Source of the DNA: Acidobacteriota bacterium
GTDB lineage: Bacteria; Acidobacteriota; Terriglobia; Acidiferrales; UBA7541
Direction of reading: 5' to 3'
DNA: 58,499 bases
Assembly: GCA_003224235.1 (NCBI GenBank)
Contig: QHYU01000057.1
Span: 1 to 58,499 of the forward strand
A program made the translations under genes and the position numbers. Of the stretch, positions 1 to 58,499 are shown one piece after another (position 1 is the stretch's first letter; each line of letters starts with the position of its first letter). The notes under the pieces are model-generated. The model had not been told where the DNA came from. It worked only from the letters and a program-made list of their open reading frames with translations, and did not search any database.

Positions 1-2751
1 TGGAAGATGTCTCTTCCCGCTCCGGGGAACCGGTCGGCGCGGCTGTTGCCATCGTTGTTGAGGTCAAAGCCCACCAAGCCGGAGTAGGGTTGGCCCTTCT
101 GTGCGGTAAAAATCCCGCTCAGCTCCCATCCGCCCAGAATGGCCTTGGACAGGGTTGGTAGGCTCTTCGCATAATTGTTCAGATCCCATACGCCGCTCAC
201 CACAAAGCGATGGCGCTGATCGTTTTGGCTTAGCCCGCGATCATCGTGCGGGTTGGTGGGGTACTGCGCCAGTTTAGCGTCGTCGGAGCCGCCCGGTACG
301 ACGGCGGTCGCATCCGGATTATCATCCAGCGCCTTACCGAAGGTGTAGGAGGCCGCGAATTGGAAATTGTGCGAGAAGCGTTTGTTCAACTGGAGGATGA
401 GGCCGTGATAGATCGAGCTGGAACTCGACTCGAACTGCGCGATCCGGTCGAAGGCTGCGATCGGCCGAGGAGGCCTGACGTAGCGCTGGAAGCTGACCAC
501 GGTCGCCGGGTCGTTGTTGACGGCGACGGTCGAGGTGATGGTCGCCGGATTCAGGTTAATATCGCGGGTGCGCTGTATGTGTGTGCCCTTCACTCCCAGA
601 TAGCTCACCGTCAGTGCGAGGTCCTTTGCCAGTTCGTACTCCAGTCCGAAGCTGGCCTGCTGCACCTGCGGTTGCACATAGCCCGGAGAAAATATGAAGA
701 TGATGGGCGGATTCGAGGATCCACCCGAGGGCGGTGCGCAGGAGGGCGATGCACCGGAGGAATCCGGTGCGCCGCAGATATTGTTCGGGTATTGCGGGAT
801 GGCTGAACCGGAGAAGTTCAGCGTAACCACGTTCAGGCCGTTGTTCGAATGCGCAGTGCCCACCATGATGGAGGGAGTGCGGCCGTAGAAGATCCCATAG
901 CCGCCGCGGACAACGAGGCGGTTGCTGGCAAGTGGCGTCCAGGCAAACCCGAAGCGGGGACCGAAATCCTTGTGGTCGTTGTGAATTCGGCTGGTATCGA
1001 GCCCCGCCGCCAGCGCCGCCGGGTTCTGCCCCGTCGGCTGGGCCATCAGTTGGGTGTCGTAGCGCAGACCCGAATTCCGAGTGCTCCAGAATATTCGGGC
1101 TCGTAGTCGGCCCCGTTGTTCCCGTGCCGGCGAAGGCCTGTAGATAGGAGACATCGCCTGGCACCCTCTGGGCCATTCCGGCCAGGCTGCGGCCGAAGCT
1201 CTCCAGGCTATTGAATGTATAGCTGCCGGAGAAGTTGCCGGGGAAGAAGTTTGCGATGCGATCTACGATGAGGTCCGCGCCAAACTTGAGGGCGTGGCGG
1301 CCGCGGACCCAGGAAAGAGTATCGGACCACTGGCCGCGCTTGATGTTGGTGAAGCGAGGACTGAAAAAGTTTCGTCCCACCACCAGCACCGTGCCGCCCT
1401 GCCGGATGGTGGCCTCGGGATTGGGGCTGTTGGCCTGGCCAGGCTCGTCGTCACGTAGGTAGGTTGAGCGCGCCACGTTGATCAGCGATGCGCTAAGCGT
1501 CGTTGTCAGGGAAATGGTTACTGTGTCTGTGCTCACGAGCGAGGCCCCCGTGTGTTCGAGAGAGTTTTGCGTGCCGCCATTCTCAAAGTTGCCGCCAGTG
1601 AAGCGCTGGCTGTTGATCCGCCCGGTCAGCAGGTTTCGCGCGGTAATGTGCCAGTCGATCTTGCCGAGGTAGACGTCTTGGTTCTGCACGCGGGTCCAGG
1701 GAGCGGCGCGGGGCGTCAGGTAGTCCAGGGCGCGCTGCTGGAAGGGCCCAATATTCGGGTCGCTCGAGACAGTGAAGCCGGTGGGCAGATTCAAGAAGGC
1801 GAAGTTCGGCAGGGTGTTGCGTTGGCCATCATAGTCGAAGAGGAAAAAGAGCTTGTCCTTGATGATGGGCCCGCTCAAATTTCCCCCGAACTGGTTGAAG
1901 TGCAGAGGTGACTTCTTTTGGCCGCGGCTCTTGTTAATGATGTCGTTGGCGTTGAGCGAAGTGTCGCGATAGAACTCGAACCCCGTGCCATGGAATTTGT
2001 TGCTGCCTGACTTGGTGATCACGTTGATGACCGCCCCGCCGGCGTGGCCCATTTCGGCCGTGTACGCGTTCGAGTTTACCTGGAACTCCTCCACCGCGTC
2101 CTGGCTGAATTGGTAGGGTGCGCGGCCCGAGCCGGTCCGTCCTGTCGTCTGCCCAAAAAACGTGTTGTTATTGTCCGAGCCGTCCACGACCAGCGAATTG
2201 AGGGTGCCGCGCATACCGGCGAAACTGAGGTCGCCATCGCGCCGGTCCAGAGTCACACCCGGCGTCAGCAGCACAAAGTTGATAAAGTTCCGGCCGAGCA
2301 CAGGCAGGTTGGCAACGGCCTTGTCGTTGACTGTAGCGCTCACGCTCGCCCGGGTGGTTTCCACCACCGGGACCTCCGCCGTCACGACGACCGAAGATTG
2401 CTGCGTCGCAACGGGCAGCCCTAGGCTCAAGTTGAGTTTGGCGCCGACGGTTAGTTCGATGTCTTTTTGGGTGAAGGTCGCGAAACCCGACTTTTCGGCG
2501 GTCAACTGATAAGTCCCGACCGGAACCACTGGGAAGCGAAACAATCCGTACTCATCGCTACTAGCGGTAAACGTGCCGCCGGTCGCCATATTCTTCAGGG
2601 TGAGGGACGCACCGGGAACCGCACCACCCTTCTGGTCCAAGATAGTGCCTTCGATTGAGCCCTGGTTTCCAACTTGGCCCCAGACCGATAGGGCCAGCGC
2701 CAGCACACCCAGACAAACTTGCGCCAACAAGAAAAATTGCTTGGTTCGCAT
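1..2751 (-). pseudogene. Oar-like TonB-dependent receptor with carboxypeptidase-regulatory domain, partial and frameshifted
   Basis: Outer-membrane TonB-receptor-like protein of the Oar type expanded in Acidobacteriota, presumably for uptake of large or complexed substrates. ATG at 2751 is preceded by a GAGGAGAGG ribosome site and followed by a signal peptide, a carboxypeptidase-regulatory-like domain (about residues 28-110), a plug domain (GGAVINVITKSG) and the start of the barrel. The first frame is collinear with the family down to about 1085. There it jumps: the segment that normally lies between the HSEF and GLRYD motifs is missing and the rest is in another frame. That frame stays open to position 1 and encodes a normal barrel (GPRFGFAWTP, YGIFYGRTPS). 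The 3' end lies outside the window. Roughly 50 bp appear lost; a real pseudogene and an assembly error are both possible. Confidence 0.85.
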
Positions 2752-3079
2752 GTTCCTCTCCTCCTCACCGATTTGAGCGCACCGGATCTTGCCCCGGGAT
2801 GAAAAGTGCCGCCATTCTAGTGGAAATCTAGGCTGGATGGCAACCACAGCCGATTCAACGGAATGTGAACATACGGCCCTAAGGTGCCATCACCCTCACA
2901 AGGTGTCTAGACGAGCTTCCATGGTTCTAAGAATTCTCGTAGCCTCGCGGCGTGCCTGCTTACCAGGGCGAACGCGTACCGTCCAACCGTGGGGAGGCTG
3001 GAGGGACTGTTTATCTGACGCACACTGCGGAACAGGAGTGCCCTTTTGAGAGTTCCCCAGTTGTTGTAAACTTTGTGGG
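2752..3079. other. Divergent intergenic region between TonB receptor and pilus operon
   Basis: No gene is supported here; the short open frames lack family resemblance and a ribosome site. The left part holds the candidate receptor promoter. The right end holds TTGAGA (3046-3051) and TAAACT (3067-3072) with a short 15-bp spacer, directly before the ATG at 3080. Confidence 0.5.
2814..2843 (-). promoter_or_regulatory. Candidate sigma70 promoter of the TonB-receptor gene
   Basis: On the minus strand, TTGCCA (2843-2838) is separated by 18 bp from TAGAAT (2819-2814), about 60 bp upstream of the receptor start at 2751. Spacing and match are plausible but not decisive. Confidence 0.4.
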
Positions 3080-4294
3080 ATGGCTGAATTCGTCTGCAAG
3101 GTAGCGGATTCCAGCGGGAAGGTCTTCTCGCAAGTGGAAGCGGCCCAGTCGGTCGCCGAGGCACAACAGAAGCTCGCAGACCGGGGCCTGTTTGTTTACT
3201 CGGTTCGCCCGCGCGGGGGGATAGTCTCTGCACTCTCGCCCCAACGACGCGACCGCGCTGTGGGTGGCTCCGATTTCCTGATTTTCAACCAACAATTCAA
3301 CACTCTGATTAAGGCCGGCCTGCCCATTCTGAAGGCGCTTGACCTGCTCGCAGAGCGGGCCGCATCGCCCCGGCTGCGCCCGGTGCTGGCCGACGTGCGC
3401 CAGTTGGTACGCGAAGGCACCGCCCTTTCGGAAGCACTCGAGAAGCGCGGTGTGTTTCCGAAAGTCTATACCACGTCGGTGCTGGCGGGGGAGAAGAGCG
3501 GCAACCTGACTGGCGTGCTGGACTACTACATTGCCTACCAGCGGGTCACCAGCGGCGTGCGCAAGCGGCTGCTGGCCACGCTGGTTTACCCAGTTATTCT
3601 GGTGACGGTGGCGACGGGGATCGTTACCTACATCGTGAGCTACGTCATCCCGCAGTTCTCACGGCTCTATTCGGAACTCAACATCGAGCTGCCGCTTGCG
3701 ACGCGCTTGCTGATTACCCTCACTGTCGGATTTCGCGCCTACATCCTTGCCGCGGTGGCACTGCTGGTCATCGCTGCCATCTCCGCCTACTTGTGGTCGC
3801 GCACTCGAGAGGGCGGCGTAGCGCTGGACCGGGTGAAGCTGCGCGTGCCGATTCTGGGTGAGACCTGGATCAAATTTCAGGTGGCGCAGTTCGCGCGCAC
3901 CCTTGGCACGCTGCAAGCTGGCGGCACGCCGCTGGTCAACGCGCTGCAGACCGCGGCGGAGGCTGTGAGCAGCCGGCTGATCTCGGAGTCCATTGCCCGG
4001 GCGGCGCAATTGGTGCGCGAAGGGCAGTCGTTGCACGCAGGCCTGGCGGCATCGGGCTTGGTGCCCGAACTCGCGTTAGAGATGATCGAAGTCGGCGAGG
4101 CCAGCGGCGCGCTGGCCCCCATGCTTGGCAGCGTGGCCGAATTCTATGAGGAGGAGGTCAATCTGCGCCTTTCTGCTTTGGTCGCAGTGGTCGAACCATT
4201 GATTTTGGTGTTGATGGGCTGTGTGGTAGCCTTCATCCTGATATCGCTCTACTTGCCCATCTTCAGCTTTTCGCTCTCGACCGCGCCGAAATAG
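3080..4294 (+). CDS. gspF: Type II secretion / type IV pilus inner-membrane platform protein
   Basis: Polytopic platform protein (GspF/PilC family) around which the assembly ATPase drives pilin or pseudopilin polymerisation. The 404 residues match family length. There are two T2SSF domains: the first begins near residue 70 (NQQFNTLIKAGLPILKAL), the second near 272 (QFARTLGTLQAGGTPLVNAL). Hydrophobic segments lie near residues 170-200, 215-235 and 370-397. It heads a tight operon with only 6 bp to the next start. The ribosome site is weak (TGTGGG) and a promoter-like pair sits so close that the transcript could be leaderless. gspF and pilC are equivalent names here because the rest of the operon is Pil-like. 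Confidence 0.9.
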   Translation: MAEFVCKVADSSGKVFSQVEAAQSVAEAQQKLADRGLFVYSVRPRGGIVSALSPQRRDRAVGGSDFLIFNQQFNTLIKAGLPILKALDLLAERAASPRLRPVLADVRQLVREGTALSEALEKRGVFPKVYTTSVLAGEKSGNLTGVLDYYIAYQRVTSGVRKRLLATLVYPVILVTVATGIVTYIVSYVIPQFSRLYSELNIELPLATRLLITLTVGFRAYILAAVALLVIAAISAYLWSRTREGGVALDRVKLRVPILGETWIKFQVAQFARTLGTLQAGGTPLVNALQTAAEAVSSRLISESIARAAQLVREGQSLHAGLAASGLVPELALEMIEVGEASGALAPMLGSVAEFYEEEVNLRLSALVAVVEPLILVLMGCVVAFILISLYLPIFSFSLSTAPK

Positions 4295-4300
4295 CGAGTC

Positions 4301-5932
4301 ATGGGAACCACTGAACACAACCTGAGCCCGCCAACCCAGTTGGATGACCAGCAGGAACGGGAGCGCACGCGCCGGCTGGCCGAGCGCTACCGTTGTGCCT
4401 TTGTGGACCTGCGCGAGCAGCGGATCGACCCGGAACTCTTCCGCAACATCCCGGCCGACCTGATGTTTCGCTTCAACTTTGTGCCGCTCGAGGCGCACAA
4501 CAATGCCTTGGTGGTGGCCGTGGCCGACCCCAGCCAGGTGCTGCTGAGCGATGAGCTGCAGTTGCTGCTGGGGAGAAAGCTAATCATCAAGGTCGCTACC
4601 GCGACGCAGATCGGCGACCTGCTCAAGCGCACGGAGCAGTCGCAGCGCGTCCTCGAGCAGGCCACCGAGGCTTTCACCCTCCAAGTGGTGCAGGAGGAGG
4701 AGGAAAGCGAAGAGACGATTTCCGGTGACCGGCTGACCGGCGACTCCGCCGTCAGCCCGGTAGTCCGCCTGGTGGACACGGTAATCTTCACCGCGCTCGA
4801 ACGCCGTGCCAGCGACATTCACATCGAGGCGCGCGACATCGAGGTCGTCGTCAAATACCGCATTGACGGCGTCCTGCAATACGCCATGCCCCCCATCGCC
4901 AAGGAGTGGCATTCCACCATCCTCTCCCGCATCAAAGTGATGAGCGAGCTCGATATCGCCGAGCGCCGCGTGCCTCAGGACGGCCGCTTCCGCGTCCGTT
5001 ACAAAGGACGCTTTGTGGACTTCCGCGTATCCATCATGCCCTCCATTCACGGCGAGGACGCCGTGCTGCGCGTGCTGGACAAGGAAACCCTCTCCGAGAA
5101 GTTCCAAAATCTGAGCCTCGACGTCGTCGGCTTCGCGGATGAAGACGTGCGCAAGCTCCGCCGCTACATTCGCGAGCCCTACGGCATGGTGTTGGTCACC
5201 GGGCCCACCGGCTCCGGGAAAACCACCACGCTTTACGCCGCGATCAACGAGATCAAGACCGATGAGGACAAAATCATCACCATTGAGGACCCGGTCGAAT
5301 ACCAGGTCCGCGGCATCACCCAGATTCCCGTGAATGAAAAGAAAGGCCTGACTTTCGCGCGCGGCCTGCGCTCCATTTTGCGCCACGACCCGGACAAGAT
5401 CATGGTGGGCGAGATCCGCGACCAGGAGACCGCGCAGATCGCCATCCAATCCGCTCTGACCGGGCACTTGGTCTTCACCACGGTCCACGCCAACAACGTC
5501 ACCGACGTAATTGGCCGGTTCATCAATATGGGCGTCGAGCCGTATAACTTTGTCTCTGCGCTCAACTGTATCCTTGCGCAGCGGCTGGTCCGCGTGGTCT
5601 GCGAAAACTGCAAGAAGCAAGTCCGCTACTCCCCCGCCGTGCTCAAGGAATCCGGTTTGGATCCCAAAGAGTGGGCGGGAGTGACCTTTGCCGAGGGCCC
5701 CGGCTGCCTGGAATGTTCCGGCACCGGTTATCACGGCCGGGTGGCTTTATCCGAACTGTTGGATCTCTCTGACCGCATCCGCGAGATGATCATCGACCGC
5801 CGGCCGACCTCGGAGATTAAGCGCGCGGCCCGGGAGGAGGGCATGACCTTTCTCCGCGAAGCGGGCATCGCCAAAGTTCGCGCCGGCATCACCACGTTGC
5901 GCGAGATCAATAAGGTGACCTTCATTGAGTAG
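4301..5932 (+). CDS. pilB: Type IV pilus / type II secretion assembly ATPase
   Basis: Cytoplasmic hexameric ATPase (GspE/PilB/MshE family) powering pilus or pseudopilus extension. The N-terminal MshEN-type domain spans roughly residues 25-150. The Walker A loop GPTGSGKTT starts at residue 301, with the aspartate-box and Walker B region (RSILRHDPDKIMVGEIRD) and the LTGHLVFTTVHANN histidine-box after it. The zinc-binding cysteine pairs CENC and CLEC near residues 437-470 are typical of extension rather than retraction ATPases. The 543 residues appear complete. It sits between gspF/pilC and pilM; the next start overlaps its end. Confidence 0.95.
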   Translation: MGTTEHNLSPPTQLDDQQERERTRRLAERYRCAFVDLREQRIDPELFRNIPADLMFRFNFVPLEAHNNALVVAVADPSQVLLSDELQLLLGRKLIIKVATATQIGDLLKRTEQSQRVLEQATEAFTLQVVQEEEESEETISGDRLTGDSAVSPVVRLVDTVIFTALERRASDIHIEARDIEVVVKYRIDGVLQYAMPPIAKEWHSTILSRIKVMSELDIAERRVPQDGRFRVRYKGRFVDFRVSIMPSIHGEDAVLRVLDKETLSEKFQNLSLDVVGFADEDVRKLRRYIREPYGMVLVTGPTGSGKTTTLYAAINEIKTDEDKIITIEDPVEYQVRGITQIPVNEKKGLTFARGLRSILRHDPDKIMVGEIRDQETAQIAIQSALTGHLVFTTVHANNVTDVIGRFINMGVEPYNFVSALNCILAQRLVRVVCENCKKQVRYSPAVLKESGLDPKEWAGVTFAEGPGCLECSGTGYHGRVALSELLDLSDRIREMIIDRRPTSEIKRAAREEGMTFLREAGIAKVRAGITTLREINKVTFIE

Positions 5933-6908
5933 CGCAAGCGGCGTACGCCAGGGCATTTATCAGAGCAGGTTGGCGCGCCGCATCGCCCGTTGGCTTGATG
6001 CCTTGCCCCATCCCTTGCTGGCCTGCGAGATCGCTCCCGGCTACGTGGCGGCGGCGCGATGGGCGCGCAGGGGCACGGGCCTGGATGGCTTCGCGGTCGA
6101 GTCGCTGCCGGACGGTGCCATCGTGCCATCCGCGGTGGAAACCAACCTCACGGATGCCGCTGCGGTGAAGGCCGCAGTGGGTCGGGCTTTTGCCCGCCTC
6201 CACGCCAAAGGCCAGGAACTGGCCCTGCTGATCCCAGACACGGTCATCCGCGTTTTCGTGCTGCACTTCGACTCCTTTCCGCGGACAGCAAGCGAGGCCA
6301 TCCCCATGCTGCGGTGGAAGTTGAAGAAGAGCGTGCCCTTTGAGCCCGAAGAGACGCTGGTGTCCTACATGCGCCAGGCGCCGCGCGAGGAAGGAGTGGA
6401 TATCGTTACCGGCCTGGCGCGGATGCGGATCGTGCGCGAATACGAAATGCTGGTGGAATCCGCCGGCATGTCGCCCGCCGTGGTGATGAGTTCGACGCTG
6501 GCCGCGCTGGCGCTGCTCGACGATCGCCGGGCTACCATGCTGGCACGAGTATCCGGCTCGACGCTGACTACCGCGATCGTTCGCGACGGCGTCCTATGCG
6601 GCTATCGGTGCACCGAGCTGGCCTCCGATTGGCCGCGTCTAACTCCTCAGGCGCTTCTAGATGAAATCTATCCGGTGGCGGCCTATTACCAGGATACCTG
6701 GCGGGAGGGTATCCAAGCCGTTCGCTTGGCGGGATTGGCCGAACGAACCGAGGAATTCCGGCGCCCCCTGGAGTCCGAGCTCCGCTGCCCGGTGGCCGGC
6801 CTGTTGGCCACTGCGTCGAGTGAGGGGCGTATCGCGAGCCCGGTGCGGCCGCTGGCGGAGCGTCAACTTGAGGCTTTGATCGGCTGGTCGATGAATCGGG
6901 GCGGTTGA
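5925..6908 (+). CDS. pilM: PilM-like actin-fold pilus assembly protein
   Basis: Cytoplasmic actin-like protein that binds the N-terminus of PilN and links the pilus alignment complex to the inner membrane. TTG at 5925 is taken as the start; it overlaps the end of pilB by 8 bp, and the next methionine lies far inside the conserved region. The N-terminus LLACEIAPGYVAAAR is the PilM phosphate-1-like segment. The 327 residues are slightly short for PilM (about 350). The assignment rests mainly on operon position directly before pilN and pilO, with moderate sequence resemblance. Confidence 0.75.
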   Translation: MSSASGVRQGIYQSRLARRIARWLDALPHPLLACEIAPGYVAAARWARRGTGLDGFAVESLPDGAIVPSAVETNLTDAAAVKAAVGRAFARLHAKGQELALLIPDTVIRVFVLHFDSFPRTASEAIPMLRWKLKKSVPFEPEETLVSYMRQAPREEGVDIVTGLARMRIVREYEMLVESAGMSPAVVMSSTLAALALLDDRRATMLARVSGSTLTTAIVRDGVLCGYRCTELASDWPRLTPQALLDEIYPVAAYYQDTWREGIQAVRLAGLAERTEEFRRPLESELRCPVAGLLATASSEGRIASPVRPLAERQLEALIGWSMNRGG

Positions 6909-6953
6909 TGTACTATTGCGGTACGGAGTTGTAGCGAAAGTTAAGGAGCGGAG

Positions 6954-7520
6954 ATGAAGGTTCGTCTGAATCTTGCCACCGCGCCGCTGGAAACCCACCG
7001 GCGGTTCGCTGCGGGCGCAGCGCTGGTCGGCAGCATCGCCGTCTTTGCGCTCGTGTGGCTCTCCTGGCACGCCTACAAGGCTCGCTTGGCGGACAGTGAG
7101 TTGCGCGCGGAACGCGTGCAACTGGAGCAGAGGATGGACACTCTCCGCCGGGAACGCCGGGACCTGGAACAGTTCTTCAACCGCCCGGACGTCCTCAAGG
7201 TGCGCGACCGCGGCAGTTTCCTCAACGGTCTGATCGAACAGCGCAGCTTCCCCTGGACAAAGATTTTCATGGACCTAGAGCGCATTCTTCCCGCTGGTGT
7301 GCGCCTGGTCAGCATCGGGCCGAAGATGAACTCTGGCCGCGTCGAGGTGAAGCTGGTCATTGGTGCCACCAGTGACGAAGCCAAGCTCAATTTCCTGCGT
7401 GCCCTGGAAAGTTCGAAAGAGTTTTCCCGCATCCAATTGCTGGGTGAAACGCGCCCGAGCCAGCCGGAGCAAGCCGGCCGGGTAGTACTGGAGTTGGTGG
7501 CCTGGTACGCCACGACCTAA
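6954..7520 (+). CDS. pilN: PilN-like fimbrial assembly protein
   Basis: Bitopic inner-membrane protein of the PilMNO alignment complex. It begins MKVRLNLATAP, close to the PilN start motif recognised by PilM. One transmembrane segment follows (about residues 22-42), then a coiled coil rich in Arg/Glu (45-80), then a ferredoxin-like periplasmic domain. The 188 residues fit the family. A GGAG ribosome site lies directly upstream. The stop codon at 7518-7520 abuts the ATG of pilO, suggesting translational coupling. Confidence 0.85.
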   Translation: MKVRLNLATAPLETHRRFAAGAALVGSIAVFALVWLSWHAYKARLADSELRAERVQLEQRMDTLRRERRDLEQFFNRPDVLKVRDRGSFLNGLIEQRSFPWTKIFMDLERILPAGVRLVSIGPKMNSGRVEVKLVIGATSDEAKLNFLRALESSKEFSRIQLLGETRPSQPEQAGRVVLELVAWYATT

Positions 7521-8060
7521 ATGAGCAACGCAAAAAAGCACATCGCCTTGATCCGCTGGGCTCTGGGCGTCATCCTAGCCATGGATGTGGGGCTGGTCAT
7601 CCTCAATTTGCGGGGCCCAGGCTCCCCGCAACAGCTGCGGGCTGAGAACAACCGCTTCCGCGCCCAGCTTTCCCTTCTTGAGGCGGACGTCAAGCGCGGG
7701 AAGTCCATCCAGCGGGACATGGACAAGGTGCAAGGCGACTGCGACCGGTTTTTTGAGGAAGAGTTGCGCCCCGCCACGCGCGGTTATTCCGCCATCGAGG
7801 CGGACCTCGGGGCCATCACCAGCAAAGCCGGCTTGCGCACCGACGCGGTGACCTTCCGCCAGCGGGACATCAGCGGCCGCGGCGTGGTGGAGATCGAAGT
7901 GGCCGCCGCGGTAGAAGGCGACTACGCGAACGTGATCAACTTTATTAACGGCCTGGAACGTTCGCACAATTTTTATGTGTTGGACGGCCTCTCCCTAGCG
8001 TCCAGCACAGCCGGCAACCTAAGACTTAATTTGCAACTCCGGACCTATTTCCGGTCTTGA
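7521..8060 (+). CDS. pilO: PilO-like pilus assembly protein
   Basis: Partner of PilN in the inner-membrane alignment complex. One transmembrane helix spans about residues 8-30, followed by a coiled-coil region (38-75) and a compact C-terminal domain ending LRLNLQLRTYFRS. The start abuts the pilN stop and the end overlaps the next gene by 4 bp. Sequence identity alone would be weak; topology, size (179 residues) and position make PilO the best call. Confidence 0.75.
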   Translation: MSNAKKHIALIRWALGVILAMDVGLVILNLRGPGSPQQLRAENNRFRAQLSLLEADVKRGKSIQRDMDKVQGDCDRFFEEELRPATRGYSAIEADLGAITSKAGLRTDAVTFRQRDISGRGVVEIEVAAAVEGDYANVINFINGLERSHNFYVLDGLSLASSTAGNLRLNLQLRTYFRS

Positions 8061-8593
8061 TGATGGCGCGCCGAACCCAAATCGTTGTTCTCGGGGTGCT
8101 TGCGGTGGTGCTCATCGGGGTCCTGTATTTTCAACTTCGCCGGCCATCGGCCGGCAACAGCACGCTTGCGGCTGAGTTCAAGGTCGATCCGCTGCCGGTC
8201 GAGAATCCATTGCTGCGGCGGGATCTGCTGAACCGCATCCGCAGATTCGAGTACTCAGGTCGCCACCGCAATATCTTTACCGGGGAGGTTCCACCAGAGG
8301 AGCAGCCGCGGCAGGAGGCGCCGCCGGTCGTGCAGGATACCGGTCCCCCAGCACCGCCGCCGGTTGTCGTTCCGGCCAAATTCTTTGGCTATGTTGCCGA
8401 CTCGCGAACTGGCTTTCGCCGCGCTTTCTTTTCCGATGGCGAGGAGGTCTACATCCTCGCGGAAGGCGAAGTCCTGTTGAGCCGATTCCGCCTGCTACGG
8501 ATCACCAACACCACCGCCGACATGGAGGAGATTTCCTCCGGACGGCGTACCACGCTCGTGCTCGAAGAGCCGGGGCAGCCGCCCTCAGCATGA
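8057..8593 (+). CDS. Membrane-anchored protein in PilP/GspC position
   Basis: One N-terminal transmembrane helix (about residues 8-27), a Pro/Gly/Glu-rich linker (about 78-105), and a C-terminal beta-rich domain (FFGYVADSRTGFRRAFFSDGEEVYILAEGE) resembling the PilP/GspC homology region that contacts the secretin. The 178 residues, operon position after pilO and overlaps with both neighbours support a role linking the inner-membrane complex to the outer-membrane secretin. No secretin gene is in the window. I do not see the lipobox expected of a classical PilP, so the name is left open. Confidence 0.6.
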   Translation: MMMARRTQIVVLGVLAVVLIGVLYFQLRRPSAGNSTLAAEFKVDPLPVENPLLRRDLLNRIRRFEYSGRHRNIFTGEVPPEEQPRQEAPPVVQDTGPPAPPPVVVPAKFFGYVADSRTGFRRAFFSDGEEVYILAEGEVLLSRFRLLRITNTTADMEEISSGRRTTLVLEEPGQPPSA

Positions 8594-9312
8594 AGCTCAT
8601 CCACGCATCACCGCAAACCACTCGCAGCCAAGCAGGCTACGCCCTGCTGATGGTGATTTTCCTGGCCTCCATCCTGCTGATTGCACTGTCCGTGGCTGCG
8701 CCCAACCTGCTGACTCAGGGCAAGCGCGACAAAGAGGAGGAGTTGATCTGGCGCGGCGAGCAGTATGCGCGCGCCGTGCGTCTCTACTACCGCAAATTCG
8801 GCCGCTTCCCCCAGGCGCTCGAGGACCTCACCCAAGCAAAGAACCAAATCCGCTTCATGCGCAAGGCATACAAGGACCCGATGAACGCCGAAGATGGGAG
8901 CTGGCGGCTGATCTACGTCAGCCCCTCCGGGCAGCTCATCGGCAGCGTCCGGCAACGCAGTTTGCTGATTGGCCTGGGAGATAAACCTGCAACAAAACGT
9001 CGGCGTGCTCGGCGGGAGGTCGCGATCGGGGATGATACGCAAGAAGAGGATCAGCCTATATCGGCGACGCCCCCTCAGACTCCGGCAAAGGCTGGGGGCG
9101 ACGACCTCACTGGCAAGGTTCTCGGCGGGAACATCATCGGCGTTGGCAGCAAGGTGGACAAGACCTCTATCCGCGCCTACGAAGGCTCCACGACCTACCG
9201 CGAGTGGGAATTTCTTTTTGACCCCGCAAAAGATGTCGCAGGTGTAGGGGCCCGGCCCGGCGCTCCTGTGGGAACGCCCGCCGGCACCCCGCAAAAGATG
9301 TCGCAGGTGTAG
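8590..9312 (+). CDS. Type II secretion pseudopilin-like protein, C-terminus altered by duplication
   Basis: Pilin-like protein ending the pilus operon. A prepilin-like G/Y site (SQAGYALLMVIFLASILL) precedes the single hydrophobic helix, but position 5 of the mature chain is Met rather than the conserved Glu, as in tip-type minor pseudopilins. A conserved globular segment follows (IWRGEQYARAVRLYYRKFGRFPQALEDL). The present stop at 9310-9312 results from an exact 65-bp tandem duplication (9221-9350). Removing one copy restores a frame to 9404 ending in SPPPPPVPP. The current end TPQKMSQV is therefore probably not ancestral. The gene overlaps its upstream neighbour by 4 bp. Confidence 0.8.
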   Translation: MKLIHASPQTTRSQAGYALLMVIFLASILLIALSVAAPNLLTQGKRDKEEELIWRGEQYARAVRLYYRKFGRFPQALEDLTQAKNQIRFMRKAYKDPMNAEDGSWRLIYVSPSGQLIGSVRQRSLLIGLGDKPATKRRRARREVAIGDDTQEEDQPISATPPQTPAKAGGDDLTGKVLGGNIIGVGSKVDKTSIRAYEGSTTYREWEFLFDPAKDVAGVGARPGAPVGTPAGTPQKMSQV

Positions 9313-9350
9313 GGGCCCGGCCCGGCGCTCCTGTGGGAACGCCCGCCGGC
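9221..9350 (+). repeat. Exact 65-bp tandem duplication
   Basis: Copies 9221-9285 and 9286-9350 are identical base for base. The unit length is not a multiple of three, so the second copy shifts the pseudopilin frame and creates a stop at 9310-9312. With one copy the frame would run to the TAG at 9402-9404. Perfect identity implies a very recent event or an assembly artefact. Confidence 0.95.
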
Positions 9351-9673
9351 AGTCAGACCAATCCGCCCGGCGGCAGCCCACCGCCACCTCCTGTCCCGCC
9401 ATAGAACTTCGCCTCGGCCCAGATCGGAAGCCCTTCGCGCACGATCTTCTCCACTTTCCACCTTCCGTCACGATTCAATCCGCAGACGCACGCCCCAGGC
9501 CGCTGATTGCCCAGGCAACACACCTGGTGGGCCGGCACAGGCACTCCGGCATGCGGATGGGCGCAAGGTGGAATGTCCGGGGTCTTCGATCGATCGGCCA
9601 AGCTAGGGGGTAAGGCCCGTCGCACTTTGGCTGCCTTGTGCCCTGAGTGCTGTCCGGGTCTCTGGGCCGGAGT
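9313..9673. other. Intergenic, including the displaced tail of the pseudopilin frame
   Basis: Positions 9351-9404 would encode the ancestral proline-rich C-terminus of the pseudopilin if the duplication were collapsed. The rest carries a GTG-initiated minus-strand open frame (9625-9353, about 90 codons) with several Cys and His residues. I cannot match it to a family, and it overlaps the displaced tail, so I do not call it a gene. Confidence 0.5.
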
Positions 9674-10477
9674 TTATCGAGAATCAGGTGCAGGCTGTGT
9701 GGAGTCAGCGGTTTGACCGCCGTCGGTCTTGTGCTTCTTGTGCTCACCCAATTGCCGCGCCACGCGTCGTAAGTACATGCGAGTCTCGGGAAACGGTGGC
9801 ACACCGCGGTACTGCTCGACGCGATCCGGCCCCGCATTGTATGCCGCCAGCGCCAGCGCCAGGTCTTGATCGTATCGGGTGAGGAGTTGTTTCAGGAAGC
9901 GTGTCCCAGCATCGATGTTTTGCGCTGGGTCGAACACATTGGTCACCGCGAAGCGCGCAACGGTCTCTGGCAGCAATTGCATCAGCCCGCGCGCCTGCTT
10001 GGGCGAGACGGCGCGCGGGTTGAAATTGGATTCGACCGCAATCACGCTGGCGATCAACTCCTGGTCAACACCGTGCTTTGAGGCCGCTGCGCGGATCAGC
10101 TCTCCAAACGGCACGTTCAGGCTCGCGGCCGGGGGCGGAGGGGCAGGGAAGGAATCTTCCGGCTCGAATGCGACCACGTCCTCAGCGGCGACATCGACCA
10201 GCCCGCCGGCCATCTGCAGGCGGTACGCGGTCGCCAAGTGCTCGTAGCCGGTGATGTGCAGCCGCTGGCCGTTTCGCAACACGGCATATTCGGCCCGCGC
10301 CAGCGGTGCCGCCGCCAAAGTCAGGAACAGCGCCAAGATGACGAGGCCTTCTGCTCGCCTTGCTCGTGATGGCAAGGCTTTCTGCTTGCTTCGCTCGGAA
10401 AGACAACTCCCTCGGACAGGCGTGGCGTGCGTCCTCTGCTTCTTGAACGTCTCTGCGCTGAGCATTCTCCGCCTCAT
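9674..10477 (-). CDS. Soluble lytic transglycosylase (SLT domain)
   Basis: Exported peptidoglycan-cleaving enzyme. The catalytic Glu lies in SVIAVESNFNPRAVSPKQARGLMQLLP, followed by the substrate-groove motif ALAAYNAGPDRVEQY. A signal-peptide-like segment (VILALFLTLAAAPLARA) lies about 45 residues after the ATG at 10477, which is far for a signal peptide. The DNA in between includes repeat-like sequence, so the true start may be internal. The annotated ATG overlaps the stop of the phosphatase gene upstream (ATGA), suggesting coupling. The C-terminal tail is polar and low-complexity. Confidence 0.85.
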   Translation of the reverse strand: MRRRMLSAETFKKQRTHATPVRGSCLSERSKQKALPSRARRAEGLVILALFLTLAAAPLARAEYAVLRNGQRLHITGYEHLATAYRLQMAGGLVDVAAEDVVAFEPEDSFPAPPPPAASLNVPFGELIRAAASKHGVDQELIASVIAVESNFNPRAVSPKQARGLMQLLPETVARFAVTNVFDPAQNIDAGTRFLKQLLTRYDQDLALALAAYNAGPDRVEQYRGVPPFPETRMYLRRVARQLGEHKKHKTDGGQTADSTQPAPDSR

Positions 10478-11313
10478 CCCGGCACCAGCGCGTAGGCTTC
10501 AATCGCCGCGGCCACACCGTTCTGGTCGTTGCTCAGGGTCTCCCGCCAGCCTAGCTGCTTGAGTTCGGGAACGCTATTGCCCATGACCACAGGCACGCCG
10601 GCGAACTCCAGCATTTCGCGGTCGTTGAAGTTGTCGCCGATAGCCATCACCTCTTCGCGCACAAACCCGCGCAGCGCGGCCCACTCCGCCAGCGTCGCCC
10701 CCTTCGAGCAAGCCGGGTGGATGACGTCGATCAGGCCGAAGTCGCGGCTCTCATATTCCGTAACGGCAAGCGCAAACTGCTTGGCGAGCGGCAACGCCCG
10801 CAGCAGCGCTTCGACCTCGCGCATCCGCTCTACCGGCCCGGTATACATCACCTGGATGGGGTCCTCAGTCAGGCAGGATTCAAGCGGGGACGCCTGGCCG
10901 ATAAACTCGCGGTTGCGATCGAAATAGGCTTTCCTCCCAGGATCTTCCCAGTCAATCCGTTCGAACATCACCTGGTTCTCGCGCAGCCGGTCGAAGACTA
11001 CCGCGGTTCCTTCGCGGAAATGGGGGGTGGCCTGAAGCGCTCGCCGGGCAATGTCGCGGGGCAGCAGATGGCGCAGGTGCGTTGTGCCATCTTTCGATTT
11101 GACGAGCGCGCCGTTGTTGACGATCAGCACCAGCCGGCAGCGCAGTTGCTGCGCAATCGGCAGTGCAAAATCGAACCGCCGGCCGGTCACCAGCGCCACT
11201 TCGATCCCGCGGCCAACTGCCTCGGCAATGGCCTTGCGGTTCGCTTCGGGCAATTCCCACCGGCTATCCAGCAGTGTCCCGTCTATATCGATCGCAATCA
11301 GGCGAATTGCCAT
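10474..11313 (-). CDS. Cof-type HAD-IIB sugar-phosphatase-like hydrolase
   Basis: Haloacid-dehalogenase phosphatase with a type IIB cap, acting on a phosphorylated sugar or cofactor intermediate in the cytoplasm. Motif I is IAIDIDGTLLDS (nucleophile Asp9, acid/base Asp11), motif II lies in VALVTGRR, motif III Lys in CSKGATL, and motif IV is GDNFNDREML. The 279 residues are full length for the Cof/YidA group. It precedes the lytic transglycosylase with a 4-bp overlap. Substrate cannot be read from sequence. Confidence 0.88.
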   Translation of the reverse strand: MAIRLIAIDIDGTLLDSRWELPEANRKAIAEAVGRGIEVALVTGRRFDFALPIAQQLRCRLVLIVNNGALVKSKDGTTHLRHLLPRDIARRALQATPHFREGTAVVFDRLRENQVMFERIDWEDPGRKAYFDRNREFIGQASPLESCLTEDPIQVMYTGPVERMREVEALLRALPLAKQFALAVTEYESRDFGLIDVIHPACSKGATLAEWAALRGFVREEVMAIGDNFNDREMLEFAGVPVVMGNSVPELKQLGWRETLSNDQNGVAAAIEAYALVPG

Positions 11314-11419
11314 CGTGCTATTCTACCCCGGTGAGCGTTGATGAGTTAATCGGAGTTGCGAACGGAAGTATACGAAAAACCAATCCTTCCAGCCGCCTCT
11401 GAGCTGTACAATGACCCAG

Positions 11420-12673
11420 CTATCTCGGGCGTTTGATAATGCGGCCGTCTTTCATGACGAAGTGCACCTTGCGCAGTGTCTTGATGTTTTCAAGCGGGTT
11501 TTCCGGCGTGGCGATGATGTCAGCGGATTGCCCGGCGGCGATGGCGCCGCGCGCGCCCTGTAGCCGCAGCAGCTCCGCCGCATTCGCAGTCCACGCTTTC
11601 AGGATTTCCCCCGGAGGAATGCCCGCGGCCAGCCAAACGTCCAAGTAGTCAAGCATCATCTCCGCACGCGTTTTCCCCGGCAAGTCGAGCACCGAATCAC
11701 TGCCGAAGGCCAACTTCACGCCGGCGCGATGGGCGCGACGCAAACGGTCAATCACGCGCTCGCTCATCACCTTCGGCTCGGGAAGAAGCCCTCCGAGAGT
11801 ACCCATGGCCTGGAGATGCTCCAGCGGGAAGTCCGTGCCCACCAGGAAAGTGCCTCTTTCCTTCATCAGGCGCAGAAGTTCGTCCGAGAGGTCGAAGCCG
11901 TGCTCGACGCTGTCGGCGCCGCCGAGTATGACGTTGCGCGCCGCTTCGCCGCCATACACGTGCACAGCCACCGCCATCCCAGCAGAGTGTGCCTCGGTGA
12001 CCGCCGCGCGGATCTCCTCCACCGAGTAGTGGTACGGGCTGTTATCCGCCACCAGCTTGATGGTGTTCGCGCCGTAATAAATGTTTCGCCGCACCGCTTT
12101 GCGGATTTCGTCCGGGGTGTCCGCATCGATGTACTCAAACTGCCAGAATGGCCCTAACTCCGCGGGAATGCCGTGGGATTGCCCTCCAAATGCGGCAATG
12201 ATTTTCCCCGCATTCAGAACCGTCGGGCCGGGGAACCATCCCATCTCGATCGCGCGACGCAGATCGGTGTCGGCGTAATTGGCGGAGTTGCCGACATCTT
12301 TGATCGTCGTGAAGCCGGCTTCGAGTACCGCCCGCGCGTTGCGAATCCCCCGTAACAAGCGAATCCCCGTAGTTTCGCGGAGATACAACGATTCCAGGAG
12401 GTCGAGCGAGGGTCCCCCGAGGGTGAGGTGGGTATGCGCGTCCATTAGCCCGGGCATCACCCAGGCGTTCGAGAGATCGACCACCTCCGCGCCCGCGGGG
12501 ACTTGCACTCGCGGCCCTACCTCGGCAATCTTGCCGTCCTTGACCAGGATGAGCTGGTTCTTCGCGACCGTGCCGGTCACCGGGTCTACCAGGTTGCCGG
12601 CGCGGATCGCGGCCGTTTGCGCCGCGGCCTGCCCTGCGAACAGCAACACCAAAGCCAACAGCCTCAGCAGCAT
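11420..12673 (-). CDS. Secreted metal-dependent amidohydrolase (imidazolonepropionase-like)
   Basis: Amidohydrolase-superfamily enzyme probably acting in the periplasm. The start is taken at ATG 12673, where GGGAGGG sits just upstream and a signal peptide follows (MLLRLLALVLLFAGQAAAQ); the longer open frame upstream has no such support. Metal ligands are visible as GLMDAHTHL (HxH), VHVYGG, SVEHGFDLS and FGSDSVLD. The C-terminal beta strand (MKDGRIIKRP) is typical. About 417 residues, full length. The likely reaction is hydrolysis of an amide or cyclic imide, perhaps a dipeptide (prolidase-like members exist), but the substrate is unknown. Confidence 0.88.
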   Translation of the reverse strand: MLLRLLALVLLFAGQAAAQTAAIRAGNLVDPVTGTVAKNQLILVKDGKIAEVGPRVQVPAGAEVVDLSNAWVMPGLMDAHTHLTLGGPSLDLLESLYLRETTGIRLLRGIRNARAVLEAGFTTIKDVGNSANYADTDLRRAIEMGWFPGPTVLNAGKIIAAFGGQSHGIPAELGPFWQFEYIDADTPDEIRKAVRRNIYYGANTIKLVADNSPYHYSVEEIRAAVTEAHSAGMAVAVHVYGGEAARNVILGGADSVEHGFDLSDELLRLMKERGTFLVGTDFPLEHLQAMGTLGGLLPEPKVMSERVIDRLRRAHRAGVKLAFGSDSVLDLPGKTRAEMMLDYLDVWLAAGIPPGEILKAWTANAAELLRLQGARGAIAAGQSADIIATPENPLENIKTLRKVHFVMKDGRIIKRPR

Positions 12674-12823
12674 GGTTCCCTCCCGTGAGCAAGAATTGCG
12701 GAGGATAACATAACAAAGCGAGGTGCGCTGACAGGTGCCGAGGCGGGGGCTGGCATCCGTAGTTTCGTACTGCGACAGCGAGCCGCCGCGCTCCATCTCT
12801 TGCTGTGCTAGACTCGCAAACTT

Positions 12824-14044
12824 ATGCCGGCGCTGCCGCGTTCGACCATGACGCATCTGGAGTGCTCGCGCTGCGGGAAAACCCACGCGCACAACCGCTT
12901 GCAGAATCTTTGCACTTGCGGCAAGCCGCTGCTGGCACGGTACGAGCTGAAAGCCGCAGCGAAAACCCTCACCCGCGAGGCATTGACCACGCGCCCGGCG
13001 AACATGTGGCGCTACGCTGAGGTCCTGCCCGGTGGCCCGCCGGTATCGCTGGGTGAGGGGATGACGCCCCTGCTCGACGCGCGCAAGGTCGGCGCGGCAC
13101 TGGGCCTGAAAAACCTCTACGTCAAAGACGAGGGCCTCAACCCCACCGGGTCGTTCAAAGCGCGCGGGCTTTCGGCCGCTGTGACGCGGGCCAAAGCGCT
13201 CGGCGCCAGCTCCTTGGCCATTCCCACGGCGGGTAATGCCGGCGGAGCGCTCGCGGCGTACGCGGCGCAAGCTGGTCTGCCGAGCGTGATTGTCATGCCG
13301 GCGGATACCCCGATGGCCAACGTGATGGAGTGTCGCGCGTTCGGCGCCGACGTGCGCAAAATCGACGGACTGATCTCCGATTGCGGCAAGTATGTGGCGG
13401 AGCATAAAGATCGCGAAGGCTGGTTCGACGTCTCCACGTTAAAAGAGCCCTACCGCATCGAAGGCAAGAAGACGATGGGGTACGAGCTGTGGGAGCAGTT
13501 CGGAGGGAAGCTGCCGGATGTGATTATCTATCCCACCGGTGGTGGCGTTGGATTGATCGGAATGTGCAAAGCCTTTGACGAGATGGAAGCGATGGGCTGG
13601 GTCGCGTCCACCCGGCCGCGCATGGTCTCGGTGCAGGCGGCGGGCTGCGCGCCCATCGTCGAAGCTTACGAAAGGGGCAGTGAGAGCAGCGAATTCTGGG
13701 ACCACGCTGCGACCATCGCCTCCGGCTTGCGCGTGCCAAAGGCGTTGGGGGATTTCCTTATCCTTCGGATGATCCGCGCGAGCCGGGGCACGGCGGTGAC
13801 AGCCACCGATGAAGAGATGCTCGCCGCGGGCAGGGAATTGGCGGCATTCGAAGGTATCTACGCCGCGCCGGAAGGCGCGGCCACACTGGTCGCGGCGCGC
13901 AAGCTGGTGGCGGCAGAGTGGATTAACCCTGAGGAGACCGTGGTGCTGTTCAACACGGGCTCGGGCTACAAGTACAGCGAGGCATGGGAGAGAGCGCTGA
14001 ATCTTTCCGGAATCCAGGCGACAGTTGGACGTCAGGAGCAATGA
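12824..14044 (+). CDS. thrC: Threonine synthase
   Basis: PLP enzyme converting O-phosphohomoserine to threonine. An N-terminal zinc-ribbon-like segment (CSRCGKTH, CTCGKPL) is typical of the archaeal/Acidobacteriota class. The PLP lysine is Lys112 in GSFKARG, and the phosphate cradle is PTGGGVGLIG. ATG at 12824 or at 12848 (MTHLECS) are both possible; neither has a clear ribosome site. The end overlaps the alanyl-tRNA editing gene by ATGA, so the two are probably co-translated. Confidence 0.92.
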   Translation: MPALPRSTMTHLECSRCGKTHAHNRLQNLCTCGKPLLARYELKAAAKTLTREALTTRPANMWRYAEVLPGGPPVSLGEGMTPLLDARKVGAALGLKNLYVKDEGLNPTGSFKARGLSAAVTRAKALGASSLAIPTAGNAGGALAAYAAQAGLPSVIVMPADTPMANVMECRAFGADVRKIDGLISDCGKYVAEHKDREGWFDVSTLKEPYRIEGKKTMGYELWEQFGGKLPDVIIYPTGGGVGLIGMCKAFDEMEAMGWVASTRPRMVSVQAAGCAPIVEAYERGSESSEFWDHAATIASGLRVPKALGDFLILRMIRASRGTAVTATDEEMLAAGRELAAFEGIYAAPEGAATLVAARKLVAAEWINPEETVVLFNTGSGYKYSEAWERALNLSGIQATVGRQEQ

Positions 14045-15237
14045 CGGAAAGGCTGTATTACCGCGACTCCTTCTTGCGGGAGTTTGAAGCACAAGTCGTC
14101 TCAGCGGAGGCGGTCGCGGGCAAGTGGCACGTGCAGTTGGACCGCACGGCGTTCTATCCCACGTCGGGCGGGCAGCCGAATGACCTCGGCAGGCTCGGGA
14201 GCCCCGCTGTGTTGGACGTCTTCGAGGGCGATGGCCATACGGTGGTGCATGTCACCGGCGCACCTGTCGCTGAAGGACCGGTGCACGGCGCCATCGACTG
14301 GGAGCGCCGTTTTGATCACATGCAGCAGCACACCGGGCAACATCTGCTTTCAGCGGCGTTTGTGGAACTCTTCCGATGGCCAACCGTTTCGTTTCATCTG
14401 GGCCGCGAGATTTCCACGATTGATCTGGCCGCGCCGGGGATTGACGTGCAGCAACTCGAACAAGCTGGGCGACGCACCAACCAGATCATCTTCCAAGACC
14501 GGGCGGTCGGCGTCCGGTTTGGCACGGCGCAGGAGTTGGCCGCAGCGGGCATCCGAAAGGAGGTTCAGCGCGAGGGTATCTTGCGCGCCATTGAGATCGA
14601 GGACTTCGACCGGCAGCCCTGCGGCGGCACCCACGTGGCGCGCACCGGACAGATTGGACTGGTCCTGCTGCGCAAATGCGAGAAAGTGAAGCAGAATTGG
14701 CGAGTGGAATTCGTCTGCGGCGAGCGTGCGGCCCGCGCGGCCAGAAGCGACTTGGCGACCTTGGGCGAAGCGGCGCGACACCTGAGTTGTGGCCTGGCAG
14801 AAGTGCCGGCGATGGTTGGGCGTGCGCTCGAGGAGCGCCAAGCCGGCCATCGTGAACGCCAGCGGCTGCTCGAGCGGCTTGCTGAAGTCGAGGCACAGGC
14901 GTTGCTGGCGACCGCAGCAGAAGCGCGGGAAGGGGGCAAAGCGCACGTCCTCGTGCGTCTATTTGAAGACGCTGGCGCGGACTATCTGCGCCTGCTGGCC
15001 ACGAAGCTGGCGGCCGTGCCAGCAGTACAAGCCCTCCTGGGGACACATGCTGGCGGCCACGTGGTTTTTGCGCAGTCGGCGGGGCTGAGCGTGGATATGA
15101 ACGCCCTGCTGCGCGACTGCCTGGGGGTAGCGGGCGGCAAGGGCGGCGGCTCGAAGGACTTCGCACAGGGAAGTGTTCGAGACCCCGCAGCTCTTGAAGC
15201 CGCGCTGAAGTGTGCACTGGAACGCCTCCGCGCTTAA
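14041..15237 (+). CDS. AlaX-type alanyl-tRNA editing protein with DHHA1 domain
   Basis: Free-standing trans-editing hydrolase that removes Ser or Gly from mischarged tRNA-Ala. Zinc ligands His93 and His97 in HMQQHTGQHLL and Cys194/His198 in CGGTH are present. The C-terminal half has the DHHA1-like glycine-rich end (GVAGGKGGGSKDFAQG), as in full AlaRS. The start is set at ATG 14041, overlapping thrC; the longer frame upstream is thrC sequence. 398 residues, the long AlaX-L type. A tRNA-Ala gene lies 7 kb downstream, probably by chance. Confidence 0.9.
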   Translation: MTERLYYRDSFLREFEAQVVSAEAVAGKWHVQLDRTAFYPTSGGQPNDLGRLGSPAVLDVFEGDGHTVVHVTGAPVAEGPVHGAIDWERRFDHMQQHTGQHLLSAAFVELFRWPTVSFHLGREISTIDLAAPGIDVQQLEQAGRRTNQIIFQDRAVGVRFGTAQELAAAGIRKEVQREGILRAIEIEDFDRQPCGGTHVARTGQIGLVLLRKCEKVKQNWRVEFVCGERAARAARSDLATLGEAARHLSCGLAEVPAMVGRALEERQAGHRERQRLLERLAEVEAQALLATAAEAREGGKAHVLVRLFEDAGADYLRLLATKLAAVPAVQALLGTHAGGHVVFAQSAGLSVDMNALLRDCLGVAGGKGGGSKDFAQGSVRDPAALEAALKCALERLRA

Positions 15238-15351
15238 CTGGAGAGATTGCGGAAATGCTGGCGCATCCGATACAATCTCGGGGAGTACCAGGTGCGGGCT
15301 CGCGGCACAGCGCGAGTGACGGCATCGCCAAACCGAGTATTGAGCTAATTG

Positions 15352-15786
15352 ATGGAACTGCTGTTAAACGTTTTTTGGTTCCTGCTGGCCCTCCTGAGCA
15401 TTGGCTTGTGGTGGGCACGCCGGAGCCGCGCGAGTCAGAACCGCGTGGAGCCACGGCAACTGCTGCGCGAGGCGGTCAGCCTTGGCTGCGTGCTGGTACT
15501 GTTGTTTTTCGCCATATCTCTCACCGACGACCTGCACGCCGTCCCAGCCATCGCCGAGGAATCCAGATCTTCGCGCCGGTCGCTGCAAACCTTAAAGGGC
15601 ACCTCGGCTGAGCCCGACCCGGAAAAACAAGCCCCGCACTTCGCCCAGACTGTTCCGTCGATGTTGTTTTTTGCTGTCGCCGTGGTTCTCAATCGGTTGG
15701 CAATCATCGATGCGCCGCCATTCCAATCAGCGCCCGCACGGCCCACGCAAGGCCGCGCCCCTCCCTCGGTGTTTTTCCTGAACTAG
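15352..15786 (+). CDS. Small two-helix membrane protein preceding the metal efflux operon
   Basis: No family recognised. The protein of 144 residues has an N-terminal hydrophobic helix (LLNVFWFLLALLSIGLWW), a second helix near residues 45-62 (LGCVLVLLFFAISL), and a third weaker hydrophobic stretch near 100-115 (SMLFFAVAVVLNRL). The segment between carries charged and Ser-rich sequence. ATG at 15352 is preferred over the adjacent TTG. It lies 32 bp upstream of the TolC gene in the same direction, like the small regulatory or accessory membrane proteins seen at the head of czc/cus-type operons. That role is inferred from position only. Confidence 0.6.
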   Translation: MELLLNVFWFLLALLSIGLWWARRSRASQNRVEPRQLLREAVSLGCVLVLLFFAISLTDDLHAVPAIAEESRSSRRSLQTLKGTSAEPDPEKQAPHFAQTVPSMLFFAVAVVLNRLAIIDAPPFQSAPARPTQGRAPPSVFFLN

Positions 15787-15818
15787 CGATTCCTTACAAA
15801 TTCTTATTTGGAGGAGCA

Positions 15819-17093
15819 ATGAAACGCTTGAGTTCCCAAGCGTTGGTGTTCCTTTTGCTAGGAACGGGGCTGAGCGGACGGGCCTTTGCACAGGCCCGGG
15901 CTCCCCAACCTCCCCTAACCTGGGAGCAGGTGCGCCAACGCTTTGAACAGAACAATCCGATACTGCTAGCGAGCAAATTGACCATTGATGAATCGAAGGC
16001 GCAGGAGGTTACGGCCTACCTTCGTCCGAATCCCGCGCTGTCACTGACGGCTGATCAGATCAATCCGTTTTCAGGAGGGCCTCCGCACAGCACATTCGGC
16101 ACTGTATTGTCAGTGGCAACCGTCAGCTACTTGCACGAAAGGCGACACAAGCGCGAATTGCGGTTGGAGAGCGCGCGAGAAGCAACTGGGATTGCGACGT
16201 CAGGGCAAGCCGATCTGGAAAGAAACCTTCTGTTTAGCTTGCGCAACGCATTTGTACAAACGCTGCAAGCCAAGGCTGTTTTGCGGCTCGCGCAGGACAA
16301 CCTTTCCTATTACGACGATGTGCTCAAAGTGAGCAGAGAGAGGTACAAGGCAGGGGACATCGCGCAGGTGGACTTGGATCGGCTGGAGTTGCAGCGCGTC
16401 CAGTACGAATCCGACGTGCAGACCGCACAGGTGAACCTACGGACGGCGAAGATTCAGCTCCTGACGCTTTTGAACGAGCGGATACCTGTCGAGCAATTTG
16501 ACGTAACGGGGACCTTCGACTTCACAGACCAACTTCAGACATTGGAAGAATTCCGCAAGGTCGCTTTGGATACCAGGCCCGACCTGAGAGCTGCGACGCA
16601 AGCAGTCAATAAGGCCAAGACTGACCACAGACTTGCCACCGCCAACGGGTCGACTGACCCGATCTTCGGCTTCGATGTCGGCCGCAACCCTCCCATAGAT
16701 CAATACTTCGGCGTCGGTGTGAGTATTCCATTGCGTATCTTCAACCGAAACCAGGGGGAAAAGCTGCGCACGCAGCTGGACATTACCAGGAACGAGAGGG
16801 TGCGGGACGCCATTCAAGCGCAGGTGTTCAGCGACGTTGACTCCGCGTATGCGACGCTGAGCAGCAACGTGATTCTTCTGGGTCCATATAAGGCGAAATA
16901 CCTGCAGCAAGCCGTCAGAGTTCGAGACACAATTACGTTTTCCTATCAACATGGCGGCGCTTCACTACTTGATTTTTTGAACGCCCAGAGTGAGTACCGG
17001 AGTGTTGAACGGAATTATCTGAGCCTGATCGGCTCTTACTTGATCGCGGCGAGTCAACTGAATCTCGCGGTGGGGCGGGAGGTGATCCCATGA
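15819..17093 (+). CDS. TolC-family outer membrane efflux channel
   Basis: Outer-membrane exit duct of the RND pump. A strong GGAGGAG ribosome site and a signal peptide with AFA/QA cleavage are visible. Two outer-membrane-factor repeats are present: a first ending near residue 225 and a second starting at TRPDLRAATQAVNKAK. The second contains the conserved FGVGVSIPLRIFNRNQGE strand/turn typical of the CusC/CzcC branch. 424 residues, complete. The stop overlaps the ATG of the adaptor gene. Confidence 0.92.
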   Translation: MKRLSSQALVFLLLGTGLSGRAFAQARAPQPPLTWEQVRQRFEQNNPILLASKLTIDESKAQEVTAYLRPNPALSLTADQINPFSGGPPHSTFGTVLSVATVSYLHERRHKRELRLESAREATGIATSGQADLERNLLFSLRNAFVQTLQAKAVLRLAQDNLSYYDDVLKVSRERYKAGDIAQVDLDRLELQRVQYESDVQTAQVNLRTAKIQLLTLLNERIPVEQFDVTGTFDFTDQLQTLEEFRKVALDTRPDLRAATQAVNKAKTDHRLATANGSTDPIFGFDVGRNPPIDQYFGVGVSIPLRIFNRNQGEKLRTQLDITRNERVRDAIQAQVFSDVDSAYATLSSNVILLGPYKAKYLQQAVRVRDTITFSYQHGGASLLDFLNAQSEYRSVERNYLSLIGSYLIAASQLNLAVGREVIP

Positions 17094-18232
17094 AGCACCG
17101 GATTTCGCACGCCTGCCTCTGGCTGGCCCTGGCCATGCTGGGAGGGCTGGGCACAGGTTGCTCAAAGAATTCCAAACCTGGGAGCGCGCTCAGCGACCCG
17201 CCGGTCGAGGAAGCGGCCGATCTTAACCTGGTCAGCGTGGTCCGCCCAGAGCAATTTCCGCTTGCCACCGTTGCGGTGCGCAAAGCGCGGGAGGAGCTGA
17301 AGGTCAACGGGGCCATTGCGCCTGACGTGAGCCGGGCGGTTCCAGTGAATTCGCTCAGCGCCGGCCGCGTGGTCGAGATTCACGCGCGCCTCGGCGACTT
17401 CGTTCAAAAGGGCCAGATGTTGCTCAAGCTCCACACGCCGGACGTGGCCATGGCTTTCTCCGACTTGCAGAAGTTTCGCGCCGACGAGGTGCTCATGCGG
17501 AAATCGCTCGAGCGCGCGCAGATCCTCTATTCCAAGGGCGCCATCGCCGAGAAAGATCTGCAAGCAGCTGAAGACGCTGGGGAAAAGGCAAAGGTGGACG
17601 TGCAAACCGCGCTGGATCGCGTCAAGATCCTCGGGGGTGACCCCGCCCATCCCTCCTCGATCATCGAACTGCGGGCGCCCGTCTCTGGCACCATCATCGA
17701 GCAGAACACCACGCAGGCCGCGGGGGTGAAATCCCTGGACAACTCCCCTAACCTCTTCACCATCGCCGATCTCTCGCGGGTGTGGGTATTGTGCGACGTG
17801 TACGAAAACAACCTCTCGCACGTGCGCCTGGGAGACTTGGCGGAAGTGCAGCTCTACGCCTACCCCCACCGCGTCTTGAAGGGCCGCGTGAGCAACATCG
17901 GGCGCGTCCTGGATCCCGCGACGCGCACGGCCAAGGTGCGACTGGAACTCGACAACGCGGGCGGTTTGATGCGGCCGGGCATGTTTGCCACGGTGACGTT
18001 CATTTCTCAGGGCACGGTCGACCGCTCGGTCGTACCCGCCACAGCGGTCATGCGCATGCACGACCGCGACTGGGTATTTGTGCCAGTAAGTGGCAAGCGT
18101 TTCCGGCGCACGGAAATTCAGGCCGGGCCGGTCATGACTGATGGCTACCAGGAGGTCGTCGAAGGGCTGAAGGCGGGGGACCGCGTGGTGGCCAACGCCC
18201 TCCAGTTCTCCAGCTCGGTGCAGCAGGAGTAG
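17090..18232 (+). CDS. RND efflux periplasmic adaptor (membrane fusion lipoprotein)
   Basis: Membrane-fusion protein bridging the RND pump and TolC channel. The N-terminus ends in a lipobox-like GTGC (Cys24), suggesting an inner-membrane lipoprotein. Then come a biotinyl-lipoyl half (NSLSAGRVVEIHARLGDFV), an alpha-hairpin (about residues 120-170), the second lipoyl half (RAPVSGTIIEQN), a beta-barrel and a membrane-proximal domain (VVPATAVMRMHDRDWVFV). CzcB/CusB-like length of 380 residues. It overlaps the TolC gene by 4 bp and lies 3 bp before the pump gene. Confidence 0.92.
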   Translation: MKHRISHACLWLALAMLGGLGTGCSKNSKPGSALSDPPVEEAADLNLVSVVRPEQFPLATVAVRKAREELKVNGAIAPDVSRAVPVNSLSAGRVVEIHARLGDFVQKGQMLLKLHTPDVAMAFSDLQKFRADEVLMRKSLERAQILYSKGAIAEKDLQAAEDAGEKAKVDVQTALDRVKILGGDPAHPSSIIELRAPVSGTIIEQNTTQAAGVKSLDNSPNLFTIADLSRVWVLCDVYENNLSHVRLGDLAEVQLYAYPHRVLKGRVSNIGRVLDPATRTAKVRLELDNAGGLMRPGMFATVTFISQGTVDRSVVPATAVMRMHDRDWVFVPVSGKRFRRTEIQAGPVMTDGYQEVVEGLKAGDRVVANALQFSSSVQQE

Positions 18233-18235
18233 CGC

Positions 18236-21200
18236 ATGATTAGGTACCTGGTTGAGTTTGCCCTGCGGAACAAAATCCTGGTCTTGAGCCTGGGCGTAAT
18301 CCTTGTCGTCTGGGGTGTCATCTCTTTCCACACGCTTCCGGTTGAGGCTTACCCGGATGTGGCCAACAACTGGGTACAGGTAATCTCACAGTGGCCCGGA
18401 CGGGCCGCCGAGGAAGTCGAACAGCAGGTCACCATTCCGATCGAGGTGCAGATGAACGGGATCGCACACCTCACCCATTTGCGCTCGACCTCGCTCTTCG
18501 GTCTTTCCGTCGTCACGATGGTTTTCGACGACGATTCCGTCGACTTGACAAACCGACAGCAAGTGTTGGAAAGGCTCTCACTCGTCACTTTGCCACAAAA
18601 CGTGAATCCGCAACTTGCCCCGGACGCGAGCCCTACGGGGCAGATTTACTTTTAGACCCTCAAGAGCAGGAACCCCCGGTACGACTTGATGGAGCTCAAG
18701 TCCTTGCAAGATTGGGTGCTGGAAAAGCAGTTCAAGTCGGTACCGAATGTGGTTGATGTCGTGAGTTTCGGAGGGATCACGCGCGAGTATCAGGTCCGGG
18801 TCGATCCGAACAAGCTGATCTCCTACGGTCTGAGCATCGGGCAAGTCGAACAAGCCCTGGCCGCGAACAATGTCAACGCCGGGGGCAGCTTCATTGAGCG
18901 GGGCCAACAGGCAGTGAACATTCGGGCCGTCGGCTTGATGAAAAACACGGACGACATCGGTGCCACATTCTTAAAAACAGTGAATGGCACACCGGTGCGT
19001 GTTCGGGATGTGGCCTTTGCCACCCAGGGCCCGAAAATCCGCCTGGGCCGAGTCGCCAAGGCCGTTCGCCTGGGAGACCGGGTGATCGACTATGACGACG
19101 TTGTCCACGGCATTGTGCTGCTGCGCAAAGGGGCCGTGGCGGAAACCACGCTGGCCGCGCTGGATAGGAAAGTCGAGGATTTGAACGCACATGTCTTGCC
19201 GGCCGGGGTGAAAATTGTCCCGCACATCGACCGGGACGATCTGGTGCGTTACACGACGCACACGGTGTTGCGCAATCTGACGGAAGGCTTTGTGCTGGTG
19301 GTGGTCGTCCTGGTCGTGTTTCTGGGGAACGTACGCTCCGCTCTCATCGTGGCGATCACGATTCCGTTTTCGCTGCTGTTTGCTTCCATTCTGCTGGACC
19401 TCCGCCAAATTCCCGCCAACTTGCTTTCCTTAGGCGCTCTTGATTTCGGGATGGTGGTGGATGGCGCGGTCGTGATGATTGAAAACATCGTGCGACACAT
19501 CGGCCGGGAGAACGAGAAAAGGCGGACGGTGGGAGCCAAAATCCGCCACGCCGCGCACGAGGTGCAGCGGCCCGTTTTCTACGCCATCGCCATTATCATC
19601 ACGGCGTATCTGCCCATCTTCACTCTGCAGAGCGTCGAGGGGCGGCTTTTCCGGCCGATGGCATGGACGGTGGCATTTGCGCTTCTCGGGGCCTTGCTCT
19701 TCTCCCTGTTGCTCGCCCCCGTCTTGGCAAGGCTTTCGTTCCGCAAGGGCGCGCACGAGTGGGAAAACCCGCTTCTCGTGTGGCTCACGGACCACTACCG
19801 GTCAGCGCTGAGTTGGGCGATTGCGCATCGGGGAATCACCGTGGGCGCTTCGGTTCTGATTTTTATGGGCACCTTGTGTCTTGCGTTCAGCGGGGTGATT
19901 GGGTCGGAGTTTCTGCCCCATCTCGATGAAGGCGCTATTTGGGCGAGAGGAACCCTCGCGCCTAGTACGGGCCCCAGCGAGGGCCAGCGCATTGCTAACG
20001 AGGCGCGGCTTGTGCTCGCTCGTTTCCCCGAAGTGACCCAGGTGGTCTCCCAAGTGGGTCGGCCGGACGACGGCACGGACAGCACGGGTTTCTTCAACAC
20101 CGAATACTTCGTGGACTTGAAACCCAGAGCGGAGTGGCGTAGGCAGTTCCGAACCAAAGAAGACTTGATCGCCGCCATGGATACCCAGCTCGAAAAGATC
20201 CCCGGGGTCATCTGGAATTTCTCCCAACCCATTGCCGATAACGTCGAAGAAGCCGTCAGCGGCGTGAAGGGAGAACTCGCGGTCAAATTGTATGGCGACG
20301 ATCTCAAAGCACTGGAGCAGAAGGGCGAAGAGATCGTCAAGGTTATGAAGCGCATCCGCGGGGTCGAAGACCTCGGCCTGTTTCGCGTGGTCGGCCAGCC
20401 GAACCTGAACCTCGTCGTGAATCGCGCGAAAGCGGACCGCTTCGGCATCAATGTTGCCGATGTGCAGGACGCCATCGAGACCGCCGTCGGCGGCAAGGCC
20501 GTCAGTCAAGTCCTGCAGGGCGAGCGGCGCTACGACCTCGTGGTGCGCTATCAGGAGCCGTACCGGCGCACGCTCGAGGACATCAAGAACATTCGCTTGC
20601 TGGCTCCGTCGGGAGAACGCGTGGCGTTAGAGCAGTTGTGCGATGTCAAATTGGAAGACGGCGCCTCGATGATCTATCGCGAGAGCAATTCGCGTTACAT
20701 CGCCATCAAATACAGTGTGCGCGGGCGGGATCTGGGCAGCACAGTGGAAGAGGCGATCAGGGAAGTCACTCAGAAGGTGAAGCTGCCCGAAGGTTATCGC
20801 CTGAACTGGGCGGGAGAGTATGAAAGCCAGAAGCGCTCGGAGCGGCGCCTGCTGGTCATCGTTCCGATTACAATTCTTTTGATTTTTCTCATCTTGTACA
20901 CTGCATTTGGCTCGTACAAGTGGTGCTTATTGATCGGACACACTTCAGCGTCTCCTCCGGCGTCGGATTTCTGGCGCTGTTCGGAGTCTCTGTGCAGATC
21001 GGCGTCATCATGGTCGAATACATCAATCAGTTGCGCACTCGCGGCCACACGGTGCTGGAGGCCGCAACAGAAGGAGCGATCCTGCGTCTCCGTCCCATCA
21101 TGATGACTATGCTCGTGGCCACGTTGGGCCTGCTACCGGCTGCGGTTTCCCACGACATCGGCTCGGATTCCCAACGACCCTTCGCCATTGTCATTGTCGG

Positions 21201-21312
21201 CGGCTTGATTGCGGACCTGGTGATGAGCATCTTCCTGCTCCCAACCCTGTACGTCTGGTTTGCCCGCCCTGCCGACAAGCTCCCCGCGCCCGAGGAGTAC
21301 TTTACAGAATAA
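18236..21312 (+). pseudogene. CzcA/CusA-family RND metal efflux pump, disrupted
   Basis: Inner-membrane proton-driven pump of the heavy-metal efflux class. The start is intact (MIRYLVEFALRNKIL). An in-frame TAG at 18653-18655 replaces a Tyr-like position in the conserved QIYF(Y)TLKS strand. Past it the same frame continues collinear with the family, including the TM4 motif LDFGMVVDGAVVMIENI. At about 20920, after FGSYKW, a TM segment of about 18 residues is missing. The tail THFSVSSGVGFLALFGVS...EYFTE is one frame over and ends at 21312. Two independent lesions make a functional full-length pump unlikely unless they are sequence errors. Confidence 0.9.
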
Positions 21313-21441
21313 ACCGAGGGCAGTCGGAGCGGCCAGCGGTTGAGCTGGCACCGTCGCCTCGCAGGTTAAAGCAAAATGAGTTGTAACTGCCTACCCCGGT
21401 GCTGCGTAATACGCATAGAATGGAGTCCAAAGGAGCAAGCG

Positions 21442-22215
21442 ATGAGGCGAAGAGCTAAGCTGGTCCTGCTCGGTCTGGTGCTGCTCGCGGTGGCCAGCGG
21501 CAGCGCGACTGCCCAGGAGACGAAGGCGCCGGCACCCAAACCGGCTCCCCCGCTGCCCAGCGTGGATCAAATCCTCGACAAGTACGTTCAAGCGCTCGGC
21601 GGCAAGGCAGCCATCGAGAAACTGAACAGCCGCGTCACCAAGGGCAGGTTTGAGGTTCCGGAGCAAGGCCTGACCGGGTCGCTCGACGCCTACGCCAAGG
21701 CTCCTAATAAGACGGCCTCAGTCGTGGAGATCACCGGCGTCGGGCAATTCCGCCAGGGCTTCGATGGCACCCTCGCCTGGGCCGACAATCCGATGGCCGG
21801 CTTTCGGGAGCTGAGCGGCCAAGAACTCGCGAATACCAAGCGCAGCTCCGATTTCTACCAGTCTCTGAAGCTGCGCCAGCTTTACCCGAAGATGACTCTC
21901 AAGGGCACCGAGAAAGTCGGCCAGCGCGAGAGCTACGTGGTTGAAGCTGATCCGGGAGACGGCAGCCTGCGGCGCATGTACCTCGATGTTGAGACGGGAC
22001 TGCTAGTGCGGAACGATACCGAGCTGGATACCGCCACGCAGGGCCGCATGAAGATCGAAGTCTACTTCGACGACTACAAAGAAGTGGACGGGGTCAAGGT
22101 GCCCTTCACCGTGCGCCAGGTGAACCCGAACATAAGCTGGGTGATCAAAGCGACTGAGGTCCGGCACAACGTGCCGGTGGACGACGCCAAGTTTGCCAAA
22201 CCCTCAGCTCAGTAA
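21442..22215 (+). CDS. Exported LolA-like outer-membrane lipoprotein-sorting type protein
   Basis: Periplasmic protein of unknown role. The start at ATG 21442 has AAAGGAG 7 nt upstream and a signal peptide (LVLLGLVLLAVASGSATAQ). A conserved N-terminal helix follows (VDQILDKYVQALGGKAAIEKLNS), then an antiparallel beta sheet (LYPKMTLKGTEKVGQRESYVVEA, MKIEVYFDDYKEVDGVKVPFTVR) like the LolA/LppX half-barrel. Many Acidobacteriota carry such proteins of about 250 residues, often described as DUF4292- or MucB-like. It follows the efflux operon by 130 bp but has its own ribosome site. Confidence 0.75.
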   Translation: MRRRAKLVLLGLVLLAVASGSATAQETKAPAPKPAPPLPSVDQILDKYVQALGGKAAIEKLNSRVTKGRFEVPEQGLTGSLDAYAKAPNKTASVVEITGVGQFRQGFDGTLAWADNPMAGFRELSGQELANTKRSSDFYQSLKLRQLYPKMTLKGTEKVGQRESYVVEADPGDGSLRRMYLDVETGLLVRNDTELDTATQGRMKIEVYFDDYKEVDGVKVPFTVRQVNPNISWVIKATEVRHNVPVDDAKFAKPSAQ

Positions 22216-22272
22216 GCCTGCGCGAAGGGAGAGTTCTTGTCAGTACCGCAGAAACTCAGTTGGGTGCCAGCG

Positions 22273-22301
22273 TTGGCAGCGGGATAGCGGTCTGCTAAAA
22301 T
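22273..22301 (+). promoter_or_regulatory. Sigma70-type promoter of tRNA-Ala
   Basis: TTGGCA (22273-22278), a 17-bp spacer and TAAAAT (22296-22301) lie 14 bp upstream of the tRNA 5' end. This is near-consensus, with correct spacing for a short-leader tRNA transcript. Confidence 0.7.
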
Positions 22302-22314
22302 TCGGTTATTCGGT

Positions 22315-22390
22315 GGGCGGCTAGCTCAGCTGGGAGAGCGCCTCGTTCGCAACGAGGAGGCCGTGGGTTCGAATCCCATGCCGTCCACCA
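22315..22390 (+). tRNA. tRNA-Ala (anticodon CGC)
   Basis: The acceptor stem GGGCGGC pairs with GCCGTCC and includes the G3:U70 wobble that marks tRNA-Ala. The D arm GCTCAGCTGGGAGAGC, an anticodon stem CCTCG/CGAGG with loop TTCGCAA (anticodon CGC, 22348-22350), a T arm with GGTTCGAATCC and an encoded 3' CCA (22388-22390) are all present. Its 3' end is repeated at 25175-25198, so this is the probable integration target of the downstream element. Confidence 0.97.
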
Positions 22391-22391
22391 A
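22368..22391 (+). repeat. Left copy of 24-bp direct repeat (attL-like, tRNA 3' end)
   Basis: Covers the T-arm 3' half, the acceptor 3' strand and CCA of tRNA-Ala plus one base. It is identical to 25175-25198, 2807 bp away in the same orientation. This is the classical position of an attachment core for tyrosine-recombinase islands. Confidence 0.8.
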
Positions 22392-22395
22392 ACTT

Positions 22396-22675
22396 CTACT
22401 GAATCAAAACAGTTTGCGGCATCGGAACGGCCTCCTCTCCATCCGACTCGGCAGCAATTGGCAGCAAAACCCGCGCGACCGGCTCTTTCTTGGTGGCGTC
22501 TTGCCAGTTGGCTTCGCTCACACCGAAGTGATCGAGCATGGCTTCCGAGCGCAAGAACCCTGGCGTGAGCGCCACGGCCCGACATTTTTGCGGCGCAGCT
22601 CGCCCCCATGGCCAAATGCCAGGCGAATAACCGTGGTTTTCAACAGGTCATAGAAGGGATTCCCGGGATAGGTGC
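22396..22675 (-). pseudogene. 3' fragment of a short-chain dehydrogenase/reductase (relic)
   Basis: On the minus strand, pieces of an SDR C-terminal half are visible: NPFYDLLKTTVIRLAFG then ELRRKNV in one frame, continuing as AVALTPGFLRSEAMLDHFGV in the next frame. The active-site Tyr-x-x-x-Lys region is represented by YDLLK. The Ser/NAD-binding N-terminal half is absent. A frameshift lies near 22588, and after SEANWQDATKKEP the family match is lost. It is a decayed remnant starting immediately next to the tRNA. Confidence 0.65.
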
Positions 22676-22682
22676 CCAAATG

Positions 22683-22790
22683 GCCCCCGCGCTCCAGGAA
22701 CTGGCCCGCGAGCACAACGTACGCATCTGCGGCAAAGACTTCAAGACCGGCCAGACGCTCCTGAAAACGATGCTTGCGCTATACTTTTAA
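22683..22790 (+). pseudogene. Internal fragment of myo-inositol-1-phosphate synthase (relic)
   Basis: About 33 codons match the core of inositol-3-phosphate synthase: PALQELAREHNVRICGKDF followed by KTGQTLLKTMLA. The GKDFKTGQT motif is a family signature around the catalytic lysine. The sequence diverges immediately after and stops at 22788-22790. The upstream part of the open frame belongs to the opposite-strand SDR relic. No NAD-binding domain is present, so this cannot be functional. Confidence 0.65.
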
Positions 22791-22931
22791 GACTGTTCTA
22801 ATACCCTAATTGCACGGCGGGTCTTTATCTAAATTCCAGGGAGAGCTAGAGGTCCCGGGCTAGTTGCGATTGACGGTTAGCAGTTACCGGTACTGCCGAT
22901 CACCCCTTTGAGCTTGTGCGTGAAGGAGCTT

Positions 22932-23123
22932 ATGCAGCTTCAGCCTGGGCAGTGGCCGAAAATCGGATACGCGGTCAGCACTTCGCCGCGGTTCTCGCAG
23001 ACGTTCGTCTTGAACGAGATCTTCGCCCTGGAGCAATGCGGCTGTCTGTGCGAATTTCCCCGACCCAAGCATCGATCTATTCGTTCCCGTGAGAGAGGAA
23101 AAGGACGGTGTCTGCATTCGTAG
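22932..23123 (+). pseudogene. N-terminal stub of a family-4-type glycosyltransferase
   Basis: Starts at ATG 22932 with AAGGAG four bases upstream. It encodes PKIGYAVSTSPRFSQTFVLNEIFALE, the typical beginning of GT4-like glycosyltransferases (IGY..., S/ETFxxNE). After about 45 codons it passes into unrelated sequence and stops at 23123, overlapping the kinase start at 23108. The rest of the transferase is missing. Its start and ribosome site are intact, so a short peptide may still be translated ahead of the kinase. Confidence 0.6.
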
Positions 23124-24079
23124 ATTGCATCAACGATCCGGGCCTTCCCACACTTCCAGCGGTGTTGAATCCGTTGGAGCTAGGCGAACACCTTCGCGAG
23201 TCTCTACCCTCGCAGACAAAGGGATTAAAGGAAATACAAGTTCGGCTCCTTAGACATCATGTCGGAAAGAGGTGCGTTGTCGAAATCACGTTGCGAGCCA
23301 CAGAAGGGTCATTTAGCTTGATCGGCAAGGTTTACGCAAAAGATCGCTCCGGCATCTATCAGTTGATGGAGGAGATTAGTCGGGCGGGCTTTGGTCCCTG
23401 TCAAGAGTTCTCAATTCCTCAGCCGACTGCCTATCTACCGGCGTTACATCTTTTACTGCAGGAGAGGGTCGAAGGCCGGCCGGCCAAGGAATCGTTTTTG
23501 TCAGACAATGAATCTGAGCGCACAGCCGCGGCCGAGCGCTGCGCGAGATGGTTGGCCAGGTTCCACGCAATTGCTCCTCGGATGGAGCCAATCTTCCACG
23601 TGAGCAATCACCTGGTTTCTATCGACCGATGGTTCGGCCGCCTTGCCTCACCGGGTGAGCCCTTCGCGGATAAGGCTGGCGAGCTATTCAAGCGATTGGA
23701 AGCCGCGGCGTCCGAGTTGCATCGCATTGAAATGTGCGCCACCCATGGCAGTTATAATCACCATCAGGTGATCTTGGCTCAAGGCCGCACAGTCGCATTC
23801 GACTGGGATAAGTATGGCTTGGCAGATCCCAACCGCGACGTGGCCAGATTCGTCGTAGCCCTGCGGAGGCTAGCACTGCGCTGCCTCGGCTCATTCCACG
23901 CGTTGGACGCTGCTGTCGAAGTCTTTCTGAAGACGTACCTCTCCGGAGGTCGGCCTGAGGTCTTAGCAAACCTACAGTTCTTCGGAGCCGCTACCTGCCT
24001 AAAGCTCGCCCAATACGATGTCAACCGCCGGCAGGCAACCCTTGAAGAAGGCCTTCGTATTTTGGAACAAGGGATTTAG
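23108..24079 (+). CDS. APH/choline-kinase-like phosphotransferase with atypical catalytic loop
   Basis: Protein-kinase-like fold of the aminoglycoside phosphotransferase family; 323 residues from GTG 23108, which follows a purine-rich AGAGGAAAAGG site. The hinge region LLLQERVEGRPAKES and the metal-binding FDWDKYGLADPNRDVARF (Asp232/Asp234) are clear. The catalytic loop, normally HGDxxxxN, reads HGSYNHHQ (His213-Gly214-Ser215), so the catalytic Asp and the Asn are replaced. Such genes often occur in polysaccharide clusters, which fits the glycosyltransferase stub just upstream. Either a divergent kinase or an inactive pseudokinase; aminoglycoside resistance should not be assumed. Confidence 0.75.
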   Translation: MSAFVDCINDPGLPTLPAVLNPLELGEHLRESLPSQTKGLKEIQVRLLRHHVGKRCVVEITLRATEGSFSLIGKVYAKDRSGIYQLMEEISRAGFGPCQEFSIPQPTAYLPALHLLLQERVEGRPAKESFLSDNESERTAAAERCARWLARFHAIAPRMEPIFHVSNHLVSIDRWFGRLASPGEPFADKAGELFKRLEAAASELHRIEMCATHGSYNHHQVILAQGRTVAFDWDKYGLADPNRDVARFVVALRRLALRCLGSFHALDAAVEVFLKTYLSGGRPEVLANLQFFGAATCLKLAQYDVNRRQATLEEGLRILEQGI

Positions 24080-24324
24080 ATAACGATGCAAATGCGGTTC
24101 AGGCCTGCGCAGGCACTCTGCGAATGCATCTGGCAGTCTTGCTACCGGCGCGGGATGAAACGGGTGCCGAAGTTAGGCCTGGACAAGCCGAGAGGCTTTC
24201 TTTACAGAGGTTAATCAGGCCTGCTTATTTGGGCGGGCCGAGAAATACTGTTCGAGGCCTGTGGTGACTTCCTGCAGACCCCGCCCCCCCACTCAAGGCT
24301 CAGACGAACGAATGCAAGACGCGG
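24080..24324. other. Intergenic island sequence with relic of a PqiC-like 3' end
   Basis: No intact gene. Positions 24235-24284 are identical to the 3' coding end of the lipoprotein gene at 25244-25293. On the minus strand they still read GLQEVTTGLEQYFSA in frame, followed by RPNKQA and a stop. Weaker similarity extends leftwards to about 24199. Confidence 0.6.
24235..24284. repeat. 50-bp direct repeat, copy 1 (relic of lipoprotein 3' end)
   Basis: Identical over 50 bp to 25244-25293, 1009 bp downstream. The flanks are similar but diverged, suggesting that this copy came from a related genome rather than from a recent local duplication. Confidence 0.85.
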
Positions 24325-25014
24325 CTACGGTACGGAGGGGCTGGTCGTAGCGAGGAAGACGGCGATGCCGGTAGCCGCAGCGACCATTTCCAGTAGCACC
24401 AGAACAAACTTGCTCCGCGCGGTCTTATTCGGTGCCGCGCCGCCCGAGCCTTGGCCTTCCGGTTCGATCTCCACGCGATAGGAGGTCATTGCCGGGACAA
24501 CGTGAACCTCGTTGCCGATGCTGACTTCGAGCTCACCGCGGTTGCTGGTGACCAGAAGCGTGTTCGGGCCAGCGATGGTGACTTGCGCGATGACTGGCTG
24601 GCCGGTTCGCGGACGGATGTGCGCTGCCGAGGCCTGCAACTCGAACGGCTCAGCCGCCGAGGAGGAAAGGACCATCGTGCCGCGCTCAAGAACCGCGATC
24701 GGGATGCCCGGAGCTTGGCGCATCACCGCGCTGCTATGCTGCAGCAGAGAGAATTGGTTGGCGCCCAGGCGCACGCGCAACCACCCGCGTGAATCCGTCG
24801 CCAGCGTATCACCGTTAAAAATCGTGGCACCGGTCGCCGCTACGCCCGAGCCAACCGAGGCGTTTTGGGCTTGCAGGACCACACCCAGCGCTGCCGAAGG
24901 CGAGCCATACACCGGCGCCTCTACCAGCGTGACAACCAGAATTGCAACCAGACAGCTTCGCAACAGTGCCTGCACAAGGACCTCCGAGAGGTAACGCCCC
25001 AAGCGTAAGGACAT
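24325..25014 (-). CDS. FecR-domain-like exported protein with two hydrophobic segments
   Basis: 229 residues from ATG 25014 (AGAGGA site upstream). An N-terminal hydrophobic segment (SCLVAILVVTLVEAPVYG) precedes a FecR-like beta-rich domain (GDTLATDSRGWLRVRLGANQFSLL, IAVLERGTMVLSSS). A C-terminal transmembrane helix near residues 203-222 (LVLLEMVAAATGIAVFLA) ends the protein. FecR proteins often relay signals to ECF sigma factors or bind cell-surface polymers. No sigma factor or TonB receptor is adjacent, so this looks like the free-standing type common in Acidobacteriota. It lies inside the putative tRNA-Ala island. Confidence 0.7.
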   Translation of the reverse strand: MSLRLGRYLSEVLVQALLRSCLVAILVVTLVEAPVYGSPSAALGVVLQAQNASVGSGVAATGATIFNGDTLATDSRGWLRVRLGANQFSLLQHSSAVMRQAPGIPIAVLERGTMVLSSSAAEPFELQASAAHIRPRTGQPVIAQVTIAGPNTLLVTSNRGELEVSIGNEVHVVPAMTSYRVEIEPEGQGSGGAAPNKTARSKFVLVLLEMVAAATGIAVFLATTSPSVP

Positions 25015-25046
25015 GATTGTCCTCTGTCAAAAGATGCTCCCGGCGC

Positions 25047-25052
25047 TTTATA
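25047..25052 (-). promoter_or_regulatory. Candidate -10 box of the FecR-like gene
   Basis: Minus-strand TATAAA lies 33 bp upstream of the ATG at 25014, with a poor TTGGTT -35 at 19-bp spacing. Weak evidence. Confidence 0.25.
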
Positions 25053-25174
25053 CAAAGAGGAACGGCCTGGAAACCAAGGTTGCAGATTCCGGTGGTTTCG
25101 AATTCTGCGCGTCAGCAAAGAACTTCTCAACCGTGCGGACCCGTCGCGCCGGCCAGCGCGGATCCTAATCTCGT

Positions 25175-25198
25175 TTCGAATCCCATGCCGTCCACCAA
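25175..25198 (+). repeat. Right copy of 24-bp direct repeat (attR-like)
   Basis: Exact copy of the tRNA-Ala 3' end at 22368-22391. It lacks the rest of a tRNA, so it is an orphan 3' end. It is followed 31 bp later by the stop of the PqiC-like gene. It marks the probable right border of the integrated element. Confidence 0.8.
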
Positions 25199-25229
25199 TC
25201 GTCTTTTCAAGCAGGTTCCTCAGGCCTGG

Positions 25230-25835
25230 TCATTTGGGCGGGTGGGCCGAGAAATACTGTTCGAGGCCTGTGGTGACTTCCTGCAGACCCCGCTTGACGT
25301 TGCGATCAAGCGCCTGCACGACCTGGGCGACCTCTTTGCCCTGCACCGGCTCCTCGCTAGAGTAGAAGTGTGTCCAGACGGTGGTGCCGGTTTTGGGTTC
25401 GTAGAGCTCCATTTCAAAGGCCACGCGTGCGCCGAGTGAACCGTCGGAAACTTCTTCGAAATGGTGCAACCGTCCGCGGAGGATGAAATCGCCACGGGCG
25501 TTGCTATGCAGAGGTTGGACGGTGCGGTAGCGACCCGAGGCGCGTAGCATCCGCAGCAAGACGGCTTCCAGCATTTCTGTGGGCGGCTCGGCCCAGCGAT
25601 GATACTCGTAGGTGCCAAGTTGCCCGGGGCCGGTGCGATACACGATGCGGTCGTCGCGGTAGACGTGCGGCGCGCTGATGCGTCCGAGCAGCAGCGCCAC
25701 CGGCCAGGCATTGGAGGCGGCGGGCGGAGTCTCGGGGACCTCGAGCTGGTAGTACTTGCTCGGGCGCGTGCTGCCGCAGGCGGCCATCGCTCCCGCTGCC
25801 ACGACGATTACAAGCACAGCGACCACCGGACGCAT
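25230..25835 (-). CDS. ABC-type transport auxiliary lipoprotein (PqiC/MlaA-side component)
   Basis: Outer-membrane lipoprotein of the ABC_trans_aux type acting with MCE-protein lipid transporters. The start is set at ATG 25835 with AAGGAAGG upstream; the TTG at 25859 would overlap mlaD. A lipobox AMAAC places the lipidated Cys at residue 20. The domain starts YYQLEVPETP and includes LLLGRISAPHVYRDDRIVYRTG and a C-terminal ALDRNVKRGLQEVTTGLEQY. About 201 residues. Last gene of the Mla-type operon. Its final 50 bp occur again at 24235-24284. Confidence 0.85.
   Translation of the reverse strand: MRPVVAVLVIVVAAGAMAACGSTRPSKYYQLEVPETPPAASNAWPVALLLGRISAPHVYRDDRIVYRTGPGQLGTYEYHRWAEPPTEMLEAVLLRMLRASGRYRTVQPLHSNARGDFILRGRLHHFEEVSDGSLGARVAFEMELYEPKTGTTVWTHFYSSEEPVQGKEVAQVVQALDRNVKRGLQEVTTGLEQYFSAHPPK
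25244..25293. repeat. 50-bp direct repeat, copy 2 (inside lipoprotein 3' end)
   Basis: The intact copy, coding for the C-terminus of the PqiC-like lipoprotein. See copy 1 at 24235-24284. Recombination between the copies would remove the FecR gene and the right att-like repeat. Confidence 0.85.
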
Positions 25836-25855
25836 GGAGACCTTCCTTCTTGCGC

Positions 25856-26827
25856 TCAATGCTTCGACCCCCCTGGTTTGCGGTCCCGCGGGCCTGAGGA
25901 GCGGAGCAGGGCAGCGGGTCTGGCCTTGATCAGGTCGGTGAACTCCTTCAGGTTCTCGGTGGTATGGCGCATGTTCTCGAGCAGTTCGTCGATGTTTTCG
26001 GCGTTTACATCGAGCATGCGGTCCAGTTGCGCAGTCAGCGAAGACGTCGAGGCCAGTGTGTCCCGCAGGTCGGCCACCGACTTGTGCAGGTCGGGGCGAT
26101 TCTCGCCGATGAGGGCGTCGATGCTCTTCAGCGCCGTGTCCGCCTGTCCGATGGTCTTGTTAAGCTCATCGAGCAGCGGCCCTATCTTCGCGCTGGCGGT
26201 ATCGAGGTGGCCCAGCGTGGATTTAATCTTCGGCCGGTTCTCCTCCAGTATAGCGTGCGCGTTGGCAAGGCTGCCGGAGAGGCTCCTCCGGTTCTGCGCG
26301 TTGAGGAGGTCGTTGACGCGCTCCACTGTGACTTGGAGTTCGGTGGCGCGCTCGTTCAGCGTGGAGATGAGACTTCTCGCTTCCGGCCCCAAAGCGTTGA
26401 GCTGGGCGGTGATGGCGTTGAAGTCGACGTAGGGCTCCGACGACAACGCGGCGCCGGCTGCCGCGCGAGCCTCCCCCGGGCTTCCCGCGGAGAGCTCCAA
26501 GTGATTCTCGCTGAGCGGGCCCAGGCTCATGATCTTCGCTTTGCTGTCCTTCTTGACGGGAACCTGCGGCTGGACGCTGAAAGTGATCTCGATGCGCGTA
26601 GGGTCCTGCGGGTCGATGCGCAAGCCTTCTACGCGTCCGATTTTCGGCCCGCCCGCGTACCGCACCTCGGCGCCGGGCTCCAGGCCGCCGGCAAACTTGA
26701 AGTAGGCGCGGTACGTAGTTCTAGCCCCGCCAAACGCTCCGGTGAGCGCAAAGACAGTCGCCAGCAACGCAGCTGCGACGATCAACACGAACAATCCCAC
26801 CAATGCTTGCTCGCGTTTTGCTTCCAT
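25856..26827 (-). CDS. mlaD: MlaD-family MCE lipid-binding protein
   Basis: Inner-membrane-anchored periplasmic MCE protein that forms a ring carrying phospholipids between membranes. One N-terminal transmembrane helix (LVGLFVLIVAAALLATVFALTG) is followed by the MCE domain (YFKFAGGLEPGAEVRYAGGPKIGRVEGLRID). A long helical C-terminus (about residues 150-300, TLNERATELQVTVERVNDLL and heptad-like repeats) follows. Start ATG 26827 with GAGAGGTGG. 323 residues. It lies between the ATPase and the lipoprotein of the same operon. Confidence 0.92.
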   Translation of the reverse strand: MEAKREQALVGLFVLIVAAALLATVFALTGAFGGARTTYRAYFKFAGGLEPGAEVRYAGGPKIGRVEGLRIDPQDPTRIEITFSVQPQVPVKKDSKAKIMSLGPLSENHLELSAGSPGEARAAAGAALSSEPYVDFNAITAQLNALGPEARSLISTLNERATELQVTVERVNDLLNAQNRRSLSGSLANAHAILEENRPKIKSTLGHLDTASAKIGPLLDELNKTIGQADTALKSIDALIGENRPDLHKSVADLRDTLASTSSLTAQLDRMLDVNAENIDELLENMRHTTENLKEFTDLIKARPAALLRSSGPRDRKPGGSKH

Positions 26828-26879
26828 GGTCCACCTCTCGGGCGGTACTTGTTGCCCAGCTTCCGAGGCAGGTCGGAGA

Positions 26880-26899
26880 GGTAGGAATGCCTTCCTACC
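26880..26899. repeat. Short palindrome at the end of mlaF
   Basis: Perfect stem GGTAGGAA / TTCCTACC with a TGCC loop, overlapping the mlaF stop codon. No T-run follows, so it looks more like a REP-type element than an intrinsic terminator. Confidence 0.6.
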
Positions 26900-27728
26900 G
26901 ACGTCGGGGCCGGTGCTTTTCGGTCAGCATCTGCAAATAGTCCAGCTCCTCGAACACTTCGGGCTCCGCTATGCGGTTCAGGAACTGCCGGACGCGCGGG
27001 TGCGTGTTCTCCCGCAACTCCTCCCGCGTGCCGAGGGCCACGATATCCCCCTTGTCGAGCAGCAGCACGCGATCGGCGATCAGGAAAGCGCTCGCCAGCT
27101 CGTGGGTCACTACCACGATGGATATCCGGAATGCCTTCTTGAGCTTCAGGATCAGGTTGTCGATCCCCGCGGCGATGATAGGGTCCAGACCGGCCGAGGG
27201 CTCGTCGAAAAACAACATTTCCGGGTCCATGGCCATCGCCCGGGCCACCGCCGCGCGCTTCTTCATCCCGCCGCTCAATTGCGAGGGCATGTAATCTTCA
27301 AAGCCCGCCAGGCCCACCTGCTCGAGCTTCAGCCGGACAATGATTTGGATGGTCAAGTCTTCCAGTTTGGTGTGCTCGCGCAGCGGCAGGGCCACGTTTT
27401 CGCCGACTGTCAGCGAGCCGAACAGCGCGCCGCCCTGGAACGACATCCCCAGCTTCTTGCGAATTTCGTCCATCTCCGCGCCGGAAACCTGGGCAATGTT
27501 CTTGCCCTTCACCCAGATCTCTCCGGCGCTGGGTTTTTCAAGACTCACCAGCGCGCGCAGCAGGGTGCTCTTACCCGAGCCGGAGCCTCCGAGAATAACC
27601 AGGGTCTCGTAGCGGCGCACGTCGAAGCTGATGCCGTGCAGTATCTCCCGCTCGCCAAAGCGCAAGCGGAGGTCGCGCACGGAGACGATGGCTTCGTTCT
27701 GTTGCGCTTCGTCCGTCATCGAAGGCAT
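26895..27728 (-). CDS. mlaF: ABC transporter ATP-binding protein of the Mla system
   Basis: Cytoplasmic ATPase energising MlaE/MlaD lipid transport. Walker A is GGSGSGKSTLL (about residue 53), the Q-loop lies in LGMSFQGGALFGS, the ABC signature is LSGGMKKRAAVARAMA, Walker B is EMLFFDEPSAGLDP, and the H-loop is VVTHELASAF. 277 residues. ATG 27728 or 27719 are both possible; neither ribosome site is strong. It sits between mlaE and mlaD with short gaps carrying small palindromes. Confidence 0.95.
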   Translation of the reverse strand: MPSMTDEAQQNEAIVSVRDLRLRFGEREILHGISFDVRRYETLVILGGSGSGKSTLLRALVSLEKPSAGEIWVKGKNIAQVSGAEMDEIRKKLGMSFQGGALFGSLTVGENVALPLREHTKLEDLTIQIIVRLKLEQVGLAGFEDYMPSQLSGGMKKRAAVARAMAMDPEMLFFDEPSAGLDPIIAAGIDNLILKLKKAFRISIVVVTHELASAFLIADRVLLLDKGDIVALGTREELRENTHPRVRQFLNRIAEPEVFEELDYLQMLTEKHRPRRR

Positions 27729-27739
27729 GGATGCGGAGA

Positions 27740-27754
27740 CAGGTAGGATACCTG
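27740..27754. repeat. Short palindrome between mlaE and mlaF
   Basis: CAGGTA-GGA-TACCTG, one of several small inverted repeats with an AGG..CCT core in intergenic gaps of this window. Confidence 0.5.
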
Positions 27755-27764
27755 CTCTGCGCGC

Positions 27765-28562
27765 TCAATGGGCCCCCGTAAAGTAAAAGAGCGCAGTGAA
27801 TATCAGATCCACCGCGATCACCAGGAAAATGGACATCACCACCGCTGCCGTGGTCGAGCGGCCGACTTCTTCGGCGCCAGCGCCGGTCGAAAAGCCCTCA
27901 TGACAGCCCACGGCCGTGATGGTCATGCCGAACATCAGGCTCTTGATCAAGCCCGTGGAAATGTCGCGCAGGTAGAGGGCATCGAGCGAAGACCGCAGAT
28001 AACTGGTGAACGTGAAGCCGGCCTTAGCGACGCCGAACAGCGCCCCGCCCAGGATGCCCATCAGGTCCGCCCAGGTGGTCAGGCAGGGCAGCATCACCAC
28101 CATGGCCAGGAATTTCGGCGTGACCAGAAACTGGACGGGATTGAGCGCCATCGTCTCCAGTGCGTCGAGCTCTTCGGTCACCTTCATCGTTCCGATTTCG
28201 GCGGCGAAGGCCGAGCCGGAGCGGCCGATCACGACGATGGCGGTCATCAGCGGACCCAGTTCGCGCGTCATGGAGATGGCCACAGCGCCTGAGACATAAT
28301 GCAGCGCGCCGAACTTGCGCAGCTCGTAGGCGCTCTGCAGCGCCAGGATCACCCCGATGAAAAAGGTGATCAGTGAGAGGATTGGCAGGGCCTGCAGGCC
28401 CACAACCATAGCCTGGTGCGCTGCGCGATCCAAACGCAGCCGGCGACCTTGCCACGGCGCGACGAACGTAAAATACGCCGCGCGGCCCCCTAGCCTCGCC
28501 AGCCCGCCAAGATAAGCCAGGCTGTCCAGGGTTGCCCGGCCGACGCGTACGGTTACCTCCAC
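27765..28562 (-). CDS. mlaE: MlaE-family ABC permease
   Basis: Integral membrane permease of the phospholipid/MCE transport system. The start is placed at GTG 28562, where GGCGGAGGAAGCC gives an excellent ribosome site and the product has normal length (265 residues); the longer frame to 28694 has no such support. Family motifs are visible: ITFFIGVILALQSAYELRKFGA, ELGPLMTAIVVIGRSGSAFAAEIGTMKVTEELDALE and LPCLTTWADLMGILGG. First gene of the transporter part of the operon, downstream of the STAS/anti-sigma pair. Confidence 0.92.
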   Translation of the reverse strand: MEVTVRVGRATLDSLAYLGGLARLGGRAAYFTFVAPWQGRRLRLDRAAHQAMVVGLQALPILSLITFFIGVILALQSAYELRKFGALHYVSGAVAISMTRELGPLMTAIVVIGRSGSAFAAEIGTMKVTEELDALETMALNPVQFLVTPKFLAMVVMLPCLTTWADLMGILGGALFGVAKAGFTFTSYLRSSLDALYLRDISTGLIKSLMFGMTITAVGCHEGFSTGAGAEEVGRSTTAAVVMSIFLVIAVDLIFTALFYFTGAH

Positions 28563-28660
28563 GGCTTCCTCCGCCACCAACCCACAGGTGTCGCGCCGGA
28601 TGCACAAAAGGGATGGCGCAGAAATGCCGCCCAGACCTAGGACCGGCAAGGAGGCATGTC

Positions 28661-28993
28661 CTACGATCTGAGCGCTTGTTCCTCGGTGTCGCACACTTCA
28701 AAGACTTTGTTCAGCCGCGAGAGCTCCAGCACATCGCGCACTGCCTGGCTCAGTCCGAGCAAGACAAGCCGGCTGCCCAGCTCGCGCGACACCTTCAGCC
28801 CTTCCACCAGCGACGCCACACCGGAGCTGTCAATATAACGCACCTCCCGAAGGTTGACGATTACGCGCGGCGCACGCTCCTCCCGCAGGGCCGCCAGCAA
28901 CACCTTCCGCACCTCGGGCGAGTTGTACAAATCGATGTCGCCGGATACGTCCACGATTGTGGCTTTACCTGACTGGCGCGTGGAGATTTGCAC
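28661..28993 (-). CDS. STAS-domain anti-anti-sigma factor
   Basis: Small single-domain STAS protein of the RsbV/SpoIIAA type. The phosphorylatable serine region RYIDSSGVASLVEG is intact, as is the N-terminal strand ATIVDVSGDIDLYN. 110 residues. It lies 3 bp downstream of its predicted kinase and about 100 bp upstream of mlaE. In a partner switch it would bind the anti-sigma kinase when unphosphorylated. A direct MlaB-like role in the transporter is an alternative, because MlaB is also a STAS protein in mla operons. Confidence 0.9.
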   Translation of the reverse strand: MQISTRQSGKATIVDVSGDIDLYNSPEVRKVLLAALREERAPRVIVNLREVRYIDSSGVASLVEGLKVSRELGSRLVLLGLSQAVRDVLELSRLNKVFEVCDTEEQALRS

Positions 28994-28996
28994 GGT

Positions 28997-29476
28997 TTAT
29001 CCTCCTCCGGAGGTTTCGCTGGATTTTTGCTTGGTCAAGTATTTCACCAGACGTAGCCAGTTGCAGTCCCCACGTCGTTCATACTCTATTTCGTCCATGA
29101 TCTCCCTGATGAAGTGAGTGCCGAGGCCGCCGGGCCGTACCTCGTCAAGCGGACGGCCGCGCAGCTCGGCCGGATCGACGCCACGACCACGGTCCACCAG
29201 CACAAACTCCAACTGTGCCTGTGGCCGACCGGGCGCCGCAGGCCCCAGACAGCGGCAGGAGAGTTGAATGGGCCGGCCGCGCTGGCCCTGGTAGGCGTGG
29301 CGGATGATATTCGTCAGCGCCTCGTCCACCGCCAGCGTCACCGAGCGACATTCCGCTTCCGGCAAGCCCGCCACCTCAGCGAGTTGCTGCACGGCGCCGC
29401 GCACCACGCAAAGCAACTCTGGGTCGCTGTGCAGCTCAAGCTTCAAAACCAAACCCTCGTTTTCTTCGCTCGCCAT
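28997..29476 (-). CDS. RsbW-like anti-sigma factor serine kinase (HATPase_c_2)
   Basis: GHKL-fold ATP-binding protein of the RsbW/SpoIIAB class. The N-box reads VDEALTNIIRHAYQG, the G1 region is DRGRGVDPAEL, and the G2/lid region is GGLGTHFIREIMDEIEYE. The start is taken at ATG 29476 with GAGGTGG upstream; the longer frame adds 16 unsupported residues. About 159 residues. With the STAS gene downstream and the divergent PP2C phosphatase it makes a complete partner-switching set, but no sigma factor is seen nearby. Confidence 0.9.
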   Translation of the reverse strand: MASEENEGLVLKLELHSDPELLCVVRGAVQQLAEVAGLPEAECRSVTLAVDEALTNIIRHAYQGQRGRPIQLSCRCLGPAAPGRPQAQLEFVLVDRGRGVDPAELRGRPLDEVRPGGLGTHFIREIMDEIEYERRGDCNWLRLVKYLTKQKSSETSGGG

Positions 29477-29609
29477 TCCACCTCGCCGCTTGAGCGCCCA
29501 ATGCGCAAACTGCCTTTGTGCCAAAAATTGCCTCGCTTTTCAACTTCTTTCGCCCGCTGGAGGTGCCCGCCGTGCCGGGCCAGGACGTGTGATAGCATTC
29601 CCCAGAGCC

Positions 29610-30410
29610 ATGTCCGAGGAAAACAGCCTCGATTGCACGCCGACACCCGAGCAGCCTTTCGGCTGAGTGGAGCTCTGGGCCGGCAACGAGCAGGCGCATC
29701 GCCATGTCAAGTTGGCCGGCCTGGAGGGCGACGTGATCGCCCTGCCGTCAGGAGGCCGCGAAGGAGGAGACCTGTGTGCGTTGTTTTCGTGCGGGGCGGA
29801 GCGCGCGGCACGCATCGTGCTCGCAGACTGCGTCGGCCACGGGTTCGCCGCAAGCGGCGTGGCCGCGCACGTCCACCGGCTGCTGCACAAGTTCCGTGAC
29901 GTCCGCGACACGGCGGGGCTATTGGCCGCCCTCAACGACGATTTCACCCTCTCCGGACAATCGCCGGGCGCGCCACTGCGCCTGACGACGGTGGTCACGG
30001 CAACGTTTGACTGCGGCACCGGCGAGTTCAATTACGCCTATGCCGCCCACCCGCGGATGCTGCTCTTGCGAGTGCGCGAAGCCCGCTGGCAGATGCTCGG
30101 GGAGGGGCTCGAGGGGCTGCCGCTGGGCTTCATCGCCGGCGAGACATACAGCCAACAGAGCGTACGGCTTGAGCACGGGGACATGGTCCTGGCCTTCTCC
30201 GACGCCGTGACCGAGGTGAAGACGCCTGAAGGCAAGCAGCTCACTGCAGAAGGCTTTTCCGATCTCGCGGCGATGACTCTGGCACACCAATCCCAACCAC
30301 CTGCGCTGCACAACTTTGCGGACTCCCTGGTCAAAACCATCCGTCGCTACCAGGGCAAGGAGGAATTTCAAGACGATTTGACACTACTGACGCTGCGCCG
30401 GTCCTTGTAG
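29610..30410 (+). CDS. PP2C/SpoIIE-type serine phosphatase, with an in-frame TGA near the N-terminus
   Basis: RsbU-like phosphatase that would dephosphorylate the STAS protein. The catalytic domain spans GGREGGDLCALFSC, IVLADCVGHGFAA (metal-binding Asp), AYAAHPRMLLL, GDMVLAFSDAVTEVK and FQDDLTLLTL. An ATG at 29610 opens 18 codons ending in TGA at 29664-29666. The same frame continues at once with GTG 29667 into VELWAGN, the conserved family start, where relatives as I recall them carry Cys before V/M-E-x-W. Translation may therefore begin at GTG 29667 (247 residues), or the TGA may be a mutation or recoded. Divergent from the kinase gene. Confidence 0.8.
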
Positions 30411-30557
30411 AGACTGCGGTCTGTAATGGCACAGGGAAGGCGCAAAGCGAGCGCACGGCGGGCGATTATTGGTAGGCTTGTTCCCGGTTTATTCCCGGCA
30501 GAATTCTTGTACCAGGCCTGGGCGTCTAATTCGGCGAAGGAGACGCGATCAGGTTGC

Positions 30558-31892
30558 TCAGATGGATAGTTCCTCGGAGTGGGGCAGGTCGTTCGAAGCT
30601 GGAAGGTAGGACTGCTTCAGCGCGGACCAGAGCTTGTTGGGGATGTGCGCCCGAAGCCATTTCTTGGTCCGCACGGCCGCCTCATCAAGCAGGATACTAA
30701 GCGCACCCCGGCTGATGGGGCGGGCGCAGAGGATCTGAAGGTAAGTGGAGCGTTCCGGATTCCACTGACGCTTGTAGTCGTCCTCGCCACCAAGAAAGTC
30801 GTAAACGCGAACGCCCCGGCGGATCAACTCCTGCATGATTAGGGCTCGCAACACCCGGCCGACGCCGTAGGACCAGTAGTCCGGGTCAAAGCCCGCCTGC
30901 AGGAAGCTATACATACCGTCGTAGGTAAAGCCAAACTCCGCGGCCACCGTCTTGCCATCCAGCTCGAGCAACCAGAAGTCCAGCCAGCCGCGCTCCAGCA
31001 GCCGTTTTCCCATTTCGGCATAGAAGGAGCGCTTTTGCTGGAGGGCGAAGCTGCCCCCTTGCCCCCGGAGCTGCCAGCGCTTGGCGTGCAACAGGAAGAG
31101 CTGTTCGAGACAGCCAGGCAACTCCTCGAGCGTTTCGCAGCGGCGAACCTGCACGGCAAAGCCCGATTGGAGCTTGCGGATGCGACGCGCGAGCAGGCTG
31201 CGAAAATTCTTTCGGAGGGAGGCCCGGCAGGTTTCCCAGTTGTCAGGAAGCCGCAGAAAATAGCCCGAACTTTCATGCACTACGAGACACCAGCGGCGCA
31301 CGGCCAGCTCATGGCGCAGCGCGGCCGCCACCGGGGAATGGGCCGGCACAGTGTTGAGCTCCAGCGTGTCCCATTCCGACCGATTCTCCTCTAGCCAATC
31401 CAGCACCGCTCGCACCGCAGCGGCTTCGTGCCCGCGCCGCACGATCCAATCCAGGTTCTCTGAGCCTCCGATACCGTCGCCCACCAACCGCAGCATCCAC
31501 CCGGACATCCGCGGCCCAATATTTTCCCAGGTGCGTTGCAGCGGCACAATCGCCACCAAGTCTCCCCCTGCATCCCGGCAAGTGAGCAAGACCAGGTGCC
31601 GGGTGCTGCCGAAAGCACGCCACCAAGCCTGCACCCATTCCCAAGTGAGGAAGACGGTCCGTGAGGCGCTGCTGGCCAGCAATTTGTTCCACGTGTGCTC
31701 GAGACCTGCAATGTCGTCCCAACTCGCCAGGCGACTGACGTGCAACCCGACAGCGCGGTTCTCTGCTGCTTTCGCCGCATTGGCCAAAATGGCCTGCAGA
31801 ATTTCTTGTGAAGTGTCGCTTGCGTGAGCGATGGCTTGGTCGACCGCTAGGCCTTTGGATTCGACGGAACTCTGCTCGATGAGCATTTTCAT
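30558..31892 (-). CDS. CelD/FemAB-like GNAT acyltransferase
   Basis: Acetyltransf_6 (CelD-like) protein of 444 residues built from two GNAT-like halves. The N-terminal half includes NKLLASSASRTVFLTWEWVQAWW, a family signature. The C-terminal half includes LRKNFRSLLARRIRKLQ, LLHAKRWQLRGQGGSF, LLELDGKTVAAEFGF and VYDFLGGEDDYKRQW. Homologues act in exopolysaccharide, cellulose or lipid-linked glycan modification. It lies just downstream of an ATP-grasp gene in the same direction, suggesting a joint pathway that attaches acyl or amino-acid groups. Substrate unknown. Confidence 0.85.
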   Translation of the reverse strand: MKMLIEQSSVESKGLAVDQAIAHASDTSQEILQAILANAAKAAENRAVGLHVSRLASWDDIAGLEHTWNKLLASSASRTVFLTWEWVQAWWRAFGSTRHLVLLTCRDAGGDLVAIVPLQRTWENIGPRMSGWMLRLVGDGIGGSENLDWIVRRGHEAAAVRAVLDWLEENRSEWDTLELNTVPAHSPVAAALRHELAVRRWCLVVHESSGYFLRLPDNWETCRASLRKNFRSLLARRIRKLQSGFAVQVRRCETLEELPGCLEQLFLLHAKRWQLRGQGGSFALQQKRSFYAEMGKRLLERGWLDFWLLELDGKTVAAEFGFTYDGMYSFLQAGFDPDYWSYGVGRVLRALIMQELIRRGVRVYDFLGGEDDYKRQWNPERSTYLQILCARPISRGALSILLDEAAVRTKKWLRAHIPNKLWSALKQSYLPASNDLPHSEELSI

Positions 31893-31923
31893 GACGCTTG
31901 GATGCCCTCCCTCACAGGCCTGC

Positions 31924-33195
31924 TCATTTCACCTCTGCTCCTCGCAGGCGGTCATACAGCCGGCTGGCAAATTTGCGCCGCAGTTGCCCGTCGATCCTGC
32001 GTTTCAATGTAACCAGATAGTTGAGGATCTCGATGAAACCCGGTCGCCAGTCGCCCGACGCAAAGTCGTCGTAGCACAGATTGGGGCCCCAGAACTTGAG
32101 AAATTGGAGCAGGGTGGGAAGCCGCTTGGGATACGGCAACCGCCAATCGGGCGGCGGACCGTGGAGCACGCTTTCCAGATTTCGCAAGTCCCCGCCCAGA
32201 TAGCGACAGTAGACGCCCGCGCGATGGGAGTGAACTTCTTTCACCGGCTGTCCAGTCACCGCGCAATACCACAGCAGCGGGAAATCTACCCCAGCCTCGA
32301 TCGCCAGTTGAATGGAGCCCCAGGGCCGCGGGTTGACTTCTATTAAATACGCGGTGCCATCTGTCCCCACTCGGTATTCGACCATCGCCAGCCCTTCCCA
32401 ATTCATCGCGGCGAGCAGGCGTTCACTCGCCTCCATCAGCGCCGGGTCTGGAGCCACACTGACCCGCAGGCAACTTCCCGAGCCGGTGGGATTCGTTTCG
32501 CGAATTCGCTGGTGCTGGAAACGCGCCAGGATCTTTCCCTGGTGTCTCAGGAAGAAACAGGCCGCTCCGACTCCGGGCACGTACTCCTTGATCAAAGGCC
32601 AGGGGCTGTCGTAATGCACGAGGGCATATTTTTTCCGCAGCATTTGCGCATCAAAGGCGTACTCGACTTTAACCTGGCAATACATTCCATCCTTGCAATT
32701 AATGCTGTGACGGGGCCGGATCACCAGAGGGCCGCGCTGGCTTTGCGCCACGTGTTCCAGGTCTCCCCAGTCCTGGATAAAAAAGGTGCGCGGAGTTGGA
32801 ATTCCCAATTCTTGCGCGAGCTTCACAGTTGCCGCATTGTCCCAGGCCAGCTGGAAGGCTTCCCGCGGGGCAAGGGGCACATCCACAAGCTGTCCTAATT
32901 GCTCACGCCACTCCTGCAGCAGAAATACGGTCTGGTCGGTCATCCCCACCAGGAGATCGAAGTGTTCTTGACTCAGGGTGCGAAACAGCCAGTGGCGAAA
33001 AGCCTCCGGCTCGCGGAGGGGCGAAGGACAGATGGGGAACTTCGTGCCATGCCGGGAAACACGCGTGGAGGCATCCGGCGATTCGGAGGCCACAGTCACC
33101 GAGATACCGGCACGACCGAGCGACCGGGTAAAGGCTAGGCATGGCAGGGAATGACCATCCAACAAGAGGACTGAGGGTCGCTTATCTTTCTTCAT
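31924..33195 (-). CDS. ATP-grasp carboxylate-amine ligase-like protein
   Basis: ATP-grasp enzyme of about 423 residues from ATG 33195. An N-terminal Rossmann-like region (SVLLLDGHSLPCLAFTRSLGRAG) precedes the ATP-grasp fold. ATP/Mg-binding elements are PLVIRPRHS, LIKEYVPGVGAACFF, NWEGLAMVEYRV and YLIEVNPRPWGS (the Glu/Asn metal ligands). Related enzymes form amide bonds on polysaccharides or peptides. It pairs with the CelD-like acyltransferase 31 bp downstream. The upstream 394-bp gap probably holds its promoter, not identified with confidence. Confidence 0.82.
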   Translation of the reverse strand: MKKDKRPSVLLLDGHSLPCLAFTRSLGRAGISVTVASESPDASTRVSRHGTKFPICPSPLREPEAFRHWLFRTLSQEHFDLLVGMTDQTVFLLQEWREQLGQLVDVPLAPREAFQLAWDNAATVKLAQELGIPTPRTFFIQDWGDLEHVAQSQRGPLVIRPRHSINCKDGMYCQVKVEYAFDAQMLRKKYALVHYDSPWPLIKEYVPGVGAACFFLRHQGKILARFQHQRIRETNPTGSGSCLRVSVAPDPALMEASERLLAAMNWEGLAMVEYRVGTDGTAYLIEVNPRPWGSIQLAIEAGVDFPLLWYCAVTGQPVKEVHSHRAGVYCRYLGGDLRNLESVLHGPPPDWRLPYPKRLPTLLQFLKFWGPNLCYDDFASGDWRPGFIEILNYLVTLKRRIDGQLRRKFASRLYDRLRGAEVK

Positions 33196-33589
33196 ATTCC
33201 GTTTGTGCCTCTGTACTGCGGCGAAGCCAATGGCTCGCCGCCGGGGTGACAAGAGGTCGCATGCTCCTGCCCTGCTAGGACAAGATACGGTCGTGGCGCG
33301 GAAAGTCCAATAGCGCGGTAGTTCCAAAGAGACATACACAACGGTACGAGGGCTGGGTCTAGTGCAGCTAGTACGGGGGTTGTAGTACCCGGCTAAAGCT
33401 AAGCGCGTTAATGGATGCTCTTGGGGGTTCCTCCGCCACAACTCTTAACCAGACAGCTAGATAGCAGGGCCTGCGAATGCGTGCAACGGAATGGCACCCG
33501 GTCGTCAAGGCGGATAAGAGCTGGTGGATAGCTCCTGCATTTGTTGGGAGTCAGCCGTTGCAATGCGTGCTGGGGCCGCGCTTCTAGTG
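33196..33589. other. Intergenic region upstream of the ATP-grasp gene
   Basis: No supported coding region. It contains near-palindromic CTAG/GTAC-rich sequence around 33359-33385 (CTAGTGCAGCTAG) that could be an operator, but no family motif can be assigned. The first part is the 5' leader of the ATP-grasp gene, the last part the 3' flank of the protease gene. Confidence 0.4.
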
Positions 33590-35197
33590 CTAGCCAAGTT
33601 GGCCGGCCATGCGCTGCGCGATGACTTTCCGGGCGTTTTCGTACAGAGCGCGAGCCTCCGGCACTGCCTCGACAGCCCTCTGCACTTGCGCGTCGTCCTC
33701 CAGCTCGACCTTGTAGCCTTCGACCAAGCCAAAGACAGAAGTGAGGACCTCGCGCTTGATCTTGCGCTTGATCCAGGCGAGATTCTGAGCGATGTCGGGT
33801 TCCGTATAGCGGATGTTGTGCTTGTCAAGGTAGCGGCGGAACTCAGTCAGCACCTCGTCGTCGGCCGCGAAGTTCTTGCTGACCTCCGGTTTCAAGCCTA
33901 GAAAATAGCGGGTGAAGCCGCCAACGCCTGCCTCGTAGCGGAAGAAGACGTCATGCACCAGCAAGGATTCCTGGAAATGGTTCAGCTTCGGCGCGGCAAC
34001 CACTACGTCGGGAGTGATCCCGCCGCCGCCATACACCTGGCGGCCGCTGTCAGTCAACTTAATCTCTGTGGGTTGCTGCGGGCCTTTGCGGTTGTAGTGA
34101 TACTCGTAGAGGGAGACGGCTTTATAGTCGCGCTGGATCAGCCGGCCGCTGGGCGTGTAATACTTCGCCGTGGTCAGCGCCAAGCCAGTGTTTTCGCTTA
34201 ACTGCGTGACGGTCTGAACCAGCCCCTTTCCGAAGCTATTCTCACCAACCACCAGCCCCCGGTCGTGGTCTTGGATTGCTCCGACCACGATTTCCGAAGC
34301 GGAGGCGGAACCGCTGTTGATCAGCACTACCAGGGGTACGTGGACGCCCAGGTTCCCACGCAGCGCATAGTAGCGCCGCTCCTGCGACGCCCTCCCGCGA
34401 TGCGAGACGATTACCTGGTTCTTGTCCAGGAACATGTCCGCCACTGCCACGCCCTCGTTCAACAGCCCACCGGGATTGTTGCGGAGATCCAGGATCAGCC
34501 CGCTCAGCGTGGCGACCCCCAAGCTCTTGAGCGCGTCGGCCAGTTCGCGGTCGGTGGTCTCGTTGAAGGTAGAAAGGCGTACGTAGCCGACGCCCGGCCG
34601 CAATAGGAACGCAATGTCCACCGCGTGACGCGGAATCTCATCCCGTGTGACGGTGAACAGGATGGGTTCGGGGTAGCCTTCACGGCCTACCGTAATGCGC
34701 ACGACGGTGCCTTTGGGGCCTTTGAGCAGATCAGCGACTTCAGCCGTGCTGAGTCCGTCGGTGGGCTTGTCGTCCACTTTTGTGATCACGTCGCCAGGGC
34801 GGATGCCGGCCTTGTACGCAGGCGAGCCTACAAAGGGCGCCAGAACGACCGTGCGGCCTTCGCGCGGCGCAACGGTCATGCCCACGCCGTAATATTTGCC
34901 GCGCTGCTCTTCGCGCAAAAGCGAGAATTGGCGCGCATCGAAAAAGTTGGAGTGTGGATCCAGGACTCGCAGCATCCCGGGGATTGCGCCTTGGTAGAGG
35001 GCGTGGTCGGTGTCAACCGGCACGGCGTAATTCTGCTGGACGAGGGCCAGCACTCGGGTGAAGTTCCTGACAGCTTCCTGAAAATCGCTGGCGCCCGCGG
35101 CTGTGGCTTTGACCGAAGGCCCATAGATCCCGCCCAGCACCGCGGAAATGAGCAAAACACCAATGACCAGCACCGCGCCGCGTTTCTCCGACTGCAT
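33590..35197 (-). CDS. ctpA: S41-family C-terminal processing protease
   Basis: Periplasmic, membrane-anchored tail-specific protease. An N-terminal helix ([20 protein letters not shown]) precedes the degenerate lid region, a PDZ domain ([24 protein letters not shown]) and the catalytic Ser/Lys core. The nucleophile Ser is in [12 protein letters not shown] and the general-base Lys in [10 protein letters not shown]. 535 residues with a helical C-terminal extension. Divergent from tatA, with a 104-bp shared promoter region. Likely role: processing or degradation of envelope proteins. Confidence 0.93.
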
Positions 35198-35251
35198 TTA
35201 CGCCTCGCTTTCTCCAACCGAAAGCCAGTATAGCATATCTCCAAGTCCTGT

Positions 35252-35280
35252 TTGACACTGTTGGAACCGTCTTCTATGAT
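35252..35280 (+). promoter_or_regulatory. Strong sigma70-type promoter of tatA-tatC
   Basis: Consensus TTGACA (35252-35257), a 17-bp spacer, and TATGAT (35275-35280), followed by AGGAGG (35285-35290) and ATG 35302. On the opposite strand a TATACT (35232-35227) could serve ctpA. Confidence 0.75.
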
Positions 35281-35301
35281 GCACAGGAGGCAACCAGCGC
35301 G

Positions 35302-35805
35302 ATGGGAAGTATTGGCGTCTCCGAACTGATCGTCATCTTTATCATCGCCCTCATTGTCTTTGGGCCGCAAAAGTTGCCCGAGCTTGGCCGCACTATCGGC
35401 AAGGCCTTGGCTGAGTTCCGGAAGCACTCGGCGGAATTGCGCGTGGCCGTCGACCAGGAGATGCGCGAGCTCGAACGCCACACGCAGGAACTCGAGACCA
35501 AAGCCCGTGAGGCGGTTGAGCCGCCCGCGGCACCCGCTCTGCCGCCCGAGAGCCCGGTCAGCTCTGTGGCTATTGACCCCTACCACGGCGTCCCAGTCCA
35601 GCCCATCCCTACTGCGCTCAGCTCTGAGGAGCAGCACGCGGTTGAGCCAGCCGCGGTGCCCGTTGTGCTGCCCGAGAGCCCGGCTGGCGCTGCGGCTATG
35701 GATCCCTACCAGGGTGCCCCACCGCAGCCCACCCCTGCTGCGCTCAGCTCTGAGGAGCCGAACACGGGAGAGAAGCCTACGGATGGTCACTCCAAGCCAG
35801 CCTGA
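35302..35805 (+). CDS. tatA: Sec-independent translocase TatA/TatB-like protein with repeated tail
   Basis: Single-span Tat component forming the transport pore. The N-terminal helix and hinge [20 protein letters not shown] followed by PQKLPELGR are diagnostic, then an amphipathic helix. The tail is Pro/Glu/Ala-rich and consists of a 42-residue unit repeated twice (35518-35643 and 35644-35769), unusually long for TatA. 167 residues. The stop lies 22 bp inside tatC, so the two are co-translated. TatA versus TatB cannot be separated with certainty; Gly-Pro at the hinge and the short N-terminus fit either. Confidence 0.92.
35518..35769 (+). repeat. Two tandem 126-bp coding repeats in tatA
   Basis: Units 35518-35643 and 35644-35769 code for related 42-residue blocks containing LPPESP / LPESP, DPY.G, QP.P.ALSSEE. 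The units have diverged, so the duplication is old compared with the 65-bp duplication at 9221. Confidence 0.85.
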
Positions 35806-36595
35806 ACCTCCCCAAGAGCAGGACGACCCCACCGCGAAGATGTCGTTCTTCGACCACCTGGTCGAGTTGCGCAAGCGCCTCATCCATTCGCTAGTTGCCA
35901 TCGGCATTGGCCTGTGCGTCGGGATCTATTTCTCCGACAAAGCGTACGACTTCATCGTTCGGCCGATGCACAAGGCTCTGCGTGAGGCGAAGCTCCAGGA
36001 CCACCTGGTGTACCTGAGCCCGATTACTCCCATTCAACTCTACATCACCGTAGGGCTCTACCTGGGGATCGTGATGGTCTGCCCTTACGTCTTCTACCAG
36101 CTCTGGCTGTTCGTCGCGCCTGGCCTCTACCGACATGAGCGCCGAGCGGTGACAATCTTCTTGGTCTCCTCCGTGGCGCTCTTTCTGGGGGGCATGGCTT
36201 TTGGCTACTGGGTGATGCTGCCGATGACCCTCAACTTCCTGCTCACAATCACGCCGACGACCACGTACGGGCCGATGCTCACTATGGACGGCTCGCTCGA
36301 TATGATCCTGGTGATCTTACTGGGGTTGGGCCTCGTGTTTCAGCTACCGATCTTGATTTTCTTCCTTTCGCTGTTCGGCATTGTGACGCCGCGGTTCTTG
36401 TGGAGCAACTTCCGCTACGCCGTGCTGATAATCGCCATCATCGCCGCGGTGGTTACCCCCACCACCGACGCACTCACCATGACCATCTTCATGGCGCCGA
36501 TGATCGTGCTCTACGTGCTGGGCATCGGTGTTTCAGCGCTGGTCGTGCGAAAAAAGCGCCGCGTCGCCACGACCGCTGGCGCGGGCGCGAGCTGA
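35783..36595 (+). CDS. tatC: Twin-arginine translocase subunit TatC
   Basis: Six-span receptor for twin-arginine signal peptides. The start is taken at ATG 35783, overlapping tatA by 23 bp; [18 protein letters not shown] is the conserved N-terminal motif with the essential Glu. Further signatures are [37 protein letters not shown] and [21 protein letters not shown]. 270 residues, full length. The next gene starts 2 bp after its stop. Confidence 0.95.
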
Positions 36596-36596
36596 C

Positions 36597-37598
36597 ATGA
36601 CCCAGAGGCGTTGCTTGCTCTTCTGCCTGCTGCTTGCGTGCCTGGCTACCTGCGGCTGTCGGGCGTCGCCGCAAAGGAATCCGGCGGAGGCTGCCGGCCA
36701 ATCTTCCTCGGGGGCGTCTACAGAGCCTTCGGCGGCTGCGGAGATCGCTGCCGAGCAGGGCGCTGACGCCGCCCCGCCCCCGGAATCCACCGGAGGCTTC
36801 GACGGCCGGAGAGCCTACACGCACGTTGCGCGCCTGGTGGCGATCGGCCCACGCTCGCCCGGCACGGAAGGCATCCGCAAAGCGCGGGAGTACATCCGTA
36901 GCGAACTCCAGGGCTTCGGCTGCAAGGTTGAAACCGACAATTTCCACGCCTCGACGATTATTGGGTCGGTGGCAATGGAGAACATCCTCGTCAACATCCC
37001 CGGCGAGAGCCCGAACGTAATTTTGTTGACCACCCACTACGACACCAAGCGCATGGAAAACTTTGTCGGCGCCAATGACGGAGGCTCCTCCACCGGCCTG
37101 ATGCTCGAGTTGGCGCGCCTGCTCTGCTCCCGCAAAAATGGATTGACCGTCTGGATCGCCTTCTTCGACGGCGAGGAGGCGTTTGGGGAATGGAGCGCCA
37201 CGGACGGCACGTTCGGCAGCAGGCAGATGGCGGCGAAGTTGGCCGCTTCAAGTGAGTTGAAGCGAATTAAAGCGATGATGCTGGCTGACCTGATCGGCGA
37301 CCGCAAGCTCTGGATAAAGCGCGAGGGCAATTCGACCCGCTGGCTTACGGACCTGGTTTGGGCCACGGCGGCGCGTCTGGGCTACCGGAGCATCTTTGTG
37401 GACGCAACTGTACCGATCGAGGATGACCACCTGCCATTCCTCAAACGCGATGTTCCGGCCGTAGACGTCATCGACCTCGATGCCCCCTACTGGCACACCA
37501 GCGGCGACACGCTGGACAAGATCAGCCCGCGCAGTCTCGCCGTTGTCGGCCACGTGTTTGTCGAATCCCTGGCCGAACTTGAAAAAAAATTCCGCTAG
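36597..37598 (+). CDS. M28-family peptidase / glutaminyl-cyclase-like lipoprotein
   Basis: Exported zinc hydrolase resembling glutaminyl-peptide cyclotransferase. The start ATG 36597 immediately follows tatC. The N-terminal hydrophobic segment ends in a Cys-rich stretch (ATCGCRAS) that may be lipidated. Zinc-site motifs are LLTTHYDTKRM, GANDGGSSTG, FFDGEEAFGEW, DLIGDRKLWI and DAPYWHTSGDTLDKIS. 333 residues. QC-like enzymes form N-terminal pyroglutamate; aminopeptidase activity is the alternative. Linkage to tatC is by adjacency only. Confidence 0.85.
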   Translation: MTQRRCLLFCLLLACLATCGCRASPQRNPAEAAGQSSSGASTEPSAAAEIAAEQGADAAPPPESTGGFDGRRAYTHVARLVAIGPRSPGTEGIRKAREYIRSELQGFGCKVETDNFHASTIIGSVAMENILVNIPGESPNVILLTTHYDTKRMENFVGANDGGSSTGLMLELARLLCSRKNGLTVWIAFFDGEEAFGEWSATDGTFGSRQMAAKLAASSELKRIKAMMLADLIGDRKLWIKREGNSTRWLTDLVWATAARLGYRSIFVDATVPIEDDHLPFLKRDVPAVDVIDLDAPYWHTSGDTLDKISPRSLAVVGHVFVESLAELEKKFR

Positions 37599-37883
37599 GG
37601 AGCTCCGTCTACGGTTTCGCCGGGCGATGCTTGTCCAAGGACGTGGGCTCGGCCGAATGCGCGTGGGGAATTGGTGTGCCCCGATTTGCAGGGTGCCAAC
37701 CGGTCAGGGCGTTTTGGAAATCGCCTGCGAGACGCTGGCGCTGCGCAGTGGCGCTCTCGACGCGGGTACCAATGAGGCAGGCAAGAATTCTCACTTCGCC
37801 GCCTGGACCATGATCACTGCTCGTTAACACCTGGAAGCTATCAATCCTCGGCCGGACACCGTCAACTGGCCTCACCTCTGCTC

Positions 37884-39503
37884 CTACTCGAAGCAGACCT
37901 TCTTTCCCCGGGCAATCAGCGAGTGCTTTCGGAAGTCCTCATCGTTGTGGTAGGGGAAGTCGGAGCGATAATGGCTGCCCCGGCTCTCCTCGCGGGCCAG
38001 CGCCGAGCGCGCAATCAACTGCGCAAGTCTCCTGACGTTGTACAACTCGCACGACTGCCGAGAAGGCATTTCCGGTCGCGCGACTTCGAGCGTGCCTAGT
38101 TGCTCGATGGCGAGCGCTAGGTCGCGGCCGTTTCGCAGGATGCCGACGTCTTTCCACATGATCATTCGGATCTGCTCGAGAATTGGTGACGCGGGGCCGG
38201 CAGGTTCGGAGTGGTTGCCCGGGTTCGACGGGCCCGGATTATTCGCAGCCGACTTGGCGCGGCAGGCAGTGTTGTTGCGCGCCGGTCTGCCCTCGTGACC
38301 GGGATTTCCAGCCGCCCTCTTCTTTTGTGCTGGCCTGGTGTCTTCAACCATCGCGGCGCCAGCGCGCGCGCCGAATACCATCCCTTCGAGTAGGGAATTG
38401 CTCGCCAGGCGATTGGCTCCATGCACGCCGGTGGCGGCCGTTTCCCCCGCGGCATAGAGTCCCGCGAGAGAGGTGCGTCCCCACAGGTCGGTTTTGATCC
38501 CGCCCATTGCGTAGTGGGCCGCGGGGCGCACCGGTACGAGGTCGCTCGAGATGTCCAGACCATAGCTCTGGCAGGTGGAGAAGATCCGCGGGAAGCGCTT
38601 GCGGACATAGTCGGCCTTCCGCGCGGTCATATCGAGATAGACGTAGTCGGTCTCGGTGCGCTGCATTTCGGCGACGATGGCCCGCGCGACGACGTCACGG
38701 GGGGCCAGCTCGCCTGCTTCGTGGTAGCGTCTCATGAAGCGGTCGAGATCAACGTTGCGCAGCACCGCGCCTTCCCCACGCAGGGCTTCGGAAAGCAAAA
38801 ACGGCGGTGCGCCCTTCATCGCCAGAGCAGTGGGATGGAACTGCACGAACTCGAGATCTGAGAGCGTCGCGCCGGCTTCGTGGGCGATGGCCATGCCGTC
38901 GCCGGTGGCGACCGGTGGATTGGTCGTCTCTCGATAGACTTGGCCCAAGCCGCCAGTGGCCAGCAGCACTGCGCCGGCGCGGACTTCGTGCAGGCTGTTT
39001 GTTGTTTCATCGAGGTAGCGCAGCCCGGCGATGCGTCCTTCCGCTTCCACCAGTTCGGTAGTGAAGGCGTGGGCGCGAATGTGGATGCGCTGCATCGAGC
39101 GGGCTCGGGCGAAAAGCGCCCGGCTGATCTCGTGCCCGGTGGAATCGCCCTGCGCGTGCAGGATGCGCGAGCGGCTATGAGCTCCTTCGCGCGTAAAGGC
39201 CAGCTTCGTTCCGGCGCGATCAAACTCCGTGCCCCAACCGATCAGCTCTTGGATGTACTTCGGAGCTTCCTCCACGAGGAGCTTAACCGCGGCGGCGTTG
39301 CAGAGGCCGTCGCCGGCCTGCAGCGTGTCCTGCTCGTGCAGGCTGATCTGGTCCTCATCGCTGAGCGCCGCGGCGATCCCGCCCTGCGCCCATTCGGTGG
39401 CCGAATCGCTGAGTGCCTGGCCCAGCTCGATGGCGGCGCGCAGCCCGGCGATGCCGCAGCCGACTACGATGTAGTCCACGGAATTAGGTTCGTCTGACTT
39501 CAT
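37884..39503 (-). CDS. nadB: L-aspartate oxidase with apparent internal deletion and insertion
   Basis: Flavoenzyme making iminoaspartate for NAD synthesis. Start ATG 39503 (MKSDEP); FAD motif VVGCGIAGLRAA, substrate region WAQGGIAAALSDEDQ, LATGGLGQVY, FVQFHPTAL, LLSEALRGEGAVL, HYAMGGIKTD and GANRLASNSLLEG are clear. Compared with known NadB, about nine residues forming the second beta strand of the FAD-binding fold are missing between AAIELG and ALSDSATE (near 39411-39425). A stretch rich in Asn/Gly/Pro/Ala of about 50 residues (roughly 38190-38335) lies before the C-terminal helical domain. Function may be impaired if the deletion is real. Confidence 0.9.
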   Translation of the reverse strand: MKSDEPNSVDYIVVGCGIAGLRAAIELGQALSDSATEWAQGGIAAALSDEDQISLHEQDTLQAGDGLCNAAAVKLLVEEAPKYIQELIGWGTEFDRAGTKLAFTREGAHSRSRILHAQGDSTGHEISRALFARARSMQRIHIRAHAFTTELVEAEGRIAGLRYLDETTNSLHEVRAGAVLLATGGLGQVYRETTNPPVATGDGMAIAHEAGATLSDLEFVQFHPTALAMKGAPPFLLSEALRGEGAVLRNVDLDRFMRRYHEAGELAPRDVVARAIVAEMQRTETDYVYLDMTARKADYVRKRFPRIFSTCQSYGLDISSDLVPVRPAAHYAMGGIKTDLWGRTSLAGLYAAGETAATGVHGANRLASNSLLEGMVFGARAGAAMVEDTRPAQKKRAAGNPGHEGRPARNNTACRAKSAANNPGPSNPGNHSEPAGPASPILEQIRMIMWKDVGILRNGRDLALAIEQLGTLEVARPEMPSRQSCELYNVRRLAQLIARSALAREESRGSHYRSDFPYHNDEDFRKHSLIARGKKVCFE

Positions 39504-39640
39504 TGCACCGCTTACGGCAACCCGAGTCTCGGTGAAGCAACGGCGCTTATGGTAGCACGAACCCAAATCAGCGCGGCCAGTCGCGCCCGGCGTCGCGGGA
39601 AGTTCGCGCGGGGAAGTATGCTACATTCTTCGCGCCATCT

Positions 39641-40753
39641 ATGAATCCGACGCACTGCATCGCCGTCCGCGCGTCTTCGGGGACGTACGAAGTCTGGTGC
39701 GGCCGCGGAATTCTGGCCCGCGCGGGGGTTCAAGTCTCGCGGCTGGGCGAAAATACGGGTATTTTCATTCTCTCCTCGCCGCGAGTCTGGAAGCATTGGG
39801 GCCCTGCGCTGCGGGCCAGCTTTCGGGGTGGCAGCAAGACCATTCTGTTCGACGACCGCGAGACGTCAAAGAGATTGCCCACCGTTGAGCGGCTCTGCCG
39901 CCAACTCGTAAGCACCGGCGCTGACCGCCGCGCCGTGATTGTCGCGCTGGGCGGCGGCGTGGTGGGCGACGTCGCCGGCTTCGTCGCGGCGAGCTTCCTC
40001 CGCGGCGTGCGGTTAGTCCACCTGCCCACCACACTCGTAGCCCAGGTCGACAGCGCGGTGGGCGGCAAGACCGGCGTCAACCTGCCAGAAGGGAAGAACT
40101 TGGTCGGGGCGTTCTACCCGCCGCGCCTGGTGCTGGCCGACCCTGACGCGCTTACCACGCTGAGCGCCCGGCAATACCGCTCCGGGCTCTATGAGGTGAT
40201 CAAGTACGGAGTGATGGGCGACGCGGCGCTCTATCGCTATCTCGAACGCCGCCTGGATGATCTGCTGCAGCGAAATTCTGCGGCGCTCGGCTGGATACTG
40301 CCGCGCTGCATTCGCGCCAAGGCAGATGTGGTGGGCCGTGATGAACGCGAATCCGGCTTGCGCGAAATCCTGAACTTCGGCCACACTTTCGCGCACGCGC
40401 TCGAAGCGGCCACGGGTTACAACAGGTTTCTGCACGGGGAAGCCGTCGGGTGGGGCATGATCGCTGCCACGCAGTTGGCTGTCGCGCGGGAAATGCTCCC
40501 CGAGGACGAAGCGGCGCGGATCATCGGCTTGGTGTTACGTGTCGGGCCAAGGCCGCCGCTTCCCAGGATACCCGCTCGCCGGATGCTTGAAATCATGCGC
40601 GCTGACAAGAAGACTCGCGGCGGGCACTTGCGCTTCGTTCTTCCGCAGCGCATCGGCCGGGTCGAGGTGGTCGATGACGTCCCCGAACAGTCGGTCAGCA
40701 GAGTATGGCGGGAGTTGCCCTCCATCGCGCGAGCACCGACCTCTGACAACTGA
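39641..40753 (+). CDS. aroB: 3-dehydroquinate synthase
   Basis: Second enzyme of the shikimate pathway, converting DAHP to 3-dehydroquinate with NAD and a divalent metal. NAD-binding ALGGGVVGDVAGFVAAS, substrate-binding PTTLVAQVDSAVGGKTGVN, and the metal ligands in LYEVIKYGVM, LNFGHTFAHALEA and FLHGEAVGWGM are all present. 370 residues, complete. It lies 13 bp before the ubiE/menG gene in the same direction and divergent from nadB. Confidence 0.96.
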   Translation: MNPTHCIAVRASSGTYEVWCGRGILARAGVQVSRLGENTGIFILSSPRVWKHWGPALRASFRGGSKTILFDDRETSKRLPTVERLCRQLVSTGADRRAVIVALGGGVVGDVAGFVAASFLRGVRLVHLPTTLVAQVDSAVGGKTGVNLPEGKNLVGAFYPPRLVLADPDALTTLSARQYRSGLYEVIKYGVMGDAALYRYLERRLDDLLQRNSAALGWILPRCIRAKADVVGRDERESGLREILNFGHTFAHALEAATGYNRFLHGEAVGWGMIAATQLAVAREMLPEDEAARIIGLVLRVGPRPPLPRIPARRMLEIMRADKKTRGGHLRFVLPQRIGRVEVVDDVPEQSVSRVWRELPSIARAPTSDN

Positions 40754-40766
40754 AAACTAGCTTGCT

Positions 40767-41609
40767 ATGTCTCCACTGAACTCGCCGCGAATCTCCGTGC
40801 CCGGCGCTCGCCCCGCCGGCGCGCGCGACGAGGCCGATGCGGCGCGCCGAGTGCGCGAGATGTTCAGCCGCATCGCTCCGCGATACGATCTCCTGAACCA
40901 CCTACTCTCATTCCAGCTGGATCGGCTGTGGCGCCGCCGGGTCGTGCGGCGCTTCCACCATATCTTGTCGCGCCCCGAGGCGCATATACTCGACCTGTGT
41001 TGTGGCACGGGCGACCTCACCCTGGCCCTCAAGCGCGGCGGGCGTGCAAGGGTTTTCGGCAGCGACTTCGCGCATCCCATGCTCGTTCGCGCCCTGCAGA
41101 AATCGACCTGCGAAGCAGGAAAGCGCCTGCCGAAGGGAGGCAGCCGCTCGGCTGCGCCCACCGCGCCCTCCGGCAGCGCCCTCGCTGTTGGCGTGGGGTG
41201 CCCGAGCGACTACGCCGAAGCAGACGCATTGCAGTTACCATTTCCGGATGCAAGCTTTGATCTGGTTACCGCAGCGTTCGGCTTCCGCAACCTCGCCAAC
41301 TATCAGCGCGGCCTCCGCGAAATCTACCGTGTGCTGCGGCCCGGCGGGGAAGTGGGGATCCTCGAATTCACCGAGCCACACGGCGCTCTCTTCGGCCCAC
41401 TATTCCGCTTTTATTTCACCCGTATTCTGCCGCGCCTGGGGGGAGCAATTTCCGGCAACGCTGCGGCCTATTCCTACCTGCCGAGTTCTGTAGAGAGCTT
41501 TCCACCGCCCGAGGAGTTAGCCGCAGCGATGTCCGGCGGCGGCTTCGCGGATGTCCGCTTCGAGTTGTGGACGGGCGGCAGCGTCGCGCTGCACATTGCG
41601 CGGCGATGA
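40767..41609 (+). CDS. ubiE: Demethylmenaquinone / ubiquinone methyltransferase with in-frame insertion
   Basis: SAM-dependent methyltransferase for the last step of menaquinone synthesis (UbiE/MenG). Signatures are [35 protein letters not shown] (SAM motif I), [27 protein letters not shown] and [16 protein letters not shown]. Between LVRALQ and [15 protein letters not shown], where relatives have about ten residues, an insertion of some 30 extra residues rich in Gly, Ser, Pro and Ala occurs (about 41107-41208). Its DNA is GC-rich and contains inverted repeats, resembling an intergenic repeat captured in frame. Confidence 0.93.
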
Positions 41610-41787
41610 AGGGGTAGGGGCCCGGCACGCCCTGCCCGTTACAATGAACCTCGATACGCTCCGCGGAGCCTGCAAGCCCTGTGTTGGAGGAGTCTTCTGC
41701 GCGCGGAAGAATTCCCTTCGGCTGACGCCGAGGTTGCCCCAGCGTGAGATAATAGCGGGTCTCTACTTGTCGGACCCAGAGCCCGCC

Positions 41788-42477
41788 ATGTTGCAGCAGC
41801 GCAGCAGCCGACGCCGCTTCTCCGCGAAACACTCAGCTACGAGCGCTTTTCGCGAGCTGGCCGCTGGGCTGGCGGAGGCCGGCCGCGCATTCTATGCGCG
41901 CGGCTGGGTGCTGGGGACCAGCGGTAACTTCAGCGCAATAGTGGCACGCGAACCGTTGCGCCTGGCCATCACCTCCTCGGGAGTGGATAAAGGGGCACTC
42001 ACTGCCACCCAGTTCCTCGAAATTGACGAGAACCTGAATATTCTGCGCGGGTCCGGCGCGCCTTCGGCCGAAGCGCTGTTGCACCTGGCTCTGGTCCGCG
42101 CGCGCGGCGCAGGCGCGGTCCTGCACACGCATTCGGTTTGGAGCACGATTCTTTCCGAGTCGTTTGCGGGCCACGGAGGTCTCGCCATCTCGGGCTACGA
42201 GATGCTCAAGGGCTTGGCCGGCGTGGCCACGCACAAGCATCGGGAATGGCTGCCGATCCTGGAAAACTCCCAGGACATGCCGGAGTTGGCCCGGCAGCTA
42301 GAGGCGATCCTGCAACGCTATCCGGGGTCGCACGGGTTTCTTTTGCGCGGCCATGGGCTTTATACTTGGGGAGAGAATCTCAGCGAGACCCGGCGACATG
42401 TGGAAATCCTCGAGTTCCTGCTGGAAGTTGTTGGCCGAACTTGTGGCTCCGCCAGAGGCCATGCCGCCGCAGTCTGA
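41788..42477 (+). CDS. mtnB: Methylthioribulose-1-phosphate dehydratase (class II aldolase fold)
   Basis: Methionine-salvage enzyme dehydrating methylthioribulose 1-phosphate. The start is set at ATG 41788; the longer frame runs into ubiE. Zinc ligands lie in [12 protein letters not shown] and [13 protein letters not shown]; the N-terminal [19 protein letters not shown] and [11 protein letters not shown] are characteristic of MtnB. 229 residues. It is followed by mtnD and mtnC, which fixes the pathway. Another class II aldolase activity is unlikely in this context. Confidence 0.9.
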
Positions 42478-42524
42478 GGTCTGGGAACATGCGCTAGGCT
42501 GGGAGAACGAGCCGAGGGGACACC

Positions 42525-43103
42525 ATGGCTACGATCCGGATTCCGGACGAGAACGGGCGCCTCACAGAGCCCGAAGCGGTGCGCGCGTACCTGGCAGGCA
42601 TTGGAATCGACTACGAACGTTGGGAGCCGTCGCATCCCCTGATGGTGGATGCCCCGGCCGAGGAAATCCTGGCTGCCTACTCTGCCGAGATTGACCGGCT
42701 GAAGTCGCGGGGCGGCTACGTGACTGCCGACGTGATCGACGTCACGCCAGAAACACCCGGCCTGGAGGCCATGCTGAACAAGTTCAACTCCGAGCACTGG
42801 CACGACGAGGACGAGGTGCGGTTCATCATCGAGGGCCGCGGGCTGTTCCACATCCACCCCCGGCAGGGCGAGCGGACTGGGCCGGTTATCGCCATTGAGG
42901 TCGAGGCTGGCGACTTGATCCGCGTTCCGCGCGGCACTTGGCACTGGTTCGATCTCTGCCCTGAACGACGAATCCGCGCCATCCGTTTATTCCAGAACGC
43001 CTCAGGCTGGACGCCCCGTTACACTCAGAGCGGTGTAGACAGGAACTACCAGCCGGTCTGCCTTGGGCCAGCTTATTTGCCGCGCCCGGCAACCCTGAGT
43101 TGA
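42525..43103 (+). CDS. mtnD: Acireductone dioxygenase
   Basis: Cupin metalloenzyme converting the acireductone of the methionine-salvage pathway to the keto-acid precursor of methionine (Fe form). Metal ligands are in [15 protein letters not shown] (HxHxxxxE type) and the distal His in [11 protein letters not shown]. 192 residues. GGGGACACC-type purine-rich leader precedes ATG 42525. The stop overlaps the start of mtnC. Confidence 0.93.
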
Positions 43104-43906
43104 TCTTGGCCGTTCCGGCTGACCCTGCGCCGGGCCTCTCGGGTGACCTCGCCGGTAGCAGGGCCCTCTTGCTCGATATCGAAGGCACTACCACGCCTAT
43201 CGATTTTGTCTACGGCACTCTATTTCCCTACGCCCGCGCTCGCGCCGAGGATTTTCTCTCCCGGCATCACGAAAGCGACGACGTCAGGGCTGACCTGGAA
43301 GCGCTGCGCCAGCAGCGGGCCGCCGAGGCTCAGCTCATCAAGGACCTGCCTCCTTGGCGGGAAGATTCCACGAGCGCCCGGCTTGCCTCAGCCGCCGCCT
43401 ATGTACAGTGGCTGATGGACCACGACCGAAAATTGACCGCGCTGAAATCACTACAGGGTAAGATCTGGGAGGCCGGCTATCGCGGTGGAGAGCTGCGCGG
43501 GGTGGTGTATCCGGATGTGGGCCCAGCTTTCGCGCGCTGGCGCCGGATGAACAAAATTATCGCCATCTTTTCCTCAGGTAGCGTCCTGGCGCAAAAGCTG
43601 CTCTTCGCAAACTCCACGGCCGGAGACCTCACGCCGTTTATCAGCGCCTATTTTGATACCACCACCGGGCCCAAGCAGGATGAGCAAAGTTATCGCCGCA
43701 TTGCCACGTCGCTCGGCCTCTCTCCTGACGCGATCTTGTTCATCTCCGACACCATCCCCGAGCTCGACGCTGCGCGCCGCGCCGGAATGGCTACGCTTCA
43801 GTGCCTTCGCCCTGGCACTTCCAAGCCCAGTTCACGGCCTGGGGATTTGGCGCACCGAACCATACGCAGTTTCGACGAGGTTTTCCCCGAGACGGACAGT
43901 GGCTAG
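43100..43906 (+). CDS. mtnC: Acireductone synthase (enolase-phosphatase E1)
   Basis: HAD-superfamily bifunctional enolase-phosphatase of methionine salvage. Motif [23 protein letters not shown], motif [15 protein letters not shown], and the motif III/IV region [12 protein letters not shown] ... [18 protein letters not shown] are all present. The start is TTG 43100, overlapping the mtnD stop as TTGA. 268 residues, slightly longer than usual at the N-terminus; a later start is possible. MtnA and MtnK/MtnP are not in the window. Confidence 0.92.
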
Positions 43907-43922
43907 AGGCGGAGCCATGTAA

Positions 43923-43962
43923 CCGCCGGCTTCTGACCGGCGCTTTTGAAGTTCGCCGGCGG
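43923..43962. repeat. Inverted repeat downstream of mtnC
   Basis: CCGCCGGC (43923-43930) and GCCGGCGG (43955-43962) form an 8-bp stem around a 24-bp loop that itself contains GACCGGCG. It could act as a transcription stop but lacks a T-tract. Confidence 0.45.
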
Positions 43963-44046
43963 AATGTCGGCGCTATAAGCAAAAGGAGATGTCCAGGCTG
44001 CTGATGGTGCGAAGGCGGGCTGTCAGAATCGGCGGCGTTCGCTGCG

Positions 44047-44829
44047 ATGCATAACATCAAACTCACCCTGGCCTATGACGGCACCGACTTCAGCGGCTGG
44101 CAGATTCAGGCCGGGCGACCGACGGTCCAGGGGGCGCTGACCGACGTCATCCGCAAGTTGACGCAAGAAAATCTCACGATCCACGCCGCAGGGCGGACCG
44201 ATGCCGGCGTGCATGCGCTCGGGCAAGTGGCGCATTTCAAGACGCGTTCTGAGCTGACCGCCGCCCAATTCCTGCGCGCCTTAAACGCCTTGCTGCCGCC
44301 AGCGATCCGCGTGCTCGCGGCGGAAGAAGTCGGACCCGACTTTCACGCGCGTTGGCAGGCGGTGTCCAAGATCTATCATTACCGCATCTTTCGCGGCCGC
44401 ATCGTGTCGCCGTTCGAGTGGCGATACGCGCTGCACGACCCCTATCCGCTCGATACCGAGGCCATGGCCCAAGCGGCGCGCCTGTTTGAGGGCGAGCATG
44501 ACTTTACCTCGTTTGCGGCTTCGTCAGGCTCGAAAGAAGATGACCGGGAGCGCACCGCAGTGCGCGTGATTCACCGCTCAGAGACGGTGGTCGATCCACA
44601 GAGGCAAACTCTCACCTACGTTGTCCGCGGGCGCTCCTTCCTCCGCTACATGGTGCGCAAGATGGTCGGGACGCTGCTGGATGTGGGTCGCGGCAAGCTC
44701 ACACCAGAAGACATTCCGCGACTACTCGAGCTGCGCGACCGCTCGCGTTCCGGCCCAACCGTGCCGCCACAGGGTCTTTGCCTCATGTCGGTGGAGTATC
44801 CCGAGCCGTGGCGTCTGGAAACTCAATAG
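44047..44829 (+). CDS. truA: tRNA pseudouridine synthase A
   Basis: Isomerises uridines 38-40 in the anticodon stem of tRNAs. The catalytic Asp is in AAGRTDAGVHALGQVAHF; the start motif is IKLTLAYDGTDFSGWQIQ; SFLRYMVRKMVGTLLDVGRG is the conserved C-terminal motif. 260 residues, complete. It stands alone between the methionine-salvage genes and the aldehyde dehydrogenase. Confidence 0.96.
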   Translation: MHNIKLTLAYDGTDFSGWQIQAGRPTVQGALTDVIRKLTQENLTIHAAGRTDAGVHALGQVAHFKTRSELTAAQFLRALNALLPPAIRVLAAEEVGPDFHARWQAVSKIYHYRIFRGRIVSPFEWRYALHDPYPLDTEAMAQAARLFEGEHDFTSFAASSGSKEDDRERTAVRVIHRSETVVDPQRQTLTYVVRGRSFLRYMVRKMVGTLLDVGRGKLTPEDIPRLLELRDRSRSGPTVPPQGLCLMSVEYPEPWRLETQ

Positions 44830-44910
44830 TCAGCGTTTGTGCCTGCCGCGAGTGACATCAGAAGAGGCTGGTGTCGCTGCCTTTCGCATCTGCAGATGAA
44901 TCCGAAGGAC

Positions 44911-44924
44911 AGGCAAGAATGCCT
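44911..44924. repeat. Short palindromic intergenic repeat
   Basis: AGGCAAGAATGCCT in the truA-aldehyde dehydrogenase gap. Related AGG(A)ATGCCT-type hairpins occur at 26880 and 53586. Confidence 0.4.
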
Positions 44925-44962
44925 GCCCTGCCTTTCGAGGATTTCAGGTAGAATCTCTGAAG

Positions 44963-46534
44963 ATGGCTGCGCCCGCGACCTTTTCGCCCCTGATGGAATC
45001 CATCGATCCCGCCACCGGCATGGTGATCGCGCGGCTTGAAGCCACTCCACCTTCGGAAGTACCGGGCATTCTTACTCAGGCGCGGCGGGCACAGGCCGGA
45101 TGGGCGGCGCAATCGCTGCAGGAGCGATGCGCGCTGGTACACCGGCTGCGGGAGACGATTTACGCGCGGCGCCAGGAGATTGCCGAGCGAGTCATGCGCG
45201 AGTCGGGGAAACCCCGCGTCGAGGCATTGTTTGCCGATGTGCTGGTTTCGCTCGACACTGCCGCCTATTACGCGAACCTGGCTCCCGCGCTGCTGCTGCC
45301 CGAGCACGTGCCTCACCACAACCCTGCGGTGAAAGCCAAGTCCGGCTCGCTCCACTACGAGCCATATGGCGTCATCGGGGTGATCGCGCCGTGGAACTAT
45401 CCAGTCGCCATTCCGCTGGGGCAGATGATTCCCGCCGTGGTGGCGGGCAATGCCGTAGTGATCAAACCTTCGGAGCTAACGCCCTGGTGCGGCGCGCTGG
45501 TCGAAGAGCTTTTCTCCCAGGCAGGTTTTCCAGTCGGGCTGGTGCAGGTGATTCAGGGCAGCGGAGAGCTGGGCGAAGCGCTGATCCTGGCCGGACCCGA
45601 TAAAGTTATTTTTACGGGAAGTGTGGCGACCGGGAGGCGAGTGGCGGAAGCCTGCGCGCGGCGGCTGATCCCCAGCGTGCTCGAGCTCGGCGGCAAGGAC
45701 GCCATGATCGTTCTAGCCGACGCTGACCTGGAAGTGGCCTCGAGCGCCGCGGTCTGGGGCAGCTTCACTAACTGCGGCCAGGCGTGCCTTTCCGTCGAGC
45801 GCATCTACGTCGAGCGCCCCGTTGCCGGACGCTTCAGCGAACTGTGCGCCGCAAAAGCGCGACTCCTCAAGCTTGGCCCAGGTAGCGATCCGCACACCGA
45901 GGTCGGCCCGATGATCCGCCCCCAGCAAGTGGACCGGGTCGAGGAGCAGTTGCGTGAGGCTGTGGCGCGCGGCGCGCGGATTCTGACCGGGGGGCGGCGC
46001 CGGCCGGATATTGGTCCGTGCTTCTTTGAACCGACCGTCATTGCTGACGTGGACCATTCCATGCGCTTGATGCAGGAAGAGACATTTGGCCCGGTGCTGG
46101 CCCTGCGCAGCGTGGACAGCGAGCAGGAAGCGGTGACCATGGCTAACGACTCGCCCTTCGGCCTGGCCGCCAGCATCTGGACCCGGGACAGCCGCCGAGG
46201 CCGCCGGCTGGCTGCTCAGGTCCACGCCGGCGCGGTGATGGTGAACGACGTGGCCAGTTACTTCGGCATCTCCGAAGCGCCGCACGGCGGTCGCGGGGTG
46301 AGCGGCTGGGGGCATACGCACTCGCGCCTTGGTCTGCTGGAATTACTTCGAGTAAAATACGTAGATGTAGATCATCTGCCGCGCTGGCCCAAGTCCTGGT
46401 GGTTTGGCTACAACGAGGAGCTGGGCGTAGCTGCGGACCGATTCCTTCAGTTCTTGTTCGCGCCCGGCTGGCGACACCGCTGGAAGAGCGCCCGCGGCGC
46501 GATGCGTGCTGTTTTTCGGGGTCATAGGATTTAG
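44963..46534 (+). CDS. NAD(P)-dependent aldehyde dehydrogenase with C-terminal extension
   Basis: ALDH-superfamily enzyme oxidising an aldehyde to the acid. Cofactor motif GVIAPWNYPVAIPLGQMIPAV, Lys in VVIKPSELTP, FTGSVATGRRV, general base Glu in LELGGKDAM and the catalytic Cys in NCGQACLSVERIYV are all visible. 523 residues. The last roughly 50 (PKSWWFGYNEELGVAADRFL onward) extend past the usual end and may associate with membrane or a partner. Substrate unknown; the close relatives are the broad aldehyde/succinate-semialdehyde group. Confidence 0.9.
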   Translation: MAAPATFSPLMESIDPATGMVIARLEATPPSEVPGILTQARRAQAGWAAQSLQERCALVHRLRETIYARRQEIAERVMRESGKPRVEALFADVLVSLDTAAYYANLAPALLLPEHVPHHNPAVKAKSGSLHYEPYGVIGVIAPWNYPVAIPLGQMIPAVVAGNAVVIKPSELTPWCGALVEELFSQAGFPVGLVQVIQGSGELGEALILAGPDKVIFTGSVATGRRVAEACARRLIPSVLELGGKDAMIVLADADLEVASSAAVWGSFTNCGQACLSVERIYVERPVAGRFSELCAAKARLLKLGPGSDPHTEVGPMIRPQQVDRVEEQLREAVARGARILTGGRRRPDIGPCFFEPTVIADVDHSMRLMQEETFGPVLALRSVDSEQEAVTMANDSPFGLAASIWTRDSRRGRRLAAQVHAGAVMVNDVASYFGISEAPHGGRGVSGWGHTHSRLGLLELLRVKYVDVDHLPRWPKSWWFGYNEELGVAADRFLQFLFAPGWRHRWKSARGAMRAVFRGHRI

Positions 46535-46559
46535 GGAACGAGGGAGGGTAGCAAAGCGC

Positions 46560-46850
46560 ATGGCGGAACCGACTGCTCCGAGTTCTTCCCCGGCAGATGC
46601 CCAGCCGGCGCCGGCCGAAGCGAAGCCAAAGATAAAGATCAAGACCCGCAAGCCCAAGCAGCGCGCCTGCGACGAAAAAGATGAGAAGGGCAAGCTCTGC
46701 GGCGGCCACCTCAAGCGTTGGTACGATTACCCTAAGGAGATCGAAGAGTTGATCGGCCCCAAAGCGGAGATTTACCGCTGCGAGTTCTGCAAAACGCTCT
46801 ACAAGCCGAATCTAAGCGAAATGCCGCACAGCTACACGTTGCGGTACTAA
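46560..46850 (+). CDS. Small zinc-ribbon-like hypothetical protein
   Basis: No named family recognised. 96 residues from ATG 46560, 26 bp after the aldehyde dehydrogenase, with GAGGGAGGG upstream at rather long spacing. A disordered Pro/Ala/Lys N-terminus (KPKIKIKTRKPKQR) leads to a conserved-looking domain with cysteines in ACDEKD, KLCGGHLKRWYDYP and YRCEFCKTLY, arranged as two possible metal-binding pairs. A role in nucleic-acid or protein binding is conceivable but not shown. Confidence 0.7.
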   Translation: MAEPTAPSSSPADAQPAPAEAKPKIKIKTRKPKQRACDEKDEKGKLCGGHLKRWYDYPKEIEELIGPKAEIYRCEFCKTLYKPNLSEMPHSYTLRY

Positions 46851-46915
46851 GTGCTGGGGGTTAGCTGAAGGCCGAGAGTCGGCCTCTGAACAGAGCCAAC
46901 GAACGACAAAACAAA

Positions 46916-48151
46916 ATGAGTTTGGACGAACTGATCCACGACTGGAACAACGCCAGCGGTTTTGACCCGTTCCGCGGTCGTACAGTCATGCTCGACGATG
47001 AAACCCTCCGGGACGGTCTCCAAAACCCCTCCGTTCACGACCCCACGATCGGGGAAAAGATTGAAATTCTGCACTTGATGGAGACGCTGGGAATCGACTC
47101 GGTGAATATCGGCTTGCCCGGCGCTGGGCCTCGTGCGCTGGCTGATACGGAAGCCTTGGCCCGCGAAATCGCCCGGGCCAAGATGAAGATCCGCCCCAAC
47201 TGTGCCGCGCGCACCCATGAGAACGACATTCGCCCCATCGCCGAAGTGGCGCAGCGCGCAGGAATCGCCATCGAAGCGGCGACGTTTCTGGGTTCGAGCC
47301 CCATCCGGCGGCTGGTAGAAGACTGGACTGTCGACCACCTGCAGCGCACCACGGAAAACGCTGTTCGCTTTGCCCTCACGCAGGGCCTGCCGGTGATGTA
47401 CGTCACCGAAGACACCACCCGCACCGACCCGGCGACGATCAAGACACTCTACTCCACCGCCATCAACTGTGGGGCGCGCGCCATCGTCCTTTGCGACACC
47501 GTCGGTCACGCCACGCCGATAGGCGCCTACAACCTCGTGAGGTTCGCCCTGGAGCAGATTGTCCGACCGTCGGGAGAAAAGATCCGAGTGGATTGGCACG
47601 GTCACTGCGACCGCGGCTTGGCCATCGCTAACTCGCTGGCGGCGATCGCCGCCGGCGCCAACCAGGTTCATGCAGCTGCGAATTCACTGGGCGAGCGCGT
47701 TGGCAATACGCCGATGGAGCTGATGCTGGTGAACCTGCGCCTGCTCGGGATCATCGACCGTGACCTTTCCCGCCTCAGGGAGTACTCTGAGAAGGTGGCG
47801 CATGCCACGCATACTACGATCCCGCCCAACTACCCGGTGATCGGCCGGGACGCTTTCCGCACCGCCACCGGTGTGCACGCTGCGGCGATCATCAAAGCCT
47901 ATAAGAAGCACGACGCAATGCTCGCCAACTCGGTTTACAGCGGCGTGCCCTCGCACCTGTTCGGGCTCGAACAGGTGATTGAAATCGGCCCGATGAGCGG
48001 CCGCTCAAACGTTCTCTACTGGCTCGAGCACCGCGGCATCCCCGCCACCGAGGAAGTCGTCAACCGCATTTACGCGGCAGCAAAGCAGTCCACCCGCGTG
48101 CTCACGGAGGAGGAAATCCTCGCCCTTTGCGGCCAAGCCTCTCCCCAGTAG
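46916..48151 (+). CDS. LeuA-like 2-isopropylmalate/homocitrate-type synthase lacking the regulatory domain
   Basis: DRE-TIM metallolyase condensing acetyl-CoA with a 2-keto acid. LDDETLRDGLQNPS is the DRE-like metal/base motif (Asp-Glu-Thr-Leu-Arg-Asp), IVLCDTVGHATP and VDWHGHCDRGLAIANSLAAIAAG carry the HxH metal ligands, and NSLGERVGNTPMELMLVNL is the CoA-side motif. At 411 residues it lacks the C-terminal LeuA dimer regulatory domain. It may be 2-isopropylmalate synthase, consistent with leuCD 8 kb away, or a citramalate/homocitrate-type enzyme. Confidence 0.85.
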   Translation: MSLDELIHDWNNASGFDPFRGRTVMLDDETLRDGLQNPSVHDPTIGEKIEILHLMETLGIDSVNIGLPGAGPRALADTEALAREIARAKMKIRPNCAARTHENDIRPIAEVAQRAGIAIEAATFLGSSPIRRLVEDWTVDHLQRTTENAVRFALTQGLPVMYVTEDTTRTDPATIKTLYSTAINCGARAIVLCDTVGHATPIGAYNLVRFALEQIVRPSGEKIRVDWHGHCDRGLAIANSLAAIAAGANQVHAAANSLGERVGNTPMELMLVNLRLLGIIDRDLSRLREYSEKVAHATHTTIPPNYPVIGRDAFRTATGVHAAAIIKAYKKHDAMLANSVYSGVPSHLFGLEQVIEIGPMSGRSNVLYWLEHRGIPATEEVVNRIYAAAKQSTRVLTEEEILALCGQASPQ

Positions 48152-48490
48152 ATATCGTTGCGTATCGATGGCTGTAGTTTTCCACCTCTTCTTTCATTTC
48201 GAGTCCCAGCTTCGCCGGTTTTCCCGACCGAAAGCGTCGGGGCAACGAACCGCGAAACTCCTCGAGGAATTTTTCCTGAGAGATGCCTCACTCCGTTCGG
48301 CATGCCAGCACCGCGGCGCGCCAAGGCGGGAGCGCGGCTCGGCGCTCCTGGGGGCACGGCATGCTGTGCCCCTTTCGAAGCCGGCTGGATTTTTGATTGA
48401 CGCCTGACGCGGATTGTTGGACACTGGCGCACCTTGTGGTGCGTGAAGACGCTTGGGCCGACAAAGTTGTCCCGTGCCAGTCCTGAAGCA
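48152..48490. other. Intergenic region with REP-like palindromes
   Basis: No supported gene. The region holds GC-rich inverted repeats, notably around 48351-48372, and repeated GGC-GCTCC / GGCACGGCATG elements of the kind scattered between genes in this window. The last 60 bp carry the unremarkable leader of the M20 peptidase. Confidence 0.5.
48351..48372. repeat. REP-like near-palindrome
   Basis: A 22-bp near-perfect palindrome: GGGGCAC at 48351-48357 pairs with GTGCCCC at 48366-48372, with GGCATGCT between. No T-tract follows. Confidence 0.6.
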
Positions 48491-49789
48491 GTGAAACTTC
48501 TTTTGCTCTGCGGTATTCTGGTTTTGATGGAGACCGCCTTCCCACAAACCGCCGCGGCAGGAAACGCCGCGAGGGTCGAGGAACTGGCCAGCGACCCGCG
48601 GGTCGCGCGCGCACTCGACTGGCTGGCCAAGAACGTCGCCTGGGTCAACGACGAACAGGTCCACATCACCGAGATCCCTGCGCCATCGTTCCTCGAAAGC
48701 GCCCGCGCCGTGTACCTGCGCAAGCTGCTCTCTTGCTGCGGCCTGCGAGTGCGCACCGATGACGTGGGAGACGTGATCGCCGAACGGCCCGGGGAAGTGG
48801 CCGGGAACGTCGTGCTGGTCACCGCGCATCTCGACACCGTCTTTCCGCCGGGAACGGATGTCAAAGTGCGCCGAAACGCCAACCGCATGGCGGCGCCCGG
48901 CATTTCGGACAATAGCACGGGCCTGGTGGCGCTGGTGGCCGTGGCGCGGGCGCTGAACGAGGGCAAGATTAAAACGCGTATGACCCTGGTGTTTGCTGCC
49001 GACGTGGGTGAGGAAGGCGAGGGCAATCTCCGCGGGATGCGGAAGCTGGTCGAAAACTACGGCGACCGCCTCCGGTATGTCATTGCGCTTGACGGCGCCT
49101 CCACCGACCACGTCACCGCCGCGGCCGTCGCCTCGCGACGCGTCGAAATCAGCGTGCTCGGCCCCGGCGGCCATAGCTGGTCCGACTTCGGCGTGCCGAA
49201 TCCAATCCACGCGCTCTCGCGTGGGCTGGCTCGTTTCGTCAAGGTCCGCGTGTCCAGCGAGCCGCGCACCACCTTCAACGTCGGCGCGATCGAGGGCGGT
49301 ACTTCAGTCAATTCCATTCCGGACCGCGCCACCATCAAGGTGGACCTGCGCTCGGAATCCGAGGGCGAGCTGGATCATCTCGAGGCCGCGTTGCGGGAGG
49401 CTATCCAGGCCGGTGTGGACGAGGAGATGGCTGCCGCGCGCGACCGCGGAATCACGGGCCGTGAGCCCAACGGCAAACTCGAGATCAAGCTCCGCGTGCT
49501 GGGCCTTCGCCCGGCTGGGGAATTGGCGGAGACGTCTCCGCTCCTTGCTGCCGTGCGCGAGGCCGATCGCTATCTGGGCAATCGCTCGCACCGCGAGCGA
49601 TCTTCCACCGACGCCAATATCCCGCTCTCGCTTGGCATCCAGGCAATTTCCATCGGCGCAGGCGGGCGCGCCGGGGGAGCCCATACACTCAGCGAGTGGT
49701 ACGACGCTACGGGCCGTGAGCTCGGCCTGCAACGCATTTTGCTCACTTTGTTGGGCGTCGCCGGTCTGGAATTAGCGCCCCAGAAATGA
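48491..49789 (+). CDS. Exported M20-family metallopeptidase
   Basis: Zinc exopeptidase of the M20/PepT-like group. GTG 48491 is chosen because a signal peptide follows directly (KLLLLCGILVLMETAFPQTAAA); the upstream ATG adds an unlikely leader. Metal-site motifs: VTAHLDTVFP, APGISDNSTGLVAL, ADVGEEGEGNLRG and VIALDGAS, with the dimerisation-domain His in LGPGGHSWSDFG. About 432 residues. The last base triplet overlaps an in-frame ATG of the following amidohydrolase gene, so the two may be co-translated. Confidence 0.88.
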   Translation: MKLLLLCGILVLMETAFPQTAAAGNAARVEELASDPRVARALDWLAKNVAWVNDEQVHITEIPAPSFLESARAVYLRKLLSCCGLRVRTDDVGDVIAERPGEVAGNVVLVTAHLDTVFPPGTDVKVRRNANRMAAPGISDNSTGLVALVAVARALNEGKIKTRMTLVFAADVGEEGEGNLRGMRKLVENYGDRLRYVIALDGASTDHVTAAAVASRRVEISVLGPGGHSWSDFGVPNPIHALSRGLARFVKVRVSSEPRTTFNVGAIEGGTSVNSIPDRATIKVDLRSESEGELDHLEAALREAIQAGVDEEMAAARDRGITGREPNGKLEIKLRVLGLRPAGELAETSPLLAAVREADRYLGNRSHRERSSTDANIPLSLGIQAISIGAGGRAGGAHTLSEWYDATGRELGLQRILLTLLGVAGLELAPQK

Positions 49790-49851
49790 TCCACAACTTC
49801 CGCCTGCTGGGGAACGACCTTCGGCAGCACAGCCCCCTTCAATTATTGGTC

Positions 49852-51525
49852 ATGCGCTTTGCCCATTGCCTTTTCCTCTGTGGTTGGCTGGCAGCCGCGC
49901 CGCAAGGCTTGAATGCGTGCGGCACGGAGAGCCAGCCGCCCGAGCTGGCGCTCGTCAACGGCGTCATCTACACCGGTGACGCGGCGCATCTACGAGTCGA
50001 GGCCATGGCCATCCACGGGGAAAAGATTGTCGCGGTTGGAACCACCCGGCAGATTCGCGCGCTGGCCGGACCCAAGACGCGCGTCATCGACTTGCATGGC
50101 GCCTTTGCGATGCCCGGATTCAACGACGCGCACATTCACCTGGCGAGCGGAGGCCAGGCCAAACTGGGCGTAGATTTTGAGGGCGCCAAATCACTCGCCG
50201 AGTTCCAGCTGCGACTCCGCGCGCGCCTGGCCGAGCACAAGCCGGGTGAATGGATTACCGGGCGCGGTTGGGACCACACGCTGTGGCCCGAACAGCGTTT
50301 TCCTACCCGCCAGGACCTGGACGCCGTATCGAAAGACCACCCGATGATCTTCGGCCGCGTGGACGGGCATGTAGCGGTGGCTAATTCGCTGGCCTTGCAG
50401 CTAGCAGGGATCACCAAGGAAACGAAAGACCCGGCCGCCGGCAGCATCGAACATGACTCCGCCGGCGAGCCGACGGGGATGCTCAAGGAAAGCGCTGTCG
50501 GACTCGTCAGCCGAAAAATTCCGCCGCTCACGCCCGAGCAGCGGCGCCGCGCCGTCGAAATGGCGCTGGCTGAAGTCGCGCGCTTTGGCGTCACTTCGCT
50601 GCAGGACAACTCCGCCTGGGCTGATTTCGTCGTTTACCAGCAGCTCAAGAAAGAAGGCAAGTTAACGGCGCGCATCACGGAGTGGTTGCCGTTCAGCGAG
50701 CCTCTTGCGCGCTTGAACGAAATGCGCCAGCAGGGCGGCACAGAGGACCCCTGGCTGAAAACCGGCACACTCAAGGCCATCCTGGATGGCTCGCTGGGTT
50801 CGCGCACCGCGGCGTTGCTGGCGCCGTACGCCGATGATCCCTCCACCAGCGGCATCTTGCGGTTCGAGCCGGAACAGTTGAAGCGATTGGCCATCGAGCG
50901 CGACAACGCTGGCTTCCAGCTCGCCTTTCACGCCATCGGCGACGCCACCAATCGCATCGCGCTCAACACCTTCGCGGCTGTGGTGGAGCGGAATGGGCCG
51001 CGCGACCGCCGCCCCCGCATCGAGCATGCCCAAGTGGTGGCCCCCGAGGACTTTCCGCGATTTGCTGAGCTCGGCGTGATCGCCTCCATGCAGCCGGTGC
51101 ATGAGTCGAGCGATATGCGCTGGGCCCAGGCCCGTCTGGGCTCTGACCGCTCGAAGGGTGCCTATGCCTGGAACACGATGCTAAAGCAGGGCGCCCGGCT
51201 TGCCTTCGGCACCGACTATCCGGTCGAGCCTGTCAACCCCTTGCGCGGCCTCTACGCTTGTGTCACGCGCGAGCTACCCGAAGGAGGCCCTGCCGGAGGC
51301 TGGCAGCCTCAAGAAAAGATTCCACTCGAGGATTGCCTTCGAGCATATACAGGAGGGTCGGCCTACGCCGAATTCGAGGAAGGGAAGAAGGGTCGCATCG
51401 CGCCGGGACAGTGGGCCGATATCGTGGTCCTCTCCGCCGACATTACGAAAATACCGCCGCAGCAACTGCTCACAACGAAGGTCCTGCAGACATTCGTCGG
51501 TGGCCGCCTGGTTTATGGGAAGTGA
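49852..51525 (+). CDS. Exported YtcJ-like amidohydrolase
   Basis: Amidohydro_3 protein hydrolysing an unknown amide or imide substrate. ATG 49852 is preferred since a signal/lipoprotein-like segment follows (MRFAHCLFLCGWLAAAPQG, then NACG). An earlier ATG at 49786 overlaps the M20 stop (ATGA) and adds 22 residues. Metal-site motifs are GFNDAHIHLASGG, GRGWDHTLWPE, LDGSLGSRTAAL, FHAIGDATNR, RIEHAQVV and FGTDYPVEPVNP. 557 residues. It follows the M20 peptidase, so both could act on peptides in the periplasm. Confidence 0.87.
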   Translation: MRFAHCLFLCGWLAAAPQGLNACGTESQPPELALVNGVIYTGDAAHLRVEAMAIHGEKIVAVGTTRQIRALAGPKTRVIDLHGAFAMPGFNDAHIHLASGGQAKLGVDFEGAKSLAEFQLRLRARLAEHKPGEWITGRGWDHTLWPEQRFPTRQDLDAVSKDHPMIFGRVDGHVAVANSLALQLAGITKETKDPAAGSIEHDSAGEPTGMLKESAVGLVSRKIPPLTPEQRRRAVEMALAEVARFGVTSLQDNSAWADFVVYQQLKKEGKLTARITEWLPFSEPLARLNEMRQQGGTEDPWLKTGTLKAILDGSLGSRTAALLAPYADDPSTSGILRFEPEQLKRLAIERDNAGFQLAFHAIGDATNRIALNTFAAVVERNGPRDRRPRIEHAQVVAPEDFPRFAELGVIASMQPVHESSDMRWAQARLGSDRSKGAYAWNTMLKQGARLAFGTDYPVEPVNPLRGLYACVTRELPEGGPAGGWQPQEKIPLEDCLRAYTGGSAYAEFEEGKKGRIAPGQWADIVVLSADITKIPPQQLLTTKVLQTFVGGRLVYGK

Positions 51526-51587
51526 CCAGACTTGACGAGATGCAACACCCCTAAACCAAGTGGGGTGTCTGTAGCCACAAGGCGCTC

Positions 51588-53540
51588 CTACCTGCGAACT
51601 TCAATCGAGACGATTTCGCCGTCGTACGCCTGCCCCTGCGCCAGCGTATAGGAAATCTGTGCCGAGAGACCTTTCAGGTGCGTGCAGGGGTTGAAGTTGG
51701 CTGGAGGCTTCCAAGACGTGGTGAGGTAATCCACCTTGAAATAATTCGTCGCGTGCAGCCGCATCGTCAAACCGCCGGCACTCAGCGTCAACTCCATCGC
51801 TGGCGGAGCCGCGCAACTGATCTGGGTGAGCCTGCCGAACATTGCATACCGCCGCGCGGAGGAGGTGCCAGCGGCCCCGGGAGGCGTCCCCGAGGTATTC
51901 ACAGAAGGAGCTTCGCCGCTGGACGGAGTGTTTGCGCTCGCGTCGCTTCGCAGGTAGGACTGCAATTGCTCGCGGCTGGCGCGCGCCTCCTCTTCATGGC
52001 GCTTCTGCAGGGCCTGATATTCCTGGAAGCGAGCGACCTCGGCGAGGAAAGATTCCGCAGCGGCGCGGACCTGCGTCGATTTTGCATCCGACCGGATGCG
52101 CTGGCCGATCCCGCGGGCCTCCTCGATTCTTTCCAGGCGCAGCAGGATGTTCCCCACGTTCAAGTAATACAGGGGCTCGCCAGGTTCGAGTTCCGCGGCC
52201 TTCCGTGCCGCCGCCAGTGCCTTCTCCAGCGTCTCCTTCCGGATCAGGTAGAGGCCCGCCAGAGTAGCGTAGGCTGGCGCAAAGTTCGGGTTCAGCTCGG
52301 TGGCGCGCAGAAGGCTGGGCTCTGCTTCTGCGAAGGTCTGTGGGTCCTGTGCCTGCTCGACCAGCAGCCTGGCGTGTAGGAAGTGGGAGAGGTAGCTGCG
52401 CGAATCAAGTTGCACGGCCAGGGCGAAGTGCTTCGCGGCCTCCTCCCGTTGTCCTTGCCGGTAGTACGACAAACCCACGCTTTCGTGTGCCAGCGCCAGG
52501 TTAGGATCCAGGCGCAGCGCTTCCTCCAGCAGCGCGCGGGCCTCGGTCGTGCGCTGCATGTACAGGTGAAAGTCTCCGCGCCGCGCGGCAGATTCGGCCG
52601 GCGACAGCACACGAGCGACATAGTCCTTCTCCGCGACCTCAGCCGCCATTTTTATCAGGGCATAGTGGAAGCTGGACTGGCCCACGTACGACTCGAGGTT
52701 CTTCTGGAGCCGTTTCAGGTCCCCGAAGGCTTGCCGGGCTGCCTCCAGCGAGTCGACGTCGTTCTGCAGCAGGCGAACATAATTCGTCAGGGCCGGCGTC
52801 TTGCGCATTTGCTCATCGAGCATCAGATAGTGCGTCAGTGCCCAGGATTCGGCATAGAAGATCGTCGTCTTATTCGCTTCGTTGTAATAGGGCGAGCTAT
52901 GGTCCACCTTGAACAGCACCTCGAGGGGGAGCAGCTTGTTTTCCCGGAGCAGCCGCACGCCGGATTCACTGGGCAGTCCCAATTTCAGCTCTTTTTCCCC
53001 AATGGTGGTATTGCCATAGAACTCCGCAAACCCTTCATCGAGCCACACTGGAATGCTGCCGGAGTTGAGGTGCTCGAGGATGTGCACATATTCGTGATAA
53101 ACGATGTGGAACGGATTTTCCCCTTCAGCGTCGAGCCGCAGCGCAATGTAATGCTTTTCCTCGCCTGAGACGAAGAGGCCTGCGGGATGCATGTGGCCCT
53201 TGACCTCCCAGAATCCCGGCAGCAAAGCTTTCAGTGTGTTCTCGTTCTTCGCCGCCAGAATGAAAATCGGCTGGCCGGGGTCCACGCGGAGCTTGGGAAA
53301 CTCTTTGTGGAAGACCGCCCGGATCTGCTCGAACTGGTCAGCGGCTCGCCGCGCCTGCTTCTCGTTGCTATTGCTGGCCACGATGAAGTGCGGGCTGCGC
53401 ACTTCGATCCAGGTTTCGGTTTTGTCCGGAGGCGCAGCGGCCGGGTTGGCCTCGACTCCGGCACCGGCCATAGCAAGGCCGGCGGCGATAAGCGCCAGCA
53501 GCGCGGCAGGGAGGGGAATTGCTAACCGGCGAGTTAGCAT
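51588..53540 (-). CDS. Peptidase-MA-like zinc metalloprotease with TPR repeats
   Basis: Exported gluzincin fused to tetratricopeptide repeats. ATG 53540 starts a signal peptide (LAIPLPAALLALIAAGLAMA). The zinc site is IVYHEYVHILEHL with the third ligand in VWLDEGFAEFYG. From about residue 345 several TPR motifs follow (ALLEEALRLDPNLALAHESVG, HFALAVQLDSRSYL, ATELNPNFAPAYATLAGLYL, AAELEPGEPLYYLNVGNI). A Ser/Gly-rich linker and a C-terminal beta domain (LTLSAGGLTMRLHATNYFKVDY) end the 650-residue protein. Role probably in envelope protein turnover or scaffolding. Confidence 0.85.
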   Translation of the reverse strand: MLTRRLAIPLPAALLALIAAGLAMAGAGVEANPAAAPPDKTETWIEVRSPHFIVASNSNEKQARRAADQFEQIRAVFHKEFPKLRVDPGQPIFILAAKNENTLKALLPGFWEVKGHMHPAGLFVSGEEKHYIALRLDAEGENPFHIVYHEYVHILEHLNSGSIPVWLDEGFAEFYGNTTIGEKELKLGLPSESGVRLLRENKLLPLEVLFKVDHSSPYYNEANKTTIFYAESWALTHYLMLDEQMRKTPALTNYVRLLQNDVDSLEAARQAFGDLKRLQKNLESYVGQSSFHYALIKMAAEVAEKDYVARVLSPAESAARRGDFHLYMQRTTEARALLEEALRLDPNLALAHESVGLSYYRQGQREEAAKHFALAVQLDSRSYLSHFLHARLLVEQAQDPQTFAEAEPSLLRATELNPNFAPAYATLAGLYLIRKETLEKALAAARKAAELEPGEPLYYLNVGNILLRLERIEEARGIGQRIRSDAKSTQVRAAAESFLAEVARFQEYQALQKRHEEEARASREQLQSYLRSDASANTPSSGEAPSVNTSGTPPGAAGTSSARRYAMFGRLTQISCAAPPAMELTLSAGGLTMRLHATNYFKVDYLTTSWKPPANFNPCTHLKGLSAQISYTLAQGQAYDGEIVSIEVRR

Positions 53541-53585
53541 AATGCCTTGTGTATCCCAATCCGGTTTTCCCGTCAATGGTGTAGG

Positions 53586-53599
53586 AAAGGCATTCCTTT
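53586..53599. repeat. Short palindromic intergenic repeat
   Basis: AAAGGCATTCCTTT upstream of the peptidase-MA gene, one of several AGGxATxCCT-type hairpins in the window. Confidence 0.35.
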
Positions 53600-53783
53600 T
53601 TGCGCGCGGAATGTCGGGCCGGCGGATAACGACAGGCAAGGGTGTCGATCCTGCCGGCTCTGCCCTGGTCCCTTGAGATTTGCCCGCCGGCGCACTACAC
53701 TCTCTCGCCGCGGCGGCGACCGCAGCGTCTGGTTTCGCCGCGAACACTTGCAGCAACGGTGAAGAATCTCACTGGAGGACGAT

Positions 53784-54254
53784 ATGCTGAGTCGCTCGGA
53801 GATTTTTGCACTGGCCATTTTGTTATTGGCAGCCGTTCCCATGGTTCTAGGCACATTCTCTTCCCCAGCCAACCCCGCGAAACGCCGTACGATCAATCTC
53901 CCCAATCGCTCCGTTCAGGCGCCGTTCAGCGACGGCGTGCTGGTGGGCAACACGCTCTATCTGGCCGGCCGCTTGGGCCTCGACCCGAAGACGGGCAAGG
54001 TGCCCGAAGACCTGGAGCAGGAAATCCGCCTGCTGCTCGATGGGATAAAGGCCACTCTGGGCGAGGCGGGAATGACCATGGATGACCTCGTCTCGGTGCA
54101 GGTGTTCTGCCCCGATTTGTCGCTCTACGACAAATTCAATGCGGTTTATCGCAGCTACTTCACCAAGGATTTTCCTGCGCGGGCTTTCATCGGTTCAGGA
54201 CCGCTGCTGCGCGGCGCGCACTTTGAGGCGCAAGCCATCGCCGTCAAGCCCTGA
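53784..54254 (+). CDS. Exported RidA/YjgF-family protein
   Basis: Trimeric RidA-fold protein. Cytosolic members hydrolyse reactive enamines/imines. Here ATG 53784 with GGAGG upstream is followed by a hydrophobic N-terminal segment (IFALAILLLAAVPMVLG), so the product is exported or membrane-anchored. The domain runs from GVLVGNTLYLAGRLGLDPKTG through TMDDLVSVQVFCPDLSLYDKFNAVY, with the catalytic-type Arg in FPARAFIGSG. 156 residues. Divergent from the peptidase-MA gene. Confidence 0.88.
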   Translation: MLSRSEIFALAILLLAAVPMVLGTFSSPANPAKRRTINLPNRSVQAPFSDGVLVGNTLYLAGRLGLDPKTGKVPEDLEQEIRLLLDGIKATLGEAGMTMDDLVSVQVFCPDLSLYDKFNAVYRSYFTKDFPARAFIGSGPLLRGAHFEAQAIAVKP

Positions 54255-54527
54255 GAAGTATGCGTTTCGCAAGTGCTGGGGTCCACGCCACACGAGCACC
54301 GGCGGGCGATTGCGGGCTTTAATCTTACGGCTCTCAAGCGTCATCCGGATAAATTGTCGGCAGATTCATAGTCTTCGGCCTTTCGTCATTGTCTTTGATC
54401 TGCCCCCACACTAGACTGCTCGCTTTTACAAACGCCCGATGACTTGGAGCCAACATCCGAGGACTGACTACTGACAACAGACGATCGACACCTGATAGCT
54501 CATAGCCCCCAGCTTTCGACTGGTTCC

Positions 54528-55457
54528 ATGCCCCAACGTCTCAAAGCTGATCTCGCGCTCGGGCTCTGCACGCTGCTCTGGGGCGCGACGTTCGTGGTGG
54601 TGAAAGAGGCGCTCACTCACGCTTCGGTTTTCGCCTTCCTGGCCGTACGGTTTTTACTGGCGACGCTCTTGATGGCGGTGATTCATCGCTCCGCCGCGAG
54701 CCGAGTGACCCGTGCGGAGATCTGGGCCGGCGCGCAAATCGGCTTCTTCATGTTCGCTGGCTACGTCTTTCAGACCCTGGGACTGTTGCAGACCACTCCC
54801 TCGAAGGCTGCATTCATCACCGGCTCTGGAGTGGTGTTGGTCCCGGTGCTGATGGCGATGTTCTGGGGCCGCCGCATCAATGCCTGGGTCTGGGGCGGCG
54901 CGCTCGCCGCGCTGCTGGGGCTTTACTATCTCACTGTGCCGCCATCCGGCCTGAGCGAACTCAATCGGGGCGACCTGTTGGTGTTTGCCTGCGCCGTGTT
55001 GTTCGCCCTGCACATCATTTTCGTCGGGCGTTACAGCCCGCATCATTCGGTCGGCGCGCTGAGTTTTCTGCAAGTGGCCACAACGGCCGTCCTCACCTTG
55101 TTGGCGCTTCCGGTGCTGGCATGGACGGGCTGGGAGGCGCCGCGGCTGGACTGGAATGGCGCGCTGGTGTTCGCCGTGCTGGTCACCGCGGTACTCGCCA
55201 CCGCGGTGGCGTTTTCCGTGCAGGTGTGGTCGCAGCAGTACACCACACCCACGCACACGGCCATTATCTTCAGTCTCGAGCCGGTGTTCGCCGGGCTCAC
55301 CTCCTATCTGGTTCTGCGCGAGCAACTTGGCCGCCGCGGGCTGCTCGGAGCCGGACTGATCCTAGCCGGCATCGTGCTGGCGGAGCTGAAAGGTCCCACG
55401 CAAGCCGCCGCGGAATCGCCTGGCCCGGTCACAGAGTCCCCCGAAGAAGGCTCCTAG
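54528..55457 (+). CDS. EamA/DMT-superfamily transporter
   Basis: Ten-helix drug/metabolite transporter, inner membrane. Two EamA repeats: the first from residue 8 (ADLALGLCTLLWGATFVVVKEAL), the second from about 146 (GDLLVFACAVLFALHIIFVG). The conserved end-of-repeat motif SLEPVFAGLTSYLVLREQL is present. 309 residues. Substrate cannot be inferred. Transcribed towards leuD, 47 bp from its stop. Confidence 0.92.
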   Translation: MPQRLKADLALGLCTLLWGATFVVVKEALTHASVFAFLAVRFLLATLLMAVIHRSAASRVTRAEIWAGAQIGFFMFAGYVFQTLGLLQTTPSKAAFITGSGVVLVPVLMAMFWGRRINAWVWGGALAALLGLYYLTVPPSGLSELNRGDLLVFACAVLFALHIIFVGRYSPHHSVGALSFLQVATTAVLTLLALPVLAWTGWEAPRLDWNGALVFAVLVTAVLATAVAFSVQVWSQQYTTPTHTAIIFSLEPVFAGLTSYLVLREQLGRRGLLGAGLILAGIVLAELKGPTQAAAESPGPVTESPEEGS

Positions 55458-55504
55458 ACACCAAATCTCATGTGTCTGTGTCTCGCGGCGGAGGTTTCCG
55501 GAAC

Positions 55505-56146
55505 CTACTTCGACGGCTCGGAGATGATGACGTCCACGGGGTCGTACATGGTCGCAGTGGGTTGGTAGCGCTTCTCGAAGGCAGCGATTTCGGCCTTGTG
55601 CTCGAGCGTCATACCGATGTCGTCAAGACCCTTGAGCAGGATCTGCTTGCGGAAGGGGTCGATCTCGAAGGTGAGTTTGAGCGCAAAATCGTCGGTGATG
55701 GTCTGGTTGGGAAGGTCGGCGGCCAGGCGATATCCGATGTGTTGCTCAGTGCGGCGAAACAGTTCCTCCACTTGGGCATCGGGCAAAGTGACAGGCAGAA
55801 TGCCGTTCTTGAAGCAGTTGTTGTAGAAGATGTCGGCAAAGCTGGGCGCAATCACCACCCGGAAGCCGTAGTCGAGCACGCCCCAGGGTGCATGCTCGCG
55901 GCTCGAACCGCAGCCGAAATTGGCGCGCCCCAACAGCACCGAGGCGCCCTGGTACCGCGGCCAGTTGAGCACAAACTCTGGATTCGGCTTTTCGCCGTCA
56001 AGATAGCGCCAGTCGAAAAAAAGCAGGCGGCCGTAACCCTCCCGGGTCAGCAGCTTGCAAAACTGCTTGGGGATCATCTGATCGGTATCGACGTTAACGC
56101 GATCGAGCGGCGCCACAAGTCCTGCGTGTGTGCTGAAAGGTTGCAT
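55505..56146 (-). CDS. leuD: 3-isopropylmalate dehydratase small subunit
   Basis: Swivelling-domain subunit of isopropylmalate isomerase in leucine synthesis. [38 protein letters not shown] style motif ([20 protein letters not shown]) and [18 protein letters not shown] are signatures. 213 residues, complete. It lies 27 bp downstream of leuC in the same operon. Confidence 0.96.
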
Positions 56147-56173
56147 CGTTACGTGCGACAGGTGCGACTCTCC

Positions 56174-57601
56174 TCAAGCTTCCAGATCCACGTCCCATTC
56201 GCGAATGTCCACGAAGTGGCCGGCAATGGCGGCTGCAGCAGCCATGATCGGGCTGACCAGGTGTGTGCGCCCGCCTTTGCCTTGGCGACCCTCGAAATTA
56301 CGATTCGAGGTGCTGGCGCAGCGCTCTCCGGACGGCAGCACATCAGGGTTCATGCCGATGCACATACTGCACCCGGCATCGCGCCAGTCGAATCCCGCCT
56401 CGCGAAAAACTTTATCGAGCCCTTCTTTTTCCGCCTGCGCCTTGACGACGCGCGAACCAGGCACCACCAACGCCCCCTTGAGCGTGCGCGCTACTTTCTT
56501 GCCGGCCACCACACGCGCGGCTGCGCGCAGGTCTTCCAAGCGCGAGTTGGTGCAGGAGCCGATGAAGACGCGGTCGAGTGGAATATCTACCAGCCGCGTA
56601 CCGGCCTTCAAGCCCATATACTCGAGGGCGCGCGCTGCGGCCTTTTGCTGGTCGGAGTCGGAAAACGAGCCGGGATCAGGCACGCGCCCGGTCACGCTGG
56701 TGACCATGCCGGGGTTGGTGCCCCAGGTGACTTGCGGGGCGATGTCGGCGGCCTTCACTTCCAACCGGGCATCGAATTTCGCGTCGGGGTCGCTGGCGAT
56801 GGTTTTCCAGCGCTCGACAGCGGCCTGGAAACCCTGGCCGCGCGGCACGAACGGCCGGCCCTCCAGGTAGGCGAAAGTGGTTTCGTCCGGCGCGATCATC
56901 CCCGCGCGCGCTCCTCCTTCGATGGACATGTTGCAGATGGTCATGCGTCCTTCCATGGAGAGAGCGCGGATAGCCTCGCCAGTATATTCAAAGATGTGTC
57001 CGATCCCGCCGCCGATCCCGATCTTCCCGATGATGGCCAGGATGATGTCCTTAGCGGTAACGCCGCGCGGGCGTTTGCCGTCGACGACGATCTGCATGGT
57101 TTTCGAGCGGAATTGGGAGAGGCATTGCGTGGCCAGGACGTGCTCGACTTCGCTGGTACCGATGCCAAACGCCAGGGTGCCAAAGGCGCCGTGCGTCGAG
57201 GTGTGGCTGTCGCCGCAAACAATGGTATGTCCCGGCTGCGTGATGCCCAGCTCGGGCCCGATGATGTGCACGATGCCCTGGTTGAGGCTGTGCATGTCAA
57301 ACAGCCGAACTCCCGTTTCCCGGCAGTTGCGTGCCAACGCTTCAAACTGCAGGGCGGCGTCCTTGTCCAGGATGGGAAGCTCGCGGCCCTTGGTGGGCAC
57401 CGAATGGTCCATCACCGCAAAGGTGAGTTCCGGCCTGCGCACTTTGCGGCTCTCGGCCTTTAGCCCGGCAAACGCCTGCGGGGAAGTGCCTTCATGGATG
57501 AAATGCCGGTCGATATAGATCAAAGCGGGTTGGCCGGGGGCCTCATGGACCAGATGGGCTTCCCAAATTTTTTCATACATCGTGCGAGGACGCGATATCA
57601 T
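56174..57601 (-). CDS. leuC: 3-isopropylmalate dehydratase large subunit
   Basis: Aconitase-family [4Fe-4S] enzyme subunit for leucine synthesis. ATG 57601 ([13 protein letters not shown]) matches typical LeuC N-termini; ATG 57580 is the alternative, and neither has a clear ribosome site. Active-site and cluster motifs: [51 protein letters not shown] and [11 protein letters not shown], the last two supplying cluster cysteines. 475 residues. The leader region up to degP is 263 bp; no leucine-attenuator peptide was recognised. Confidence 0.96.
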
Positions 57602-57744
57602 GCACAGTGATTCTAACAGGGCCTTGGTTTTCCGCCAACCCCGGCGAGGCCTGCCGCGAAAGGCGCAACGCCAGGCCGAGAGAGCGAATCTAACCACGTA
57701 GGGGAAGTGCGCAGAGGCGCGCCTTTCCCCGCAGCGGCCGGAGG

Positions 57745-57760
57745 CTGTCCTTTCGGACAG
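57745..57760. terminator. Hairpin between leuC and degP leaders
   Basis: CTGTCC-TTTC-GGACAG stem followed by a short TTTG on the plus strand. There is no plus-strand gene before it, so a terminator role is doubtful. It could be a repeat or leader structure. Confidence 0.25.
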
Positions 57761-57814
57761 TTTGCTCACACGAACCGGCTGCTGTCGTCTAACAGTCCGA
57801 GGCGCCAGAGGTGG

Positions 57815-57820
57815 TATAAT
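57815..57820 (+). promoter_or_regulatory. Consensus -10 box of the HtrA/DegP gene
   Basis: Perfect TATAAT 45 bp upstream of ATG 57865. A 17-bp-spaced -35 (ACAGTC) is poor, so activation by another factor is possible. Confidence 0.5.
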
Positions 57821-57864
57821 TGCCTCTTTTATGCTATGCATTCACGACGCAGGGGAGAAACCCA

Positions 57865-58499
57865 ATGGGCATTCAAATCCGAGAGTTGATGGTCTGGGCT
57901 AAGCACCGCAAAGTCCTGGCGACCTTGCTGGTGGTGGTGACCCTGTCCGTCGGGATATTGATCGGCACGGTAGTTTCCGGCCGCGTGGGAGCAGCCAAGA
58001 ATCTGGTGGGCGGCGGTGCGACGCCCCTGGCTATTCCCGATCCGGTGCAGCTATCGAGCACTTTCGCCGCTATTGTCAACAAGGTGGAACCGGCGGTGGT
58101 AAACATTTCCACCACCCAAGTAATCGAGCGCAAGCACGGAACCCGTCGCCCGCGCGGGAACAGGGACCAGGACCCGTTCCAGGATTTCTTTGACCGCTTC
58201 TTCGACTTTCCCGACCAGGGACCTGCCGCCGAGCGCAGTTTGGGCTCCGGCGTGAATGTGGACAAGAAGGGCTACATCCTAACTAACAATCACGTGGTCG
58301 AGCAGGCCACTAAGATTCAGGTCCAGTTGCACGGGGAATCCACTCGCTACACCGCTAAGGTGATCGGCACCGATGAAGAGACCGACTTGGCTGTGATCAA
58401 GATTGAGGCCAACCGCGACCTGCCGACCGCCAAGCTGGGCAACTCGGATGGCGTCCAGGTAGGGGACTGGGCACTGGCTATCGGCAGCCCGTTCGGCCT
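57865..58499 (+). CDS. degP: HtrA/DegP-family serine protease, truncated by window end
   Basis: Periplasmic trypsin-like protease/chaperone for misfolded envelope proteins. ATG 57865 follows AGGGGAG. The first 212 codons are in the window: an N-terminal membrane anchor (VLATLLVVVTLSVGILIG), a Gln/Asp/Phe-rich loop (DPFQDFFDRFFDFPDQ), and the protease core with catalytic His in YILTNNHVVEQ and Asp in DEETDLAVIKI. The Ser motif and PDZ domains lie beyond the edge. Upstream is a perfect TATAAT. Confidence 0.93.
   Translation, partial: MGIQIRELMVWAKHRKVLATLLVVVTLSVGILIGTVVSGRVGAAKNLVGGGATPLAIPDPVQLSSTFAAIVNKVEPAVVNISTTQVIERKHGTRRPRGNRDQDPFQDFFDRFFDFPDQGPAAERSLGSGVNVDKKGYILTNNHVVEQATKIQVQLHGESTRYTAKVIGTDEETDLAVIKIEANRDLPTAKLGNSDGVQVGDWALAIGSPFG

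Follow-up and report, generated by a model that had tools for sequence, protein, structure and literature searches.

Gene organization and identity of the pseudopilin-like protein

The window, i.e., the whole stretch of 58,499 nucleotides that was analysed, contains a run of same-strand genes spanning 3080..8593 (+) that lies directly upstream of a pseudopilin-like gene, which is its last member. The genes and features considered here are as follows, with the evidence for each in brackets.

3080-4294, + strand: GspF-like gene (Pfam, NCBIfam, ORFs)
4301-5932, + strand: GspE/PilB-like gene (Pfam, NCBIfam, ORFs)
5925-6908, + strand: PilM-like gene (Pfam, NCBIfam, ORFs)
6954-7520, + strand: gene without a family match (Pfam, NCBIfam, ORFs)
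7521-8060, + strand: GspM-like gene (Pfam, NCBIfam, ORFs)
8057-8593, + strand: second gene without a family match (Pfam, NCBIfam, ORFs)
8590..9312, + strand: pseudopilin-like protein, 240 amino acids as assembled (ORF, homologues, alignments, AlphaFold model)
9221..9285, + strand: copy 1 of a 65-bp unit (TRF, 100% match; repeat finder)
9286..9350, + strand: copy 2 of the unit, translated in a shifted frame as TPQKMSQV and then TAG at 9310-9312 (TRF, ORF)
9351..9404, + strand: orphaned, probably ancestral C-terminus, SQTNPPGGSPPPPPVPP and stop, in frame only with one unit omitted (tail-composition score)
9674-10477, opposite strand: lytic transglycosylase-like gene, the next gene downstream

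The Pfam families PF00437, PF05157, and PF00482 were found in the upstream genes, which indicates an operon with a GspE/PilB-type ATPase and a GspF/PilC-type membrane protein. The NCBIfam models TIGR02538, TIGR02533, and TIGR02120 also matched upstream genes, below their cut-offs.

The pseudopilin-like protein consists of a prepilin-like N-terminal segment (GYALLMVIFL), a folded core extending to approximately residue 219, and a disordered tail. A class III signal was recognized from the alignments and the AlphaFold model, in which G16 is invariant, Y17 is nearly invariant, and a helix covers residues 10-70. Glu was absent at mature position 5 (GYALLMV...), and it was likewise absent at the same position in the aligned relatives. 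The window protein gave no match to Pfam or NCBIfam at 0.001, and among the 35 aligned members weak E-value matches were obtained with GspG for 4 and with GspK for 3. No credible relative of solved structure was found by sequence search or by Foldseek against the PDB, and a literature search found nothing specific on acidobacterial pseudopilins. The protein resembles GspG and GspK, the pseudopilins of type II secretion, in its prepilin-like N-terminal helix, in its operon with GspE-, GspF-, and GspM-like genes, and in the weak matches of a few relatives to their models. It differs from them in having no model match, no PDB fold match, and no Glu5, a feature of major-type pseudopilins that GspK lacks, and in possessing a second conserved block (approximately residues 176-212) and the proline-rich tail. 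The designation as a pseudopilin in the original prediction agrees with the operon position and the N-terminal motif, whereas the family models match weakly and only in other members. Judged from sequence, the gene product is probably a pseudopilin-like part of a type II secretion or type IV pilus-like system encoded by this acidobacterial operon.

Homologues were present in 56 of the 61 genomes searched, and public genomes, almost exclusively Acidobacteriota MAGs, contributed 78 loci. The alignments showed conserved residues up to position 119, a variable linker, the second conserved block, and the tail, with P212 as the last invariant residue. The AlphaFold model, calculated with a 35-sequence alignment, had a mean pLDDT of 73. 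All predicted helices and strands ended by residue 219, and residues 221-240 were nearly all below a pLDDT of 50.

The 65-bp tandem duplication and the reading frame

The two copies of the 65-bp unit are identical. TRF gave a period of 65, 2.0 copies, and a 100% match with no indels, in agreement with the repeat finder, and an exact two-copy match of this length is not due to chance. The periodic match extends over 66 bases, which leaves a 1-bp ambiguity at the junction, and the breakpoints have a single base in common. The unit length equals 3×21+2, and the duplication therefore shifts the reading frame.

As assembled, the ORF at 8590-9312 comprises 240 codons and ends in ...GTPAGTPQKMSQV. 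Omission of one unit extends the frame to 9404 and gives a protein of 249 amino acids that ends in ...GTPAGSQTNPPGGSPPPPPVPP, including the motif SPPPPPVPP. Residues 1-232 are identical in the one-unit and two-unit proteins, and the sequences differ from residue 233 onward, where the eight residues TPQKMSQV stand in for 17 with a net loss of 9. The original prediction described an exact, frameshifting duplication whose collapse restores a proline-rich tail, and each of these points was reproduced. It also stated that the duplication truncates the protein; the frame does end earlier, but the term is too strong for a net loss of 9 residues from a disordered tail.

C-terminal tails of the relatives

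We compared 78 distinct tails of at least 20 residues, taken after the YxxWEFxxDP motif. All except one, from a distant Desulfuromonadaceae sequence, were rich in P, G, and Q. Their length was highly variable (30-101 amino acids in Acidobacteriota) and they contained no conserved sequence. The final residue was Q or P in 58 of the 78, whereas TPQKMSQV ends otherwise. An ending of the TPQKMSQV type in relatives, which would have spoken for the assembled stop as the original one, was found in none of the 78 tails. These tails also contained no tandem duplication near 65 bp in size, and the exact repeats in them had periods of 9-12 bp.

The 17 orphaned residues scored 20.2 bits against the composition of the relatives' tails, and the other two frames scored -28.4 and -9.2. 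None of 11868 stop-free windows reached the score of the orphaned tail. Because the orphaned tail resembles the tails of the relatives and the alternative frames do not, the ancestral frame is very probably the single-copy, proline-rich one and the duplication a recent event, so that the change would have been from one copy to two.

Probable origin and effect of the duplication

We consider the pair to be a recent, near-neutral tandem duplication that changed the tail, an ordinary mutation in the sampled population, with a probability of roughly 55%. An ordinary event, either replication slippage or illegitimate duplication, would have produced a single exact 65-bp duplication in the 3′ end of the pseudopilin-like gene. 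The unit length is not divisible by three, and the resulting frameshift would have exchanged the final 17 residues of a disordered, fast-changing P/G-rich tail for 8 others. The folded part (residues 1 to approximately 219) and the 13 residues at the start of the tail zone would have stayed as before. The likely consequence would be none or mild, with no same-strand gene directly downstream; a polar effect is unlikely because the lytic transglycosylase-like gene lies on the opposite strand. From the predicted structure, near-neutrality of the tail change is most likely, but tail composition, even without a conserved sequence, may have a role, which counts against this reading. An ordinary duplication is supported by other tandem duplications of the same genome that keep the frame (81 bp at L045 and 126 bp at 35512-35758).

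The close rival of a real duplication is an assembly artefact, in which the organism would carry one copy and overlapping contig or read pieces would have been joined with the 65-bp overlap left unmerged. We regard this as a serious possibility, somewhat short of an even chance. Published work has traced many apparent pseudogenes to errors of assembly (PMC11017572), and the present genome is a draft of 237 contigs with 99.38% completeness. Bases 1-859 of the contig and the final 859 bases of contig C107 (L170 10837-11695) overlap without gaps at 98%, and the 18 substitutions between them cause 7 amino-acid changes. The overlap may stem from unmerged ends of mixed or varying strains, or from a second, near-identical copy. 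No second copy of the pseudopilin-like locus itself was found in the assembly. Two further genes of the window contain frame-breaking deletions relative to homologues, namely the Oar-like TonB-dependent receptor gene (1-2847, -; approximately 44 bp near 1072, relative to three homologues) and the CzcA/CusA-like efflux pump gene (18236-21312, +; approximately 55 bp near 20920). These deletions could reflect decay or misassembly, and an in-frame TAG at 18653-18655 makes real decay equally possible in the efflux pump gene.

Against an artefact, the codon-model frameshift rate was no higher than in the relatives' loci (0.6 vs 1.0 per 100 kb), and no other exact frame-breaking duplication, of 65 bp or any other size, was found in approximately 831 kb of the same genome, sampled as stretches that included 61 other contigs. 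A systematic k-mer or overlap artefact, which would be expected to leave many 65-bp duplications, was rejected because none occurred in this sample. We also considered whether the contig is clearly enriched in frameshifts. Two of nine candidates, some of them likely false, fell within its 7% of the scanned bases, which is suggestive only. The frameshift candidate at L054 consists of a small indel and differs in this from the two larger deletions of the window.

The original prediction further proposed that the duplication acts as a reversible, slip-based on/off or tail switch. Exact repeats that lie side by side are by their nature liable to lose one copy, and phase variation, whether it affected the tail or the whole protein, would exploit this property. 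Loss of one copy is possible for any tandem duplication, and proneness to it is therefore no evidence of a switch function. Hypermutable loci would be expected to hold an array of several short units; TRF and the repeat finder detected only a single pair, with a 1-bp junction overlap. Nothing comparable was retained at the same site in the 78 distinct tails of the relatives. The predicted fold ends by residue 219 and residues 1-232 are unchanged, which argues against an on/off effect. A switch is accordingly very unlikely, and we did not retain this part of the prediction. It appears slightly less likely still that one-copy and two-copy forms really coexist in the population as a reversible polymorphism that toggles the tail between the proline-rich and the short form.

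Two known systems bear on this question. Reversible intragenic tandem duplications, mediated by microhomology, are described for the fission yeast gene ssp1 (review: PMC13207564) and, like the present pair, are short, exact, and intragenic, produce an early stop, and are reversible in principle. Unlike them, the present pair has a junction overlap of 1 bp, changes the disordered tail alone, and is known from one assembled sequence. As in contingency loci, where slipped-strand events act on simple sequence repeats, the frame that is read here would depend on copy number, but the locus has two long units rather than a series of short ones, the relatives show no recurrence, and no on/off effect is predicted for the folded part.

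Instead of a genetic switch, the 65-bp pair most likely represents either a recent mutation of the ordinary kind or a mistake in assembly. It serves mainly as a reminder to be cautious with draft genomes, in which an exact duplication that shifts the frame close to a stop codon can mimic a switch and alter only an unconserved tail. Should the pair be a true reversible polymorphism, bacteria would offer in it an uncommon example of a single long-unit duplication that changes a secretion-system protein.

Other tandem repeats in the genome

Tandem pairs were defined by a period of at least 20 bp and an unbroken match over at least 80% of the period. By this definition, the sample of approximately 831 kb contained only one other pair, which is nearly exact and in frame; its 81-bp units, at L045 from position 1284, encode 27-residue repeats. 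The two-copy 126-bp tandem repeat at 35512-35758 of the window is 81% identical and open in one + frame, and its translation is Pro/Ala-rich.
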